From Rubellicoccus peritrichatus (GTDB lineage Bacteria; Verrucomicrobiota; Verrucomicrobiia; Opitutales; Cerasicoccaceae), in contig NZ_CP136920.1 of the NCBI RefSeq assembly GCF_033100135.1, positions 1,612,001 through 1,676,000 on the forward strand: DNA of 64,000 nucleotides, read 5' to 3'. Of this stretch, positions 1 to 64,000 are shown in pieces (within the stretch, counting starts at the first letter, position 1; each line of letters starts with the position of its first letter). The translations under genes were made by a program, and so were the position numbers. Below the pieces are notes generated by a model. It made no database searches and was not told the origin of the DNA. It was given only the letters and a program-made list of their open reading frames with translations.

Positions 1-125
1 GGAAACCTAGCATGTTTTTCCCTCATCTGCGTTATTGGCGATTTTGCTGCAACCTTTGCCTATAAGCAGTGTTAGTTCGAATGAACCTGATTACATCCAA
101 TAAAGGATCACTCAGGAGATAAGCC

Positions 126-821
126 ATGAATCGAATCCTTCTCTCCCTCCTCTCGATAATGCTGTGCTTTGGCTTCGCCCGGGCCGATGAAACCTGGATG
201 TTCATAGAGGAATATCCGTGGGTCTATTCCGGTGACCGCGATACCTGGGTTTATGCCGTAACCAATGAAGGTCAACTAATTGGTTATTACCTCGACACCG
301 AAACTTGGGAGGACATTGCCATCGGTGAAGAAGTCGAGACGAAGCAAAACGATGTGAATCGCCTCATTGATTTTCACCAGATTATGTATTGGCGAAATGA
401 TGGAGCTACTGATCTGGTTCTGGTTTTAAGTGAGGTGAGTGATGGTGTGAAGACTGAGTTTGTGCGTGTTAATTTGCCAAAATTTCCAGAAGCAAATGAA
501 AACGACCTTTATGGTGTCCGGCGTCTATTTTATGATCCTGATAACATCGAACAGTTCTATGTTTCTGAACACGGTGGCTCCAGGACACTTATTAGCCTTC
601 CCAATCCAATTGATCCCCCGGCTCCGATTGGTCCTCCACCCCAGTTTGAGCCACCGAGTCTGCCAATTGAAGGCGACCCAACAGATGAGGCAGACAGTTA
701 CTCTGAGCCAAGAGAGTTTAATACAGAGTACCCGCTCTTTGGTTACGAAAACTACGTCGTCGAAATCATTGATGCGAGCGATAACTCAGGCTTTACACTT
801 AGCCTATCGATAGGCGAGTGA
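126..821 (+). CDS. secreted aromatic-rich protein of unknown function
   Basis: A 231-residue protein with a clear Sec signal peptide: Lys/Arg-poor start, hydrophobic core at about residues 4-16, and an Ala-Arg-Ala processing site near residue 20. The mature N-terminus is rich in Trp and Tyr (WMFIEEYPWVY, then DTWVY and LIGYY), a pattern seen in short aromatic repeats of verrucomicrobial secreted proteins. The middle (about residues 160-180) is Pro-rich (DPPAPIGPPP), suggesting an extended linker. The ATG follows CAGGAGATAAGCC, a good ribosome binding site. I do not recognise a catalytic domain. It stands alone on the plus strand with a GNAT gene 60 bp downstream. Confidence 0.75.
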   Translation: MNRILLSLLSIMLCFGFARADETWMFIEEYPWVYSGDRDTWVYAVTNEGQLIGYYLDTETWEDIAIGEEVETKQNDVNRLIDFHQIMYWRNDGATDLVLVLSEVSDGVKTEFVRVNLPKFPEANENDLYGVRRLFYDPDNIEQFYVSEHGGSRTLISLPNPIDPPAPIGPPPQFEPPSLPIEGDPTDEADSYSEPREFNTEYPLFGYENYVVEIIDASDNSGFTLSLSIGE

Positions 822-881
822 TACAATTACTTGTTTAACAGACTTGTCGCCAGGGCACTATTCGTGTTGGGTAATTAAAGC

Positions 882-1370
882 ATGGATGAATCCAAAGCAC
901 TTGATGACGGGCTGCGAGTTGTTCAATATGAACCTCGACATGCTGAAGCTTTCCGAGAGCTAAACCTGGCTTGGATTCAAGAGTATTTCAAGGTGGAGGA
1001 CTTTGACCGTGAAGAGCTTTTAAATCCTGAAAAAACAGTTCTCGGTCAGGGTGGTGCCATCCTTGTTGCGGAAGAGTCGGGCATTGCCGTAGGAGTCTGC
1101 GCGCTTCTTTTTATATCTCCTGGATACTATGAAATATCAAAGATGGCCGTCCGGGAAGACCGCCGAAATTGTGGAATAGGCCGTTGCTTGTTTGATGCAG
1201 TCCTTCAGCATGCCCGTGATCTTGGTGCAAAGAAGTTATTGATCATTTCGAACACCATTATGGAGTCGGCGATTCATCTTTATCGGAAATACGGCTTTGT
1301 CGAAATACCGTTGCCCGATTCCCAGGAGTACGACCGGGCGAACATCGCGATGGAGCTTTCTTTGGTGTAG
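882..1370 (+). CDS. GNAT family N-acetyltransferase
   Basis: A 162-residue single-domain GNAT. The acetyl-CoA loop is visible as VREDRRNCGIGRCLFD (about residues 88-103), matching the family's R/Q-x-x-G-x-G/A motif. It is preceded by the strand YEISKMAV and followed by KKLLIISNT and the typical LYRKYGFVEIP ending. It would transfer an acetyl group from acetyl-CoA to an amine; the substrate cannot be read from the sequence. The family is small, cytoplasmic and often monocistronic, as here. The end is convergent with the Gly/Cys-rich protein gene on the other strand, 10 bp away. Confidence 0.88.
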   Translation: MDESKALDDGLRVVQYEPRHAEAFRELNLAWIQEYFKVEDFDREELLNPEKTVLGQGGAILVAEESGIAVGVCALLFISPGYYEISKMAVREDRRNCGIGRCLFDAVLQHARDLGAKKLLIISNTIMESAIHLYRKYGFVEIPLPDSQEYDRANIAMELSLV

Positions 1371-1380
1371 GCGGATTTAG

Positions 1381-2088
1381 CTAGTCGCCACCACCGCAGC
1401 CTCCTCCACAACTTGAGCCGCAGCTACTTCCGCAACTACTTCCACAACCACCACCGCCATGCTTTATCAGTTTACCTATGAGCCAGATTATGAGGAATAA
1501 AGCGACGACTATGGTGGCTATGTTGAACCAATCACCATTGAGGGCGTCTTCAATGAATTTGTCACATCCGCTTAAGAGGATAGTTCCAAGAAGTGCGAAG
1601 CCACTTATATAGACAGCCTTTTTTGAGACAACGAACGATTCCTTTCGATTTACTCGAATGTATTGGTTGTTCCTATTAAAGCGAAGGTCAGCGCATGGCC
1701 AGATGTCGTTGGGGGCGTCAGTGCCGAATGCGTCTTTGTAGAGCTGAAGCGTCGATTCGTATTGTTGTTTGAATCGATTACTCTCTGTCTTTCCACCTTT
1801 AGTTGGACCGTGATGGAGTTGCTTATTTAATATGCCATTGCATAATTCTCCCCAGTAAGAACGTGAATAGCATAGGTGCAAATGCCATGCCTGGTCTACA
1901 TCTTCGGAGGGTGTGACTTGCTGGCCAGTTGTGGCTGCGAGATAAACGAATTTCAGATATTCTCCATAGACTTTTTCTGCATGGCTTACTGACCATCCAT
2001 TTTCCTTTGCCAGTCGTGCTGTGAATGAAAGTTTATCATTGGGATTGGTTACTTCGAAGGACTCAAGTTTCTGCCAGAGTTGATTCAT
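1381..2088 (-). CDS. membrane protein with WHxH domain and Gly/Cys-rich tail
   Basis: A 235-residue protein. The N-terminal half resembles the glycine-rich-domain (GRDP-like) family: EDVDQAWHLHLCYSRSYW at about residues 63-80, followed by a His-Gly-Pro segment. Two hydrophobic segments follow (about 158-172 and 188-205). The end is a repetitive Gly/Ser/Cys tail, (GSSC)x3 then GGGC. Similar Gly/Cys tails close the TIGR04222 membrane proteins, so this may be a distant relative. A LLSGC lipobox-like string sits inside the first hydrophobic segment, but it is far from the N-terminus and is probably not processed. The ATG overlaps the stop of the upstream acetyltransferase (ATGA), so the two are translationally coupled. 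Function unknown. Confidence 0.8.
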   Translation of the reverse strand: MNQLWQKLESFEVTNPNDKLSFTARLAKENGWSVSHAEKVYGEYLKFVYLAATTGQQVTPSEDVDQAWHLHLCYSRSYWGELCNGILNKQLHHGPTKGGKTESNRFKQQYESTLQLYKDAFGTDAPNDIWPCADLRFNRNNQYIRVNRKESFVVSKKAVYISGFALLGTILLSGCDKFIEDALNGDWFNIATIVVALFLIIWLIGKLIKHGGGGCGSSCGSSCGSSCGGGCGGGD

Positions 2089-2555
2089 AATGCTTTTCTT
2101 GCTGTGACTCTATAAGGTGTATAGCCGCATGATTTCCAGAAGCCGTCAGCGTGTCCATTTTTAAGAAGGTAGTGAAGGTCGACATATTCTATGCCTTGAT
2201 CTGAAAACCATGCTTCAATGGATTCCAGCAGTTTACGTCCCCAGCCTTCAAGACGATGATTTGGTGGAACCCATAACATTTGAATGTAGCCAATATCGCC
2301 GATAGTAGAATTGGGGACGAATGGCGGTATGGTTGTTCCGGATATAAACCCGACCAAGGATCCATTCGTTTCTGCGACCAGAATTCGAGATGCCTGGTCT
2401 TTGAGAAATTCCTCAACTTCCTGAGTGGCTAACTCTTCTGATAGTGATGCATCCTTCAAGTAAGGGTCCTGGCTTTGTTCTCTGACATGATCCAGTAAGT
2501 CCATCAACCAAACCGCGAGTGTCTCAATGTCGTGTTTGTTGGCTTTACGGATCAT
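2085..2555 (-). CDS. GNAT family N-acetyltransferase
   Basis: A 156-residue acetyltransferase. Recognisable elements are IRKANKHDIETLAVWL at the start, ILVAETNGSLVGFISG (strands 2-3), IQMLWVPPNHRLEGWGRKLLESIE (strand 4 and the CoA loop, R-x-x-G-x-G/A type) and VDLHYLLKNGHADGFWKSCGYTP at the C-terminus. It is the first gene of a two-gene minus-strand unit and overlaps the Gly/Cys-tailed membrane protein by 4 bp, suggesting related roles, though the substrate is unknown. It is not closely similar to the other GNAT at 882-1370. Confidence 0.87.
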   Translation of the reverse strand: MIRKANKHDIETLAVWLMDLLDHVREQSQDPYLKDASLSEELATQEVEEFLKDQASRILVAETNGSLVGFISGTTIPPFVPNSTIGDIGYIQMLWVPPNHRLEGWGRKLLESIEAWFSDQGIEYVDLHYLLKNGHADGFWKSCGYTPYRVTARKAL

Positions 2556-2577
2556 ATTTAGATGAATGGAAGCAATC

Positions 2578-3615
2578 TCAAGTTTTTGCAGAAAAACTAT
2601 CCCGCCATCTTATAACAGGCGAGAACTTTACGTTTTTCCTGTTTGCAAATGACCCTGTTTGAATTGCCAGCTGGAAGGCCGCTTCAGCCATTTCTTGAAT
2701 CGGCTGGCAAACAGTGGTCAGCGACGGTGAGTGGAGCTCTGACCAGGGTATTTCATCAAAACCGGCAAAAGGAATGTCCTGGCCTAGCTTTATGCCGTTG
2801 TCCAAACTGTATTGGATTGCTCCGTAGGTTAGGACATTGGCGAGCGAAAAGAGGACCTGAGGCTTCGAGCCGTCTTGCCACATTTTCGCCATCGCTTTGT
2901 ATCCGCCATCGGGTGTGCTGGAGTCACTCTCGACGATATTCACTTTGATTTTAGATTTAACGGAATCAACCTTAGTCAGTACGCCTTCCACGCGCTGCTG
3001 AAAAGATGGATCACGAGTGGGGCCGGTAATGACACCAATTTTGCGGAAACCTTGATTGATGGCAATCTCAGTCAACTCATGCATGCAGGCTGCGTTGTCG
3101 AGTGTGACTTGCGGAATCCCCATGCGTTTAAATGAGCGATCGAAAGCTACAAGTTGTGAGCAGTTGTTTTTGGCCAAATCAATGGTTGATTTTTTCAAGG
3201 GTTCTATCGGCGAAAATACAAGGGCATCCACATTGCGTTCCAACATCATCTTCACAGTTCTTTCATATGTCTCGCCGTCTTCCCCGAAATTTCCGATAAA
3301 GGTACTATAGTCATTCTTGGATGCAATGCGTTCAAAGTAGTATGCAAACTCACTGAAGAATGGATTGGTAATGTCCGCCAGGCAGAGTCCAATCGTGTTT
3401 GTTTTACCGCAAGCCAGGGAGCGTGCGACTTTATTCGGTTGATAGCCCAGCTTTTCTGCTGTCTTTTTGACCTTTTCAATTGTTTCAGGCCGATACTTGG
3501 CATTGCCCATTTTATCATTGAGTATCAATGAAATCGTGCATGTCGAAAGTCCTAGTTCTTTCGACAGGTCCTTAAGGCCGATCTTCTTTTTAGTTATGGG
3601 CTTATTACGTTTCAT
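2578..3615 (-). CDS. LacI family transcriptional regulator
   Basis: A 345-residue regulator of standard LacI length. The N-terminal helix-turn-helix is GLKDLSKELGLSTCTISLILND (about residues 12-33), with the hinge-helix NKVARSLACGKTNTIGLC. The periplasmic-binding-like effector domain follows, including ADITNPFFSEFAYYFE and the closing segment FAGFDEIPWSELHSPSLTTVCQP. It lies divergently from the GH172/AKR/MOSC/sulfite-oxidase-like operon, and an 18-bp palindrome with a central CG sits just before that operon (3756-3773). It is therefore the probable local sugar- or sugar-acid-responsive repressor. The effector is not known. Confidence 0.93.
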   Translation of the reverse strand: MKRNKPITKKKIGLKDLSKELGLSTCTISLILNDKMGNAKYRPETIEKVKKTAEKLGYQPNKVARSLACGKTNTIGLCLADITNPFFSEFAYYFERIASKNDYSTFIGNFGEDGETYERTVKMMLERNVDALVFSPIEPLKKSTIDLAKNNCSQLVAFDRSFKRMGIPQVTLDNAACMHELTEIAINQGFRKIGVITGPTRDPSFQQRVEGVLTKVDSVKSKIKVNIVESDSSTPDGGYKAMAKMWQDGSKPQVLFSLANVLTYGAIQYSLDNGIKLGQDIPFAGFDEIPWSELHSPSLTTVCQPIQEMAEAAFQLAIQTGSFANRKNVKFSPVIRWRDSFSAKT

Positions 3616-3755
3616 TTTCCTATTTCAGGTTTAGAATGGAAGATGTGAAGGGGACTGTCGATGGTGTAAATTATATTGATTACCAATTACATAGGCAGCT
3701 GTTTTGGCTTCATTTGAATGAGAATAAGCTTATGGAAGTGAATTTTTTTATTGCT

Positions 3756-3773
3756 AATATAAGCGTTTATATT
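3756..3773. promoter_or_regulatory. candidate LacI-family operator
   Basis: AATATAAGCGTTTATATT is a near-perfect palindrome centred on CG, the architecture expected of LacI/GalR operators. It lies 6 bp before the ATG of the GH172-like gene and downstream of the divergent LacI gene, so binding would block transcription or translation initiation. A second shorter palindrome, ATAAGCTTAT, lies at about 3724-3733. Assignment is by position and symmetry only. Confidence 0.55.
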
Positions 3774-3779
3774 TTTTAG

Positions 3780-4931
3780 ATGAAGATCATGATTTTTCCA
3801 CTTCCTTACAAGACTGAATCTTTGGAATCTCATTCCATCAGTGCAGGCAATCCCACAGGAGCGCGTAGCGGTGTTGGTACTTCTCAGCAGAACCACAATG
3901 TCCCTGTTGCTGCTGGTGAGACTGTTGAACTTGCGAACATCGAGGGACCGGGAATGCTGCGATCATTCTGGCTCACCTTTGGCAATCTTTTCCACGCAGG
4001 AGCTGAGAAGAGACCGGAAATGCTTCGCAGTTATGTTTTGCGCATTTACTGGGATGGTGCCGAGTATCCTTCTGTCGAAGCGCCTCTAGGTGACTTCTTT
4101 GGCCTGGCACATGGTCGGGCTGCTCACTACTACAGTGTTTATTTGGCTGTTAACGAGGGCAAAGGCTTCAATTGTTTCTTTCCGATGCCCTTCTCGGATC
4201 ACTGCAGGATAACATTGGAGAATGACAGCCTTCGTGATGAGAAGTCCTTTTTTTATCAGATAAACTACACACTAGGAGATGAAGTGGGCGACGACACTGC
4301 ACGGTTTCACGCTTGTTTTAGGCGGGAAATCCCTGAGCCAGCAGCTCCATTTGTCATGTTGGATACCCGTGATGTCGCTGGTACCTATGTCGGGATGAAT
4401 GTGAGTGCGTTGCCTCGCAGTCCGGGACCTTGGCGCGAAGGTGATTTTCGCTTTTACATTGATGGTGAAAACAATGCGTCGATCATTGGCACCGGGTGGT
4501 CGGACTGGTTTCAGTCAGCCTGGGGAATGGGAGTGCATCAAAATCTATATGCAGGTTCCAATTATCAAGTGCCTCATCCTGAGTTTAAGGATAAATACTT
4601 TTGCTCAAGTTATCGTTTTCATGTTGCTGATCCGATCTACTTCAAGACCGGATTACGACTGGAGCATGATACCCGAGGTTTTGAGGGCTATGGGGATTGG
4701 GTCGGTGAAGATTTGAAATACCGGCAGGATGATTGGAGTAGTACCGTGTATTGGTATCAGCATCTTACAGGAAAAGTGCAATCGGAATTTCCGTCGCGAG
4801 AAGAACGAATCCGCGACATCGAGCTTAAAGACTGGGAAAAGGAACTGCTGGCGAAACTGCCATTGAGTCGTGCGGATGCTCACAGAAGTTTTCATTTGCC
4901 CGACATGTTGGGAGATGTTCCTGGGCAATAA
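3780..4931 (+). CDS. GH172 (DUF2961) family glycosidase-like protein
   Basis: A 383-residue protein of the DUF2961 family, now GH172, whose characterised members act on fructofuranosyl or arabinofuranosyl bonds. Family signatures are GPGMLRSFWLTF, YWDGAEYPSVEAPLGDFFG (about residues 90-108) and WREGDFRFYIDGE (218-230). In GH172, to my recollection, the two catalytic Glu lie 21 residues apart, in WEGD and in a GTGTEDYF-type motif. Here Glu220 is present, but the second motif reads GTGWSDWF, placing Ser241 at the second Glu position. No signal peptide is seen, so a cytoplasmic location is expected. It is the first gene of a four-gene operon. An alternative ATG at 3789 has GAAG just upstream. 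Confidence 0.85.
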   Translation: MKIMIFPLPYKTESLESHSISAGNPTGARSGVGTSQQNHNVPVAAGETVELANIEGPGMLRSFWLTFGNLFHAGAEKRPEMLRSYVLRIYWDGAEYPSVEAPLGDFFGLAHGRAAHYYSVYLAVNEGKGFNCFFPMPFSDHCRITLENDSLRDEKSFFYQINYTLGDEVGDDTARFHACFRREIPEPAAPFVMLDTRDVAGTYVGMNVSALPRSPGPWREGDFRFYIDGENNASIIGTGWSDWFQSAWGMGVHQNLYAGSNYQVPHPEFKDKYFCSSYRFHVADPIYFKTGLRLEHDTRGFEGYGDWVGEDLKYRQDDWSSTVYWYQHLTGKVQSEFPSREERIRDIELKDWEKELLAKLPLSRADAHRSFHLPDMLGDVPGQ

Positions 4932-4958
4932 TTTTGAAGTTAATTCTACACAGCAATT

Positions 4959-5924
4959 ATGAAATACAAAAAAATAGGAAACACAGGTGTTGAGGTCTCT
5001 CGCGTTGGAATCGGTGCCTGGCAAATAGGAGGCCCGGAGGGCAAGGGCGCCAGTAGTGTCGGCCATGGCTGGGGGAATGTATCAGATGATGAGTCTATCC
5101 GCTTGATACATCAAGCTGAGGAGATAGGGATTAACCTGATTGATACGGCTGATATCTATGGTGACGGCCACAGTGAATCCGTTATTGGCGAAGCTTTGCA
5201 GGGTAGGCGTGAAAACTGGATTGTAGCAACCAAAGGAGGTCTCGTCAGTAAGCAGGATGAAGTGGGACAATATATGGATGTGTCAGCCGCACACATTAGA
5301 AAAGCCTGTGAAGCCAGCCTGAAGAGGTTGAAGACAGAATATATTGATTTCTATCAATTGCATGGACCGCCTGAGGCCGAAGGTGCAGCCGAGACAATGG
5401 GTGAACTTGCCAAGTTGCGTGATGAAGGAAAAATTCGTTTTTATGGTGTGTCGGCGAATTCCGTGAAGCACATCATTATTATGCAGGAGCATGGTCCTGT
5501 GGATATCATCCAGTTGGACGCGAACATCTTTCGCGAAGAAGTTTCTGCGTTGTATTATGCTTTAAGGCAGAACATCGGGACTTTGGTTAAGTCGCCGCTG
5601 GCCTGGGGAGCGACTTTCGGAAAATATGCGACACAACGTCCTGAGTTTGCCGAAGGCGATATGCGCGTAAGACAGAATGCTGCTGACATTCAGGAACATC
5701 ATGCCAAGGGGCTGCGTTTTTCTTTTCTTTGGGAAGATACTGGGCGTTCGCCTGCGCAGGCAGTTCTGCGGGCAGTACTGGACAAGCCTGGTGTCACGGC
5801 AGTTATTCCTGGATGTCGAACAGTTAAGCACCTGATTGATAATGCTGGTGCGGCCGATGCGCCTGAGTTAAGTGCAGTCGAGCTTCGGAAGGTCTGGAAA
5901 GCAAATATGGAAATGGAAGATTAA
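4959..5924 (+). CDS. aldo/keto reductase
   Basis: A 321-residue NAD(P)H-dependent oxidoreductase with the AKR TIM-barrel. The catalytic tetrad can be read: Asp and Tyr in IDTADIYGDGHSE (about residues 61-73), Lys in WIVATKGG (87-94) and His in FYQLHGPPEAE (about 131-141). C-terminal cofactor-binding residues appear in VTAVIPGCRTVKHLIDNAG. It would interconvert a carbonyl and an alcohol, plausibly on a sugar, given the LacI and GH172 context. It starts 27 bp after the GH172-like gene and is followed 22 bp later by the MOSC gene. Confidence 0.93.
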   Translation: MKYKKIGNTGVEVSRVGIGAWQIGGPEGKGASSVGHGWGNVSDDESIRLIHQAEEIGINLIDTADIYGDGHSESVIGEALQGRRENWIVATKGGLVSKQDEVGQYMDVSAAHIRKACEASLKRLKTEYIDFYQLHGPPEAEGAAETMGELAKLRDEGKIRFYGVSANSVKHIIIMQEHGPVDIIQLDANIFREEVSALYYALRQNIGTLVKSPLAWGATFGKYATQRPEFAEGDMRVRQNAADIQEHHAKGLRFSFLWEDTGRSPAQAVLRAVLDKPGVTAVIPGCRTVKHLIDNAGAADAPELSAVELRKVWKANMEMED

Positions 5925-5946
5925 TGAGAAGCCATGGGTGCTTGTG

Positions 5947-6756
5947 ATGCATGTCGAATCCATTTGGGTTTATCCAATTAAGAGCATTGGGGCTCTTGCA
6001 TTGGATGAGGCAGAAGTTGACTCAAGAGGCTTCTGTCTGGATAGACGCTGGTTGGTTGTCGACCCTAAGGGTTGGCAACCAACTCAGGCTCTACGGCGAA
6101 CAATGTTTCGGATCAAGCCCTCGATTAGAGGAGGGGAGCTTTGGCTGCATGCGCCTGATATGCCTGATTTGATGATTCCACTCTTGAATGATAATCTGGA
6201 GTATCAGGGGAAGATCGAGACTGGGTTTCAGTGTCAGGCGACTGTCATGCCTGAGTTGTACTCGAACTGGTTCTCACGCTATCTTAATGGAGAGTATCAT
6301 CTTGTAAGGATGATGGACGATGACTTCAGGGCAGTTCGAGAGGATGCAGGACAGGAAGGTGACTCTTTGAATTTCTCCGACTTATCTGCGGTGCACTTAC
6401 TGAATCGTGGATCGATGGAGGACCTTAACTGCCGCCTGGACGAGCCTGTCAGTGAACATGCTTTTCGCCCGAATCTTGTTTTTACAAGCCAACAGGCATA
6501 TGAAGAAGATGCATGGGAGAAGGTTCGGATTGGTGATGTCTCACTCGATACCGGCATTCCATGCCCTCGTTGTCCGATGACTTTGGCACACCCGGAAACC
6601 GGAGAGTTGAACAAGTTCAAGGAACCGCTTAAGGCACTTTCCGAATATCGAAAACTGAATAATCGTCATGCGTTCTTCGGCCAATATTTCGCTGTGAGAC
6701 AGCCTGGCTGGATCAAGGTTGGAGATGAAATTCAGGTTGATTCTATTAAGCGATGA
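5947..6756 (+). CDS. MOSC domain protein (YcbX/mARC type, no ferredoxin domain)
   Basis: A 269-residue protein. The N-terminal beta-barrel begins VESIWVYPIKSIGALALDEAEV and contains DRRWLVVDPKG. The C-terminal MOSC domain carries CPRCPMTLAHPETGE (Cys206 and Cys209), matching the CxRC segment that supplies the molybdenum-cofactor thiolate in mARC and YcbX. These enzymes reduce N- or S-hydroxylated compounds. Unlike E. coli YcbX there is no C-terminal ferredoxin domain. I placed the start at the ATG at 5947 because the family begins at this point; upstream in-frame sequence overlaps the reductase gene. The stop overlaps the start of the next gene (ATGA). Confidence 0.87.
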   Translation: MHVESIWVYPIKSIGALALDEAEVDSRGFCLDRRWLVVDPKGWQPTQALRRTMFRIKPSIRGGELWLHAPDMPDLMIPLLNDNLEYQGKIETGFQCQATVMPELYSNWFSRYLNGEYHLVRMMDDDFRAVREDAGQEGDSLNFSDLSAVHLLNRGSMEDLNCRLDEPVSEHAFRPNLVFTSQQAYEEDAWEKVRIGDVSLDTGIPCPRCPMTLAHPETGELNKFKEPLKALSEYRKLNNRHAFFGQYFAVRQPGWIKVGDEIQVDSIKR

Positions 6757-7994
6757 AAAAGCATTCTCCTATTTTGCCAGTAAGTGGCCTTTCCGATGAT
6801 TTGCAGGCATTGCTAAAAGACCTGCCTTATTTTACGCCCGAAGAGACATTTGGAAATATTGGGCGTGGTGATCCAAATCCAGCAAAATTTGATGATGCGA
6901 CTAATCGTCGAGTTGGGTTGCACCGTGATACGTGGAAGTTGGAAATCGAGGCAGACAGTGAGCATCCGCGACCAGATTGTTTGCTGATGAATCCACTCTT
7001 GGAAAAGAATGGGAATGCCATTGACTATGCGCAGTTGCAAAAGATTGCCGTGAATAAGCGCATTGCTTTCCCAAAGTTGATGACTTGTTTGAATCTCCCG
7101 GAACCGCTGGGGATGGGCATGTGGGTCGGTGTGCCTTTACGGGATATTCTAATGCTGGCCGAACCATCTATTCTCGTCAGACGGGTTTTCTTTTACGGTT
7201 ATCATAATGACGATATTGAGCAGCGATTTCAGGCTTCACTAAGTATCAATCGAATCCTTGAGGATCCGCCCGGCATGCCGCCAATCATTCTATGCTATGA
7301 AGTTAATGGGATGGAGTTGACGCCAGCCCGAGGGGCTCCGGTTCGCATCATTGCACCCGAGTCTTATGGGTTTCGTTCTGTTAAGTGGTTGCAGAAGATT
7401 GTTGTGACTCATGATCATCGTGCAAATGACACGTATGCGGAATGGAACAAAGGAAAAGGTCACTGGGATTGGGGGAATGATACCGAAGCCTCTATGAAGC
7501 TTGTTGCTCGGTTTCACAAGCCACCTGATTCTATTAATGCTGGACAGCCAATTCCTCTTACCGGTATTGCCCAGGTTGGCATACATGGGCTCTCCGCAGT
7601 CGAAGTCGCAGTCGTTCCCTGGGAGAAAGAGCAGAAGGATTTCTTTAAGCTAACTCCGGAAAATGCATTATCGTGGAAAGCTCAATTATACGAAGATGCA
7701 GACTGGCAGCTGGCGACGTTATTAGAACCCTCCGAAGAATATACTCATCATCATATGCGACCAGAGCTCAAGGGACGTATATGGGGCATGGATACGAATT
7801 CTGGCCTTCCCAGCGTTTGGCCCATGCCGTTCACGCTTTGCAATTGGGCGATAGTGCTGAATTCACTGCCTGCCGGAAAATACACTTTGATATGCAGAGC
7901 TGTCAATCGTCATGGTGTTGCGCAGCCTCTGCCATTGCCCTCACCAAAGTCGGGTATGTCTGCTATCCAGAAGCATACGATTGTTGTTGAATGA
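6753..7994 (+). CDS. sulfite-oxidase-family molybdopterin oxidoreductase, cytoplasmic
   Basis: A 413-residue protein with the oxidoreductase molybdopterin-binding fold. Cys112 in KLMTCLNLPEPLGMGMWVGV corresponds to the molybdenum-ligating Cys that precedes the W-x-G-v-x-L-x-D-i-L segment. The next landmark is LTPARGAPVRIIAPESYGFRSVKWL, the typical domain-closing motif. The C-terminal part (about 245-400) resembles the Mo-co dimerisation domain. There is no heme domain, no Tat or Sec signal, and about 60 unrecognised N-terminal residues. Most family members (SorA, MsrP, SoxC) are exported, so a cytoplasmic location is unusual. It overlaps the MOSC gene by 4 bp, and both products probably use the same cofactor. 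Substrate unknown. Confidence 0.85.
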   Translation: MKKHSPILPVSGLSDDLQALLKDLPYFTPEETFGNIGRGDPNPAKFDDATNRRVGLHRDTWKLEIEADSEHPRPDCLLMNPLLEKNGNAIDYAQLQKIAVNKRIAFPKLMTCLNLPEPLGMGMWVGVPLRDILMLAEPSILVRRVFFYGYHNDDIEQRFQASLSINRILEDPPGMPPIILCYEVNGMELTPARGAPVRIIAPESYGFRSVKWLQKIVVTHDHRANDTYAEWNKGKGHWDWGNDTEASMKLVARFHKPPDSINAGQPIPLTGIAQVGIHGLSAVEVAVVPWEKEQKDFFKLTPENALSWKAQLYEDADWQLATLLEPSEEYTHHHMRPELKGRIWGMDTNSGLPSVWPMPFTLCNWAIVLNSLPAGKYTLICRAVNRHGVAQPLPLPSPKSGMSAIQKHTIVVE

Positions 7995-8037
7995 AGGTGA
8001 ATACTCAATGTCACTGATCTTTAGCAGAATCTATCTG

Positions 8038-8397
8038 CTATAAACCCACATCCGACCAGACGGCGTACTCGTTTCCGCTTGGGTCGCTGAAATGAAAACG
8101 TCGGCCACCAGGGAATGAAAATATCGGTTTGATGATGGTGCCTCCCGCAGCTGTGATTTTGGTCTGTGTTTCTTCAAGGGCCTTGCTGTAGAAAACGATC
8201 AGCGCACTTCCACTGGTGGTTGAACTGATCAAATCGGATTTGAAAAATCCTCCATCAAGGCCTTCGCCGGAGAATGCAGTGTATTCGGGGCCGTAATCAG
8301 TGAAGGACCAGTTAAAAGCGACGGAGAAGAATGCTTTGGTTGCCTCAATGTCTTTGGCGGGGAATTCAACGTAGTTTATTTTTTCATGAACATTCAT
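8038..8397 (-). CDS. VOC (glyoxalase/bleomycin-resistance fold) family protein
   Basis: A 119-residue single-domain VOC protein. It starts INYVEFPAKDIEATKAFFSVAFNWSF, typical of the glyoxalase-like family, and ends GRRFHFSDPSGNEYAVWSD, where His and Glu lie at the usual metal-ligand positions. The central part GGTIIKPIFSFPGG is the standard beta-hairpin. Proteins of this group are small, cytoplasmic and often of unassigned substrate. It faces the sulfite-oxidase-like gene; the hairpin TAGCAGA-TCTGCTA at 8022-8040 lies across its stop codon. Confidence 0.88.
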   Translation of the reverse strand: MNVHEKINYVEFPAKDIEATKAFFSVAFNWSFTDYGPEYTAFSGEGLDGGFFKSDLISSTTSGSALIVFYSKALEETQTKITAAGGTIIKPIFSFPGGRRFHFSDPSGNEYAVWSDVGL

Positions 8398-8494
8398 TTT
8401 GGCAATTCCTTTGATGTGATGATATTAATGGGATGTGATTTGGTGTCGGTTTCGAGTGATTGACTCGCGACCACTGCTGCGTTTCCTTGCTTTG

Positions 8495-9478
8495 ATGGCA
8501 GATGAAGGCGATACAGCATCCGGCGAAGACGATGCTTCAGAAGATATTGTTGAGATTGAAATGCTCAAGGAAAATGACGGTCAACGGGCAGATAAAGCTT
8601 TGGCCACGCATTTTCCTGATATCAGTCGTGAGCGTTTGAAGGTTTGTTTTGATGCCGGTCAGGTTTGGCGTGAAGGGGTTGCTTTGCAGAGGAAGACGCG
8701 CATTGCGGAGCATGATCGAGTCAGTGTGATCTTACCCGTGCAAAAACCGACAACGGTTGAGCCGGTCGAGATGCCTCTGGATGTGCTTTTTGAGGATGAA
8801 TCCATTGTAGTGATTAACAAGGTTTCCGGTGTCGTGGTTCATCCCGGCAATGGCGTGCATGAGCCGACGTTAGTGCATGGTTTGTTGTATCACACTAATG
8901 GTCGATTAGCGCGGGCGGGTGGCGATGAGCGTCCGGGGGTTGTGCATCGACTGGATCGCGATACATCCGGGGCTATTGTTTTTGCCAAGACTGATGAAGC
9001 TTACTATGCGTTGGTCAAAGCGTTCTCCGAGCGTTACGTGAAGAAGGAGTACCTCGCTATCGTCGTTGGTGAACCCAAAGAGGACAGTGGGACAATTAAG
9101 AAGCCGATTGATCGCCACCCCGTCAATCGGGTTAAAATGGCTGTTCGTGAAGATGGGCGTTTTGCTCACACTGATTGGTCGGTCGAACAGCGTTTTAATG
9201 GAAGATATACTTTAATTCGTTGTCGTATTCATACCGGACGGACGCATCAGATCCGTGTGCATCTCAGTGACATGGGTTTCCCAATCTGGGGTGATCGTGT
9301 TTATGGCTATAAAAAGCGTTCAGATGAGAAGCGTCCGCCTGAACGTTTCTTGCTCCATGCAGAGCACCTGATCATTCCGCATCCGGTTAAAGAAGGAGTC
9401 GATGTTGATTTACATGCTCCCTTGGCGGCGGAGTTCCAGTCACGAATCAATGTGCTTGTCAATAAGGCTGGCGGCTAA
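8495..9478 (+). CDS. RluA/RluD family 23S rRNA pseudouridine synthase
   Basis: The 327-residue product has an acidic N-terminal extension, an S4 RNA-binding domain (QRADKALATHFPDISRERLK and following) and the catalytic domain with HRLDRDTSG at about residues 151-159, in which Asp154 is the expected nucleophile. RIHTGRTHQIRVHLSDMGFP and GDRVYG are further RluA signatures. It would convert uridine to pseudouridine in 23S rRNA, most like RluD. The frame is open further upstream to 8435, but the ATG at 8495 gives a normal N-terminus. It is convergent with ppx/gppA and overlaps its 3' end by 39 bp. Confidence 0.93.
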   Translation: MADEGDTASGEDDASEDIVEIEMLKENDGQRADKALATHFPDISRERLKVCFDAGQVWREGVALQRKTRIAEHDRVSVILPVQKPTTVEPVEMPLDVLFEDESIVVINKVSGVVVHPGNGVHEPTLVHGLLYHTNGRLARAGGDERPGVVHRLDRDTSGAIVFAKTDEAYYALVKAFSERYVKKEYLAIVVGEPKEDSGTIKKPIDRHPVNRVKMAVREDGRFAHTDWSVEQRFNGRYTLIRCRIHTGRTHQIRVHLSDMGFPIWGDRVYGYKKRSDEKRPPERFLLHAEHLIIPHPVKEGVDVDLHAPLAAEFQSRINVLVNKAGG

Positions 9479-10372
9479 GCCGTAGCGTAGATTATGGCGT
9501 GAATGAACGAAGCCTGATGCGTTCGCGAGCTCTGCTACTGTGATGAGCGTAATCAATGCGGTTGGCATAATGTCCGCTCTGGCATCGGGGAGGTGAGCGA
9601 GCCTGGATCGCTCATACTGATGCATGGATGCGAGCTCGAGAAAAAGATAGCGCAGGTAAGTCAGCCCCAGTGAATTGCTGACCTGTTTTGGGGTCAGGCT
9701 AAGCCAGCCGGCCCGAATTTCTCTGGCTACAGTAAGCGCACCTCCGGTCCCGGCAAGAATGTTGCTACCGGCAGGGAATTTAAAGTCGGACCTGTAGATC
9801 GTATCCTGGACTGTTCTTGTTATACGCTTCATTTCATTGGCCTTCATTGGCAGTGTCGGATCAGGGATGCATTTTTCCGACAAGCGTACGGCTCCAAGTG
9901 GTAGGCTGGTTTTGGCGACAATTTCCTTATCCTTGATATGGATTAGTTCCATGCTTCCGCCTCCCAGATCGACCAGACAAAATTCTTTGTACTTTTCAAC
10001 CGTTGGGTCGGTTGTGATTCCCCAGCCAATGTAAGCTGCTTCTTGTTCGCCTGATAGGATATCCAGCTCCAGGCCGGTCTCCTGCCGGATGCGATCGACA
10101 AACACGTCGCGATTTTCTGCATCCCGAACGGCACTGGTTGCTACGACGTAAAACGTGATTGGTTGATAGCGATCTGCTTCTTTAATCAGTGATTTGACGG
10201 CTTCCACCCCTTGCTCCATTGCAATATCACTCAAGACTGGATTGTCGCCACCCAAGCCTTCACTTATGCGTGTTTCCCAAGTCGTCTGGTAATTGACGGC
10301 TAGCGGTGACTGCGTCTCAGCAACAAGTAGTTTAATCGAATTACTGCCAATATCAATAATACCCAGTTTCAT
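9440..10372 (-). CDS. Ppx/GppA family phosphatase
   Basis: A 310-residue member of the exopolyphosphatase/guanosine pentaphosphatase family (ASKHA fold). The N-terminus MKLGIIDIGSNSIKLLV is the first phosphate-binding loop. VDLGGGSMELIHI (about residues 139-151) is the second, and AGTGGALTVARE is a third conserved turn. It hydrolyses polyphosphate or (p)ppGpp 5' phosphate. It is a short form of about 310 residues without the C-terminal HD-like extension of E. coli Ppx. The ATG overlaps the rsmI stop by 4 bp, so the two are co-translated. Its 3' end overlaps the convergent pseudouridine synthase gene. Confidence 0.92.
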   Translation of the reverse strand: MKLGIIDIGSNSIKLLVAETQSPLAVNYQTTWETRISEGLGGDNPVLSDIAMEQGVEAVKSLIKEADRYQPITFYVVATSAVRDAENRDVFVDRIRQETGLELDILSGEQEAAYIGWGITTDPTVEKYKEFCLVDLGGGSMELIHIKDKEIVAKTSLPLGAVRLSEKCIPDPTLPMKANEMKRITRTVQDTIYRSDFKFPAGSNILAGTGGALTVAREIRAGWLSLTPKQVSNSLGLTYLRYLFLELASMHQYERSRLAHLPDARADIMPTALITLITVAELANASGFVHSRHNLRYGLAASLIDKHIDS

Positions 10373-11127
10373 GCGTCGTAGCCTGTAGGAGCAATTATAA
10401 CCACAAATTCACCTTTAACATTAGCACCAATTATCTTTGGTGCAACCTCAGAGATTGGCCCACGTAGAAACGTTTCGAAGCGTTTGGTAAGCTCCCTGCA
10501 GATACAAACAACGCGATCCGGGCCGAGGATGGTTTCAATATCGGCTGCGAGCTTGGCTATCCTATGGCATGATTCGTATAGAATAAGTGTGTAATCTGCG
10601 TCCGCATGTTTGGTGAGTAGTTTGTGTCGGGCTGCACTTTTAGGGGCAGGAAAGCCGGCATAAAAAAAGGCATGCGGAGGCAGACCGGATGCTGCCAATG
10701 CAGCAAGTAGGGCTGAGGGCCCTGGCAGTGGGCTGACAGGGAGATTGCGCCTTTGGCATTCTCTTACGACACGAAATCCCGGATCACTCAATAGTGGGGT
10801 TCCTGCGTCACAGACGAGTGCGATGCTCTCGCCGGTTTCTATCCGGTCTGCCAGTGTTATTGAGAGTTCTTTCTCGTTGTGTTCGTGATAAGCGATCGTC
10901 GGACGGTCGCTGCCGATGTGATTCAGCAGTTTGCGTGTGACACGGGTATCTTCACATGCAATGAGATCAACGCTTTTCAGGATATCGACTGCACGCAAAG
11001 TGATGTCGCCTAAATTTCCAATTGGGGTCGATGTGACCCATAACGTGCCTGGGCCTTCGCTTAGCTGTTGGGAGGGCGATTCGTTGGCCGGATTGGCATT
11101 GGTTGCATGTGATTCGTTTTGAGACAC
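10369..11127 (-). CDS. rsmI: 16S rRNA (cytidine-2'-O)-methyltransferase RsmI
   Basis: A 252-residue tetrapyrrole-methylase-fold protein. LWVTSTPIGNLGDITLRAVDIL opens the domain, then ACEDTRVTRKLLNHI, ALVCDAGTPLLSDPGFRVV and SPLPGPSALLAALAASGLP, all diagnostic of RsmI (YraL). It 2'-O-methylates C1402 of 16S rRNA using S-adenosylmethionine. The start is GTG at 11127; no in-frame ATG lies before the conserved domain. An approximately 28-residue Asn/Ser-rich leader precedes it. It is the upstream partner of the ppx/gppA gene with a 4-bp overlap. Confidence 0.95.
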   Translation of the reverse strand: MSQNESHATNANPANESPSQQLSEGPGTLWVTSTPIGNLGDITLRAVDILKSVDLIACEDTRVTRKLLNHIGSDRPTIAYHEHNEKELSITLADRIETGESIALVCDAGTPLLSDPGFRVVRECQRRNLPVSPLPGPSALLAALAASGLPPHAFFYAGFPAPKSAARHKLLTKHADADYTLILYESCHRIAKLAADIETILGPDRVVCICRELTKRFETFLRGPISEVAPKIIGANVKGEFVVIIAPTGYDA

Positions 11128-11325
11128 TAAGCTTTCCAGTATAAGTTAAGCTGAAGCAGTTGCTTCCAACGCTCAACATGCTGGTGAGAAGCGCAACTCC
11201 AAAACCGAACTTTGTCTGAGATTTCCCAGATTCAGTTTAAGTGCTCTAGCTTACAGCTCGTCTATTACACTTAAGCTGTAATGGATAAGCCTTCTGGAGC
11301 AATCCGGATGGATTGCTTCAATGCT

Positions 11326-11499
11326 TTAGTAACGATTGCGCCCGGGCGAAATATCACCGAGTCCCGGTGCCTGGCCTTCCCAACCTGCTGGTCGACTCCA
11401 TGGGATGCTGGACTCATCCTGACTGCTGCTTGAGCAGCCAGAGAGGAAGAGCATGGCTCCAACTGAGAGGAGTAAGACTGAAATCAGGCGGGAAAGCAT
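11326..11499 (-). CDS. small lipoprotein, 57 residues
   Basis: A short lipoprotein. LSRLISVLLLSVGAMLFLSGC is a full lipoprotein signal peptide with LSGC lipobox, so Cys22 would be lipidated. The mature part is 36 residues, starting with Ser/Asp/Glu and containing IPWSRPAGWEGQAPGLGD. The frame is open further upstream, but the ATG at 11499 is the only start that gives a signal peptide and has GAGAG a few bases before it. It lies 22 bp downstream of the coiled-coil membrane protein gene on the same strand and probably belongs to the same transcript. Function unknown. Confidence 0.7.
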   Translation of the reverse strand: MLSRLISVLLLSVGAMLFLSGCSSSSQDESSIPWSRPAGWEGQAPGLGDISPGRNRY

Positions 11500-11521
11500 A
11501 GTGTCTCTCAAACGTTCTTTT

Positions 11522-12364
11522 TTATTGGATGAGTGTGATCTCATCACCCTCTTCCAGGCTGCCATTGCCTTCTCCTGGGAGAATGTAAGCAACGCTATAG
11601 TCTGGTGCCGTGCGTGCGACTTTGACGCGAACGGGTGTTGAAAAACCTTTGGCAATGCCGAATTCCATTTCTCGCTGAAGGCCTTGCTTCTGGCCGCGGC
11701 TGATGATGATCATGCCGTTGTCGGTGTCTGCCTTGAGGATCGAGGCTTTTTGACCGGAGGAGGCGAGTCGCACAACCGGGCGGCTGGTCACAGCATCAGC
11801 AGAAGAGCCAGTGCTTGGTGTGGAGACGGTTGTGGTTGCGATTACATCGGGTGAAGCAATGGCTGCTGTTGCTGAGGCGGCAGATGCTTTGGCAAGCCTG
11901 TCCTTTAATTTATCGATCTCATCACCGAGGTCTGCAATTTTCTCCTCGTACTCTCTTACCTGCTCAGGGTTTGAATCAGGGACCTCTGTCTTGGTTGCTA
12001 TGATTTCCTCTTTGAGCTTGGTGTTTTGAGCTTCAAGGGCCTTCAATTCGTTTTGGGCTTCTTTCAGCTCGGAGCGGGCGGCGGTTGTTTCGCGCTTTGC
12101 CACAGAGAGTGCAGTGTTTCCGCTCTTTACACGACTTTTGGCGTCAGCCAGGTCGGATTCAAATCGGGCAGACTTGGATTGGGCGTTCTGGTGCTTTACC
12201 TCGAAGTCAGCTGCTTGCTTTTGCGCAGCAACCATCTCTTTTTTGGCGGCATCCAGTTTACTGTTGGCTTCCTTGACCTTGTCTTTGGTGGCAACCCAGC
12301 CAACAACGGCTACGATGGCGCCGACAATTGCAAGAACGCGAAGAAGAAGGGATATCGATTTCAT
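11522..12364 (-). CDS. membrane-anchored coiled-coil protein
   Basis: A 280-residue protein with one N-terminal membrane segment (about residues 6-25). It continues with a long coiled coil (about 28-170), rich in Ala, Lys, Glu and Gln, and an Ala/Ser/Thr-rich linker. The compact C-terminal domain (about 200-280) contains ASILKADTDNGMIIISRGQ and ends GNGSLEEGDEITLIQ. That C-terminal domain resembles small beta-barrel domains found at the end of other envelope coiled-coil proteins, but I cannot name a family. It would sit in the inner membrane with the rod in the periplasm. A 57-residue lipoprotein gene follows 22 bp downstream, suggesting an inner/outer membrane pair. Confidence 0.82.
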   Translation of the reverse strand: MKSISLLLRVLAIVGAIVAVVGWVATKDKVKEANSKLDAAKKEMVAAQKQAADFEVKHQNAQSKSARFESDLADAKSRVKSGNTALSVAKRETTAARSELKEAQNELKALEAQNTKLKEEIIATKTEVPDSNPEQVREYEEKIADLGDEIDKLKDRLAKASAASATAAIASPDVIATTTVSTPSTGSSADAVTSRPVVRLASSGQKASILKADTDNGMIIISRGQKQGLQREMEFGIAKGFSTPVRVKVARTAPDYSVAYILPGEGNGSLEEGDEITLIQ

Positions 12365-12489
12365 TAGGTAACTATTTTCGTCATGGAAAAGGCTCTATGA
12401 TGCCATGTCAACGCATGGTTTCAAAGAAAAATGGGCTTTCGCCTGTTGTGTTGCCTTAGGTATTATCACTTGGTTCAGGAGGATTCCCC

Positions 12490-14064
12490 CTATGAGGCGC
12501 TATATTTAATGCCACTGATGTCTATTGAAGGTGAGCGCGTAACTCCTTTTTGCGGATTTGCCGCGAGATTTTCGCATATTTTGAAAACTGTTTCCGTGTT
12601 TTCGGAAATATTCAGAGCTGCAGCGATTTCTTCTGCGGTCATCGCGTTGGCAGCGCCAGCGAGTGTGCTCAGGATGCCCTTGCGGATCTCAAGCGTCCCG
12701 GCGGCGGCCTTTTTTCCAGCTTCAACACCAGGCTGGTGGTAGGCATTGACGTTGACCAGGCTGCCGTAGAATCCCACTGCACGTTCGTAGAGGGCAATCA
12801 GCATGCCCACGACTTGCGGGGTTACGGAATCAACTGTGATGGTGATGCTGTTGCGTCCCTTTTCGTAAAGGGCATCGCGTGTGCCGAGCATCAAGCCCTG
12901 AAGGAAATCTCCGGCGGTGAAGTCGTCTTCAACTGCTGGTGATGCACCGTCGCGCTCTCTTTTTACCTCCAGGAAGGTGGCATAGAAATTGAGGACACCA
13001 TCTCTAAGCTGTTGAACATAAGCATGTTGGTCGGTCGATCCCTTGTTTCCGTAGACTGCGATGCCCTGGTTGACAACCTTGCCATCAAGGTCGAGCTCTT
13101 TGCCCAGTGATTCCATGACGAGCTGCTGGAGATATTTGGAGAAAAGGGCCAAACGCTCTTTATAAGGGAGGATGACCATGTCTTTTTCACCTTTGCCGCC
13201 CGTCAGGAAGTACCAGGATAGGCTGAGCATGGCGGCTGGGTTCTTTTTGAAATCTTTCTCGCGGGTCAGCTCGTCCATGGTTTTTGCGCCATCGAGCATG
13301 CCATCGATATCAATACCCATCAGGGCTGCCGGAACGAGGCCAACCGGTGCCAGCTCGCTTGTGCGACCACCAACCCAATCCCACATGGGGAAGCGGTCAA
13401 TCCAGCCTTCGGCTATGGCGTGTTTGTCCATTTTTGAGCCATCACCCGTGACAGCAATGGCGTGTTGGGCAAAGCTGAGGCCGGCGGCTTTCCAGGCGTG
13501 CTCCGCCTCGACCATGCCATTGCGGGTTTCCGGGGTGCCACCGCTTTTGCTGGTGACCACTGCCAGAGTTTCACCGAGCTGGCCTTCGAGTTGTTTGAGG
13601 ACGATGTCGAAGCCGTCAGGATCGGTGTTATCAAAAAAGAAGATTCTTAATGCATCTTTGCCCGGATTACCAAGGGCTTGGGCAACAAACTGCGGGCCGA
13701 GTGCACTACCGCCGATTCCAATACAGAGGAGGTTCTTAAAAGAGCCTGAAGCTCCCTTGATCACGCCGCTGTGGACTTTCTCGGCAAGGTCTTTGATTCG
13801 TGCGACTGTGTCGGTGATTTCCTTACTGGTGGTTGCATCGGGGGCAAGCGCTGCATTGCGTAGCCAGTAATGGCCGACCATGCGGCCTTCGTCAGGGTTG
13901 GCAATTGCTCCAGCCTCCAGTTCATCCATCGCCGTCATGGCGGCTGAGATCTTTGGTTGCATTTCCTCAAAGAAGCCGTCTGAAAAATCGACTCGGCTGA
14001 CGTCTAGAGCAAAGTCAATAGACTCAAATGGAAGATAGAATTCTTTGAAGCGGTCCCAACTCAT
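12490..14064 (-). CDS. pgi: glucose-6-phosphate isomerase
   Basis: A 524-residue phosphoglucose isomerase of glycolysis/gluconeogenesis, interconverting glucose 6-phosphate and fructose 6-phosphate in the cytoplasm. Family signatures include [20 protein letters not shown] (sugar-phosphate loop), [16 protein letters not shown] (SIS domain), [16 protein letters not shown] and [12 protein letters not shown] near the C-terminal catalytic region. The C-terminal extension (about residues 440-524) is Ala-rich and includes a helical, winged-helix-like segment ([22 protein letters not shown]), which is not typical of E. coli Pgi. Monocistronic, transcribed away from the ADP-ribosylglycohydrolase gene. 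Confidence 0.95.
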
Positions 14065-14251
14065 GGTGTTTTCTTTTAGGTGTGGTGCGGCAATTTAAGG
14101 TTATTGGCAATGTATGCGAGCGCCAAAGGCGTCTCACGGAAGGTGGATATTCATACTTAGCCGGCAAGGTGTAAAGTGTGCATTGTCATTGAAGTGAAAA
14201 ATTTACTTTCGCGTCTTGTGTTTTACAGCGATCAGATTTCCTCTCATTGGC

Positions 14252-15145
14252 ATGAAGTCAGAAAAAGCAAAAGCATTACTTCTGGGAACATTGATCGGAG
14301 ATGCCATCACCCTGGGGGTTCACTGGATCTACGATACAAATGAATTGGCCACTGAGGCCGGTGACTTCACGGGTTACATCGATCCGGTGGCTGGCTCGGC
14401 CAAATACCATCCCAACCGTAAAGCGGGTGAGCAAACCCACTACGGGGACCAGTTTCTCGTCCTGGTGGAGTCCATTCGAGAGAATCGTGGATTCTATTTG
14501 AGCGACTTCGCCCGGCGTTGGCAGGACCTTTTCGATGGTTACGATGATTACGTCGACGGCGCCACTAAGAAAACCCTGGCCAATCTGAAGTCCGGAGCCG
14601 CGGCTTCTGATGCTGGATCCGATTCCGACGAGCTTGCTGCTGTTTCACGTGTGGCTGCCATCGTTGCAGCCTATCCAGATGCCTCGATTGGAGAGCTGCA
14701 GGAGATTGCCTGGTCCGCTGTTTCTTTCACCCATGGGAACCCTGTTTTGAAAGGTGCCAGTGAGTTTTTTATCCGTGTTTTAAAAGCGGTTGAAGACGGT
14801 AAGTCGATCGAAGAAGCCCTTTCCGTCGCGGCATCGGTTGACTACGATACCCTTGATGCAGCCGCGCAATTGGCATCCGCAAAAGCCGTTCAGGAATTGG
14901 AGGCCGTCGAAGCCATTGGCAAACTCGGACAGAGCTGCCATTTCAAGGATGCCTTCCCGGCAACACTTTACATCCTATTGCGTTATGGGAACGACCCGGA
15001 AAGGGCTCTTTTAGAGAATGCCAAAGCAGGTGGGGATTCTGCTGCCCGCTCTTTACTGGCCGGAGCGGTCCTGGCTGCGAAACATGGCATTGGCGCTTTC
15101 CCCCAAAGCTGGTTTGACGGACTCAAGGCCAGTACCCTGATTTAA
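14252..15145 (+). CDS. ADP-ribosylglycohydrolase family protein
   Basis: A 297-residue protein of the ADP-ribosylglycohydrolase (DraG-like) family. The N-terminal motif AKALLLGTLIGDAITLGVHWIYD corresponds to the metal-binding helix pair. The C-terminal motif ENAKAGGDSAARSLLAGAVL carries the second metal-site Asp. The middle THYGDQ element is also conserved. Such enzymes remove ADP-ribose from proteins or small molecules using two divalent metals. In the second motif the usual Asp-Thr/Asp after GGD is replaced by Ser-Ala, so the substrate may differ from DraG. The ATG at 14252 was chosen over an upstream start because the conserved helix begins a few residues later. Confidence 0.85.
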   Translation: MKSEKAKALLLGTLIGDAITLGVHWIYDTNELATEAGDFTGYIDPVAGSAKYHPNRKAGEQTHYGDQFLVLVESIRENRGFYLSDFARRWQDLFDGYDDYVDGATKKTLANLKSGAAASDAGSDSDELAAVSRVAAIVAAYPDASIGELQEIAWSAVSFTHGNPVLKGASEFFIRVLKAVEDGKSIEEALSVAASVDYDTLDAAAQLASAKAVQELEAVEAIGKLGQSCHFKDAFPATLYILLRYGNDPERALLENAKAGGDSAARSLLAGAVLAAKHGIGAFPQSWFDGLKASTLI

Positions 15146-15179
15146 GGATGCTTATGTTGCGCTTTTGCGGCTAATTGGC

Positions 15180-15758
15180 TCAATTGTTTGGTTTGCCATT
15201 CGCTTGCTGAATAGTCCCTGCCATGAAGCCAATTCCATCAGAGACTGATGTGGTGAATACTCCGGCCTTTCCTTGATCGAATGCGGAACGCCATTTTTCG
15301 TATCCATTGATGTAACCCTGGTCCACTTCGGCAGTTGATTCTACTTCACGCACGCTATCCGTTGCCGCCTTGAGGGAAAAAGGCAAATGCCCGGCTTCCT
15401 CTGTAAAGCCGTCTGGCTCGTTCGGGTTTGGAATCTTTAGTCCACTTACTCTGATATGAACAATGCCACCAACCTTGGGGCTTTCTTCCAGTCTTAAAAT
15501 CGTAATCCGGGAATTCTCTTCACCTTTGCGAGTTTTATAAGTCCATACCTGACCCTTTTTAAAATCACCCAATTGGTCTACTTCTTCCAAGGTGCTCTTT
15601 CCTGCTTTCATTGGGAATAGTCCGACCGAGTTTCCGTCATTTGCGACTATCTGCTTATTCGATTTTCCTTCTTCGGTCGCTGAAACTTTGGCGTCATTCG
15701 AGGAGTTGTCGCTGCAACCAGTCACAGCTAATAATAGTAAAATAAGATAGTTTTTCAT
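15180..15758 (-). CDS. lipoprotein of unknown function
   Basis: A 192-residue lipoprotein. MKNYLILLLLAVTGC is a type II signal peptide (lipobox AVTGC, Cys15), followed by a Ser/Asn/Asp/Lys-rich linker. The mature domain contains FKKGQVWTYKTRKGEENSRI and IVHIRVSGLKIPNPNEPDG, a beta-rich pattern with no family I can name. The start was set to the ATG at 15758, which produces the signal peptide and is preceded by the purine-rich TTAAGGAGGG about 17 bp upstream; upstream in-frame sequence is not signal-like. It is followed on the same strand by nothing close; the ABC permease lies 111 bp upstream. Confidence 0.78.
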   Translation of the reverse strand: MKNYLILLLLAVTGCSDNSSNDAKVSATEEGKSNKQIVANDGNSVGLFPMKAGKSTLEEVDQLGDFKKGQVWTYKTRKGEENSRITILRLEESPKVGGIVHIRVSGLKIPNPNEPDGFTEEAGHLPFSLKAATDSVREVESTAEVDQGYINGYEKWRSAFDQGKAGVFTTSVSDGIGFMAGTIQQANGKPNN

Positions 15759-15869
15759 TTTGTATTTAAGGAGGGCCTGTTGCTGAAAGAATGCTTGTTG
15801 CGAGTTGAGAACGATTGAAGTGATTAGACCTTTATCCGCTCTGACGATCAATACTTCCTTTCTAACAGC

Positions 15870-18386
15870 TCAACCTTCTTCGCGCAGGATAACCAGGGGT
15901 GGATGGCTTGCGATGCCGCGGCTGTTGGCCAGACCGGTGAAGAGGGTCAGGAGTGTTACAATCACAACGGCTATGATGCTTTGTCCCCAGGGGATGGTGA
16001 AGTCGAGTTTGAAGACCCAGATGCTGAGTGCTGTTCCGGCCACAATGGCCAGGCCGACACCAACGATTCCGGCCAGTGTGCCAAGCACGGCGTATTCAAT
16101 TGCCATGATGCGGCGTACTTGCGGGCCACTTGCGCCAAGGGTGCGGAGGAGAACACTTTCACGAATGCGTTGATAACGACTGGTGATAACCGCTCCTGCC
16201 AGGACGACAATTCCCGTGGCAACAGTGAAGAGTGCCATGAAGCGAATCGCGAAGTTGATCCTGCCAAGCACGCTTTGGATTGCCTCAAGCACAATGCTTA
16301 AATCGATGGCCGAGATGTTGGGATAAGCTTCAAAGATCTTTCGTTGGAGGGTCGCCGTTGTTTCTATATCAGGCGAACGCGCCACTCCGATCCACAGAGT
16401 TGGTGCCTCTTCCAAAACGCCGACCGGGAAGGTGATAAAGAAATTGGGTTGCATCTTGGTCCAGTCAACTTTGCGCATACTGGAAATCTTGACCTGCATC
16501 GGTATGCCTTGAATATCAAAATCAAGTGTGTCTCCCAGGCCCACGCCGAGGTCGGCTGCGATACCGTCTTCGATGGAGACGGGAACAGGCTCGTCAAGGC
16601 CATCCCATTCACTGATGTATTCACCTTCCACAACCTCTTCGCTGGGACCGACGGCGGCACGATAGGTGTTGCGCCATTCACGGTTCAGTATCCATTCGTC
16701 TATGGTGTTTTCAGGGTCGTTTTTGATGTCAGCGACTTTGCGTCCTGCCACTTTTTTCAAGCGCATTGTCACCATGGGGGCGTCTTCGGCAATCTCAAGT
16801 CCTTCTCCATGTATGATTTCATAAAGGCCTTCTTTCTGGTCAGGCTGAATATCGAAGAAGAGGAGGTTGGGTTCTTCGTTGGCGGCAGCGAGGTCTGTCT
16901 GTTGTAAGAGGCCGTCCTGTATCAGGGTTAGGGCATAGATGAGAAAGGTCCCCATGCCCAGGCTGACGACGAGAAAGACGGTCCGGTTGTTCGGGCGATG
17001 CAGGTTCGCCAATGACTGACGCAGGAGGTAGTTGCGTGGTGTGATGAACTTGCGAAGGCAAAGTTTTAATATGGCTGCAACGACCCAAAGGATACCAACG
17101 GCGACGCCCAGACCTGCCGCAAAGATGATGCCCTGCCACCAGACCGAGGTTTGGGCTGCACAGAATGCTGTCAGCAGGAAGGCAGTGAGAATCGCCAGTA
17201 GGATAATGAAGGGATCACGCTTGGTATGGTTTTGGCTGAAGCCGGCGCGCAGCGTTCTCAACGGACTGATGTTGCGGATGGGCAGGAGTGGAAAGAGTCC
17301 AAAGATCAAAGCCGTGACAGTGCCGTAAAGAATCCCGGAGAGGATGCTGGGCCAGCTTAGGAAGTAATCCAGATCAAAGGGGAGGAGGGGAGCGAGGACC
17401 CGCGGGATGACGGCCTGAACAATGATACCGAGTATTGCGCCGAGTATGGCACCAACCAAAGCCACACCGCAGATCTGTGTCAGGAAAACGGAGAAAGCAG
17501 TGCGCGATGAACTGCCGAGGCAGCGCAGGATCGCAACGGTATCACGCTTTTGTTGAAGATAGGCCTGGACCGAACCTGCGATGCCGACTCCGCCAAGGAG
17601 TAGGGCAACAAAACCAACCAAACCAAGGTAACGTGCCAGATTGTCCAACGGCTCGCCGATGTCATCCTTGCGCTCCTGAATCGTATCAATGTTGAGGCGT
17701 TCTTCGGCGAAGCGCTCTTTTTGGTCCTTGCGGACAGCTTCCGTGTCAATGTCCGGGTTTTTGATATAAACCCGGTGGAAGGCAATGCTGCCAAATCCAA
17801 TTAGACCTGTACCCTCAAGTTGAGACAGTGGTATGTAAACTCGCGGTGCGAAGATTCCGGCAAAGGCAGCTTCTCCCGGAACTTGTACTATTTCTCCTGT
17901 GATGGTGAAAGTCGTGTCTCCAAGCTCAACCGTATCACCTTCCTCTAGTTCGTATTGAGCCATGAGCAGTTGATCCATGACGATGACTGGCTCGTCAAGC
18001 ATGGCGGGATTTGCATTTGCCGGTTTGGTTTCGAATTCACCGTAAAAGGGGAATCCTCCGTTAAGCGCCCTGACCTGAACCAGGCGTGTCTGGCCATTCT
18101 TGGGGAACATGGCCATCGAGGTGAAGCGAATCTCCCGGGCCTGTTCGCCTCCGAGCTCGTCAAACCACGCTTCGGCGTCTTCACTGAATTCGGTGCGGGT
18201 GGAAACCTGTAAGTCAGCCCCGAGCAGGTTCATTGATTCCTTGTCGATGGCAACGCGCAGATTGTGAGAGAAGGAGTCAATCGCAACCAGTGCGGCAACT
18301 CCAAATACAATGGATAGGGCGCACAGGAACAAACGCTTACGGTGGCGCCTTGCGTCGCGCCAGGCTGTTTTAATGGCGAAGCTCAT
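15870..18386 (-). CDS. ABC transporter permease, FtsX/YbbP type
   Basis: An 838-residue integral membrane protein with the FtsX-like layout duplicated. One N-terminal transmembrane helix (about residues 19-38) is followed by a large periplasmic domain (about 40-255), then a cluster of helices including LARYLGLVGFVALLLGGVGIAGSVQ and VAILRCLGSSSRTAFSVFLTQ. A second periplasmic domain (about 500-700) and a final three-helix FtsX unit (VLLRTLGASGPQVRRIMAIEY) complete it. This is the architecture of E. coli YbbP, the partner of YbbA, and of MacB-like mechanotransmitters. It is encoded 32 bp after the ATPase gene. The cargo is unknown; such exporters often handle lipoproteins, lipids or lysophospholipid-related compounds. 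Confidence 0.92.
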   Translation of the reverse strand: MSFAIKTAWRDARRHRKRLFLCALSIVFGVAALVAIDSFSHNLRVAIDKESMNLLGADLQVSTRTEFSEDAEAWFDELGGEQAREIRFTSMAMFPKNGQTRLVQVRALNGGFPFYGEFETKPANANPAMLDEPVIVMDQLLMAQYELEEGDTVELGDTTFTITGEIVQVPGEAAFAGIFAPRVYIPLSQLEGTGLIGFGSIAFHRVYIKNPDIDTEAVRKDQKERFAEERLNIDTIQERKDDIGEPLDNLARYLGLVGFVALLLGGVGIAGSVQAYLQQKRDTVAILRCLGSSSRTAFSVFLTQICGVALVGAILGAILGIIVQAVIPRVLAPLLPFDLDYFLSWPSILSGILYGTVTALIFGLFPLLPIRNISPLRTLRAGFSQNHTKRDPFIILLAILTAFLLTAFCAAQTSVWWQGIIFAAGLGVAVGILWVVAAILKLCLRKFITPRNYLLRQSLANLHRPNNRTVFLVVSLGMGTFLIYALTLIQDGLLQQTDLAAANEEPNLLFFDIQPDQKEGLYEIIHGEGLEIAEDAPMVTMRLKKVAGRKVADIKNDPENTIDEWILNREWRNTYRAAVGPSEEVVEGEYISEWDGLDEPVPVSIEDGIAADLGVGLGDTLDFDIQGIPMQVKISSMRKVDWTKMQPNFFITFPVGVLEEAPTLWIGVARSPDIETTATLQRKIFEAYPNISAIDLSIVLEAIQSVLGRINFAIRFMALFTVATGIVVLAGAVITSRYQRIRESVLLRTLGASGPQVRRIMAIEYAVLGTLAGIVGVGLAIVAGTALSIWVFKLDFTIPWGQSIIAVVIVTLLTLFTGLANSRGIASHPPLVILREEG

Positions 18387-18418
18387 ACTACTTTGTTGGA
18401 ACCGCGTTTACCTTGTTC

Positions 18419-19120
18419 TTAAGCACTCGCCATCTCCGTTTCGATTCTACCATCCCTGAGCTTGAGCACTTTGTCGCACTTCTTCGCCAGATCGAGGTCG
18501 TGGGTGACGAGGACGAGGGTCGTGCCTTTTTGCGCATTGAGATCGAAGAGTAAGTCTACGACATGGCCACCGTTGCTTCCATCTAGATTACCGGTCGGTT
18601 CATCAGCGAAAAGAATTTGCGGGTCATTGATAAAGGCACGGGCGAGGGCGACGCGTTGTTGTTCTCCGCCGGAAAGCTGAATTGGATAATGGGTCGTTCT
18701 TTTTCCAAGACCGACTTCATCCAGCAACTGCCTGGCCTTTGCTTCTGCGTTGTTGATACCTCTTAGTTCCAGAGGGACTGTGACGTTCTCGATCGCAGTG
18801 AGGGTGGGAATGAGCTGAAAGTTTTGAAAGACAAAGCCGACATTCTCTCCACGAAAAGCAGCCCGCCCGTCTTCGGTCAGGGCTTCGAGTTTGGTTTCCA
18901 AAAGTTCGACAGAGCCGGCACTGGGGATGTCGAGCCCTGCGCAAAGTCCCAGCAAGGTGGTTTTTCCGCTACCGGATGGACCGACAATGGCCAGGCTTTC
19001 ACCTTGCATAAGTTCGAAGTTAATTCCCTCCAGTACGGTCAGTTCGCTTTCGCCTGAGGCATAGGTTTTTTTGAGTCCGGATATTTGAATAACTATGGGT
19101 TTCTCTGAAGTCAGTGGCAT
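18419..19120 (-). CDS. ABC transporter ATP-binding protein, YbbA/LolD type
   Basis: A 233-residue ATPase. Walker A is GPSGSGKTT (about residues 43-51), the Q-loop lies in VFQNFQLIPTLTAIENV, the signature is LSGGEQQRVALARAF, and Walker B is ILFADEPTGNLD. The switch His is in LVLVTHDLDLAKKC. These are all intact. The MacB/LolD/YbbA subgroup is recognised by the PTGNLD segment and by pairing with an FtsX-like permease, here directly downstream. It powers the neighbouring permease from the cytoplasmic face. Confidence 0.95.
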   Translation of the reverse strand: MPLTSEKPIVIQISGLKKTYASGESELTVLEGINFELMQGESLAIVGPSGSGKTTLLGLCAGLDIPSAGSVELLETKLEALTEDGRAAFRGENVGFVFQNFQLIPTLTAIENVTVPLELRGINNAEAKARQLLDEVGLGKRTTHYPIQLSGGEQQRVALARAFINDPQILFADEPTGNLDGSNGGHVVDLLFDLNAQKGTTLVLVTHDLDLAKKCDKVLKLRDGRIETEMASA

Positions 19121-19337
19121 GGGTTCTTTATGGTGATGAGAAGTCAGACTAGGAAAGACTTAAGTCCTTAATCGGATAAAGCGAATTCTGAAACCTCATT
19201 TTGCGTCATGTCTTTGTCTTGGGGTGCTCTAGACAGCTCAAACGGCGTAAAGATCCTGTGATTAACCGCAAAGTGCGCAATGATCGCAGAGCTTTTACTT
19301 CGACTGGGCTCTGTTGTATGTCAGGTTGGACAAATTT

Positions 19338-19405
19338 ATTTAGACAGAATTAACTGAATTAAAGGGATTTTTTAGTAACACAATTCTGTTAATTCTGTCT
19401 GAAAT
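19338..19405. repeat. imperfect palindrome, AGACAGAATTAAC type
   Basis: Left arm ATTTAGACAGAATTAAC and right arm GTTAATTCTGTCTGAAAT form a 17-18 bp inverted repeat around a 33-bp AT-rich spacer. It lies in the 296-bp gap between the AraC gene and the ABC ATPase gene, both on the minus strand, close to the end of the AraC gene. Just before it, at about 19262-19290, ACCGCAAAGTGCGCAATGATCGCAGAG looks like a decayed copy of another periodic repeat. Confidence 0.7.
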
Positions 19406-19416
19406 CTGCAGTGCAT

Positions 19417-20334
19417 TTAAACTGCGTCAGGGTCCGTTTCACCGTCTGAGTTTCGGTATTCTGATGGGGTCATGCCTATATGTTGACGGAACCAGCGCGA
19501 AAAGCTGGATGTATGATTAAAGCCTGCAGCAAGGGCGATCTCCTTGATTTGCAAGCGTCGGTCCAGCAGCTCCCTCGAAATGCGTTTCAGTTGTAGATTG
19601 CCAAAATAGGCGCTGAGCGAAAGGCCGGTTTCCTGTCGGAATAACTCATCAATTCGCCGCCGGGATAAACCGGTGCTTTTCTGGATTGAGTTCCAGTCTA
19701 TGAGCTGGGCATTCTTCGACATTTCCATGGCGTGAATGGCTGCTTCTACCCGGGAATCTTTTGATGTCATGCGCTCAATTCTGGCACCGTGTTGTTCGGC
19801 AACACGGATAAAGCATGCCAGCCAAAGCTGAAAGAGGCCTCCTATCTCGAAATGCAATTCCACAGGCAATGAGTCACCCCAGTGCCGTGCCCGTTGCCAT
19901 TCGCAGGAATCGCCCATCAGGTTTTCCATGCTTTCCACCAGATCGTAGGCTTTCTGAGTGAGTTCATCGCACCCTTTGCCTGCCAGTATCTGACAGCGCG
20001 GGTTATTGATCAGATCCACCCCTTGTGGCCAGCGGGCAAGGAAGCCGACAGATAATACCCGTGTGCCGGGGACAAAGAACTGGTCGCGCACTCCTGGTCG
20101 GGGAAAAATCCATTGGCCTTCATCGGCATGAACCGTTTCACCATCTTGTGTCACCTTACAATGTCCATGAAGGACGAGCCACGCTCCCGTCGGAGGCCCG
20201 GCACTGGCTCTTTTCCAATTGTCTCGTTCGCTCTTTTCGGACTGATTCGCCCACAGGAGTCTCAAATTGAGTAAGTTCCAGTGCTGGATGTTATTGCTTT
20301 GAGAAATGAGTGTTTGAGGCGGGATTTCGGGCAT
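19417..20334 (-). CDS. AraC family transcriptional regulator
   Basis: A 305-residue regulator. The N-terminal half is a cupin-like ligand-binding domain (WLVLHGHCKVTQDGETVHADEGQW at about residues 52-75). The C-terminal AraC DNA-binding domain has two helix-turn-helix motifs: IDWNSIQKSTGLSRRRIDELFRQETGLS and IKEIALAAGFNHTSSFSRWFRQHIGMTPSEYR. The second matches the AraC family signature closely. The gene is divergent from a PEP-CTERM protein gene across a 473-bp gap. The inducer is unknown; verrucomicrobial AraC proteins with this cupin often control carbohydrate genes. Confidence 0.92.
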   Translation of the reverse strand: MPEIPPQTLISQSNNIQHWNLLNLRLLWANQSEKSERDNWKRASAGPPTGAWLVLHGHCKVTQDGETVHADEGQWIFPRPGVRDQFFVPGTRVLSVGFLARWPQGVDLINNPRCQILAGKGCDELTQKAYDLVESMENLMGDSCEWQRARHWGDSLPVELHFEIGGLFQLWLACFIRVAEQHGARIERMTSKDSRVEAAIHAMEMSKNAQLIDWNSIQKSTGLSRRRIDELFRQETGLSLSAYFGNLQLKRISRELLDRRLQIKEIALAAGFNHTSSFSRWFRQHIGMTPSEYRNSDGETDPDAV

Positions 20335-20807
20335 CAGAGTCAGGGAAGTTGAGCGAATCCTATTAAAGTATGTGTCTTTCAGGAGCTTGGCTACCCTGAT
20401 TTAGTCATAATTTTGGCGGCTTTGGTCGGCTCTAGTCTTGTGTCTGCTAAGCTCCTTTCAAACTACTTTTGCCACAGAGAGCACAGAGCAAAAAATAAAC
20501 ATATTCCTCTTGGCTGCGGATAAAATACGGATTTCCGCTGATAAATAGGGGATGCTTTGAATTCAATCCGCCTTCCATCACGCCGTTCTATAATCCAACA
20601 AGATAAAAAATACGGAGATTTGAAACACGTGCTATATCGCTACTGAAATTTGTATCATGAGGGGGGAGTGATAGCTCATTTTACCAGGATTTCGCGAGAT
20701 TTGTACAGTAATAGCCGAATCGGTATATTGCTTCTCAGTGACATAGCTACCTTCAGCCATGATACTTATCAATCGTTAAACAATACCTCCCTCAATTCCC
20801 TAAACAT
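20335..20807. other. 473-bp intergenic region between divergent genes
   Basis: Between the AraC gene and the PEP-CTERM gene. It holds a decayed palindromic element (20432-20547, listed separately) and about 250 bp of AT-rich sequence that presumably carries both promoters. No ORF of quality, RNA gene or clear operator was recognised. Confidence 0.6.
20432..20547. repeat. decayed miniature element, TAGT-TGTGTCTGCTAAG end
   Basis: CTAGTCTTGTGTCTGCTAAG followed by a CCACAGAGAGCACAGAG segment and a GCGGATAAAATACGGATTTCCGCTGAT segment. The same end (GTGTCTGCTAAG) and the same two internal phrases occur at 34050-34194, so both belong to one repeat family. No matching right end was found here, so the copy is probably truncated. 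Confidence 0.6.
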
Positions 20808-21584
20808 ATGAAAAGATACTCTATTTTATTAATGCTGGTCGCATCAGCGCTGACCGTGAATGCCCAGATTATTTACCAGGAAGATTTCGATGGCGATACA
20901 AGTGACCTTAATGGCACGGCTCCAAATATTGCTCCGGGTTCTGAGGTCTGGCAGGGTGCCTCAAGTTTTAAGCAAGACGGTTCCATCTCTGGTGGAGATT
21001 CATCCATCTTTTTACCGCTCACTTTGGATGTCAATACGACCTATGAGTTGACGCTGGGCTTTGATATGACGCTCAATAATGGATCGACATCCTGGTTTGC
21101 TCTTGGCTTTTCCTCTGATGCAGCAACTCCAAGCACGCGGAACTTTGCCAACACCGGGACTGACTCCCGGGATTGGTTCCTCGTTCGCCAGAATGGGAAT
21201 ACAGTCGCGTTTGGTGGTATCGCGGCGACGAACAAATGGTTTGATAGTGGATCAACTGCGCCTGGTCCTGTTGCGATTGGCACCGGCATGCAAATGACCA
21301 CAACTCTGACGACAGGAGCAACCTTGGCCGATAGCTCAATCAGCATGGCTGTAATAGATGCAAACTCGGCTACCTACGTGCTCGATCTCGATGATGGATC
21401 AGCAGCTACTTCCAGGAATGTTGATGCATCATCACTCACCTACATCGGTATTTCAGAAATCGCTGTCGTTGGGAGCCTGAACAGCTTTACCTTTGCGGCT
21501 ATTCCCGAGCCGTCAACTTATGCTTTACTGGCGAGCCTTCTTGGCTTGGCAGTGATTACACTACGACGTCGTCGTAACTACTAA
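20808..21584 (+). CDS. PEP-CTERM sorting domain protein
   Basis: A 258-residue secreted protein with a Sec signal peptide (hydrophobic residues 5-17, cleavage near Ala-Gln-Ile). The C-terminal sorting signal is IPEPSTYALLASLLGLAVITLRRRRNY: PEP motif, hydrophobic helix, Arg cluster, as processed by exosortase. The body is rich in Ser, Thr, Asp and Asn, with NNGSTSWFALGFSS and WFLVRQNGNTVAFGG. It resembles beta-sandwich, lectin-like surface proteins, but no catalytic motif is visible. It would be sorted to the cell surface or exported with exopolysaccharide. It follows a 473-bp gap and is followed by a terminator-like palindrome at 21602-21660. Confidence 0.92.
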   Translation: MKRYSILLMLVASALTVNAQIIYQEDFDGDTSDLNGTAPNIAPGSEVWQGASSFKQDGSISGGDSSIFLPLTLDVNTTYELTLGFDMTLNNGSTSWFALGFSSDAATPSTRNFANTGTDSRDWFLVRQNGNTVAFGGIAATNKWFDSGSTAPGPVAIGTGMQMTTTLTTGATLADSSISMAVIDANSATYVLDLDDGSAATSRNVDASSLTYIGISEIAVVGSLNSFTFAAIPEPSTYALLASLLGLAVITLRRRRNY

Positions 21585-21601
21585 TTTAGAAGATGAAATT
21601 A

Positions 21602-21660
21602 ACCACGGAGAGCACTGAGACACAGAGTTAATGGCTTTGTGCTTTTCCGTTCTCCGTGGT
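21602..21660. repeat. palindrome, ACCACGGAGAGCAC type
   Basis: ACCACGGAGAGCAC...TTCTCCGTGGT forms an inverted repeat 17 bp after the PEP-CTERM stop codon. Inside, CACGGAGAGCACTGAGACACAGAG shows a 9-bp periodicity shared with the palindromes at 34107, 45558 and 48082. It may double as a terminator for the PEP-CTERM gene. Confidence 0.75.
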
Positions 21661-21696
21661 GAAAAATGTTTTATTAGATCCGTTTGGAAATTGATA

Positions 21697-22497
21697 TCAC
21701 TCAATAAAACCATGAGCTTTCAGGAATGCTAACATGTGTGCGGTCGTAGCGTTGTAGTTCTCCCGATTGCTGAAATTGAAGAAACCATGGGGTTGATCTT
21801 CGTAGAGGTGGACTTCGCAGATACCTCCATTTTCTTCGATGCCTTTCTTGAAATTTTCTGCGACTGAAACCGGAATGAGCTCATCCTTGGTTCCCAGCAT
21901 GAAGACTGTGGGAGGAGGGTTTTCGCCAATGTTATGCATGGGGGAGAATGCCTCCCAATAGTCTTTCACTCTGTCATATCCATAACCGTCGGGACCATTA
22001 TCGACTACAGGATTGAAAAGCACGAGTGCGTTAGGGACAGGACTGACTGTGAGGTCATCGTTAGGTGAATCAAAATCTGTGATGAATGCAGTGGTTGCTG
22101 CAACATGCCCACCAGCTGATCCACCGCCAGCAATTATCTGATTGGGGTCTACGCCAAGCTCATTTGCATGAGCCCGGATCCAACGCATGGCAGACTTTCC
22201 GTCTTCAACTGATTTCCGGGGATCTGTCCCATGTCTTTTTTCGACCCGGTATTCGGCTGTTAGACCAACGATCCCATGTTTCGCAAGCAGTTCAGCATGT
22301 GGGAAAAACTGGCCAGGATTGCCGCCATACCAACCGCCTCCAAAGAAGAAGACGATTGCAGGTCTCGGACTTGTCGACTCCTCTTTGGGTTTAAAAATGT
22401 TTAGTTTTAGATCACCTTGTTGAGTCTCTTTGAAAACGGCTGATTCATTTGGTGTTATTGGGTGTTCCCGGGCTTGTGCTGGTTGACTTTGAAACAT
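21697..22497 (-). CDS. alpha/beta hydrolase (acetyl esterase type), signal peptide damaged
   Basis: A 266-residue alpha/beta hydrolase of the esterase/lipase (HSL-like) group. AIVFFFGGGWYGG gives the oxyanion-hole HGGG-like element. IIAGGGSAGGHVAA contains the nucleophile motif G-x-S-A-G-G, TVFMLGTKDELIPV carries the acid Asp, and DQPHGFFNF the catalytic His. Such enzymes often remove acetyl groups from polysaccharides. The ATG at 22497 lies inside what looks like a signal peptide: the in-frame codons upstream read AAALILLNFS, leading into MFQSQPAQA. An in-frame TAG at 22528-22530 cuts off any start further upstream. The protein may therefore be unexported, or the gene may be decaying. It follows the YghZ-like reductase gene on the same strand. 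Confidence 0.85.
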   Translation of the reverse strand: MFQSQPAQAREHPITPNESAVFKETQQGDLKLNIFKPKEESTSPRPAIVFFFGGGWYGGNPGQFFPHAELLAKHGIVGLTAEYRVEKRHGTDPRKSVEDGKSAMRWIRAHANELGVDPNQIIAGGGSAGGHVAATTAFITDFDSPNDDLTVSPVPNALVLFNPVVDNGPDGYGYDRVKDYWEAFSPMHNIGENPPPTVFMLGTKDELIPVSVAENFKKGIEENGGICEVHLYEDQPHGFFNFSNRENYNATTAHMLAFLKAHGFIE

Positions 22498-22538
22498 CGA
22501 AAAATTGAGGAGAATTAAGGCTGCGGCCTAGTGCTTGA

Positions 22539-23525
22539 TTACTTCAATATTATATCAATGGCGTCCAGTTCGGTTTCGTTTAATGGCGCGGCATTGATTG
22601 CTTCAAGGTTTTGGTCGAGTTGGGTGACACTACTTGCGCCAATCAAGACACTGGTTACCTGGGGCAAGCGCATGATCCATGACAGTGCCATGGCCGCTAG
22701 TGACTGGCCGCGTTGTTCAGCGATGTCATTTAATGCCTTGATCTTAGGAAGGTTATCTTGAACAGCTTTTTCCTTCAGGAAACCATGGCTTTTGGCAGCG
22801 CGCGAGTCTTCCGGGATGTCTTTCAGGTAGCGCTTCGTCAGCATCCCCTGGGCCAATGGCGAAAAGGGAATGCATCCGATGCCTTCTTCGTCCAGCACTT
22901 TGGTCAAACCATCTTCAATCCAGCGGTTGAGCATGTTGTAGACGGGTTGATGTATCAGGCAGGGAGCTCCCATTTCACGTAGAAGGCGGGCTGCTTCAGT
23001 TGTTTGCTCGGGGCTATAATTCGAAATTCCTGCATAGAGCGCTTTGCCGGATTTAACCGCATGGGCCAGAGCACCCATGGTTTCTTCCAATGGTGTATCA
23101 GGGTCGAACCGGTGCGAATAGAAAATATCCACGTAATCGATATCCATGCGCTTCAGGCTCTGATCCAGACTGGCCAGAAGATACTTTCGTGAGCCCCATT
23201 CGCCGTATGGACCAGGCCACATGAGATAACCAGCCTTGGTCGATATGACCAGTTCATCACGGTAGGCTCCCAGGTCGTTCTTCAACACCTTCCCAAAGTT
23301 GCTTTCGGCGGAACCTGGAGGCGGACCATAGTTGTTGGCCAGGTCAATGTGGGTGATGCCACGGTCAAAAGCACTCAGCAGAATCTCGCGAATACTGGTA
23401 TAAACATCAACGTCACCGAAATTGTGCCATAGGCCCAACGAAAGGCGTGGCAGTCTGAGGCCTGATCGGCCGCAGCGGTTGTAATGCATTGAAGAGTAAC
23501 GTTCCGGGTTGGCTTTGTGAGGCAT
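22539..23525 (-). CDS. aldo/keto reductase, YghZ (L-glyceraldehyde 3-phosphate reductase) type
   Basis: A 328-residue aldo/keto reductase very close in sequence pattern to E. coli YghZ/Gpr: NPERYSSMHYNRCGRSGLRLP at the start, GLWHNFGD, IDLANNYGPPPGSAE (catalytic Tyr), STKAGYLMWPGPYGEWGSRK (catalytic Lys), YVDIFYSHRFD (His) and LIHQPVYNMLNRWI. YghZ reduces L-glyceraldehyde 3-phosphate and methylglyoxal with NADPH. The ATG at 23525 gives the YghZ-like N-terminus; the longer frame adds seven residues. The downstream esterase gene begins 41 bp after its stop. Confidence 0.93.
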   Translation of the reverse strand: MPHKANPERYSSMHYNRCGRSGLRLPRLSLGLWHNFGDVDVYTSIREILLSAFDRGITHIDLANNYGPPPGSAESNFGKVLKNDLGAYRDELVISTKAGYLMWPGPYGEWGSRKYLLASLDQSLKRMDIDYVDIFYSHRFDPDTPLEETMGALAHAVKSGKALYAGISNYSPEQTTEAARLLREMGAPCLIHQPVYNMLNRWIEDGLTKVLDEEGIGCIPFSPLAQGMLTKRYLKDIPEDSRAAKSHGFLKEKAVQDNLPKIKALNDIAEQRGQSLAAMALSWIMRLPQVTSVLIGASSVTQLDQNLEAINAAPLNETELDAIDIILK

Positions 23526-23682
23526 AGTCGACCAGTTTTCCATCAAAAGTCAGAGTTCCAAGAAGAAAGAGAGGCTTATCTTCGTTTTTAGATATTTCCG
23601 TTGGATTTAAAAATCTCAGGGAGTGCGAATATCGTTGAGATTTTTCTGTATTTCGGCGGCAAGTTGTCTAATCTGGTGTCCA

Positions 23683-24141
23683 ATGGGTGTTGATACGCTG
23701 CGCAGTCGTGGACCGGAACCGGTTCGTCAGTTTTCTATTTTTGCCGATAACAAGGTCGGTCGCTTGAGCGACATCATCATGATGTTGGCTTCCAAGGACA
23801 TACACATTATGTCCGTTTGCACGATCGATACGACTGACGACTCGATTATTCGCCTGATTGTGGACTATTGGGAGCAGGCACGTGAGTTGTTTGATCAACA
23901 TGGCTATGGTTATTCCCTGACAGAAGTGATTGTGGCTGAAATTTTTTCAGAGCAACAGATCAAGGAAGTCACCTGTGCGCTCGTTCAAGCTGAAATCAAC
24001 ATCCATTACATTTATCCCTTATTGACTCGTCCTCATGGTAAGAGCGGTCTTGTTATCCGGTTGGAGGATAATGATTTAGCCAGGGATATTCTGACGCAAA
24101 AGGGCATTCCTGTTTTGGATCATAGCGAAATTGCCCGGTAA
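23683..24141 (+). CDS. tandem ACT domain protein
   Basis: A 152-residue protein made of two ACT-like ferredoxin folds. PVRQFSIFADNKVGRLSDIIMMLASKDIHIMSVCTIDT is a classic first ACT domain (beta-alpha-beta). LTEVIVAEIFSEQQIKEVTCALVQAEINIHYIYPLLT is the second. ACT pairs of this size usually bind an amino acid and regulate an enzyme or act alone. The ATG at 23683 precedes the first domain by 13 residues; an upstream start would add an unconvincing hydrophobic stretch. It is divergent from the YghZ-like gene. Confidence 0.85.
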   Translation: MGVDTLRSRGPEPVRQFSIFADNKVGRLSDIIMMLASKDIHIMSVCTIDTTDDSIIRLIVDYWEQARELFDQHGYGYSLTEVIVAEIFSEQQIKEVTCALVQAEINIHYIYPLLTRPHGKSGLVIRLEDNDLARDILTQKGIPVLDHSEIAR

Positions 24142-24466
24142 GCCAGATATCGAGATCGCCCTGAAGGTGGGTTTTCCAGATGCGCATCAATGTCGACACG
24201 TGGCATTTTTTATGCTTCAATTTATGATGTTCGGCCCGGATTAACGATCCGGGACATTGCTGGCAATGATGCATGACCACCTGCTTTTGAACGATTCTGA
24301 TAACGAAATTTCCTAAGAAAAAATTATAAACCTGGGTAGATTGACCGATCCACTATAGTGGAAAGTGTTGAGCTCACTTGCTCTACTAGGCTTGACCCAT
24401 TGGGCCTTTTCCCCCAGTTTTATAGCATATTCATTATACCCTCATACCTATCTATCATAATTAACA
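24142..24466. other. 325-bp gap with hairpin and 12-bp palindrome
   Basis: Between the ACT gene and the hybrid kinase gene. It contains a GC-rich hairpin CCCGGAT-TAACG-ATCCGGG at 24235-24253, without a T-tract, and the perfect palindrome CCACTATAGTGG at 24350-24361, nine bases after the start of a TTGACC that could be a -35 element. No gene is convincing; a 75-codon minus frame at 24053-24280 mostly mirrors the ACT gene end. Confidence 0.5.
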
Positions 24467-26011
24467 ATGGAAAAAATCCTTTTCGCAATTTTTGGCATTC
24501 TTCTGCTTGGAATTGGTGGCTGGTTGCTCTGGAGGCTCTTGGGATCATCCAAGACTAAGGAAAGCGAAGTCGAGAAGTTCGAACCCCTGGGCGATACACC
24601 GGTTGCTGCACCAGTAGGTGGACTGCTTGGCGATGTCGCCAGTGGCCCATCAGAAGAAGTCACCGTTTTTGGAGAAACCCCTATTTCATCTGCGTCAACA
24701 GGCGAGACGGCACCCCAATCTCCACAATCTGAATCCGCTTATGAGTCTGCTGAACCCGTTTCTGAGGAAGTGGCAACCTCGGCTTCCATGCCGGCGGCAG
24801 TGGCACCACCTCCATCAGTTAAGGCAGCCCCTGAAAAGAAGTTGACTCAGTCAGACGATATTCTTTTTGCAACATTGTCCCACGAGCTGAGAACGCCACT
24901 CAATGGGATTCTTGGCATGATCCAATTGATGCGTTCTGAGTTACAGGATGAGCGGATGGGCGTGGTTGAGGCTGGTGCCCGGCATATGCTCTCACTCCTT
25001 GAGAACTTGGTTAACCTGAAAAAAGTCCAGGAAGGTAAACTCGAAGAATATCGCGAATGGGTTAGCCCAAAGGAGATTGCTGAAGAATTGAGGAAAAACC
25101 TGCGCTTCCGCGCTGAATCGCGTGGCTTGGATTTGGTTGTCGACCATGATGAGAACCCCAATGCACGTGTGCGGGCTGACCGTGCGCAATTGGTATCCAT
25201 TTTTGAGAATCTTATTTTGGCTTCATTGGAAAAGAGTGAGGTCATATCCCGTGACGAAAACGAGCAGCTGTCTTTAAAGTGGCGGGTGAGTGGTGAGGAG
25301 ATGTCTCTCGAAATCAAAAACCCTCTGGAGCTTTATACAAAAGAACGTTTAGAGAAAACAGAGAACATTTTCTCAGATCGCACCGGAGATGCGCAGCCAC
25401 GTATTTTGATTGAAACCCTGCTTTGGGCTGTTGCCAATGGCTTAATCGAGCGCAGCAATGGGTCGTTGAATTTCATCGAAGTTCCATCAGGTGGAGTCGT
25501 AACGAAAGCTGCCTTTACTTTTGAGCAGATGAATGTTTCGAGCAATCTGACCCGTGCTCCTATGGGCAACCTTAGCCTTCGCAAGGATAAGGACTCACTT
25601 TCAGGCATGAATGAGAGTCTTCACATCCTGATTGCTGAGGATGACCCACTCAATCAAAGGGTGCTGAGCTATATGCTTAAGAAGATGGGGCATCGCTTCA
25701 CTGTCAGCAACAATGGTCAGGAGGCTGTTGAAGCGGTTAAGGCCGATGAAAGCATAGAAATGGTCTTGATGGATATTGATATGCCGATTGTTGACGGAGT
25801 GGGGGCAACTCAAGCTTTGAGGAACGGTGATGCAGGCCCTCACGGCAAAACCATTCCGATTACTGCTGTAACTGCCTTCAGTAGTACTACAAATCAAGGG
25901 CAATTCCGAAGATCCGGTATGGATTTCTTTATTGCCAAACCAATTTCAACTGAGACTCTAAGGGCTGTAATATGGGAAGTTGTAAGTCAACGCCGCCAGA
26001 AGGTATCTTAG
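24467..26011 (+). CDS. hybrid histidine kinase with degenerate ATPase domain and receiver domain
   Basis: A 514-residue protein. One transmembrane helix (about residues 4-25) is followed by a low-complexity Ser/Pro/Glu linker (to about 128). The DHp domain has the H-box ATLSHELRTPLNG with His139. The ATPase-like region (about 198-355) lacks key residues: the N-box reads ENLILASLEK, with Ala252 where Asn is expected, and no DxGxG is visible (LEIKNPLELYTKE at that point). The C-terminal receiver (386-505) is intact: Glu391-Asp392-Asp393, phospho-acceptor Asp436 in LMDIDMP, Thr469 and Lys491. It probably cannot bind ATP normally and may act as a phosphatase or phosphorelay platform. There is no periplasmic sensor domain. 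Confidence 0.9.
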   Translation: MEKILFAIFGILLLGIGGWLLWRLLGSSKTKESEVEKFEPLGDTPVAAPVGGLLGDVASGPSEEVTVFGETPISSASTGETAPQSPQSESAYESAEPVSEEVATSASMPAAVAPPPSVKAAPEKKLTQSDDILFATLSHELRTPLNGILGMIQLMRSELQDERMGVVEAGARHMLSLLENLVNLKKVQEGKLEEYREWVSPKEIAEELRKNLRFRAESRGLDLVVDHDENPNARVRADRAQLVSIFENLILASLEKSEVISRDENEQLSLKWRVSGEEMSLEIKNPLELYTKERLEKTENIFSDRTGDAQPRILIETLLWAVANGLIERSNGSLNFIEVPSGGVVTKAAFTFEQMNVSSNLTRAPMGNLSLRKDKDSLSGMNESLHILIAEDDPLNQRVLSYMLKKMGHRFTVSNNGQEAVEAVKADESIEMVLMDIDMPIVDGVGATQALRNGDAGPHGKTIPITAVTAFSSTTNQGQFRRSGMDFFIAKPISTETLRAVIWEVVSQRRQKVS

Positions 26012-26211
26012 ACCTTCAATTAATTCACAAAGCGGAGACGTTGGGTTGTGGGACTTCTGTACACCGGGTTGCCAATTATCTGGCGTCCTATGTTAGCTTG
26101 GCGAAACTTTACACCGAGTCTGATAGTTCTAATGAGGCCGCCATTCTCTGTGATCTACGCAAGGCGGAATGCAGATTACGAAAATTGGTTAATGAGCCTA
26201 GTTCCGTATGA
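25972..26211 (+). CDS. possible small protein overlapping the kinase gene
   Basis: A 79-residue frame that starts inside the last 40 bp of the hybrid kinase gene and runs to 26211. The sequence (SVHRVANYLASYVSLAKLYTESD, then AAILCDLRKAECRLRKLV) is helical and amphipathic and looks protein-like, but it has no family I recognise. It could be a coupled small gene, or an accidental frame in the 219-bp space before the convergent lnt gene. Confidence 0.3.
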   Translation: MGSCKSTPPEGILDLQLIHKAETLGCGTSVHRVANYLASYVSLAKLYTESDSSNEAAILCDLRKAECRLRKLVNEPSSV

Positions 26212-26230
26212 CGGCGCTTTATTTCTTAAG

Positions 26231-27940
26231 TTAGATTTTCTGCGCCCTCAATCTGCTCACTATTATCGCTGCGATAAAGAACACACCACATAAGGCGACA
26301 AACCAGTCCCCGTGTTTTACATAAAAGCTTTGCTTGCCGACGAGGGACGTTGAGCGGGTGAGATTCATCGGGCCGGCTCCCTGGAAGTATATGGAGCCTT
26401 CTCCATTTGTTAGAACATAGCGGATCTGACCAAACTCATCAATCCATCCGGTCCATCCATGATTGCCACATCGTACCACTGGGAGACGCGTCTCAACTGC
26501 CCGTAATACAGAGTTTGCCGCATGCTGATAAGCTCCGCCTTCTGTGCCGTACCATGCGTCATTGGTTACCACCAGAATCCAGGAGGCACCTTCCAGGGCC
26601 ATCTCCCTGGCAAGACTGGGGTAGATGTCTTCGTTGCAAATCAGGAAGCCCACGGGCCACGATTGACCGTTCAGTTCGATTGGGATGACGGTTGCATCTT
26701 CGGCTGCGATGATGTCATTCGCCAAAGGCACAACTTTATCTAAAAACGGCAGGTAGTCCCGAAAGGGCGTGTACTCTCCAAAAGGAACAGGGTGGCGTTT
26801 GAGGTAGAACTCATCGAAAATGCCTTTTTCCGGACGAACCCAGAAAACGCCGTTGAAAAGGTCTCCGTCGAGGATCGCAAGGTTCCCGCAAAGCAAGTTC
26901 GTATCGATGGTGTTGACCAGGCGTTCTGTCCAGCGAAGCATTCCGTCATCACGGTTATCCAGTATGGGGAATGGCGTCGCGGCTTCGGGCCAGAGAATGA
27001 CATCCGGGTCCAGCAATGCCGCGATTTCCGTCTGGCGTTCAAGGATATCGAGGTTGTTCCTGGCTTGATCAGGGTCCCACTTAAGCGTTGCCGGAATCCA
27101 GGGTTGGACTGCTGCTGCACGGAACATCGGCTCTCGCTCGGACCGTTCTTTAAAGCCAAAGATGTATAGTGAGAAACAAAACATCAGCATTCCAAGTGAA
27201 AGATAAAACTCCGGGCAAAACGCGAATTTGAGCCCGCCGAAAAGTGGCTTGGCATTTTGCCCCATCGTATCAAATCGCCGTCGTGCCGACTCCGTTTCGG
27301 GCTTTGGTTCTTTTGGCTGAACGCGCCGCTTCACTTGCCTGACTAAAGAACGTCCGTAGAAGACCAGCCCGAGGTTAAGAAAGATCAGGACAAAAGAAAT
27401 GCCGTAGTGTCCCGTCCATGCTGCGAGCTGAAGCATTGCCGGAGTTTGCCATTGGCTGGCCGACAGTGGGAGCCAGGGGAATCCGGTGAACAGCCAGCTT
27501 CGCAGCCACTCCAGAAGAATCCAGAATCCTGCCAATCCGAACATCATGATGATGCGTTGCCAGGCTGCTCCATTGATCACACGTGGCAGGCCCCATCTTA
27601 CGAAAGAAAGCCAGGCCAAGGGCGCAATGGTCATCAGCAAGGCGAGTAGTGCTGTGGCCAGCCAGCCCCAGGGCGGATGAATGTGTCGGAGCCAGATTAG
27701 GATCATGAACCACGAGACCCATGAAGCCAGAAAAGCACAGAGCAGATAAATCTTCCATCTCGGCTTGAAAAAGCACCAGATCAGAAAGGGGAGGGCGAAG
27801 ACGTAAGCTGCCTCGGCGACATCGAACGGAGGGAAGCAGCTGACATACAGCAAGGTTGAGATCACCGCTGCCAATACGCCAATCGCCAGCTCAAAGCTGC
27901 TGCTTCTTTTTTCTGCCTTTTCCGTGGCACCGATTTCCAT
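26231..27940 (-). CDS. lnt: apolipoprotein N-acyltransferase
   Basis: A 569-residue inner-membrane enzyme that adds the third acyl chain to lipoproteins after Lgt and LspA. An N-terminal membrane bundle (about six helices, residues 15-210) is followed by a nitrilase-like domain. Catalytic residues can be read: Glu in VILWPEAATPFPIL, Lys in FDEFYLKRHPVPFGEYTPFRDYLPFL and Cys in PVGFLICNEDIYPSLAREM. A last transmembrane segment (WFVALCGVFFIAAIIV) closes the protein. The Arg/Lys-rich insert between the helices and the hydrolase domain (about 200-240) is longer than in E. coli Lnt. The window's three lipoproteins are potential substrates. Confidence 0.94.
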   Translation of the reverse strand: MEIGATEKAEKRSSSFELAIGVLAAVISTLLYVSCFPPFDVAEAAYVFALPFLIWCFFKPRWKIYLLCAFLASWVSWFMILIWLRHIHPPWGWLATALLALLMTIAPLAWLSFVRWGLPRVINGAAWQRIIMMFGLAGFWILLEWLRSWLFTGFPWLPLSASQWQTPAMLQLAAWTGHYGISFVLIFLNLGLVFYGRSLVRQVKRRVQPKEPKPETESARRRFDTMGQNAKPLFGGLKFAFCPEFYLSLGMLMFCFSLYIFGFKERSEREPMFRAAAVQPWIPATLKWDPDQARNNLDILERQTEIAALLDPDVILWPEAATPFPILDNRDDGMLRWTERLVNTIDTNLLCGNLAILDGDLFNGVFWVRPEKGIFDEFYLKRHPVPFGEYTPFRDYLPFLDKVVPLANDIIAAEDATVIPIELNGQSWPVGFLICNEDIYPSLAREMALEGASWILVVTNDAWYGTEGGAYQHAANSVLRAVETRLPVVRCGNHGWTGWIDEFGQIRYVLTNGEGSIYFQGAGPMNLTRSTSLVGKQSFYVKHGDWFVALCGVFFIAAIIVSRLRAQKI

Positions 27941-27999
27941 GAGCGCGATGGTGTTGAATCCTTTGCCTTGGGAAAGGCCAAATATAGCTCAAGGGCGTT

Positions 28000-28764
28000 T
28001 TACCGACCCAAAACCTCGATCACTTTGCGATGCAGTCCAGGTGAAGTTGCAACTGCAGAATCACCATCAACCGGATCATCGCCTTTTAAATCAGTAATGA
28101 TCCCGCCGGCACCCCGCACGACCGGGATAAGTGGAAGTAAGTCCCATGGTGCCAGAACCGGATCGATCATGATGTCGGCCCGCCCTGTTGCCAAAAGGAA
28201 ATATCCGTAGCAATCGCCCCAGGTTCGTTTCAAGCGACAGGAGTCGTAAAGCTCCCTGATGCCTGGGTATTGATCCTCCCGAAGCAGGAGCTCAGGGTCC
28301 GTGGTCAGGAAAGTTGCCTCGTCAAACGTTTCGACATGCCGGACGGAGGTTCGGACGCCATTGAGCGTGGCCGATTCGTTGTCTCCAATTAAGAGCTCAC
28401 GAATGATTGGCTGGTTAATCGCACCCAGAATCGGTTGTCCCCGATGCAGAAGGCCAAGCAAAGTTCCAAAAAGCGGAACATGAGAGATAAACGACTTTGT
28501 GCCATCAATTGGATCTATGATCCAGACAAACTCCGCATCCTTGGCAGCGTCCGGGAATTCCTCCCCAATGACACCGTGATCGGGAAAGCGCTTGGTGATC
28601 ATCTCGCGGATATAGAGTTCTGCCTCGCAGTCAGCTGCAGTCACCGGAGAATCATCAGCCTTGCGCTTCGTGACGAGCGTATCGTCATCCCAGTATCGGC
28701 GAATGATCTCACCGCTGCCCAGCATGACCTCCTCAACGAAGTCCTTCAGTTTCTGCATGTCCAT
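28000..28764 (-). CDS. hisN: inositol monophosphatase family phosphatase, histidinol-phosphatase type
   Basis: A 254-residue Mg-dependent phosphatase. Metal-site motifs are GVIGEEFP (Glu), IIDPIDGTKSFI (Asp-x-x-Asp-Gly) and APWDLLPLIPVVRGAGG (C-terminal Asp), all in the order of the IMPase superfamily. The short inter-motif spacing, the segment KRKADDSPVTAADCEAE and the WGDCYGYFLLATGRADIMID pattern match HisN-type histidinol-phosphate phosphatases more than SuhB. A GTG start at 28785 is possible, but the ATG at 28764 gives the usual N-terminus. The upstream gene on the plus strand is divergent. Confidence 0.85.
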   Translation of the reverse strand: MDMQKLKDFVEEVMLGSGEIIRRYWDDDTLVTKRKADDSPVTAADCEAELYIREMITKRFPDHGVIGEEFPDAAKDAEFVWIIDPIDGTKSFISHVPLFGTLLGLLHRGQPILGAINQPIIRELLIGDNESATLNGVRTSVRHVETFDEATFLTTDPELLLREDQYPGIRELYDSCRLKRTWGDCYGYFLLATGRADIMIDPVLAPWDLLPLIPVVRGAGGIITDLKGDDPVDGDSAVATSPGLHRKVIEVLGR

Positions 28765-28915
28765 AAGCACAGAACATCGAAACACCTTTTATCGCCCAAG
28801 CTCAATCGCTTAATTGGGGGGAAGCCATAGTTTTCAAATGGCATGAAGCACAATCGACACAATCACGTTCTATGAATGTTACTAAAACCCCAAAAAGCTT
28901 CTGTGAAAACCACTC

Positions 28916-29614
28916 ATGATCTGCCATGCTGAATGCTTTGAAACGATGGAGACCGACTGGACATCACTTCCGATTCATGTGATCGACTTTGAAGGCAGCA
29001 ACGACTACGGTGTTATTGAATACGGCATTGCCGTTGTTCAAGATGCCAAAGTGGTTGAATGCCATTCCGGAGTCTGTGAAGCGGAAGATGAGATCAGCCA
29101 GAGCGACTCATGGAAGCACGGATTGCGTCGTCAGGATACCGAAGGCCAACCCAACTTTGCCAAGCATTGGGAGCTGTTTAATGCACTCCGGAAGAGAGGG
29201 CCATTCGCTGCACATCACGCATCGGTCGAGAACCGTTTGCTCAAGCGCAGCTGGCCGCATCCTTCGGCATCGCCCAGTTTCTATGGGTCAACCGACTCAG
29301 TTACGAGCTGGGGTCCATGGATAGACAGCCGCGCCATTTATCAGAAAGTTTATCCTGATCTCAGCGAACATAAACTCGGCTCGCTCATCGAGACTTTCCA
29401 ATTACAGGAACAGCTCGATGAGATGGCGATGGAGCATTGTCCTAATCGCCGTTGCAAGTATCACTGTGCACTCTATGATGCCTTGGCCTCGGCCCAACTC
29501 CTCATCCACCTTGGAAACCAGGGCGGTTTTGAGGATATGACAATCGAATGGCTCATCGAGATGAGCGCGTCAACCTCGGTGGCAACTGAGCTTCGACAGC
29601 CCAAGTTGCTTTAG
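28916..29614 (+). CDS. DEDD-superfamily 3'-5' exonuclease
   Basis: A 232-residue DnaQ-like exonuclease. Motif I is HVIDFEGSNDYGVIEYGIAV (Asp and Glu), motif II lies in FAAHHASVENRLLKRSW and motif III is RCKYHCALYDALASAQLLI, with His-x(4)-Asp (DEDDh type). Such proteins proofread or trim DNA or RNA ends. A second ATG at 28946 would give a start closer to motif I. The last three bases, TAG at 29612-29614, are also the first three bases of an inverted-repeat element (29612-29772), so the stop codon comes from the element boundary. Confidence 0.85.
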   Translation: MICHAECFETMETDWTSLPIHVIDFEGSNDYGVIEYGIAVVQDAKVVECHSGVCEAEDEISQSDSWKHGLRRQDTEGQPNFAKHWELFNALRKRGPFAAHHASVENRLLKRSWPHPSASPSFYGSTDSVTSWGPWIDSRAIYQKVYPDLSEHKLGSLIETFQLQEQLDEMAMEHCPNRRCKYHCALYDALASAQLLIHLGNQGGFEDMTIEWLIEMSASTSVATELRQPKLL

Positions 29615-29772
29615 GCTGTGTTTTTAAACCTCGGAACGAGTAGCCCCTGTTTTTGAGTCCAAATTTCAGGCTTTAAGCCGAGGCAATTCAAGAATTGTCG
29701 AGGTGAGGACATGGGATTTGGGCCAAAATAGAGGCAAGGATACGACCTGAGTAGGTTTGAAGACACAGTCTA
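29612..29772. repeat. TA-flanked miniature element, family A (short form)
   Basis: A 161-bp element with terminal inverted repeats: left TAGGCTGTGTTTTTAAACCT, right (complement) TAGACTGTGTCTTCAAACCT, 17 of 20 identical. TA stands at both ends, as expected for a TA target duplication. The left TAG is the stop codon of the exonuclease gene. The right 50 bp recur at 34002-34051. Confidence 0.75.
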
Positions 29773-30420
29773 GGTCGTGCCCTCGACGTTTAGGCTGCAT
29801 TCCCATACTTGTGATTTGGAAAAGCATGAACGCCTCCAGGTAGGCTTTATCATATGACTGTAGAAACCCGTAGTGTTTTCGAAATCGAGAACAAGTGGCC
29901 TGAGAGACCATCACAATGCGCGCTCATGCGCATTGGATCGGCAAACCGGTTTAATCCCAACTACGGGACCACCTGCACGTACCATCCGGTACTGACCACG
30001 GGCCTTCGCCCAAACAGAGGGAATTTCGAATGACGATTTGCGATTTACAAATGTGGAATGCGGATTGTGGATTGGTGAAATTTAGAGTCTTCACCTTCTG
30101 AAATCCGAAATCGCCATTCGACATGCCCCCAGCCTGGGCAGTCGCTATATTGGACATTGCCCGGCAATGGGCATTCGAACAAAACTCCGCAATAAGTCAT
30201 AGCCTAGGCACAACCTCCAGCCGCTAAGCCGCTCGCCCACAAACATACGTTTGGACAAAGTCATTAACAATAGAACCCTTGATGGCGGTAAGTAATTCAT
30301 GCCTCTATTAGAGCAAAAAGGAATATGCGGTGCAATAAAAAGTGCATAAATGTTCATTATTTTATCTAAGTGGCACATTGGGCGAACGGACTTCAGAATC
30401 CTTTGCTTTAATGGCCTGAA

Positions 30421-30640
30421 GGGCCCTAGCAAACAAGCCCAGGGTGGAATGAGGAACGAATGAAGCCCTGGGTAACAAGTATCACAGAAAGAAGGAGCCC
30501 TGTAAGGGTACCGCAATCGAAGACATGCCTGTGTTCGTGCGTCAGCCTTTCAGGCCTTTAAATCTCTATACTCATGGAGTCCCAGGGCTACGCTACGCTT
30601 CACCCTGGGCTGGTTTGCATCAACCCTTCGGGCCTTCAAA
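30421..30640. repeat. CCCAGGG-type palindromic element
   Basis: The left part contains AAGCCCAGGGTGGAATGAGG followed by GAAGCCCTGGGT; the right part reads CCCAGGGCTACGCTACGC followed by CACCCTGGGCTGG. Both parts contain inverted CCCAGGGT/ACCCTGGG pairs and end near a GGGCC(TT) box with a GAAGGGCC-type match. Sequences of this pattern are, from memory, common in verrucomicrobial and planctomycete genomes. Confidence 0.6.
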
Positions 30641-30718
30641 TTCAGAACAAGAGCACAAATCTTGATTCTCCATTGGCCCTAAGCAGTAAGCGGAAATTGA
30701 GGTAAGCTTTTCGAAGCT

Positions 30719-30845
30719 AAAGGAGCGGGGGCATTCCTGCCCCCGTCAGTGTGTTGAGCCTCATATCTGATGCTCAAGCCTGAGGATGCATTGTTATCCC
30801 TTCTGCATTAGATACGTACGGGGGCAGGAATGCCCCCACTCCTTT
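30719..30845. repeat. nested double palindrome, GGGGGCATTCCTGCCCCC
   Basis: Two 28-nt arms (30719-30746 and 30818-30845) are reverse complements of each other at 27 of 28 positions. Each arm also contains its own hairpin, GGGGGCA-TTCC-TGCCCCC. The spacer is 71 bp. A single diverged arm lies at 54446-54474. Confidence 0.8.
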
Positions 30846-30947
30846 GGTGCACCGTCTTTGGCCTTGTTTTCTCTGAGTGCTACATGGCAAGAGAATCGCG
30901 ATTTTGTAATCGATAGATCAGTAAACACAGTTTATTGAATTCAAGGC

Positions 30948-31163
30948 ATGGAAACCACCAGTGATAAGAATAAGATACTCGCCGCCATTTTAGCATTCTT
31001 CTTTGGTGTTTTTGGTGCGCATCGTTTTTATGTCGGAAAGATTGGGACAGGGGTCATCCAGCTCTTCACAATCGGAGGTTTGGGGATTTGGTGTTTTATC
31101 GATTTTATCATTATTCTTTTTGGAGAATTCACAGACTCTGAAGGAAATAAAATTAGACAGTGA
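30948..31163 (+). CDS. TM2 domain membrane protein
   Basis: A 71-residue protein consisting of one TM2 domain. It begins KNKILAAILAFFFGVFGAHRFYVGK, the family's first helix ending in G-x-HRFY-x-G, and continues with GVIQLFTIGGLGIWCFIDFIIIL, the second helix with the conserved Gly-Gly and Trp. An acidic/basic C-terminal tail follows. TM2 proteins are small inner-membrane proteins of unsettled role. It stands alone between two repeat regions. Confidence 0.9.
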   Translation: METTSDKNKILAAILAFFFGVFGAHRFYVGKIGTGVIQLFTIGGLGIWCFIDFIIILFGEFTDSEGNKIRQ

Positions 31164-31598
31164 TTGCTGATAGTTACTGAGGGTGCTTGTTCAGTTGGGA
31201 TATACTATCCGCAGATTTTATTGATTAGCACAGATTTTTTGCGAAGATGTGTTAGGCTGTGTTTTTAAACCTCCGTATTTTTCATCTTGTTAGATTATAG
31301 AGCGGTTTGGTGGAAGGTAGGGCGCAGTCTCCAGACAAGCCGAACGTTGTTGTAGAGAAAAGCAGCGATGCTCAGAGGCAACGTTCGGCTTGTCTGGAGA
31401 CTGCGCCCTACCTGAAGAGACTTGTTTGGCCGCTACCCTCGATAATGGTATTCTAAAAACGCTAGCTTACTCCCATGGAAGGCAACCACATATTAAATAC
31501 GGAGGTTTGAAAACACAGCCTAGTGTTATGCGCTACTTGTGTTTAGTTGTTCAGTCAGATGTAGGTTGATTTGAATGAAAGTAATGCTTCTGAATAAC
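31164..31598. other. 435-bp gap between TM2 and sulfatase genes
   Basis: Mostly occupied by the family A element at 31253-31522. The 90 bp before it contain a decayed CAGATTTTATTGATTAGCACAGATT phrase. The 76 bp after it hold nothing recognisable. No gene is seen. Confidence 0.65.
31253..31522. repeat. TA-flanked miniature element, family A (long form with palindromic core)
   Basis: A 270-bp non-coding element. Terminal inverted repeats of 28 bp begin TAGGCTGTGTTTT and match at 27 of 28 positions. The core is a long hairpin beginning GGTAGGGCGCAGTCTCCAGA with its complement ending ACTGCGCCCTACC. The flanks read GTGT on both sides outside the TA. A second copy, truncated at its right end, lies at 43886-44138. 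Confidence 0.85.
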
Positions 31599-33065
31599 CT
31601 ACACAAACTCCCTCGGGTGCCGCTTTTTGAGTTTGTCGATGGCCCAGCTGCGGTCGGTTTTTTCCAGATGAGGAATGTAATCTTTGAGTTTGTCGCGGGC
31701 GTGGAAGGGGCCGCCTTCGCGCATAACGGTCCACATGGGGTCGATGTCACTTGAGCTGCTGGCCATCATTTCGGTGTGCCAGTTGTGAAGGTGGCGCAGG
31801 GCCTGATCACAGATGTCGCGCCGGTCTTCTGCGAGATTGTTTTGCTCGTGCGGATCGTTTTCCAGATTGAAAAGCATTTCTTCCGGGAATAGATGGTACC
31901 CATCATGATACGTCCTCATATAGAGCCAGGGGCCAAAGCGGACACTGCGCTGGCAGACATGCGCACATTGGCTCACGACCAGGAACTCGCGGCCTGCATC
32001 ATCGCTTCCTGTGATTGAGTTTGCAAAGCTTTCGCCGTCCCAGACGCCATCACACCCTTCAGCTTGTAGCATGTCCATCAGGGTTGGCGCAAAGTCTATG
32101 TTATAATGTAGTGATTCTCGATTTTGACCTTCACCTTTGAGCCCCGGCCACTTGATGATCAATGGCACGCGACAGGTGATATTGTCAGCTGTTCCATGTT
32201 CGCCATAGATGCCTAGCTCGCCCTGGTTTTCTCCATGATCGGCCGAGATCACAATAGCGGTTTCTTCGTAAACTCCAGCTGCTTTTAGCATCTCGACAAT
32301 GCGGGCGATCTGGTCATCGGCGTAACGAACACCATTGTCGTAACCGTCGATCATCTTGCGCAAATCGTCGTGAGTTTTGATGGAGCCGGGATGCTTGGGG
32401 AAATTAGGATCTTCTTGATCATGATACATACTGATTTCAAGGGCGGAGTGTGGACCAACGCAGTTCTGATGCTCAGCAAGCACTTCTTCGGTTAACCACT
32501 CGGGTAGGGGATCGTTGGCAAAGTGATTTGGATATTCTTCAGGCGTGCGATAAGGTGTGTGCGGGTCCCAATAATTAATATGCAGATACCAGTTGTCTTT
32601 GGGGGCGTTGTCGGTCAGCCATTTTTCAACAACTGGAGTTACTGCTTCGGCTGACTCCATTCCGCCGCCACCTGTGTTGTGTATTTCATTGAAACCGGCG
32701 TAGAATTGATGAGCGGAATGCCTTTGACCAAATGGGCTGATCTGTGCGGTGTGGAAACCTGCCCTTTGCAATGCCGCAGGAAGTGAATGGGTTTCGTAGG
32801 TGTTGCGAAAGTTGCGATCAGGACCTTCTACGCGCGGATCTGCGGCGGTGCCGCCATGGCCGACAACACCGGTGTGAATGCCAAAACGGCCTGAGTAGAA
32901 GGCAGTCCTTGAGGGCAGGCATGGAGCGTCGGTGCAATAGTAATTGTCGAAGCGCACACTCTCTCGGGCGATTGCATCAATCGCAGGTGACGTATTGCGG
33001 TGATAGCCATAGCACCCAAGATGATCCGGGCGTAGTGAATCTATATCAAGGTAAAGTATTCTCAT
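31599..33065 (-). CDS. type I sulfatase
   Basis: A 488-residue sulfatase of the alkaline-phosphatase superfamily. The formylglycine site is CLPSR (Cys49-Arg53) in DAPCLPSRTAFYSGR, the C-x-P-S-R form matured by formylglycine-generating enzyme. Calcium ligands begin at LYLDIDSLRPDHLGCYG (Asp7, Asp9) and recur in IVISADHGENQGELGIYGEHG. No signal peptide follows the ATG at 33065, so it may be cytoplasmic or the N-terminus may lack an export signal. It would remove sulfate from a sulfated glycan or small ester. An IclR regulator gene lies directly upstream on the same strand. Confidence 0.92.
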   Translation of the reverse strand: MRILYLDIDSLRPDHLGCYGYHRNTSPAIDAIARESVRFDNYYCTDAPCLPSRTAFYSGRFGIHTGVVGHGGTAADPRVEGPDRNFRNTYETHSLPAALQRAGFHTAQISPFGQRHSAHQFYAGFNEIHNTGGGGMESAEAVTPVVEKWLTDNAPKDNWYLHINYWDPHTPYRTPEEYPNHFANDPLPEWLTEEVLAEHQNCVGPHSALEISMYHDQEDPNFPKHPGSIKTHDDLRKMIDGYDNGVRYADDQIARIVEMLKAAGVYEETAIVISADHGENQGELGIYGEHGTADNITCRVPLIIKWPGLKGEGQNRESLHYNIDFAPTLMDMLQAEGCDGVWDGESFANSITGSDDAGREFLVVSQCAHVCQRSVRFGPWLYMRTYHDGYHLFPEEMLFNLENDPHEQNNLAEDRRDICDQALRHLHNWHTEMMASSSSDIDPMWTVMREGGPFHARDKLKDYIPHLEKTDRSWAIDKLKKRHPREFV

Positions 33066-33088
33066 GGGTTTTGTTAATGTTGTCTTGG

Positions 33089-33155
33089 GGTAGGGCGCAG
33101 TCTCCTGACAAGCCGCCACTATGACGTTCGGCTTGTCAGGAGACTGCGCCCTACC
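33089..33155. repeat. solo core palindrome GGTAGGGCGCAGTCTCC
   Basis: Two perfect 27-nt arms, beginning GGTAGGGCGCAGTCTCCTGA and ending in the complement TGCGCCCTACC, with a 13-nt spacer CCACTATGACGTT. It is the same core as in the elements at 31253 and 43886, but without the TAGGCTGTG ends. It lies between the IclR and sulfatase genes. Confidence 0.85.
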
Positions 33156-33185
33156 TGATTAATATCAAATACTGTTAATTGCTTT

Positions 33186-33923
33186 CTAATAATTAGTTAG
33201 GTTCTGCACGGATTGCTCAAGTTCCTGAAAAATGAAATCGTCGGCTGGTTCTCTTCCGAACCGATAGATTGTTGCAACGGATAGGACGCCGCGTAACTTG
33301 CCGTCATCAACGAGAGCCATCGCCAGACGGCGAACTCCATTCTGGTTGAAAAACGGATCGACTGCTTTTGTTGACCTGCCTTGTTCTGCGATACGTTCGT
33401 TGGCTTCTGTTGCCGAGATGTCACTTCTCTTGCCGTTTGCGATATAGGCCTTGTGTGAGGAATGATCGTGAGGCCCATAAGTCGAGTGTGCATGGCCAAG
33501 TATCGCCACGGAATCGAGCTCTTCTTCCCAATGTCTGATGAATCCTGTTTTCGCCAGGACAGCGACTTCGCCTTCGGCCCGTAGTTGCCGGATGATTGTC
33601 ATGCCAGCCTGCGACGGCAGATACCATTCGATCGTTTCTCCTGTTATATCAGCCAGGCGTTTCAGTTCTGCGGTCAGAGTTGCTTCAAACCGGTCATCAC
33701 CAATATTTACAGGAACCAGATGCTTCAACGATCGGTAGGTCTTGGACTCGGAGCGTTCTATCAGACCAAGAGTGCAGAGTGTGTCCAGCAGCCGGAGTGT
33801 TGATGATTTCGGGTAATCAAGCACTCGGGTGATTCCATCAAGTGAATCTGACGGCACTGAAGACAGGTATTCCATGATCGCAATACCACGGGACAGGGCT
33901 GGGACTGGTTCAGTTGATTCCAT
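33186..33923 (-). CDS. IclR family transcriptional regulator
   Basis: A 245-residue regulator. The N-terminal winged helix-turn-helix is visible: ALSRGIAIMEYLSSVPSDSLDGITRVLDYPKSSTLRLLDTLCTLGLIER. The C-terminal effector domain continues with SLKHLVPVNIGDDRF and VAILGHAHSTYGPHDHSSHKAYIANGK and ends in FIFQELEQSVQNLTNY. IclR proteins often control aromatic or carboxylic acid and sugar metabolism. It is upstream of and co-oriented with the sulfatase gene; a hairpin separates them. Confidence 0.87.
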   Translation of the reverse strand: MESTEPVPALSRGIAIMEYLSSVPSDSLDGITRVLDYPKSSTLRLLDTLCTLGLIERSESKTYRSLKHLVPVNIGDDRFEATLTAELKRLADITGETIEWYLPSQAGMTIIRQLRAEGEVAVLAKTGFIRHWEEELDSVAILGHAHSTYGPHDHSSHKAYIANGKRSDISATEANERIAEQGRSTKAVDPFFNQNGVRRLAMALVDDGKLRGVLSVATIYRFGREPADDFIFQELEQSVQNLTNY

Positions 33924-33999
33924 ATTTGGAATATGTTCAACATGTGGAATTTTGGGGCAAGTCTTTTCTTACCAAAAAGATGCTGTGCTCTGGATTTTG

Positions 34000-34051
34000 A
34001 ATCAAAATAGAGCCAAGGATACGACTTGAGTAGGTTTGAAGGCAGGGCCTA
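34000..34051. repeat. right half of family A short element
   Basis: ATCAAAATAGAGCCAAGGAT through TTGAAGGCAGGGCCTA matches the right 50 bp of the 29612-29772 element closely (CAAAATAGAG, CAAGGATACGAC, TGAGTAGGTTTGAAG). The left end is missing. It abuts the next element at TA (34050-34051). Confidence 0.65.
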
Positions 34052-34268
34052 GTGCAGTGTCTGCTAAGTTTCGTTCATAAATTATTTAAAACAGAGAAAG
34101 AAAAAATTAGCCGCGGATGAAACGCGGATTAACACGGATTTAATTCAAAAAACGGTATTTTATCTGTGTTAATCCGCGTTTCATCCGTGGCTAATAAGAA
34201 ATTCGCTACTTTTTGCTCTGTGTTCTCCGTGTCTCTGTGGCTAATAAATGATGTGCTAAACTTCCCCG
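34050..34268. repeat. miniature element, TGTCTGCTAAG ends with CGGATTAACACGG core
   Basis: The left end TAGTGCAGTGTCTGCTAAG matches the copy at 20432. The core (34107-34194) is an inverted repeat beginning TTAGCCGCGGATGAAACGCG and ending CGTTTCATCCGTGGCTAA. The right end near 34250-34268, GATGTGCTAAACTT, is a weak complement of the left end. The segment CTCTGTGTTCTCCGTGTCTC (34216-34235) complements the left-arm ACAGAG stretch. Confidence 0.65.
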
Positions 34269-34324
34269 GCAGGACACTTGAGGCGCTTTTTTTTTGCCTT
34301 CTGGCAATAATCCGATGTCTTCCG

Positions 34325-34945
34325 ATGCATAAGATGCAGACCACTGTAGCAACAAAACCGATTGATCGGGTGATTCTCGCCTCGGGCTCTCCCCGGCGTA
34401 GGGAATTGCTTGAGCGGATGGGGCTGCGTTTTGAGGTGTTTCCTGCTCAAGTCAATGAGTGGGAGGAGGCGGATGCACCACCGGCCGAACTGGTCCGTCA
34501 CAACGCAGCGCTGAAGGCGGAATGGGCCGCAGTGCGGAAGCCGCAGGAGCTGATCCTGGCCTCGGATACGACTGTTGCGCTCGGGGATGAAGTTTTGAAC
34601 AAACCAGTGGATATGGACGAAGCGCGTACCATGCTGGGGCGACTTTCCGGCAAGACCCACACGGTTTATACATCGATTGCTTTGCGATGCGAGGCACATA
34701 ACATTGACGAGTTGGACCATGTGACCAGCGATGTGACATTTCGCCTCCTTTCAGCTGAGGATATCGAGCGCTATATCCAGGTGGTCAATCCGTTAGACAA
34801 GGCTGGCGCTTATGGTATTCAGGAAGGAAAAGAAATTATTATCGCGGGTTTGGATGGCTCTTTGACGAATGTCATGGGCTTGCCAACTGAATTTCTAACG
34901 GATCTATTCAAACGACTGGGAATTTGGGATTCCCTCTCCAGTTAA
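34325..34945 (+). CDS. maf: Maf family nucleoside triphosphate pyrophosphatase
   Basis: A 206-residue house-cleaning pyrophosphatase. RVILASGSPRRRELLERMGLRFEVFP is the diagnostic N-terminal substrate-binding segment. Next comes ILASDTTVALGDEVLNKPVDMDEARTMLGRLSGKTHTVYT, containing the catalytic Asp. GAYGIQEGKEIIIAGLDGSLTNVMGLP closes the fold. It hydrolyses non-canonical or modified NTPs such as dTTP and UTP. The long upstream frame is repeat DNA, so the ATG at 34325 was chosen; another at 34334 is possible. It heads an operon of four genes and overlaps the next start by one base (TAATG). Confidence 0.93.
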   Translation: MHKMQTTVATKPIDRVILASGSPRRRELLERMGLRFEVFPAQVNEWEEADAPPAELVRHNAALKAEWAAVRKPQELILASDTTVALGDEVLNKPVDMDEARTMLGRLSGKTHTVYTSIALRCEAHNIDELDHVTSDVTFRLLSAEDIERYIQVVNPLDKAGAYGIQEGKEIIIAGLDGSLTNVMGLPTEFLTDLFKRLGIWDSLSS

Positions 34946-36132
34946 TGTCCAAGAATTTACAGAAGAAGCCTGTCACCAGGAGTGGAGCCTCGCTTTGGCC
35001 TAAGTGGAGTGAAAGCAGTGAGGATTCAAAGCGTGACTTGCGGCGTTCTGTTTTTGCCGGTTTGGCGGTCACGATTGCCTTTCACCTCGCTATTATTCTC
35101 TCCATCCCGTGGGACCGGATTGATGTCATTGAAGTGAAACCACCTGAGCCCAACCCTCCGATGGAAGTCGAGTTCGTTCAGTTGCCGGAATTTGTTCAGA
35201 CCAATCCTGAGTCTGAAATCGCGTCTCCGGATGAGACAAATAATATGTCGGACCGGGACCAGCAGGCAGCACAGGAAATCCCGGATGAGCTTAGTGATAG
35301 TGATCGCCCGACGGTTGAGGGTGAAATGGATTCGGAAAACATTGTCGATGGGGCACCACTTGATCCCACTCCTCCGCCTTTACCGGAAGGGCAACAAGTA
35401 CCCGATCAAGAGCCTGTCCCACCTCAGCCTGAGCAACAGCCGGTTCCCGAAGTTCAACAGGAGCAGGAGGAAACCAATGTTCCGGAAACACCAGAGCCCG
35501 AACCGCAGCTACAGGAGACGGCGCCCGAAGCCCTTGAGCAGGAACCGGTGACGGAGGAAGGAGAACTGAGCATGGAGGAGGTTGCAGAAGAACCAACTCC
35601 GGAGCCGGTTGAGGAGCCTCAGGAAGAGGCAACCAAACCGGAACCCCAGCCTGAGCCGGTAAACGAAAAGATTATGATGGAGGAGATTGCTCCGCAACAA
35701 GCATCTCAAAGTGGCGCACCGTCACCGAAGCCGCGTCCGCGTTTGAATTTCCGTGTCCCATCCGGTCCCCTCATGCAGAACAATCGTGGCGCAACCAAGG
35801 TTGGCAGCGTGGCGATCGATGCCAAATTCAGTCAGTTTGGAGCCTACATCGCGAGAATGCGTGAAGCGATTCAAAGCACTTGGTATCTGCTGGCAACTCA
35901 GTCAAAGTACACGGGTGCTGATATCGGTACCAATGTCGTCGTGGAGTTTGTTTTGGATCAACAAGGTAATCTGCTCGATGTGAAAGTGCTGCACTCAACG
36001 GCGAGTTCCGCCGGAACAATCATGGTGCTCGAATCAATAAAATCGCGCGCACCTTATGGCGATTGGACGCAGGATATGAAACAGGTCATTGGGGACACTT
36101 GGACAGTTCGTATTAATTTCTTTTATCGGTGA
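34945..36132 (+). CDS. TonB-like energy transducer, Pro/Glu-rich
   Basis: A 395-residue protein with a cytoplasmic N-terminal arm, one membrane segment (about residues 36-55, SVFAGLAVTIAFHLAIILSI) and a long periplasmic Pro/Glu/Gln-rich spacer (about 65-265). The C-terminal domain (about 290-395) matches the TonB C-terminal fold: VGSVAIDAKFSQFGAYIARM, DIGTNVVVEFVLDQQGNLLDVKVL and TWTVRINFFYR. It would couple the inner-membrane proton gradient to outer-membrane receptors. No exbB or exbD lies alongside. It sits between maf and a pseudouridine synthase with overlapping ends. Confidence 0.88.
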   Translation: MSKNLQKKPVTRSGASLWPKWSESSEDSKRDLRRSVFAGLAVTIAFHLAIILSIPWDRIDVIEVKPPEPNPPMEVEFVQLPEFVQTNPESEIASPDETNNMSDRDQQAAQEIPDELSDSDRPTVEGEMDSENIVDGAPLDPTPPPLPEGQQVPDQEPVPPQPEQQPVPEVQQEQEETNVPETPEPEPQLQETAPEALEQEPVTEEGELSMEEVAEEPTPEPVEEPQEEATKPEPQPEPVNEKIMMEEIAPQQASQSGAPSPKPRPRLNFRVPSGPLMQNNRGATKVGSVAIDAKFSQFGAYIARMREAIQSTWYLLATQSKYTGADIGTNVVVEFVLDQQGNLLDVKVLHSTASSAGTIMVLESIKSRAPYGDWTQDMKQVIGDTWTVRINFFYR

Positions 36133-37004
36133 GTGAGGACATCACAGCGTTGGAGCGAAAGCTCGCCCTGGGCAAAGGCGTTCGGATTCTGAAGACAGAT
36201 CCGTGCGGTCTGATTGCTTTGGAGAAACCGCCCGGAATCAAGTCTCACCCGAACGATAGCAAAGCCAGTGAGCATTGTTTGATAAACGCCGAGTATGACA
36301 TGAATGAAAGGCGTTATTACAATTTGGTGGGAGAAGATTGTTTCGACGAAGTGTTTCTCATCCATCGATTGGACTCTGCAACATCCGGGGTCATTTTGAT
36401 TTGTAAGAGTCTTGAAGTTCAAGATGCCGCGCAGGAGAGTTTTCAACGCAAGCGTGTGAAGAAGCTTTATCAGGCAATCGTCAAGGGACGGCCTCGTATT
36501 AGCCATAAAACCTGGATTGACAGGATCGAACGCAAGGGAGAGGTGCATGTTCGTACCCATGCAGGGGACAGCAAAACAGCTCAGACTGATTATAATCTTC
36601 TCCGTATGGATGATAATCGTTTCGACCTGGCATTGCTTTTACTGCAGCCAGTCACAGGACGAACGCATCAATTGCGTTATCAGTGTAAGAAGCACGGTCA
36701 TCCGATTCTCGGGGATCGTAACTACGGCGATTTTTCTTTCAACAAGCGCTTCTCCAAGATCCTGGAAGCAAAGCGCCTATTCCTGCATGCTTCGTCGATT
36801 GAGATCGATTTATTTAAAGGAGATCGAAGGACTGTTTTTAGCGCGGAATCGGAGTTGCCGGAGGCATTTAATCAAATTCTTTCATTTGATAAAGAGCTGC
36901 AGAAGAAATTGAATACAATCACGCCAAGTGAGATCATACGAATCCAGCAGCAGCGTATCGGGCGAGTTCCTCCGCCTACCAAGCATAGAAGACATAAAAA
37001 ATGA
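36129..37004 (+). CDS. RluA family pseudouridine synthase
   Basis: A 291-residue synthase. The catalytic motif is FLIHRLDSATSGVIL (Asp82 expected nucleophile), with VTGRTHQLRYQCKKHGHPILGDRNYG and GLIALEKPPGIKSHPND as further family signatures. No N-terminal S4 domain is seen, unlike the other synthase at 8495-9478. The start codon is GTG, overlapping the TonB gene by 4 bp (GTGA). The C-terminal tail is Lys/Arg/Pro-rich. RNA target not predictable from sequence. Confidence 0.9.
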   Translation: MSEDITALERKLALGKGVRILKTDPCGLIALEKPPGIKSHPNDSKASEHCLINAEYDMNERRYYNLVGEDCFDEVFLIHRLDSATSGVILICKSLEVQDAAQESFQRKRVKKLYQAIVKGRPRISHKTWIDRIERKGEVHVRTHAGDSKTAQTDYNLLRMDDNRFDLALLLLQPVTGRTHQLRYQCKKHGHPILGDRNYGDFSFNKRFSKILEAKRLFLHASSIEIDLFKGDRRTVFSAESELPEAFNQILSFDKELQKKLNTITPSEIIRIQQQRIGRVPPPTKHRRHKK

Positions 37005-38041
37005 TCATACCCAAACCCAATAAACTCAGCGATGCGCAGCTCGCAGAAATCGAGTCGATCGTCGGTGAATTTGGTTGCCGCATTCAGCCTATCGTAGGAG
37101 CCGAACGCAGCATCTATGCGATTCTCGGAGACGAGCGTCATGAGACCATGATCAATCGCGTGCTTGGTCTCGATTATGTGGATCGTGTTGACCAGATCGA
37201 CTCGCCTTATCGTTTGATGGATCGACGGTCGGAGTTGGCATCGGGCAAGTTGACCCTTGCCGGAGTCACACTGGGGCATGCGCCGCTTTTTATTGCCGGG
37301 CATTGCACGATCGACCCAAAGAATCCCAATCTTTTTTACGAATCTGCTGAGGCAATTAAGAAAGCTGGAGCGCATATGCTGCGTGGTGGTGTCTGGAAAC
37401 CACGCACGATGCCATATTCTTATCAGGGTGACAGTTCTGCTCTGGATATTTTGCTTGAGGCTCGGGAACGGACTGGCTTGCCGATCAACACTGAGGTCAT
37501 GGACGAAGCCCAGCTCAATATTGTTCTGGAACATGGAGTGGACATGATCCAAGTCGGTGCCCGCAATGCGTTGAACTATCCGTTGCTTCGGCGCATTGGA
37601 GAGGTCACTGCCGGGTCAAAAACTGCTGTGCTTTTGAAACGTGGCCGCCCGATGGCTGCTCCTGAAGAGTGTCTTGCCGCCGCCGAATATATCGCCGCCG
37701 CCGGCAATCCGAACATCCTTCTTTGCCCGCGCGGAACACTCCCGCAAATGGATGGCTATCGTAATCATCCGGATGAGTGCATTACACAGCTTTTGAAGGA
37801 GAAAACCTGGGCATCTGTGATTGTTGATCCATCACATTCCGTAGGACGCGCTGGTTATGTCCCAGGTGCCGCTCTTGCTGGTATGGCTTATGGTGCTGAC
37901 GGTATTGTGGTTGAATGTCACATTGACCCCGGGCATGGGATCGGCGATGACCCGAAGCAGGCAATTACTCCTGCGATCCTCAAAGACCTTATTGAAGACA
38001 GCAGCGCTGTCTGGAAACTGCGTAGAAAATACGAACGATAA
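37001..38041 (+). CDS. aroF: 3-deoxy-7-phosphoheptulonate synthase (DAHP synthase)
   Basis: A 346-residue DAHP synthase, the first enzyme of the shikimate pathway, condensing phosphoenolpyruvate and erythrose 4-phosphate. The N-terminal ferredoxin-like/ACT-like extension (about residues 1-70) is typical of the regulated type I-beta enzymes. The barrel shows APLFIAGHCTIDPKN, MLRGGVWKPRTMPYSYQG, LPINTEVMDE, LLKRGRPMAAPEE, VIVDPSHSVG and VECHIDPG. Metal ligands are expected in the Cys, His, Glu and Asp of these strings. It overlaps the pseudouridine synthase gene by 4 bp (ATGA) and is the last gene of the operon. Confidence 0.95.
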   Translation: MIIPKPNKLSDAQLAEIESIVGEFGCRIQPIVGAERSIYAILGDERHETMINRVLGLDYVDRVDQIDSPYRLMDRRSELASGKLTLAGVTLGHAPLFIAGHCTIDPKNPNLFYESAEAIKKAGAHMLRGGVWKPRTMPYSYQGDSSALDILLEARERTGLPINTEVMDEAQLNIVLEHGVDMIQVGARNALNYPLLRRIGEVTAGSKTAVLLKRGRPMAAPEECLAAAEYIAAAGNPNILLCPRGTLPQMDGYRNHPDECITQLLKEKTWASVIVDPSHSVGRAGYVPGAALAGMAYGADGIVVECHIDPGHGIGDDPKQAITPAILKDLIEDSSAVWKLRRKYER

Positions 38042-38045
38042 GGCA

Positions 38046-38597
38046 TCAGCCGTTTTTCAGATCTTTCAGAAGCTGAGCGGAGACAGATTCTACCCAGACC
38101 GCGTCGTTGGTTAAAACCGATGTCGCAATGGCACCTTCGAGAGCGGTGTAAAACAAGCGGGCTTTGGTTCTTCGGCTTTCAATGTTCGGTAATTCCGAAA
38201 GGGCGTTCATCAGCCAATCCATATTGGCTTCTACAAATTGATTCAGGCATGCTCGAACACTGTCCGGAAGGCTACAGACTTCGTTCGACAGTATGCCGCA
38301 AAGGCAGCTTTTTCCTGTGCTGGTGTAGGCGAGGAGGAAGGATTTGCAGTAAGCATCGAGTTTTGAGTGGGCATCCGTTGCAGTGGCAGCCTGTTTGCTC
38401 AGGAAGGTGAAAAAGTCTTCCGAATAATGCTCAACGACGGCACAAACCAGAGCTTCCTTGGTTGCAAAATGGTAATGGACTGAGGCGCTCTTAATGCCGA
38501 CTGCCGCAGCTATATCCCGAAAACTAAAGGCATTGTAGCCGCCGTTTCGGATCATCTCCTCGGCGGTTTTCAGGATTTTGGATTTCATTTCACTCAT
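38046..38597 (-). CDS. TetR family transcriptional regulator
   Basis: A 183-residue repressor. The N-terminal helix-turn-helix is ILKTAEEMIRNGGYNAFSFRDIAAAVGIKSASVHYHFATKEALVCAVVEHY (residues about 7-57), a clear TetR signature of the QacR/AcrR type. The ligand domain is 125 residues of mostly helix with Cys-rich turns (GKSCLCGILSNEVCSLPD). The gene is divergent from an SDR gene, and two copies of an operator-like palindrome lie in the 101-bp gap, one directly before its own start. It probably represses both genes. Confidence 0.92.
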   Translation of the reverse strand: MSEMKSKILKTAEEMIRNGGYNAFSFRDIAAAVGIKSASVHYHFATKEALVCAVVEHYSEDFFTFLSKQAATATDAHSKLDAYCKSFLLAYTSTGKSCLCGILSNEVCSLPDSVRACLNQFVEANMDWLMNALSELPNIESRRTKARLFYTALEGAIATSVLTNDAVWVESVSAQLLKDLKNG

Positions 38598-38598
38598 T

Positions 38599-38618
38599 TA
38601 TCTATCATCTGATAGATA
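38599..38618. promoter_or_regulatory. TetR operator 1, perfect palindrome
   Basis: TATCTATCATCTGATAGATA, a perfect 20-bp palindrome one base upstream of the TetR start codon. The same half-site occurs at 38655-38674. Autoregulation by the TetR protein is likely. Confidence 0.75.
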
Positions 38619-38654
38619 GTTATTGACGCAAGGCAATAAGTGGGTTTGTTTGGC

Positions 38655-38674
38655 TATCTATCAGTTGATAGGCA
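38655..38674. promoter_or_regulatory. TetR operator 2
   Basis: TATCTATCAGTTGATAGGCA shares the TATCTATCA half-site with operator 1 and has a central palindrome CTATCAGTTGATAG. It lies 25 bp before the SDR start codon. The centre-to-centre distance of the two sites is 56 bp. Confidence 0.72.
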
Positions 38675-38698
38675 ATGGATTCAAAAACATATAACATC

Positions 38699-39457
38699 AT
38701 GAAAACCACATACATTATCGGAGGGTCCAAAGGGATGGGCTTCGCAACAGCAAAGCGTCTCGTCAGTCGGGGAGAGCCAGTCACACTTGTAGCACGGAGC
38801 GAGGAAGCTCTGACCGAAGCGAAGGTGTCTCTTGAAGGAATCGGCGACGCTCGTGTTGAAACGATCCAGGGCGATCTCTACTGCGAGAAAAGTGTTGATG
38901 CACTTGTTGAAAGAATCAGCACTGAGAGTGATCATATCAAAGGACTGGTCAATGCGGCCGGATATTTCTTCCCAAAACCTTATTTGGAGCAAACCCGGGA
39001 GGATTATTGCAAATACCTGGACATCAATGAGTCATTGTTTTTCGTGACGCAGGCTGTCGCCAAAAATATGCAGGCAAACGGCGGTGGCTCGATCGTGAAC
39101 ATCGGTTCCATGTGGGCGAAGCAGGCGATTAAGGCGACGCCATCGAGCTCTTACTCAATGGCCAAGGCCGGATTGCATGCCATGACTCAGCATTTGGCAA
39201 TGGAACTGGCGGACCATGGTATCCGGGTGAACGCGGTATCGCCAGCCGTTGTCGAGACGACGATTTACAAGTCCTTCATTGAGGAGGACAAAATCAGCGA
39301 GACGCTTTCTGGCTTTGACGGTTTTCATCCGATTGGCCGTGTAGGTCAGCCGACAGATGTTGCTGCGAGTATCGACTTTCTGCTCAGTGACGATACTTCT
39401 TGGGTCACCGGTGCGATCTGGGATGTCGACGGTGGCGTTATTGCCGGCCGAAATTAG
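38699..39457 (+). CDS. SDR family oxidoreductase
   Basis: A 252-residue short-chain dehydrogenase. The cofactor loop is [17 protein letters not shown] (G-x-x-x-G-x-G). [10 protein letters not shown] matches NNAG, and the catalytic set is Ser in IVNIGSMW, then Tyr-x-x-x-Lys in [30 protein letters not shown] is the typical C-terminal end. NAD(P)-dependent alcohol/ketone interconversion is expected; the substrate may be the inducer of the TetR repressor. The ATG at 38699 precedes the fold by four residues. It is tail-to-tail with a PEP-CTERM gene, overlapping by 4 bp. Confidence 0.93.
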
Positions 39458-40194
39458 GCGCTGTTGAGGGCTTTGTTCCTGCGCCAGCGACGTAGACCTG
39501 CGGCTCCGAGCGCCAATGCTCCCAGGCCGCTGGCAACTGAAGCTGGTTCAGGGACGGCTCCGACCTGGATGCCGCTACCATCATCCTGGTAGGCCCATTG
39601 GAGCAGCTCGACAGAAGGATTGGCTCCTGTGGTCACAACTATTTCTGCCCATCCATAAAAGACATCTGAACTCATGTTGTCGGGAGAAAATCCGAATCCA
39701 ATCAAAGTCGGACTTCCGGAAGTGAAGCCGTCTACGTCTGCAAAGGTTTGGTTGCTAATGAAACTCCGAAAAAGAAAATTTAGATCAAGAAAAGCATAGT
39801 CTGTGTTCGTAAGATTGGTCGAATTGGTCACAAAAAAGGATGTGCCCAGAGCTTTAATCTTGGGATCAATTGGCATCGTAAAGCCGGTAGCAATTGGGCC
39901 AAATCCATAAGGGGCCGTTAAGCCACCGGGAACGAGAAACTGTATTCCCGTATTACCATCCAGGTTATTCGAAGTGTACTTAATTTGAGCCATGCTCCCT
40001 GCACCATCGATATCCCAGTCGTAAGAGGTGTTGGTTGAATCGACCTTTGCATTACCGGTTGGAGTAAAAACCTGTATGATGCCCTGCGAGGTGGAAGCTG
40101 CCAGGAGTGATACCAGAGATGTGGAGGCAAGTGCTTTTGAAGACACCGAAAGGCCAGTAGAGCTTTTAACGTTTTTGCAGGTATTTTTTTGCAT
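39454..40194 (-). CDS. PEP-CTERM sorting domain protein
   Basis: A 246-residue protein. The N-terminus carries a positively charged region and a moderately hydrophobic stretch ([20 protein letters not shown]), suggesting a long signal peptide. The C-terminus is the sorting signal [28 protein letters not shown]. The middle ([28 protein letters not shown] and [13 protein letters not shown]) is beta-rich, with many Asn/Thr/Ser, typical of PEP-CTERM surface proteins. No enzymatic motif is seen. Its 3' end overlaps the convergent SDR gene. Confidence 0.9.
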
Positions 40195-40564
40195 GCTGAT
40201 ATCAGTTAGGTTTTGATGATGCTCTGCTCAGTCGGATGACCGGTTCATATTTGATTCAAATCGTAGTGATTTTTAATCCGACACTTATATCATATCTATG
40301 ATTAAGAGAGGATTAAGATTCTGGTTCTAAATCATATTCAGTGGACTTTAATGAGACGAAGCAAGGCCGCTGCTACGGTCTCAGTAGTCTATGTTTAGTT
40401 ATTAGGTACTTTGCCTAGCTGATATTAAGTACTAAGGTCCATATATCACCTTAAAGGTTCTATTTGCATAAAAAAGGCGCAGTCTCTCGACAAGCCGCCA
40501 CCGTGACGTTCGGCTTGTCGGGAAACTACGCCCCGAAAAAAATGCTACCCGAGACCTGTGCCGT
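40195..40564. other. 370-bp gap between PEP-CTERM and beta-galactosidase genes
   Basis: The first 270 bp, presumably containing the PEP-CTERM promoter, show no gene or RNA. A decayed core palindrome lies at 40476-40533, just before the end of the beta-galactosidase gene. Confidence 0.6.
40476..40533. repeat. decayed core palindrome GGCGCAGTCTCTCGACAAGCCG
   Basis: GGCGCAGTCTCTCGACAAGC pairs with CGGCTTGTCGGGAAACTACGC around the spacer CACCGTGACGTT, the same spacer as at 33089-33155. Mismatches in both arms show that this copy is more diverged. It has no TAGGCTGTG ends. It lies 31 bp beyond the beta-galactosidase stop codon and could act as a hairpin in its 3' UTR. Confidence 0.75.
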
Positions 40565-44171
<3,607 letters not shown>

Positions 44172-45419
44172 TCAGAAGCTGAACGAGTAGTCGCCCAGGC
44201 GTTTACCGATTTCGGTGACGACTTCCTTCTCAGCATCTTCACCCTTGGCGGCGAAGGTCACTGAAAAGCGGACGAAAGATCCGGCATCATCCCATGGAAC
44301 GGTGCTGATCAACAGCTCGCGAATGAGGAACTGGGAAAAGTCTTCACCGCTGCTGAACTCGACTTTCGAGCCGTCCGGCTTGGTGGCAGATTTTGGTGCT
44401 GCGGTATAAAGGAAGAAGCTGCCCTTGGGCTTTACTGCATTGAACCCACTGGCACGAAGCACCTCGACCAGCATGTCCATGCGGCGCGAATACTTGGTGG
44501 CGATGGCCTCAGTGATGCCCGGATTGCCAAGTGCGGCCGCGGCTGCCTTTTGGATCGCGAGGAACTGTCCGGAGTCGCTGTTATCCTTCAGATCGCCATA
44601 AGCTTTGACGATTAATGGATTACCGCAGACCCAGCCAATGCGCCAGCCGGTCATGTTGAACCCCTTGGAGAGTGAATGCAGCTCAACGGCGACATCCTTG
44701 CCACCTGGCACCTGCAGGATCGAAATCGGCTTTCCTTCAAAAATCAGGGCAGAGTAAGCAGCGTCCTGCAGGACGATGAGATTGTGCTGCTTGGCAAAGG
44801 CGACCACCTTTTCGTAAAACTCGATCGTGGCCGAAGCGCCGGTAGGATTGTTCGGGTAGTTGATGACCAGAACCTTGGCTTTTTCAAGCGCGTCCGCCGG
44901 GGCGCTGTCGAGGTCGGGCAGGAATGCGTTTTCTGCGGACAACTGGTAATTGTAAACCTTGCCGCCAAAATACTGGGCATGGGTCCCGAAGACCGGATAG
45001 CCCGGTGTGGTCATGAGGACGTAATCGTCGGGATTGATGAAACAGGCCGGAATAATGGAGAGGGCTGCCTTGCTGCCAATGGAGTGGAGCACTTCAGTGT
45101 CCGGGTCCAGTTCGACCCCGAAGATCTTCTGCATGTAGTCCGCTACGGCCTGCTTGTATTCTGCGCCGCCATTGTCCGCATAACCACGATTCTCAGGCTT
45201 GGCCGCTTCTTCCTGCAGGGTTTGAACGACTTCGGGGAAGGCCATTTCGTCCGGCTCACCCACGCCCATGTCGATCAAATCGACATCCGGCTTCTCGGCC
45301 TTGGCCGCAATCTTTGCCCGCTTGATCTTCTCAAACTTGTAAATGGCGGTGGACTTGCCGTAGTTGGACCCACCGATGCGCTCTGCGAAAAGTTGCTGGA
45401 TATATGATTCGTCTGCCAT
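44172..45419 (-). CDS. dapL: LL-diaminopimelate aminotransferase
   Basis: A 415-residue PLP-dependent class I/II aminotransferase that converts tetrahydrodipicolinate to LL-diaminopimelate in one step. DapL-specific strings include GGSNYGKSTAIYKFEKIKRAK at the start, DLIDMGVGEPDEMAFPEV, NRGYADNGGAEYKQAVADYM and LVINYPNNPTGA. The PLP lysine is in LHSLSKGFNMTGWRIGW. This pathway is used by Chlamydiae, Verrucomicrobia and plants for lysine and peptidoglycan. The ATG at 45419 gives the expected length (about 410). Lone gene between two gaps. Confidence 0.94.
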   Translation of the reverse strand: MADESYIQQLFAERIGGSNYGKSTAIYKFEKIKRAKIAAKAEKPDVDLIDMGVGEPDEMAFPEVVQTLQEEAAKPENRGYADNGGAEYKQAVADYMQKIFGVELDPDTEVLHSIGSKAALSIIPACFINPDDYVLMTTPGYPVFGTHAQYFGGKVYNYQLSAENAFLPDLDSAPADALEKAKVLVINYPNNPTGASATIEFYEKVVAFAKQHNLIVLQDAAYSALIFEGKPISILQVPGGKDVAVELHSLSKGFNMTGWRIGWVCGNPLIVKAYGDLKDNSDSGQFLAIQKAAAAALGNPGITEAIATKYSRRMDMLVEVLRASGFNAVKPKGSFFLYTAAPKSATKPDGSKVEFSSGEDFSQFLIRELLISTVPWDDAGSFVRFSVTFAAKGEDAEKEVVTEIGKRLGDYSFSF

Positions 45420-45557
45420 GATTTGAAGGCAGAATAGCGTCTGACATAAATCCAAACTGGCAACACAAAATGGATTTTAAACCGCTTAAACACGCTAAAC
45501 TTAAGCTTATCTTGCGTTTCAGCTTCTACTGCAGTGACGCTAAGGTTCTATTTTTTC

Positions 45558-45647
45558 AGCCACAAAAATGCACGAAAAGACACAAAAACAAGAAAGCACC
45601 TGGCTATGCTGAATCATTTTTGTGAATTCTTGTGCCTTTTTGTGGCT
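45558..45647. repeat. palindrome, AGCCACAAAAATGCACG type
   Basis: AGCCACAAAAATGCACGAAA and TTCTTGTGCCTTTTTGTGGC are complementary arms (about 30 nt) around a 28-bp spacer. Internal CACAAAAA-GCACGAAAAG-ACACAAAAA phrases show the 9-10 bp periodicity of the CACGGAGAG and CACGAAGAG repeats. It lies between dapL and a PEP-CTERM gene on the same strand. Confidence 0.75.
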
Positions 45648-45655
45648 AAAGATAT

Positions 45656-46474
45656 TCACGCTGGAGGTTTTGAGGACGCGACTTTTCTGGATTTCCTGAA
45701 TACAACGGTTATTGTTGCGATCCCTGCCAGAAGCAGTGCATAAGTGGCGGGCTCCGGCACGGCGACTGAGATGTTATCAATGCCGATTGCGGTATAAAGC
45801 CCTGTGACTGGTTCGTAGTAACCTACCCATCGAAGTTGGACTTCACTTTGATTCAAGACCTCTGCTGGCAGTGCGATGGAAAAGTGTTCAACTGTTCCGA
45901 CCGGTGGTGGAGCTGACTTTGAAATGAAGTAGCTGTCATTGAGGGTCGTCCATCCGCCGGTTTGTCCAATTCGGTATTGGGTGACGATGCCGGCGCCACG
46001 TCGCGAAGAATCAGCGACGATTGCTTCAAGATCGTAGGAGAGTCTCAGGTCATCGATGATTCCGGTTGTATCGATTGCCATAAGGAGGGCATGTGTGCCG
46101 TTCGATGAAGCATTTCTTGGGGTGAGGACAAACTGCGCATCGCCACCAGTTGCGTATCCGAAAGGTCCTGGTTGTGAGCCGTTGCCGATAGATCCCGCAG
46201 AGGTTGATGCGATTGGGTCTATGTTTGTACTCAACACCGCAGATGCGGCTGCGGCGATATTGCTGGACGTGAAAGTCGGTTGTTTACCCGCGATATATCC
46301 GGATGGCATGGAAGAGAAGCTGGAACTTCCCCAGTCCTGGGAAATTCCATCTCCAACCGTGAGTGCCGTTGGATAAGTGATAATCGCGTGTAGGTTGCTG
46401 ATACCGGCTAGTACCAGAATCACTCCATGAAGAGTGATAGCCTGAATAGTGTGTCGTGAGAGTGTTCTTTGCAT
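45656..46474 (-). CDS. PEP-CTERM sorting domain protein
   Basis: A 272-residue protein with an N-terminal hydrophobic signal segment (AITLHGVILVLAGISNLHA, about residues 12-30). It is followed by a Ser/Thr/Ala-rich beta body with GDGISQDWGSSSFSSMPSGYI and YATGGDAQFVLTPRNASSNG, and a C-terminal VPEPATYALLLAGIATITVVFRKSRK signal for exosortase sorting. Similar in layout to the other two PEP-CTERM proteins in the window but not closely related in the body. A palindrome lies directly after its 3' end. Confidence 0.9.
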   Translation of the reverse strand: MQRTLSRHTIQAITLHGVILVLAGISNLHAIITYPTALTVGDGISQDWGSSSFSSMPSGYIAGKQPTFTSSNIAAAASAVLSTNIDPIASTSAGSIGNGSQPGPFGYATGGDAQFVLTPRNASSNGTHALLMAIDTTGIIDDLRLSYDLEAIVADSSRRGAGIVTQYRIGQTGGWTTLNDSYFISKSAPPPVGTVEHFSIALPAEVLNQSEVQLRWVGYYEPVTGLYTAIGIDNISVAVPEPATYALLLAGIATITVVFRKSRKVASSKPPA

Positions 46475-46637
46475 TGTCCTGAAATCGTCTGCTTTTCCGA
46501 TTCACAGGACTTTCTCCATTCGGAATTGAAGACGACTCAAGTATCTGCGATAGTTTGCATGACCGGCAAACTATTCGATTGAGTGGATCTACTCATGGAA
46601 ATGTTCATTCGATGAATGATTGAGATCACCCTGAATG

Positions 46638-47465
46638 TCATTTTGAAACACTGTCATCTCCATTCAACCGGCTGACAGAGATGTTCTTAAACAGACCGGA
46701 TCGTTGGTTCATATTTCGGAAACCAATTCGTCCTTCGCTGACATTGGGTACTTGTGTCAGGTCCCAGCGGAATATGCGATCCACCTCATCGTTTCGAACG
46801 TTCATGAAAAGCTCCTTCTCTGTTTTGATAAATACAACGTGGTATGTAATGTCAGGGTGGAAAAGATCAGTGTTGAGGAAATCCGGCTTTAATTCCATCC
46901 GGTCAAAACTGTCACCAAAGAGTGAGCGCGGGTAACGCCTGGCTCGAATATAGCTGGACTCGACTGGGCATTCTTCCTTTGCGCTGTAGGCGGTAAAGCT
47001 GACATGCAGAAGGTGCATGTTGTCGAAATAGGTTTTCATCGACGGAATTTCCCGGAGTTCAGACCATGCTGAGATGTCCTCATCGTAAGGACCTTCGCCA
47101 GTGCCGGTTGCCTGCAGGAAGACGATGCTGACAAAACGATTGAGTGTGTCTGTTCGTGTGTAATCAAATTCCAGTTTGATATTGCCGGCAAAGCTTTCCT
47201 GCGTCCAGAGGACGGCGTGGGATGCATCTTCAACATCCGGGCCGGCGGAGAAATGCATGCCTTCAGGGCTGTTACGGACCTCTCCCTTAAGCCCGTCCAG
47301 AAACCACTTGTCCGTCCAGTCTCCATTGCCTTGATCGAAAAAGACCTCGTCCCATTGGGCTTTCAATTCGTCATTGTAAGTTTTGCGATAAGATTCCTGT
47401 CCGTGCATGATGGATGTCATTGTTAGTGAAAGCAGAATAAGGATTACAAGGGATTTTACTGCCAT
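46638..47465 (-). CDS. DUF1961 family secreted protein
   Basis: A 275-residue protein with a signal peptide (residues 1-22, ending MHGQ). The body matches the DUF1961 family: DGLKGEVRNSPEGMHFSAGPD, LEFDYTRTDTLNRFVSIVFLQATG, WSELREIPSMKTYFDNMHLLHVSF, YIRARRYPR and EGRIGFRNMNQRSGLFKNISV. Family members are secreted beta-sandwich proteins found beside polysaccharide-degradation genes and are related in fold to concanavalin-like enzymes; no activity can be stated here. It stands alone on the minus strand; the next gene upstream is divergent. Confidence 0.87.
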   Translation of the reverse strand: MAVKSLVILILLSLTMTSIMHGQESYRKTYNDELKAQWDEVFFDQGNGDWTDKWFLDGLKGEVRNSPEGMHFSAGPDVEDASHAVLWTQESFAGNIKLEFDYTRTDTLNRFVSIVFLQATGTGEGPYDEDISAWSELREIPSMKTYFDNMHLLHVSFTAYSAKEECPVESSYIRARRYPRSLFGDSFDRMELKPDFLNTDLFHPDITYHVVFIKTEKELFMNVRNDEVDRIFRWDLTQVPNVSEGRIGFRNMNQRSGLFKNISVSRLNGDDSVSK

Positions 47466-47586
47466 GGTTGGCGTCTCTTTATTGAATTCAATGATGGTAG
47501 TTTGATCGAAATAGTTTCATGCTCATGTTTCGAAACCTCAACTATGTAATTCTCAGTCGCTTGCTGAGGCAACTTAAGTCAACGAT

Positions 47587-48003
47587 ATGAATGCAAAAAC
47601 CGGTAAAGAACTCACTTTGGAATGGTTTGAAAGAGTTTGGCACAACGCCGAAGTGACAGCGATATCTGAATTGATGTGCCAGCATTGCAATGTCAAGGGC
47701 CTGGATATGGATTCGAGTGGGCCAGCCGGCTTCATTCCATTGCACAGCGCATTTTGCAGTGCTTTCGAATCCATCCGGATTGAAGTCCTTGAGATGATTG
47801 AGGAGGAGGGCGTCGTCATGGGGCACGCCAGATTTATTGCTGTTCACAAGGCAACAGAACGCAAGGTGGACTTCGTCTTCAGTTTTTCAGCGAGATGGAA
47901 AGACGGAAGGATGTCCGAAGCAAGGAATGTGGTGGATTATGTTGCCATGCTTTCTCAACTGGGCCTGTTCGACCAGCATTCGATGGCCAAGGTTTTTGGC
48001 TAG
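47587..48003 (+). CDS. NTF2/SnoaL-like protein
   Basis: A 138-residue protein with the SnoaL-like cone fold: WFERVWHNAEVTAISELMCQHCNVKG, then PLHSAFCSAFESIRIEVLEMIEEEGVVMGHARFIAVHK and FSARWKDGRMSEARNVVDYVAMLSQLG. Members can be small enzymes (isomerases, cyclases) or binding proteins; nothing identifies a substrate here. The stop codon TAG at 48001-48003 is the first three bases of an inverted-repeat element (48001-48225). Confidence 0.8.
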   Translation: MNAKTGKELTLEWFERVWHNAEVTAISELMCQHCNVKGLDMDSSGPAGFIPLHSAFCSAFESIRIEVLEMIEEEGVVMGHARFIAVHKATERKVDFVFSFSARWKDGRMSEARNVVDYVAMLSQLGLFDQHSMAKVFG

Positions 48004-48225
48004 GGCTAACGGACATTCAAGATTCTATCTATATGGTCGTAAAACCACTTTAGGCAGGGGCCTCCCAACGTTTTTTTTATCACCACAAAGGACACGAAGA
48101 GCACGAAGCCAATAACATTGATTCCAGCTTCGTGCTCTTCGCGTCCTTCGTGGTAAAACCTATCGTATTGATTTTAAGTGAGATAGGCAAAATGGGGTAA
48201 GTAATTTGAATGTCCGTTGGCCCTA
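48001..48225. repeat. TA-flanked miniature element, family B
   Basis: A 225-bp element with 20-bp ends TAGGGCTAACGGACATTCAA and, on the complement, TAGGGCCAACGGACATTCAA (19 of 20 identical). TA stands at both ends. The core at 48082-48154 is a 28-nt inverted repeat, ACCACAAAGGACACGAAGAG with complement ending CTTCGTGGT. The first TAG is the stop of the NTF2-like gene. Confidence 0.85.
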
Positions 48226-48283
48226 GGACAGGTAGTCTTTTATCGCTTGCTTACTTATGTCGTAAAGATTGATCATCCCCGGC

Positions 48284-49045
48284 ATGAGCATGTTTGAGGA
48301 TGTGAAATTCTCCTATGTCAAAGCGCATGAGATCCTCTGGAAACTGGGATACTGGCGTTACTTGCTGATTCCGATAGCGCTCTCTGTTGTGCTGGCATTT
48401 GTTTTGGTCGGCTTCTGTTTCTTGTTTTCTGCTGTTCTGAGCTCACTTGCTCATGAGTATCTTTCAGGGCTTTTTGAGATGCCGGAGTGGTTTCGAATTA
48501 TCATACTCATTCTTATTTTCGGCCTCGGCCTTGGACCGTGCTATGTTTTGTTCCGGGGATTGGTTATGGTTTGTTATGGTCCATTTCTGGACAAACTATC
48601 CATAAAGGCGGAAGCGTTGATAAATGGCAAAGTTAAGGATTTCGAATCAGGCTTCTTTGATTCCATTAAACGACCTTTGCAGATGGCGTTTTATACGATT
48701 TCCGCATCAATTGCCTTTTTCTTTGGTGGTTTGGCATTGGGCTTGATTCCCCTCCTCGGAATGTTCGTTGCAGGTATTACTTTATTGGTTCAAATGTATT
48801 TAAGTGCAGTACCTTATGTAGATCCTTACATGGAGAGGAGTGGCTACAGTGCCAGGGAATCGTTTAGATTGATGCGCAAGCATACTGGTAGTGTTCTTCT
48901 TTTTGGCCTCATAGGATTACTGACCACCGCAATACCAATTGTGGGTTGGTTTATCGGCCCTACATACTCCGTTGTTGCTGGAATCATATTGGGGATTTTA
49001 TTAACAGAAGGCAGGCCGGAAGGAGCCGTTGCGGACCAAAAATAA
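48284..49045 (+). CDS. EI24/CysZ-like membrane protein
   Basis: A 253-residue membrane protein with a long first helix pair (RYLLIPIALSVVLAFVLVGFCFLFSAV) and several more helices, including IIILILIFGLGLGPCYVLF, AFYTISASIAFFFGGLALGLIPLLG and TGSVLLFGLIGLLTTAIPIVGWFIGPTYSVVAGIILG. The soluble segment DPYMERSGYSARESFRLMRKH is the family's conserved cytoplasmic loop. CysZ transports sulfate; the EI24 group is broader and its role is not predictable here. The frame extends to a TTG at 48269, but the ATG at 48284 is the more likely start. Confidence 0.85.
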   Translation: MSMFEDVKFSYVKAHEILWKLGYWRYLLIPIALSVVLAFVLVGFCFLFSAVLSSLAHEYLSGLFEMPEWFRIIILILIFGLGLGPCYVLFRGLVMVCYGPFLDKLSIKAEALINGKVKDFESGFFDSIKRPLQMAFYTISASIAFFFGGLALGLIPLLGMFVAGITLLVQMYLSAVPYVDPYMERSGYSARESFRLMRKHTGSVLLFGLIGLLTTAIPIVGWFIGPTYSVVAGIILGILLTEGRPEGAVADQK

Positions 49046-49077
49046 AGTAGTATTTAGCGCTACATGTTTTTCACGAA

Positions 49078-49485
49078 ATGGTTACCATCGCATCATTTTC
49101 CACTCTAATTGAGGCACAGCTCAAGAAAACCCAACTTGAGAGTGAGGGCATCTCCGCCTTTATACCGGACGAGAATATGATTCAGCTCGATTGGCTCTAC
49201 ACCAACGCTATAGGTGGGGTTCGGTTGCAGGTCTCCCCGGAAGATGTTGAGACGGCTATGGAAATTCTGAATTCTAAGCCAGTTGAAGAATCCGGTGGAC
49301 TACGCTGTCCCAAGTGTCATTCGGAAGATCTCGTTTTTATGAAAATGTCCGGTTGGAGTGTGTTGCTCTACTTTTTGGGTACATTCTTCCCGATTCCATC
49401 AGCAAAGATAACCTGTCAAAGCTGCAAGCATGTGTTTCGATATGATGCAAGTCATGACCAAGAAGAAAACTCTCTCGATCAATGA
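49078..49485 (+). CDS. DUF2007 and zinc-ribbon protein
   Basis: A 135-residue protein. The first half matches DUF2007: TIASFSTLIEAQLKKTQLESEGISAFIPDEN, then GGVRLQVSPEDVETAMEIL. The second half is a zinc ribbon: CPKCHSEDLV (Cys pair) and CQSCKHVF (Cys pair), with a short hydrophobic stretch (WSVLLYFLGTFFPI) between them. The product may be membrane associated. It overlaps the next gene by 4 bp and lies 32 bp after the EI24 gene, so the three may be co-transcribed. Confidence 0.85.
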   Translation: MVTIASFSTLIEAQLKKTQLESEGISAFIPDENMIQLDWLYTNAIGGVRLQVSPEDVETAMEILNSKPVEESGGLRCPKCHSEDLVFMKMSGWSVLLYFLGTFFPIPSAKITCQSCKHVFRYDASHDQEENSLDQ

Positions 49486-50024
49486 AGATTAAAACAATAG
49501 ACGATGCCTATGAATTCGTAATGCGGGAGAAAGTTTGTACCATTTTTGGTAGCAAGGGGTCTCCCCATCCATCTCTTTGGGACAATGTAGATCTGCCAGG
49601 CAAAGAAGCAGTGGAGAAGGGCTGGGGCGAAAAAGTGACCGCGATTTGGACGTGGAAAAATGAACTCCCAGCACGTTTCCCGGATGAGATATTTTATGGA
49701 AAGGTCAAAGGTGGTGATGCGGTCCTGATGGAGATGAATTACCTGCGGGATGTGCATTATCCTTCTGCTTACCAACCGATTTCGGAGTTGGATCACCTTT
49801 CGCAGGAGGTTTTTGAGTTCGTTAGGGTTGACCCTTCATACACCGGGGAATTGAGGAAGCTGGCTATTCAGCAGACTGGCTGCACCAAAAGCCGATTTGA
49901 CACCGCATTGAAAAAGCTGCAGATCAGCCTGAATGTCGTGCGGTCAAATGATCTGAATGAGAAGAATGACCGCTGGTTACCTTTTAAAGAGCTTTATCCG
50001 GAAATTGTGGAGGCGCATTCCTGA
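49482..50024 (+). CDS. AlkZ-related protein
   Basis: A 180-residue protein. FGSKGSPHPSLWDNVDLPG, WGEKVTAIWTWKNELPARFPDEIFYGKVKGG and LMEMNYLRD resemble, from memory, proteins labelled AlkZ-related (a fold used by YcaQ-type DNA glycosylases). The C-terminal ELRKLAIQQTGCTKSRFDTALKKLQISLNVVRS looks like a winged helix. If so, the product would bind DNA, but the glycosylase active-site motif of AlkZ is not visible. Co-translated with the DUF2007 protein (ATGA overlap). Confidence 0.6.
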   Translation: MKIKTIDDAYEFVMREKVCTIFGSKGSPHPSLWDNVDLPGKEAVEKGWGEKVTAIWTWKNELPARFPDEIFYGKVKGGDAVLMEMNYLRDVHYPSAYQPISELDHLSQEVFEFVRVDPSYTGELRKLAIQQTGCTKSRFDTALKKLQISLNVVRSNDLNEKNDRWLPFKELYPEIVEAHS

Positions 50025-50337
50025 TAGTTGAGCCTCATCTATGTTTTACCCGCTCCTGAATGACACAGTAGAGATGGCAATATGGACTCTACCAAAGAAA
50101 TTTTCTGGAGATTATTATTTGGGGGGATCACCTGGCAAATGAAGAAACCCCCAATATTTTGGGGGTTGCGTTGGTCTCCCATGAAACACTTGTTTTTTTG
50201 GGCTGATTTGAGTCCCTGTTTGCCTTGAAGCAGTGTTTGATACCTTTTCCCTTGTCCTGAAGCGCATGCTTTGGTCTTTTAGGCGGCTTTCCGGTAAAAC
50301 CGCTTTCCGGATTTAGATCCAATTTTCTTTTTCAGCC
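50025..50337. other. 313-bp leader/intergenic region before thrS
   Basis: It contains the hairpin AACCCCCAA-TATT-TTGGGGGTT at 50146-50167 and, at about 50284-50303, GCGGCTTTCCGGTAAAACCGC, which can also fold. No T-box anti-terminator or specifier loop is apparent. No gene is seen. Confidence 0.5.
50146..50167. terminator. symmetric hairpin, possible terminator
   Basis: AACCCCCAATATTTTGGGGGTT: 9-bp perfect stem with a 4-nt loop. There is no T-tract on the plus side (GCGTTGG follows) and only a short TTTCTTC on the minus side, so its role is uncertain. It may terminate the AlkZ-related transcript or shape the thrS leader. Confidence 0.4.
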
Positions 50338-52170
50338 ATGAAAGCCCAAATGACTCCGCTTGAGGAAATCCGGCACAGTGCCTCGCACGTGTTGGCTACG
50401 GCAGTGCTGCGTCTGTTTCCAGACGCTCAACTCGATATCGGCCCGCCTACAGACAACGGGTTCTATTACGATATCGACCTTGAACACCAGTTGACCGCTG
50501 AAGACCTTGAAAAGATCGAGGCCGAGATGAAGAAGGTGATCAAGGAGAACCAGCGTTTCGAGCGCAAGGAAGTGAGCCGCGAGGAGGCGACCAAGATCAT
50601 CGAGGAAAGCGGTCAGACACGTTACAAGCCTGGCCGTCTGGCGGATGTGCCCGAGGGCGATACGATTTCGTTTTATCAGAATGGCGAGTTCATCGACCTT
50701 TGCGCGGGAAGCCACGTCAACTACACCAAGAAGATCAAGGCCTTCAAGTTGTTGAGCGTTGCCGGTGCCTATCACCGTGGTGATGAGAACAACAAGCAGC
50801 TCCAGCGGATTTATGGCACGGCTTTTCCAAAAAAGGAAGAACTGGAGCAATACCTTGTAAATCTTGAAGAGGCCAAGAAGCGTGACCACCGTAAGTTGGG
50901 ACGCGAGCTTGAGCTTTTCGAAATCAGTGATGCGGTTGGTCAGGGGCTCATTCTCTGGAAGCCGGCTGGCGCGGTTATTCGCCAGGAGTTGCAGGACTTC
51001 ATCTCAGAAGAGTTGCGCAAGAGCGGATACGATCAGGTCTTTACGCCACACATCGGCAAACTCGGTCTATACAAAACCAGTGGGCACTTTCCCTATTATC
51101 AGGATTCACAATTTCCGCCAATCATTGATCGTGATGCACTTGGCGAACTCGCTCATGAAGGCTGCAGTTGTGCCGAACTCTCCAACAAGATCAAGGACGG
51201 CGATATCGACGGCTACATGCTTAAGCCGATGAACTGCCCGATGCACATTCAGATCTATAAGAGTGAGCGTCACAGTTACCGTGACTTGCCGATTCGGCTG
51301 GCTGAGTTTGGAACGGTTTACCGTTGGGAGCAATCTGGTGAGCTCAACGGTATGACTCGAGTCCGTGGCTTCACCCAGGATGATGCACACCTTTTCTGCA
51401 CACCGGATCAGTTGCGTGAGGAAATCGAAGGGTGCCTCAGCTTGGTCAAGACGGTCTTCAGTAGTCTTGGAATGAGCGATTATCGAGTCCGTGTCGGACT
51501 GCGTGATCCCGATTCATCCAAGTATGTTGGTGATGCCCAAAACTGGGATGCCGCCGAGAGCATTCTTCGCGATGCGGCCAAGGACCTCGGCGTTGATTTT
51601 GTTGAAGAGCCAGGTGAAGCCGCTTTTTATGGCCCGAAGATCGACTTCGTGGCAAAAGATGTGATTGGCCGCGAATGGCAACTCGGCACGGTTCAAGTAG
51701 ATTACAATTTGCCCGAGCGATTCGGCCTTGAATACTACGGCACGGACAATCAGCCGCATCGCCCGGTGATGATTCACCGTGCGCCGTTTGGTTCGATGGA
51801 GCGTTTTGTCGGCGTATTGATCGAACACTTCGGCGGGAACTTCCCAGTCTGGCTTGCTCCTGAGCAGGTCCGCATCATTCCAATCAGTGAAAAGGTCAAC
51901 GACTACGCCGACAGCATTCTCGAAAAGCTCAAGGCGGCGAAGATCCGTGTCACTCTGGACCGACATGATGAAAAACTCGGTGCCAAGATCCGCCGGGCTG
52001 AGACCGAGCGCGTTCCGCTCATGATCGTTTGCGGTGAGAAGGAAGCAGCCGAAGGCAAAGTGTCATTGCGTTCGCGCGTGGGCAAAAGCCTCGAAGGCAG
52101 CTGCACCATCGACGAAGCTGTCGGCAAGATTCTGGACAATATCGCCGCCAAGGCATTGCCGGAAGCGTAG
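50338..52170 (+). CDS. thrS: threonyl-tRNA synthetase, lacking the TGS domain
   Basis: A 610-residue class II synthetase that charges tRNA-Thr. It starts directly in the editing domain (HSASH at 13-17 and CAGSH at 122-126), so the N-terminal TGS domain of the E. coli enzyme is missing. The catalytic domain shows MLKPMNCPMHIQIYKS (Cys300 as zinc ligand), RLAEFGTVYRWEQSGELNGMTRVRGFTQDDAHLFC and DGSMERFVGVLIEHFGGNFPVWLAPEQ-type motif 3 (PFGSMERFVGVLIEHF). An insert of about 34 residues (258-291), with Cys276-Ser-Cys278, precedes the Cys ligand. The anticodon domain closes the protein. Confidence 0.94.
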   Translation: MKAQMTPLEEIRHSASHVLATAVLRLFPDAQLDIGPPTDNGFYYDIDLEHQLTAEDLEKIEAEMKKVIKENQRFERKEVSREEATKIIEESGQTRYKPGRLADVPEGDTISFYQNGEFIDLCAGSHVNYTKKIKAFKLLSVAGAYHRGDENNKQLQRIYGTAFPKKEELEQYLVNLEEAKKRDHRKLGRELELFEISDAVGQGLILWKPAGAVIRQELQDFISEELRKSGYDQVFTPHIGKLGLYKTSGHFPYYQDSQFPPIIDRDALGELAHEGCSCAELSNKIKDGDIDGYMLKPMNCPMHIQIYKSERHSYRDLPIRLAEFGTVYRWEQSGELNGMTRVRGFTQDDAHLFCTPDQLREEIEGCLSLVKTVFSSLGMSDYRVRVGLRDPDSSKYVGDAQNWDAAESILRDAAKDLGVDFVEEPGEAAFYGPKIDFVAKDVIGREWQLGTVQVDYNLPERFGLEYYGTDNQPHRPVMIHRAPFGSMERFVGVLIEHFGGNFPVWLAPEQVRIIPISEKVNDYADSILEKLKAAKIRVTLDRHDEKLGAKIRRAETERVPLMIVCGEKEAAEGKVSLRSRVGKSLEGSCTIDEAVGKILDNIAAKALPEA

Positions 52171-52205
52171 CCTGCGAAGACTCACATTTAAAGTGATATC
52201 TGACG

Positions 52206-52235
52206 AAACACGGACCTAAAAGTCCGTGTTTTTTT
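52206..52235 (+). terminator. rho-independent terminator of thrS
   Basis: AACACGGAC-CTAAAA-GTCCGTGTT followed by a run of seven Ts (52229-52235), 36 bp after the thrS stop codon. The convergent secreted glycosidase-like gene ends at 52260. Confidence 0.88.
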
Positions 52236-52259
52236 GTCGTCGCATATTATTGGGTAAGC

Positions 52260-54425
52260 TTACTGCTTCTCCTTCTTCAAGTGATTCAGGTATGAATGGA
52301 TAACTGTCTCGGGGAATTCGTTTTGCTGGGCGTCTTTTGCAATCTGGATGTCTGCTTTGACGTAATCATGCAACATGCCATCCCAGTCCGTGTAGCTGGT
52401 GCGGGCGAGCAACTGTTCCTCATATTGAGCGGATGCTATATCGGCGTAAGCTTGCCAGTGTTTCAGGGCCGACTCCAGTGCTGTCATTGCTGCCAGCTGA
52501 TCTTCGGGATTTCCATTGACTCGGAATTGATGAACCAGAAGTGCGCCCCGGGTTTTGTCTGCCAGATAGGCTGAAAGTTGAGCAAAGGCTTCGAGGTCGT
52601 TGAGTGTCTGTTTCAGCTCTTTACCAGTTGCATCTTTGCGGAGTGTCTCAACACCAGTCAGAGTCTCTGCTGATAATCGATCAAGCTCGTTGGCAACGTC
52701 CAACGGGCTCATCATGTTCGGGTTTGGGTTTTTGACATAATCGCGTATTCCTTGCATGCCCTGGCCCGGGAGTGGGGCAAACTCGATCAGGTGATTAACG
52801 GAATGAAAACCTTCCTTGCGGGACATCAGGTTTTCGATTGACCACATGTGATCCCAATTCCGCCAATGATAGGTATTGAAGAAAGGAACAATTTTTGATG
52901 CGGTTTGCCAGGTCTTATAGAGTTGTGGTGAGTCTACTTCGGGGAAGCGTTGCTGGAGTTGCGCTTCAAAGAAGTCACGGTCCAGTTTCGGGTTGTAGCC
53001 TAGCCGGCCCCATAGCATGAAATTGTACCAGTGTTTATCGATTTCGAGTTGGCGTGGTGACTCGGGGTCCTTGCTGGTAAACTCGCGTCCCCAGACGTAG
53101 CCATCGGAGCCCATGTAGTAGCCAGCCATGATGGGTTCTGGCGGCAGGTTGCGCATGAACTCACGCACATAATCCGGATCACCCCAGCGGAAGTTGAAGA
53201 TATCGTCGTTCCGCAGGTTCATCCAACTGGACAAGCCATGCTCTTCAATTTTGCCCTGCTGTTCGTTCTTAAAAAAAGGCGGATTGGGAATCGAATAAAG
53301 CCGGGCACGTGCGTACTTAAAACTAACCGTAATTGGGTCAGGGTATTTGGAGATGAAATCCTCCACCATCACATCAATACCACTATACCAGATACGGTGG
53401 ATGAAATGGACTTCGCGGTCGGGGTCTTCCGCTTTCGCGTCAATAACCCCCATGCCATAAGTATTCCACATCCAGTTCTCGACAGCATACTCACCTTCCA
53501 GCTTGTTTTTCATATGTTCGCCGCAGGTGATGCCGATACCCTTCAAGTCAGGGTAGGTCAGGATGAACTGCTTTACGCTTTCACGAAAGTAGGCAATGGT
53601 TGCGTCGCTGGTTTGGGATGGTGTTATTCCGTATTTGCCTGTCGCACCGTGAGTCCAGATGTTCCAGGTGATGAAATAAATATCAATGCCCCGGTCTTTA
53701 GCATAAGCCATGACTCGCTGCCAGAATGCTACCTTCTCCGCAATCGGCATCTCTTTGATGATCTTGTAGTTTTTCGGGTCCTGCAACTGACGATGCATGT
53801 ATTGCGGCAGCATTTGGTCTTCCAGTTCGTATGTCGGCACTGCGACATCATCCAGGGCAACGTCAGGATATTTTTCCAAGTCCAACATCGCGGTGAACGG
53901 ATGGTTGCTCCAAAGCGTCAGTGTGTTGTAACGATTCTCCGCCATTCGGTCGAAGAAGGCATGCCAGAATTCCTCCGACCAAACTTCCGCGATATTCATC
54001 CGTGCCGAAGTGCCGGAATCGTCATAGCTGGGACAGCGCGCATCGAGAGGGATGTTCATCTTCAAGCCTCGCTGAGCAATGAAAGGTTCTTCTTTAACGT
54101 AGAGTGCTTCGATGCTTTGACCGAGTGTCAAACGCTCGGCCAGTTCCAGACCACCGTACATGAGACCCCGTTCATCGCCTCCCGATATCTTTATAACTTT
54201 GCCATCTGACTCAATGGTGTAGCCTTGCTCCGGGAGGTCATCCTTGAGTGTAAAGCTGACAGTAGTAGCGGCTTTCCCTTTGGCGGCCTGCTCTATTTTT
54301 TCTGCCGCAAACTGAACCATGGCTGAATCTTCGTGACCGCGAAACTGAACCTCGGCAGAGAGCCATGAGGAAAAGAGCAGGCAGAGTGTTAAAAAGGGGC
54401 AGATATGTTTTTTCGTTGAGGGCAT
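52260..54425 (-). CDS. large secreted glycoside hydrolase-like protein
   Basis: A 721-residue protein with a signal peptide (FLTLCLLFSSWLSA, cleavage near residue 24). The N-terminal beta domain contains ISGGDERGLMYGGLELAERL, a pattern shared with the non-catalytic domain of GH20 hexosaminidases and GH67 alpha-glucuronidases. The middle is a TIM-barrel-like region with FDRMAENRYNTLTLWSNHPF, YAKDRGIDIYFITWNIWTHG, LKGIGITCGEHMKNK and MAGYYMGSDGYVWGREF. A helical C-terminus (about 560-720) ends the protein. Family is uncertain; Glu and Asp in GITCGEHM are candidates for the active site. Exported to the periplasm or outside to act on a polysaccharide. Confidence 0.82.
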   Translation of the reverse strand: MPSTKKHICPFLTLCLLFSSWLSAEVQFRGHEDSAMVQFAAEKIEQAAKGKAATTVSFTLKDDLPEQGYTIESDGKVIKISGGDERGLMYGGLELAERLTLGQSIEALYVKEEPFIAQRGLKMNIPLDARCPSYDDSGTSARMNIAEVWSEEFWHAFFDRMAENRYNTLTLWSNHPFTAMLDLEKYPDVALDDVAVPTYELEDQMLPQYMHRQLQDPKNYKIIKEMPIAEKVAFWQRVMAYAKDRGIDIYFITWNIWTHGATGKYGITPSQTSDATIAYFRESVKQFILTYPDLKGIGITCGEHMKNKLEGEYAVENWMWNTYGMGVIDAKAEDPDREVHFIHRIWYSGIDVMVEDFISKYPDPITVSFKYARARLYSIPNPPFFKNEQQGKIEEHGLSSWMNLRNDDIFNFRWGDPDYVREFMRNLPPEPIMAGYYMGSDGYVWGREFTSKDPESPRQLEIDKHWYNFMLWGRLGYNPKLDRDFFEAQLQQRFPEVDSPQLYKTWQTASKIVPFFNTYHWRNWDHMWSIENLMSRKEGFHSVNHLIEFAPLPGQGMQGIRDYVKNPNPNMMSPLDVANELDRLSAETLTGVETLRKDATGKELKQTLNDLEAFAQLSAYLADKTRGALLVHQFRVNGNPEDQLAAMTALESALKHWQAYADIASAQYEEQLLARTSYTDWDGMLHDYVKADIQIAKDAQQNEFPETVIHSYLNHLKKEKQ

Positions 54426-54445
54426 ATAAATCAGTTTTTCCTGGT

Positions 54446-54474
54446 GAAGGGAGTGGGGGTATTCCTGCCTCCGT
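54446..54474. repeat. single arm of the GGGGGCATTCC palindrome
   Basis: GAAGGGAGTGGGGGTATTCC followed by TGCCTCCGT is a diverged copy of one arm of the 30719-30845 repeat. The internal hairpin has mismatches. It lies upstream of the glycosidase-like gene. Confidence 0.6.
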
Positions 54475-54751
54475 TGAATGCAAAGTATAATACAGGATGC
54501 AGGAGTGTTCTTCGGGTTGTAGATGTTCTGTTAAAGGTAATGTCCGAAAGAGGCTTTATTTTGTAATTTTCCATTCGGGTGGGTGTCGGGCTGGAGTATA
54601 TCTCTGAACGCTCTATTTCGCATTCAAAGTGAAGCATTCCGGATTCAGGCAGGGTTCATTTGGTGGCGATGAAGGCTCGGAAGTCTTCTCTGCCTTGAGT
54701 TTTTCATGACAGAGATTGCCAAATGGGTCATTGGCACTCCATTCTGACGGA

Positions 54752-56830
54752 ATGCATTCTGACAGCGGCAGCGCCCTTGACGCTTTTTCGCCCATCGATT
54801 TTGAGGCCGAGTTGAACCCGGAGCAACGCGCTGCGGTGTTGGCGCCGGATGGTCCGGCTTTGGTTCTGGCTGGCGCTGGTTCGGGAAAAACTCGGACATT
54901 GACCTATCGTGTGGCCTATTTGCTCCAGCAGGGTGTCTGGCCGAGCCAAATCCTGCTGCTGACTTTTACCAACAAGGCGGCGCGTGAGATGTTGTCGCGG
55001 GTTGAGGAGTTGACCGGCATGCCTTCGTGGAAATTCTGGGGAGGCACTTTTCATGGCATCGGTCAGCGTATTTTGCGAATGCATGGTGAGTCGATCGGGC
55101 TTGAGAAGAATTTCACCATCATGGATCAGAGTGATGCCGAAAGCCTCCTCGGGGATGTGATTCGGGAAATCGATTCAGCTTTCGCCAAAAACAAGGACAA
55201 TCCCAAGCCAAAGGTGGTTGGCGATATGATCAGTTATGCCCGTAACACTTGCCGACCGGTCCATGAAATCGTAGAAGAGCGCTATCCGTGGATAGAAGAA
55301 CTGCCTGTTGTCGTTGATGGTTTCGCCAAAGCTTATGAAGGGCGTAAGCGGGAACGCCAGCTCTGTGATTATGATGATTTGCTGGAACTGTGGGTCAAGT
55401 TGCTCAAGGAGAATGAGGAGGTTCGCACACATTTTCAGGATCGCTTCAAATACATCCTGGTGGATGAGTATCAGGACACCAACCGGGTGCAGGCCACCAT
55501 CATCAATACACTCGGTGAAAAGAATCGCAATGTGATGATCGTTGGGGACAACTGGCAGTGTATCTACACATGGCGCGGGGCTGAGTTTGAGAATATGACG
55601 GAGTTTGCGGAGCAGTATCCTGACCGTCAGATTTATAAAATTGAAACAAACTATCGCTCGACGCCGGGCATTCTCGATTTTGCCAATCACATGATGGTGA
55701 TGCATCCGCCGATTGATGGTTACCCGCTTGAGCTGAAAGCGCATAAGCCCAATACGGTTTTGCCTTATGTGGTGCCAGCCATGGATACACGTCAGCAGGC
55801 GCGTTATGTCATGAGCCGCATCGAGGGACTTTCGCAGGAAGGGCGTAGCTTGAAAGACATCGCTGTGCTTTACCGTGCTCACTATCAGGCGATGGATTTG
55901 CAGCTCGAGCTTTCCCGCTCCGGCCTGCCTTTCACCATCACCAGTGGCGTTCGATTTTTCGAACAGGCGCACGTCCGCGATCTGGTTGCCCAGCTAAGGC
56001 TGGCATCCAATCCTCGTGATATTGCAGCATTCAATCGTCTGGCCATGTTGTTACCGAGAGTGGGGGCGAGGACGGCGGATCGTCTCTTTAAGTTGGCTGA
56101 GAAAATTGCTGCTCGTGATCGCATATCACCGGTTCTTGCGCTGACCCATGATGAGGTCCTGAAGAAAGTCCCAAAGGATGCACTGGATGACTACCGGGAC
56201 ATGGGTTTTACCGTTCAGGATATTGAAACGGCCATGGGTGGACCGGCCGGAAACGCAGTCGAGAAGGAAGACCAAAGTGATCTTTTCACCGAAGTGGTTT
56301 CTGACGAGAAGCGGGCAGCCGAAGCAAAGAGTCCTCAAGAAGTCATGCAGCTTGCGATTGATGGTTGGTATGGGGATTACATGCGGACGGTCTTTGACAA
56401 CTGGCAGAGTCGCAAGGACGACCTTGATTCGCTGGTTGGTTTTGCCGGGCGCTATGACACAATGGAAGAGTTGCTTGCTCAGTTGGTTTTGCTCAATTCC
56501 GAAACCAGTGATCGCTCCATCGATCCCGAGCAGGAAACGATTAAACTGACAACCATTCATCAGGCCAAGGGCCTTGAGTATCCGATTGTCTTTGTCATTG
56601 GTTTAGCCGAAGGGCTGTTGCCTTTGAAGCGTGCGATTGAGAGTGGCGACACTGATGAAGAGCGTCGCTTGTTTTATGTTTCCGTAACACGAGCACAGGA
56701 TGAGCTTTATCTTATGTTTCCAAAGGTGTCGGCCAGCGGCGGTCCACCTCAACTACTTGAGCCAAGTCGTTTTCTGAGAGAAGTACCGGAGCACCTTTAC
56801 GAAATGTTGCGGGTGCGCACGGGCTGGTGA
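54752..56830 (+). CDS. UvrD/PcrA-type ATP-dependent DNA helicase
   Basis: A 692-residue superfamily 1A helicase. Walker A is GAGSGKTRTLTYR (motif I). TFTNKAAREML (Ia), YILVDEYQDTNRVQ (motif II), GDNWQCIYTWRGAEF (III), ETNYRSTPGILDFAN (IV) and TIHQAKGLEYPIVFVIGLAEGLLPL (V) follow in order, then RRLFYVSVTRAQDELYL (VI). The 3'-5' helicase acts in mismatch and excision repair and replication restart. The C-terminus is short compared with E. coli UvrD. The frame opens at a TTG at 54716, but the ATG at 54752 fits better. It is convergent with the VTT protein gene, 29 bp away. Confidence 0.92.
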   Translation: MHSDSGSALDAFSPIDFEAELNPEQRAAVLAPDGPALVLAGAGSGKTRTLTYRVAYLLQQGVWPSQILLLTFTNKAAREMLSRVEELTGMPSWKFWGGTFHGIGQRILRMHGESIGLEKNFTIMDQSDAESLLGDVIREIDSAFAKNKDNPKPKVVGDMISYARNTCRPVHEIVEERYPWIEELPVVVDGFAKAYEGRKRERQLCDYDDLLELWVKLLKENEEVRTHFQDRFKYILVDEYQDTNRVQATIINTLGEKNRNVMIVGDNWQCIYTWRGAEFENMTEFAEQYPDRQIYKIETNYRSTPGILDFANHMMVMHPPIDGYPLELKAHKPNTVLPYVVPAMDTRQQARYVMSRIEGLSQEGRSLKDIAVLYRAHYQAMDLQLELSRSGLPFTITSGVRFFEQAHVRDLVAQLRLASNPRDIAAFNRLAMLLPRVGARTADRLFKLAEKIAARDRISPVLALTHDEVLKKVPKDALDDYRDMGFTVQDIETAMGGPAGNAVEKEDQSDLFTEVVSDEKRAAEAKSPQEVMQLAIDGWYGDYMRTVFDNWQSRKDDLDSLVGFAGRYDTMEELLAQLVLLNSETSDRSIDPEQETIKLTTIHQAKGLEYPIVFVIGLAEGLLPLKRAIESGDTDEERRLFYVSVTRAQDELYLMFPKVSASGGPPQLLEPSRFLREVPEHLYEMLRVRTGW

Positions 56831-56859
56831 ATTTTTGCTTTTGGCCTTCATCATGCGCC

Positions 56860-57582
56860 CTAGCTGGCTTCGGGCGTATCGACTTCGGTTTCATTGAGGG
56901 CCTTGCGTGCGATCTTTGTGATGTAGATGGTGGCCACAATTGTCGCAATCAAACCAATGGCGTAGATAATATATTGCCCGGTTGTTGTTCCTGTATCCTC
57001 GCCCGTTGCGGCTTCAAGTCCAGCTTTACCAATTGCTCCAAGGTAGACATATAGAATGGTGCCGGGAAGCATTCCGATCCAACTGGCCAAAACATAGTGC
57101 CAGAACTTAACGGCGGTCAGTCCATAGAGATAATTACTAATGTTGAATGGTATCACGGGGCTGAGCCTCAGAAGGAAAACAATTTTTCCACCTTGCTTGC
57201 CGATCGCCTTGTCGATTGATTTGAACTTCGCATTGCTTTCAAGCTTTGCTGCAAATTGATCTCTGGCCAGATGCCTTGATATGAGAAAGGCAAGGGATGC
57301 TCCGACAACAGAACCAATCGAGACGGCAGCTGTGCCCCAGACAACACCAAATAGAAAGCCCGCTGCCAATGTGATGACAGACCCCGGGAGGAAAAGCACA
57401 GTTGCTGCGATGTATACAAGAATGTAAATGAACCATCCAGCCCATCCCAGTGATTCCAGCCAGACATTGAAGGATTCGAGCCATTCGTTCACTGGCAGGA
57501 AACGTGATCCAATAATCAACACAATGATAGCCAACACGCCGATAGCGATTTTCATCGGGATTTTTTTCTGTTCTTCAGGCAT
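56860..57582 (-). CDS. TVP38/TMEM64 family (VTT domain) membrane protein
   Basis: A 240-residue inner-membrane protein. An N-terminal helix (IAIGVLAIIVLIIGSRFL) is followed by the VTT domain: IAATVLFLPGSVITLAAGFLFGVVWGTAAVSIGSVVGASLAFLISRHLAR, then VFLLRLSPVIPFNISNYLYGLTAVKFWHYVLASWIGMLPGTILYVYLG. The G-x-x-x-V-R/L-x-S-P-x-x-P motif is present. DedA-like proteins help recycle membrane lipids. The C-terminal tail is charged (KIARKALNETEVDTPEAS). Confidence 0.9.
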   Translation of the reverse strand: MPEEQKKIPMKIAIGVLAIIVLIIGSRFLPVNEWLESFNVWLESLGWAGWFIYILVYIAATVLFLPGSVITLAAGFLFGVVWGTAAVSIGSVVGASLAFLISRHLARDQFAAKLESNAKFKSIDKAIGKQGGKIVFLLRLSPVIPFNISNYLYGLTAVKFWHYVLASWIGMLPGTILYVYLGAIGKAGLEAATGEDTGTTTGQYIIYAIGLIATIVATIYITKIARKALNETEVDTPEAS

Positions 57583-57610
57583 GGCTGTTATGACCTAATC
57601 TGTTTGGCAA

Positions 57611-57640
57611 ATAAAAAGCCTGCGCAATTGCTGCGCAGGC
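57611..57640 (-). terminator. rho-independent terminator of the YceI gene
   Basis: On the minus strand the sequence reads GCCTGCGCA-GCAAT-TGCGCAGGC followed by TTTTTAT, a strong hairpin with T-tract. It lies 27 bp after the YceI stop codon and 28 bp before the VTT gene start. Confidence 0.9.
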
Positions 57641-57667
57641 CCGTTTGAAATGATTTCACCTTTTGAC

Positions 57668-58258
57668 TTATTTGTCTGCTGGACGGTGGCCCTGGATACT
57701 AAGCTCAATCTCGACTTCATCGCCAACGATAGGTTGTCCCGAGGTTAGCCCCCAATCGGTTCGGTCTATCGTAGTTGTGCCTTCCCAACCAGCGACCATG
57801 ATGCCTTCGTAAGGGCCTTTTCCGGCCATTTCACCAAGGTAATCGACATCCAGTGTCACTGGCTTTGTTTTGCCCAGTAAGGTCAGGTCGCCAGTGACCT
57901 TGTATTTCTTGTCACCGACTTTTTCCCATTTCTTGCTCACGAAATCGATGCTATCGTGTTTTTCTACATTGAAGTAGTCATCCTGCTTGAGATGATCGTC
58001 GCGCTTCGAATTGCTGGTATCGACGCTACTGGTGTCGATGGTCGCATTGGCTTGGGCAACAGAAGGGTCTCCTGATGGGTCGAAGGTGACGGTGCCTTTA
58101 AACTTACCGAACTTACCGGGAACCTTGTTGAAGAAGTGTCGAACTTTGAAGTTAACGCCCGAGTGAGTCGGGTCGATTTCATAAGTGTGCGGGCCAGCCG
58201 CAAACAAAGTAGCAGCGCCGATGGTGAGAATACTTGTAAGAATCAGGTGTTTTTTCAT
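57668..58258 (-). CDS. YceI family periplasmic protein
   Basis: A 196-residue protein with a signal peptide (LILTSILTIGAATLFAAG, residues 3-20) and the YceI lipocalin-like fold. HTYEIDPTHSGVNFKVRHFFNKVPGKFGKFKGTVTFDP is the family start, followed by ATIDTSSVDTSNSKRDDHLKQDDYFNVEKHDSIDFVS and LTLLGKTKPVTLDVDYLG. It ends DRTDWGLTSGQPIVGDEVEIELSIQG. Members bind polyisoprenoids or amphiphiles in the periplasm and respond to high pH or stress. Followed by its own terminator. Confidence 0.95.
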   Translation of the reverse strand: MKKHLILTSILTIGAATLFAAGPHTYEIDPTHSGVNFKVRHFFNKVPGKFGKFKGTVTFDPSGDPSVAQANATIDTSSVDTSNSKRDDHLKQDDYFNVEKHDSIDFVSKKWEKVGDKKYKVTGDLTLLGKTKPVTLDVDYLGEMAGKGPYEGIMVAGWEGTTTIDRTDWGLTSGQPIVGDEVEIELSIQGHRPADK

Positions 58259-58430
58259 AGTATTTAGAAGATAATCAGATGCTTTGAATTAGATTTAGTC
58301 TCGAAGAAAGCCAAAACCTTTCATCATGCAAGCGCGAGAACGTAAAATCTTTACATCAAGCTAATTTATCGTTTTCAAGTCCTTTGCGGTTGCTAAATCA
58401 AGCCAGTCGGTTTTTCTCCGCCATTGAGGT

Positions 58431-59210
58431 ATGGAGGTTATTTTCTTAGGCACGGGGACATCCCAGGGAGTCCCGATGATTGCGCATGAGTCGGATGGAT
58501 GTGATCTTGCTAATTCTAAAAACTGGCGGACGCGCAGCAGCATACATGTCATCATGGGTGGGCATCGAATTCAGGTCGATGCTTCGCCGGAATTTCGGCT
58601 CCAATGCATCCGCAACGGCATTTGGGATATTGATACATTTATTCTGACTCATGGCCATGCGGATCATGTCCTTGGTATGGATGATCTTCGGCGCTTTTGT
58701 GATCGTCGTGGTTTCTCGGCTATTCCTGTTTACAGCACAGCGGATGGCTTGAAGCGGGTTCAGCAGATATATCCTTATGCCATCGGCGATAAACCAGTTT
58801 CCAAAGGCTATGCCGCTTTCCAGATTCACGAGATGCCAGATGTGCTTGAGACACCGGGCGGGCTTGTTCGATCCGTGCTTTTGGAGCATGGGGCCATTCA
58901 TGTCCTCGGTCTGGTTTTCGAAGAGAAGGTGACTGGGGCGAAGTTTGTCTACTATAATGACTGCAAAGTTGTTGGCGATGATGCCCTGGCTCTGGCTGCG
59001 GGAGCGGATATTGTGACATTGGACGGCCTTCGGCCTCATCCTCATCCTACACACATGACAATCGACGAAGCCGTTGAAGTGGCTCAAAAAATCAACGCTC
59101 CTCAGAGCTACCTGACGCACATGACATTTTGTGTGGATCATGAGACTTGGGATGCAAAATTGCCGAGGGGGATCAATCTGGCTTGGGATGGTCTCCGTCT
59201 GACGTTATAG
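58431..59210 (+). CDS. MBL fold metallo-hydrolase (PhnP/RNase Z-like)
   Basis: A 259-residue metallo-beta-lactamase-fold hydrolase. The metal-binding motif THGHADHVLGMDDLRRF (about residues 74-90) provides H-x-H-x-D-H. Further ligands are Asp in FVYYNDCK and the C-terminal His in YLTHMTFCVDHE. The start MEVIFLGTGTSQGVP matches the YycJ/PhnP subgroup that hydrolyses cyclic phosphate or tRNA-like phosphodiesters. It lies alone on the plus strand, before the RNR gene. Confidence 0.92.
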   Translation: MEVIFLGTGTSQGVPMIAHESDGCDLANSKNWRTRSSIHVIMGGHRIQVDASPEFRLQCIRNGIWDIDTFILTHGHADHVLGMDDLRRFCDRRGFSAIPVYSTADGLKRVQQIYPYAIGDKPVSKGYAAFQIHEMPDVLETPGGLVRSVLLEHGAIHVLGLVFEEKVTGAKFVYYNDCKVVGDDALALAAGADIVTLDGLRPHPHPTHMTIDEAVEVAQKINAPQSYLTHMTFCVDHETWDAKLPRGINLAWDGLRLTL

Positions 59211-59413
59211 CACGTTATTTTATTGTGACGGATCACATTGCTGAAGAGGGACTTGGGAGCCTGTAAAATCGTCAAAAAAACGATGTGAATAAGTTGTGTG
59301 TAAAAACTAAAAACTTTCGATTGCCGCAGTTCCAAGTCTCTGTTGCCTTGCTTGTCACCCTTTTTAACCCCCTGAGTTTCGTATTTTCATATTTCCGCCG
59401 TTATGTGATCAAA

Positions 59414-59429
59414 ACTCTATATATAGTGT
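59414..59429. promoter_or_regulatory. NrdR box 1
   Basis: ACTCTATATATAGTGT agrees with the NrdR consensus acaCwAtATaTwGtgt. It lies 32 bp from box 2, about three helical turns, the usual spacing of paired boxes. Confidence 0.85.
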
Positions 59430-59445
59430 TAAAATCTTAAAAAAT

Positions 59446-59461
59446 GCACTATATATAGTGG
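59446..59461. promoter_or_regulatory. NrdR box 2
   Basis: GCACTATATATAGTGG, a near-perfect NrdR box, six bases before a TTGACA sequence. Binding of NrdR to both boxes would repress the RNR gene when dATP is high. Confidence 0.87.
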
Positions 59462-59595
59462 TCCTGCTTGACAGAAAATTCAAACACTCTCATTCTTAGC
59501 TTCAACTATGACGCTGGTTGGCAGCTTCGCTATGCACCCTGAAGTTCCTATCCAGTTATTACCGAGTAATTAACAAATCTATCCTGAACGCGATT

Positions 59596-60687
59596 ATGGA
59601 AGTCACCGAAGTCACCATCGGAAACAAGCAATTCACCCTCGACAAAAGCAAGGCCGAGGAGGCGTTTCGCGCCAAACGAGTCATCAATGGCCGTGAGACC
59701 ATGTTTTTCAATATTTTGCCCCTTAAGTATCAGTGGGCATATGACCTTTACAAGACGATGAAAGCCAATCATTGGGAGCCGGAAGATATCCCAATGCAGA
59801 AAGACTGCGAGCAGTGGCGTGACAGCAGCGGGCAAATCACTGATGTCGACCGATGGATCATCAAAATGGCAATCGGCTACTTTTCTGCCGCCGAGGGTAT
59901 TGTCGGGGACAATGTCATGCATGTGGTGAGAGAAGTCGTGACTGCGCCCGAGCTGAAATTGACGCTTGGCCGCCACGCTCACGAAGAAAATATCCATGCT
60001 GACAGTCTCGTTTACATGATTTCTTCGCTGGGGATTAATCCGCACGAATGTGAGGCTATGTTCAGCGATGTCTCTACCATCGATAAAAAGACTGACTTCG
60101 TCGTCAGTAATTCACGAGCATTGCGCCGCGATATCGATTTGACGGTGACTGAGAACAAGCAGGCTCTTTGTAAAAACATCTTCCTTTTTGGTCAAGTTAT
60201 GGAGGGCACCCAGTTTTACGGGTTGTTTGGTATGGTTCTTAGCCTTTATCGCCAGACAAAATTTCCAGGCATCGGGCAGATGTTCCGCTACACGCTTCGC
60301 GATGAATCCAATCACATTGAGTTGTTCCGCAATTTGCTGATGGATCTCGTTGAGGAAAATCCGGATGTCTGGACTGATGAATTCCGCAATGAACTTGTGG
60401 CGACCATGAAGGAGGGCGTTGAGCTTGAAAAAGAATTCATTCGTGATTGCCTGCCGGTCAATGCACTTGGTCTTTCAGCTGATGAGTTTGAACAGTATAT
60501 TGACTACATTGCAGACCGCCGTCTTGAAGGCTGCGGACTTCCTCTCTTGTCACCAGGTGCTAAGAATCCGTTCCCTTGGCTTTCCGAGATGATGGACATC
60601 AAGAAGGAAGCGAATTTCTTTGAGCAGCGTGTGACTGAGTATCAAAAAGCCTCCGCACTTGATGCTGTTGACGATGATGATCTTTAG
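59596..60687 (+). CDS. nrdB: class I ribonucleotide reductase beta subunit, Tyr-less (class Ic-like)
   Basis: A 363-residue radical-generating subunit. Metal ligands can be placed: Glu100 (FSAAEGIVGDN), Glu131 and His134 (EENIHADSLVYMI), Glu203 (QVMEGTQFYG), Glu237 and His240 (RDESNHIEL). The position of the radical tyrosine, four residues after His134, is Leu138. The first ligand is Glu instead of the Asp of E. coli. Both traits match Chlamydia-type class Ic enzymes, which use a Mn/Fe cofactor (Phe at this position in C. trachomatis). The C-terminal tail TEYQKASALDAVDDDDL should bind the alpha subunit, whose gene is not in this window. The ATG at 59596 was chosen since upstream frame lies in the leader. 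Two NrdR boxes precede it. Confidence 0.93.
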   Translation: MEVTEVTIGNKQFTLDKSKAEEAFRAKRVINGRETMFFNILPLKYQWAYDLYKTMKANHWEPEDIPMQKDCEQWRDSSGQITDVDRWIIKMAIGYFSAAEGIVGDNVMHVVREVVTAPELKLTLGRHAHEENIHADSLVYMISSLGINPHECEAMFSDVSTIDKKTDFVVSNSRALRRDIDLTVTENKQALCKNIFLFGQVMEGTQFYGLFGMVLSLYRQTKFPGIGQMFRYTLRDESNHIELFRNLLMDLVEENPDVWTDEFRNELVATMKEGVELEKEFIRDCLPVNALGLSADEFEQYIDYIADRRLEGCGLPLLSPGAKNPFPWLSEMMDIKKEANFFEQRVTEYQKASALDAVDDDDL

Positions 60688-60860
60688 GACTGTGTGATTT
60701 TCCGAGTCTGCGTTGAGGCAGAACTTTGGTGAAAATTATGCTTGCTAAATGTTACGCTTTTGTTACTATTTAATTCACGTTGTTTGTTTATTTTCTCCAC
60801 GATAGTTCGGTCTGCGAATTCATCGTGGATGTAAGTGGCATGGTGATTAAATGGTAAGAG

Positions 60861-60899
60861 AAGGGTCGTGGGGTGGCAGCCACGACCCTTTCTTTTTTT
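60861..60899 (+). terminator. rho-independent terminator of nrdB
   Basis: AAGGGTCGTG-GGGTGGCAGC-CACGACCCTT followed by TTCTTTTTTT. It lies 173 bp after the nrdB stop codon; the 170-bp 3' UTR contains a second hairpin (CCACGAT...ATCGTGG, about 60797-60826). Confidence 0.9.
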
Positions 60900-60910
60900 A
60901 TTAATCAGAG

Positions 60911-62047
60911 TTACTCTTTAACGTCTGCAAATTCCCTTAACTCTTCCTCGAATTTAGCAATGATTTTGGCCCAGGAAATATCAGCTGCAGTCCTGTTAGC
61001 TGCTTCTGCTATGGTTGGCCAGAGGGGTTTGGCATTCGTCACTTGCTCTATTGTTTTCAGAAAGCCAGCTTCGTCTTTGTAGGGTGCAGTGAATCCGTTT
61101 TCTCCATTAACGATATGTCGTTTGCCTGCAGCATAATCATAACAAAGAACGATAAGTCCACTTGCCATGGCTTCGGTGACGACGTTACCGAATGTTTCCG
61201 TAACACTGCCAAAAAAGAAGAAATCTCCTGATGCGTAATGCGCAGCCAGATCTTCACCTTTGCGCATGCCGGCAAAGTGAATGTCCGGATGTTCTTTCTC
61301 CAGGTTTTTGCGCTCTGGCCCGTCTCCAACGATGACTAATTTGGCATTAGGTTCGAGCTCTTTGAAGCGAGTGAACGCCTTGACCGTTAATGGGATATTT
61401 TTTTCGTTTGCGACCCGCCCAACATAAAGCACGACCGGTGTGCTCGGTTCGACACCCCATTCAGTACGTAGCTTTTCACTACGACGTGCTGGCGTAAACA
61501 ATTCTGTATCTACGCCTCGGGAAAGAATGCGGACATTGTTAATGCCTTGTTCTTCGAGCTCTTCTTTAACTTCGTCGGATGGTACATACGTGGCACCAGT
61601 CCGGTTATGGAAGTACTTAAAGAAACGCATCAGTGGTTTGGTGAAGAAACCATAACCATAGTGATCTCCATAACTGTGGAAATTCGTATGAAAAGTGGAG
61701 ATGGTTGGGATGTTCAGATCGTCGGCGGCCCCCAGTGCTGAATAGCCCAGTGGTCCTTCAGTTGCAATATGGATGAGATCCGGCTTTTCCTTGCGCCATA
61801 CTGCCTTGAGTCGCCTCCTTGCTGGAACCCCAAATTGCAGGCCCTGATAACGTGGAATGGAGTAGCCTTTAACCAGGATTTCTTCGTAATCCTTTTCTTC
61901 CCTGCGCGTTTTGTCTGCCTCTTGCCGCGGGCGTACGACTGTCATGTGGTTGCCGCGTTTGTGCAGTCCCGTTACCAGTCGATGAAGTGTCATCGCGACG
62001 CCATTGACTTCAGGAGGAAAGGTTTCTGTGATGAGAGCGATTTTCAC
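60911..62047 (-). CDS. glycosyltransferase family 4
   Basis: A 378-residue GT-B fold glycosyltransferase. IALITETFPPEVNGVAMTLHRLVTGLHKRGNHMTVVRP is the acceptor-domain start of the mannosyl-transferase-like (MgtA/PimB-type) group. VVLYVGRVANEKNIPLTVKAFTRF opens the donor domain, and ETFGNVVTEAMASGLIVLCYDYAAGKRHIVNGENGFTA is the E-x(7)-E donor-sugar site. It transfers a hexose from a nucleotide sugar, perhaps to a lipid. The start codon is GTG at 62047. It is alone, facing the nrdB terminator. Confidence 0.92.
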   Translation of the reverse strand: MKIALITETFPPEVNGVAMTLHRLVTGLHKRGNHMTVVRPRQEADKTRREEKDYEEILVKGYSIPRYQGLQFGVPARRRLKAVWRKEKPDLIHIATEGPLGYSALGAADDLNIPTISTFHTNFHSYGDHYGYGFFTKPLMRFFKYFHNRTGATYVPSDEVKEELEEQGINNVRILSRGVDTELFTPARRSEKLRTEWGVEPSTPVVLYVGRVANEKNIPLTVKAFTRFKELEPNAKLVIVGDGPERKNLEKEHPDIHFAGMRKGEDLAAHYASGDFFFFGSVTETFGNVVTEAMASGLIVLCYDYAAGKRHIVNGENGFTAPYKDEAGFLKTIEQVTNAKPLWPTIAEAANRTAADISWAKIIAKFEEELREFADVKE

Positions 62048-62174
62048 TTGCTGCTTCTTTTTAAGGCACTCTCATAAAGGGTGAAGTCAGAAGAGAGAAG
62101 GCAGAAGTGAGCCACATAGGAAAACGTCACTTACTCTCTTGTATATCAATGGTCTTTTAGATTCATAGACGAAC

Positions 62175-62366
62175 TTACTCTTCGATAGATGTTGAATCGC
62201 TATTTGCCTCCTTGGCTTGTTCTTTCGCTTCCTTCTCTGCGAGTTCCTTAGCTGCTTCCTGCAAGGTGCTATGCTGAATGTAGAATTTCAACCAGGCCAA
62301 TGCACCTACGATTAAAATCGCAGCGATAACGAATCCAATTGGAGGCCTTTTCTGTCTATCACTCAC
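62175..62366 (-). CDS. small membrane protein, unknown function
   Basis: A 63-residue protein. The hydrophobic helix GFVIAAILIVGALAWLKFYI (about residues 11-30) is flanked by a basic N-terminus and a highly charged Glu/Lys/Ala-rich C-terminus (AAKELAEKEAKEQAKEAN), likely a helix in the cytoplasm or periplasm. It starts with GTG. It lies 69 bp after the pseudopilin-like gene on the same strand. No family recognised. Confidence 0.6.
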   Translation of the reverse strand: MSDRQKRPPIGFVIAAILIVGALAWLKFYIQHSTLQEAAKELAEKEAKEQAKEANSDSTSIEE

Positions 62367-62435
62367 TGCCTTAAAGCCTACTGCCGTGAAGGCATTGGGC
62401 GAGCAAAACCATCAAATTTGTTTTTCCAGTAAGGC

Positions 62436-62960
62436 TTAAGGGCCGTCTGGATAAATGATATCATCTTCGTTGAATAGCTTTCCATCCGGACCGGCAGAGC
62501 GCAGTGTGGTTTTAATGCTACTTTCGGAATGGAAAAAGACAGGGTTTCCCCAGCGATCGATTAACTCACCGTTATCATTGATTGCGGGGTGATCTGGTGG
62601 GATTGCAGCGAGTCGCAGCCCGTTGTTACCTGTCAGGACAGCTGTGAATTCTGCGTTTGTCCCCATTGGCTTTGAGGAAAGGTTTTTGACAGAGCTTCGC
62701 ATCTGAAAGAGCAGGACATGGATTGTTTCCAGATCACGCGCTGCGTTTCCACCAGGTTGATTAATGCGATCTGCCAATGGCGAGTGGCGAATCGCAGATG
62801 AAGGTGGTTTTGGTTTTGCAGCCGGAGTGGTTGGTGCTTCCTTGATTGGCCTCTCTTTGGCCTGTGGACTTTGATCTGAATGGAAATACCTCAGCAATCC
62901 TATCATCAGGATTACAAACGTAATGGCTGTTAACGGAATGAATCCGCGATTGCGTATCAT
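62436..62960 (-). CDS. pseudopilin-like protein
   Basis: A 174-residue protein. Its N-terminus NRGFIPLTAITFVILMIGLLRYF resembles a type IV pilin-like signal with a hydrophobic stretch after GF, but the usual Glu at position +5 is missing. A Pro/Lys-rich linker follows. The C-terminal DRWGNPVFFHSESSIKTTLRSAGPDGKLFNEDDIIYPDG is the GspG-type ending (D-x-W-G-N-P and S-x-G-P-D-G-x-x-x-x-x-D-D-I). It is translationally coupled to the upstream DUF1501 gene by a 4-bp overlap. Confidence 0.72.
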   Translation of the reverse strand: MIRNRGFIPLTAITFVILMIGLLRYFHSDQSPQAKERPIKEAPTTPAAKPKPPSSAIRHSPLADRINQPGGNAARDLETIHVLLFQMRSSVKNLSSKPMGTNAEFTAVLTGNNGLRLAAIPPDHPAINDNGELIDRWGNPVFFHSESSIKTTLRSAGPDGKLFNEDDIIYPDGP

Positions 62961-64000
62961 GACATTTGCATGAAGCCAAGTGGTGGTGTCACTCCAGGCG
63001 TATAAAAATTGGTTACATTCGGTAGAACAGTCGGGAGGTCCTGAGGGCTGACTCCAAACCATAAAGCGAGTTCAGCAAAATACTGGTCAACTGAAGTCGT
63101 TGGTATCAAACGTCCGCGTCCTGTGTCAATTGGGCTTCCTTCGTAAAGGTCAGGGTAGGTGCCGTAGACATTGCCTCCGTTAACGGCACCACCAACGACG
63201 AGGTGGTTTCCGCCCCACGCATGGTCCGAACCTGCACCATTCGAAGTCAAGGTGCGTCCAAAGTCGGAAGCTGTAAAAAGCGTTACATTGTTTTGTTCAT
63301 TGATCTCCGTCAGAGCACTGTAAAAGGAATCGATTGCCTGACTTACAATAGGAACCATCCCATCCATGTTATTAAGTACTTCATCGTGGTGATCCCAGCC
63401 GCCCAATTGAACGAAGAAGGTTTGCCGGTTCATATTCAGAGTTGTGTGTGCGGCTATGCTGGTGGCAACCATTCGGAGTTGGCTCGCAAGGTGGTTGCCT
63501 TCGGGGAATGTCGTAGCGAAATCCGGCACTGCATCGGTGGCGGCTGAGAACTCAAGATGTGAGTCAATTGCACTTTTGCTGGCCTTGGCAAATGTGGATT
63601 GAAAGAGGTTCTGGTAATCGGAGTCGAGTTGATTATCAACAGCTGCATTCATTGCCGGATTCACTCCCCAGGTGGCATCATAATTCCTTCGTCCGACAGA
63701 GCCGTTGGGTGATATGGAATATTCAAAAACCTCATTACCAGCCTGCCAGGTGTTGTTCCCGGCGATCGAGATATTCATGGATATATTGTCGTTGTTGTTC
63801 AACGAGTGAAGCAGGTCGGCGGTGCGACCGCCCCAGCCAATTGCAGAGGTGTCCTGCGGAACGGAAGTCTGCCATTGCCGAATCTGGTCAGAGTGGGAAT
63901 AAAGCCCGAGCGGAAGAATTACAGATTCGGCTTGATACTGTGCTTTGGTTGTTGGTTCGACAAGTGTTCCGACGTTTGCCAGCCAGGCAGCGTTGCCATT
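62957..64000 (-). CDS. DUF1501 domain protein, 5' end outside the window
   Basis: The visible 347 codons belong to the DUF1501 (alkaline-phosphatase-like) family. Before any start codon the frame runs to the window edge with WLANVGTLVEPTTKAQYQAE, LGLYSHSDQIRQWQTSVPQD and IGWGGRTADLL, all family landmarks. Further on, FVQLGGWDHHDEVLNNMDG, FTASDFGRTLTSNGAGSDHAWGGNHLV and GTYPDLYEGSPIDTGRGRLIPTTSVDQYFAELALWFG follow. DUF1501 proteins are exported (often by Tat) and usually encoded next to DUF1800 genes; their function is unproven. The first Met-type codon at 63802 (TTG) is not the true start. Confidence 0.93.
   Translation of the reverse strand, partial: NGNAAWLANVGTLVEPTTKAQYQAESVILPLGLYSHSDQIRQWQTSVPQDTSAIGWGGRTADLLHSLNNNDNISMNISIAGNNTWQAGNEVFEYSISPNGSVGRRNYDATWGVNPAMNAAVDNQLDSDYQNLFQSTFAKASKSAIDSHLEFSAATDAVPDFATTFPEGNHLASQLRMVATSIAAHTTLNMNRQTFFVQLGGWDHHDEVLNNMDGMVPIVSQAIDSFYSALTEINEQNNVTLFTASDFGRTLTSNGAGSDHAWGGNHLVVGGAVNGGNVYGTYPDLYEGSPIDTGRGRLIPTTSVDQYFAELALWFGVSPQDLPTVLPNVTNFYTPGVTPPLGFMQMS

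Follow-up and report, generated by a model that had tools for sequence, protein, structure and literature searches.

Class Ic R2 proteins and their relatives

R2 (beta) is the radical-generating subunit of class I ribonucleotide reductase (RNR), the enzyme that produces DNA precursors. In R2 proteins the first metal ligand is Asp in classes Ia and Ib and Glu in class Ic (R2c) and in the R2-like ligand-binding oxidases (R2lox), and an all-Glu ligand set separates the latter two from Ia/Ib (PMC4118035). R2lox shares both this ligand set and a Mn/Fe centre with R2c, and the ligand set alone does not fix metal identity (PMC4118035). Other residues distinguish the two. The position of Phe197 in Chlamydia trachomatis (Ct) NrdB is Ala in R2lox, Ct Tyr222 (an electron relay together with Trp51) is kept among R2c but not R2lox (PMC4118035), and the C-terminal tyrosine is missing in R2lox (PMC3824934). 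In enzymes with a tyrosyl radical, the radical is surrounded by a hydrophobic pocket of two Phe and one Ile (PMC3824934).

Class Ic has been reconstructed for the chlamydial ancestor (PMC9816063), and Phe-type class Ic enzymes are known in haloarchaea (PMC3019208), so their occurrence outside chlamydiae or in free-living organisms is not new. Nor is Leu at the radical site, since replacement of Phe by Leu, Ile or Val in R2c is already documented in Högbom 2010, as cited in PMC3824934. No paper on a verrucomicrobial Leu-type R2c clade was found among the open-access papers searched. The protein described here belongs to such a clade, and the Leu-type NrdB is best regarded as part of a known enzyme class, in a branch of it that has received little study and is common to a whole group of Verrucomicrobiota.

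The nrdB gene and its radical site

The gene lies in a 64,000-nucleotide stretch of DNA (the window), and the features below are given in window positions.

59596..60687, forward strand: nrdB, Leu-type class Ic-like R2 (beta) subunit, 363 aa (Pfam PF00268, NCBIfam PRK07209, best PDB match C. trachomatis NrdB)
59893..59895, forward strand: Glu100 codon, first metal ligand, Asp in class Ia/Ib (translation; aligns with Ct E89)
59986..59997, forward strand: codons 131-134, ligands Glu131 and His134 (translation; Ct NrdB mapping)
60007..60009, forward strand: Leu138 codon, radical-tyrosine position, Ct F127 (translation; phmmer alignment; Ct mapping)
60202..60204, forward strand: Glu203 codon, ligand (translation; Ct NrdB mapping)
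60292..60294, forward strand: Thr233 codon, invariant in the Leu clade and Ile in Phe-type R2c, Ct I223 (clade alignment rows)
60304..60315, forward strand: codons 237-240, ligands Glu237 and His240 (translation; Ct NrdB mapping)
60640..60642, forward strand: Tyr349 codon, C-terminal radical-transfer tyrosine, Ct Y338 (Ct mapping; invariant in alignment A1)

The open reading frame runs from an ATG at 59596 to a stop codon ending at 60687, with 59596-60684 translating directly into 363 residues, and the start is backed by relatives whose matches begin at residue 1. Family membership was established directly, as both curated cut-offs for class I R2 proteins were exceeded: Ribonuc_red_sm (PF00268) at 220.5 bits versus 33.6 (3.7e-65), and PRK07209 (ribonucleotide reductase beta subunit) at 339.5 bits versus 309. 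The best PDB sequence match is C. trachomatis NrdB (phmmer, 4.7e-78).

Direct translation gives E/E/H/L/E/E/H at residues 100/131/134/138/203/237/240. This bears out the first-pass annotation, which had listed all six metal ligands (Glu100, Glu131, His134, Glu203, Glu237 and His240), Glu rather than Asp as the first of them (E100, opposite Ct E89), and Leu in place of the radical tyrosine at position 138 (opposite Ct F127). The check it had set beforehand, alignment with the C. trachomatis protein, was run and places EEAVHTHTFLY of the latter over EENIHADSLVY of NrdB with zero gaps, so that no Tyr can shift into the radical site. A shifted alignment with Y140 in the site is ruled out, as Y140 pairs with Ct Y129.

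Every R2c landmark residue checked is kept except at the radical site. In order from Ct to NrdB, the mapping is W51 to W60, E89 to E100, E120 to E131, H123 to H134, F127 to L138, Y129 to Y140, E193 to E203, F197 to F207, Y222 to Y232, D226 to D236, E227 to E237, H230 to H240 and Y338 to Y349. NrdB thus has the features of class Ic: no tyrosine at the radical site (Leu138 in a gapless alignment), Glu as first ligand (E100; PMC4118035), and W60, Y232 and Y349 as relay and transfer residues. With L138 and E100 it lacks the radical Tyr and Asp first ligand of class Ia/Ib. A narrow chlamydial definition with Phe at the site would leave it out, whereas the wider one allows Leu, Ile or Val (PMC3824934).

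R2lox has the same all-Glu ligands, a Mn/Fe centre and no radical tyrosine, and its profile gives NrdB a weak score (2e-13 to 5e-4; PMC4118035 for the shared centre). That NrdB is such an oxidase is nevertheless extremely improbable. Residue 207 is Phe rather than Ala, Tyr232 and Tyr349 are present although absent from or unconserved in R2lox (PMC4118035, PMC3824934), the RNR profile is clear, and NrdR control is predicted. The residue criteria of both papers all point to an R2c-like protein.

A tyrosyl radical on Y140 or Y232 might replace the usual one. Y140 and L138 are separated by a single residue, Y232 precedes E237 by five, and neither tyrosine varies much in the clade (present in 168 and 169, respectively, of 171 Leu-type rows). 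C. trachomatis NrdB, however, carries both tyrosines (Y129, Y222), as do most Tyr-type plasmid and phage references, so neither is a substitute for position 138; furthermore, PMC4118035 assigns Ct Y222 an electron-relay role. An alternative tyrosyl radical is accordingly considered improbable.

An AlphaFold2 model of NrdB built with 24 homologues is of medium confidence (mean pLDDT 70.8, pTM 0.74) and poor at residues 26-64 and 334-363. Its best fold matches are C. trachomatis NrdB structures, such as 4d8g with a Z of 35.3 and an rmsd of 1.8 across 278 residues, followed by 6y2n (Z 33.1) and then other class I enzymes (Z ≤31). The 6y2n subunit, the second-closest solved relative, likewise has a Tyr-less (Phe) site and all-Glu ligands; it differs in clustering with Asp/Tyr enzymes of other bacteria and not with the Leu clade. 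C. trachomatis NrdB (PDB 1syy, 4d8g, 4m1i) is thus the nearest solved relative by sequence and fold. It shares the six ligands including Glu first, the equivalents of W51, Phe197, Tyr222, Asp226 and Tyr338, and the absence of a radical tyrosine, and it differs in having Phe at the site and Ile at the 233 position and in belonging to a separate clade, whose Phe-type members are ~41% identical to NrdB. The Leu/Ile/Val R2c of Högbom 2010, compared here by way of its citation in PMC3824934, resemble NrdB in having Leu replace Phe/Tyr at the radical site.

Metal identity cannot be read from a shared fold, and a metal-based oxidant other than Mn/Fe, either a di-manganese (class Id-like) or a high-valent di-iron centre within a Leu-type pocket, deserves some weight. 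Ligand sets alone leave the metal unfixed (PMC4118035), and the Leu clade has its own near-site invariants and a separate branch. Against this, the class Id structures rank far below C. trachomatis NrdB (8dq3 Z 27.9 and 6cwp Z 27.8, versus 35.3), and the all-Glu ligands together with the full set of Ct R2c landmarks favour Mn/Fe. Such a centre is therefore rated unlikely.

By analogy with the chlamydial enzyme, use of Mn/Fe by NrdB is likely. The usual radical-carrying tyrosine is absent, and the metal centre is probably used instead. NrdB would be the R2 subunit of the organism's only aerobic RNR, with the usual position lacking a stable tyrosyl radical. Its dinuclear centre (E100, E131, H134 / E203, E237, H240), most likely with site 1 holding Mn and site 2 Fe as in C. 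trachomatis NrdB, would react with O2, and an extra electron delivered via Y232/W60 would yield a stable, high-valent Mn(IV)/Fe(III) state. The oxidising equivalent would then reach the Tyr-Tyr-Cys chain of NrdA by way of W60, D236 and Y349, while Leu138 would serve as an inert side chain occupying the space of the lost tyrosine. The residues named here were read directly; we infer the metal identity, oxidation state and radical route.

Genome context and predicted NrdR control

The genome context, also established directly, is that of an Opitutales-like member of the Verrucomicrobiota with a 5.8-Mb genome in one contig. A free-living host from the PVC group had been proposed, and this agrees with the ordinary size of the genome and with nearest named relatives that include cultured Cerasicoccus. 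nrdB is the only R2 gene, and there is one gene for an NrdA-type barrel, one for class III NrdD and one for NrdR. No class II RNR was seen in the genome, where the sole barrel-domain match is NrdA; a class II enzyme that would make NrdB dispensable in air is rejected on this basis. Since NrdD is present, the organism may be able to do without NrdB when oxygen is absent.

With its start at 1906139, nrdA lies ~234 kb away from nrdB and encodes a 1088-aa protein with at least one ATP cone. The motifs of this protein are SSCYLY (496), NLCTEI (710), AVCNLG (725), Tyr-Tyr (1030-1031) and, close to the C-terminus, CEAC, all of them established catalytic and transfer residues. The sole NrdA is complete, having the catalytic Cys, the Tyr-Tyr pair and the C-terminal Cys pair.

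Two predicted NrdR boxes, which are palindromes scored against the NrdR consensus, lie upstream of nrdB.

59414..59429, forward strand: NrdR box 1, ACTCTATATATAGTGT, 15/16 to the consensus, upstream of nrdB
59446..59461, forward strand: NrdR box 2, GCACTATATATAGTGG, 14/16 to the consensus, 32 bp downstream of box 1

These sequences were observed directly, and their core, CTATATATAGTG, is present at no other place in the 5.8-Mb genome. Upstream of nrdA (L226, 237-269 bases before the ATG) are two NrdR-box-like sites (14/16 and 13/16), 32 bp apart as at nrdB. Of 75 upstream regions from relatives, 37 have a box pair spaced 30-32 bp, with a spacing of 32 bp in 27 and of 31 bp in nine; chance would give 0.35 according to simple base shuffling, which is a lenient control. 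As predicted box pairs precede both genes, nrdA and nrdB look co-regulated despite the distance, and nrdB is very likely functional as an RNR gene.

This context bears on whether NrdB could be a dead or regulatory beta paralogue, copies of which adjoin normal ones in a few relatives. There is hardly any room for this reading: the genome has no R2 gene besides nrdB, and the ligands and transfer residues of NrdB are intact and kept across the clade. A pseudogene or second-copy beta is rejected on the same grounds.

Variant beta loci do occur among relatives. In L229:3218-5532 (G116) and L230:3393-5824 (G208, minus strand), a tandem nrdB-nrdB'-nrdA is found in which nrdB' keeps the six ligands and Leu, has Y140>H, Y232>N and an altered tail, and is 52-54% identical to NrdB; this arrangement suggests a beta/beta' heterodimeric class Ic enzyme. 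A beta pair also adjoins nrdA in L228:3455-5650 (G379), where the first copy has E100>Q, H134>R, E237>V and H240>R and has lost Tyr349, and the second is normal. Finally, L212 (G258:C97:72353-72964), within a frame of 474 aa, matches the R2 family weakly (3.2e-14), and a normal Phe-type R2 lies elsewhere in G258.

Distribution and phylogeny of the Leu-type clade

R2 is present in 125 of the 388 Verrucomicrobiota genomes searched. Three types (Glu/Leu, chlamydia-like Glu/Phe and Asp/Tyr) are scattered over the phylum, and roughly two-thirds of the genomes have no R2 match. Among the copies read, Glu + Leu accounts for 87 rows (85 loci, 84 genomes), with 13 of Glu + Phe, 28 of Asp + Tyr and one Gln + Leu, a degenerate paralogue. 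Glu + Leu is likewise found in all 80 relatives from genome_contigs. Given these relatives and the Leu-type copies in 84 of 388 genomes, Leu138 is neither chance nor a sequencing oddity. NrdB is a real and functional-looking Leu-type class Ic-like R2. A viral origin of the close copies is rejected: no relative was confirmed in viral_contigs, and plasmid and phage matches are <60% identical.

The first ligand and the radical site are paired. All rows mapped onto C. trachomatis NrdB comprise 171 Glu/Leu, 15 Glu/Phe, 28 Asp/Tyr and one Gln/Leu, counts that are not independent because they include related and partly duplicate genomes. Glu is the first ligand in 171/171 Leu-type rows and Asp in every Tyr-type row. 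The rule that Glu accompanies a Phe or Leu site and Asp a Tyr site has a single exception in 214 rows, the degenerate paralogue (Gln/Leu), and intact proteins never crossed. Added references obey the same pairing, with Glu/Phe in haloarchaea and Asp/Tyr in Acidithiobacillus, Acaryochloris, Teredinibacter, Paraburkholderia, Flagellatimonas and phages.

In a tree built with columns 100 and 138 left out, the Leu proteins were directly found to form a single clade (bootstrap/SH-aLRT 100/99), restricted to Verrucomicrobiota within the sample used. Sister to the rest of this clade is L191 (G047), a Leu-type R2 that is divergent, sits on a long branch and carries Y140>H. The C. trachomatis protein falls in another clade (97/95) together with the chlamydia-like Phe-type R2c found separately in other Verrucomicrobiota. 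A tree constrained to join the Leu and chlamydial clades is worse by 21.5 log units (AU p 0.03), and one constrained to put all Glu-type proteins into one clade is worse by 16.1 (AU p 0.09), in both cases with groups chosen after the first tree and with long branches. The grouping of the Leu clade with chlamydial Phe enzymes is thus weakly rejected. Tyrosine loss independent of chlamydial/Phe R2c is no more than possible, because the groups were named post hoc, the branches are long and the bootstrap is unsettled.

Residues close to the site in sequence also set the clade apart. Position 233 is Thr in 171/171 Leu-type rows, and it is Ile in 17/17 Phe-type and 31/36 Tyr-type rows. Thr233 aligns with Ct I223, four residues ahead of ligand E227. 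Ct I223 stands at what we take to be the position of E. coli I234. We infer that it corresponds to the pocket Ile described in PMC3824934. Further clade-specific invariants are Y95, A98, D136, Q200 and T205. T233 (for I), Q200, T205, A98 and D136 are unlike chlamydial R2c, and the metal preference of the Leu clade could therefore differ. It might even be that the clade lost its radical tyrosine independently and uses a different pocket (Leu138, Thr233, Thr205, Gln200) to stabilise a metal oxidant, possibly with another metal pair, as a distinct Tyr-less subclass and not class Ic proper; this is a minority reading to which little probability is given. The same residues qualify the suggestion in the first-pass annotation that Leu implies the chemistry of chlamydial class Ic: a class Ic-like R2 without a radical tyrosine stands, but as a member of its own clade, with clade-specific T233, Q200 and T205, NrdB is more than one substitution removed from the chlamydial enzyme.

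Taken by analogy with that enzyme, NrdB is quite probably the working R2 of the sole aerobic RNR, class Ic-like with a metal-centred oxidant, most likely Mn/Fe. The clade-specific pocket is moderately interesting and testable, and the pairing of a Glu or Asp first ligand with a Leu or Phe versus a Tyr site is a simple rule open to mutation test. The occurrence of Leu-, Phe- and Tyr-type enzymes within one phylum offers a natural set for asking how the metal and the radical site are determined. If the proposed reading is true, metal-based radical initiation would be the main aerobic route to DNA precursors in a broad branch of the Verrucomicrobiota, beyond chlamydiae and haloarchaea.
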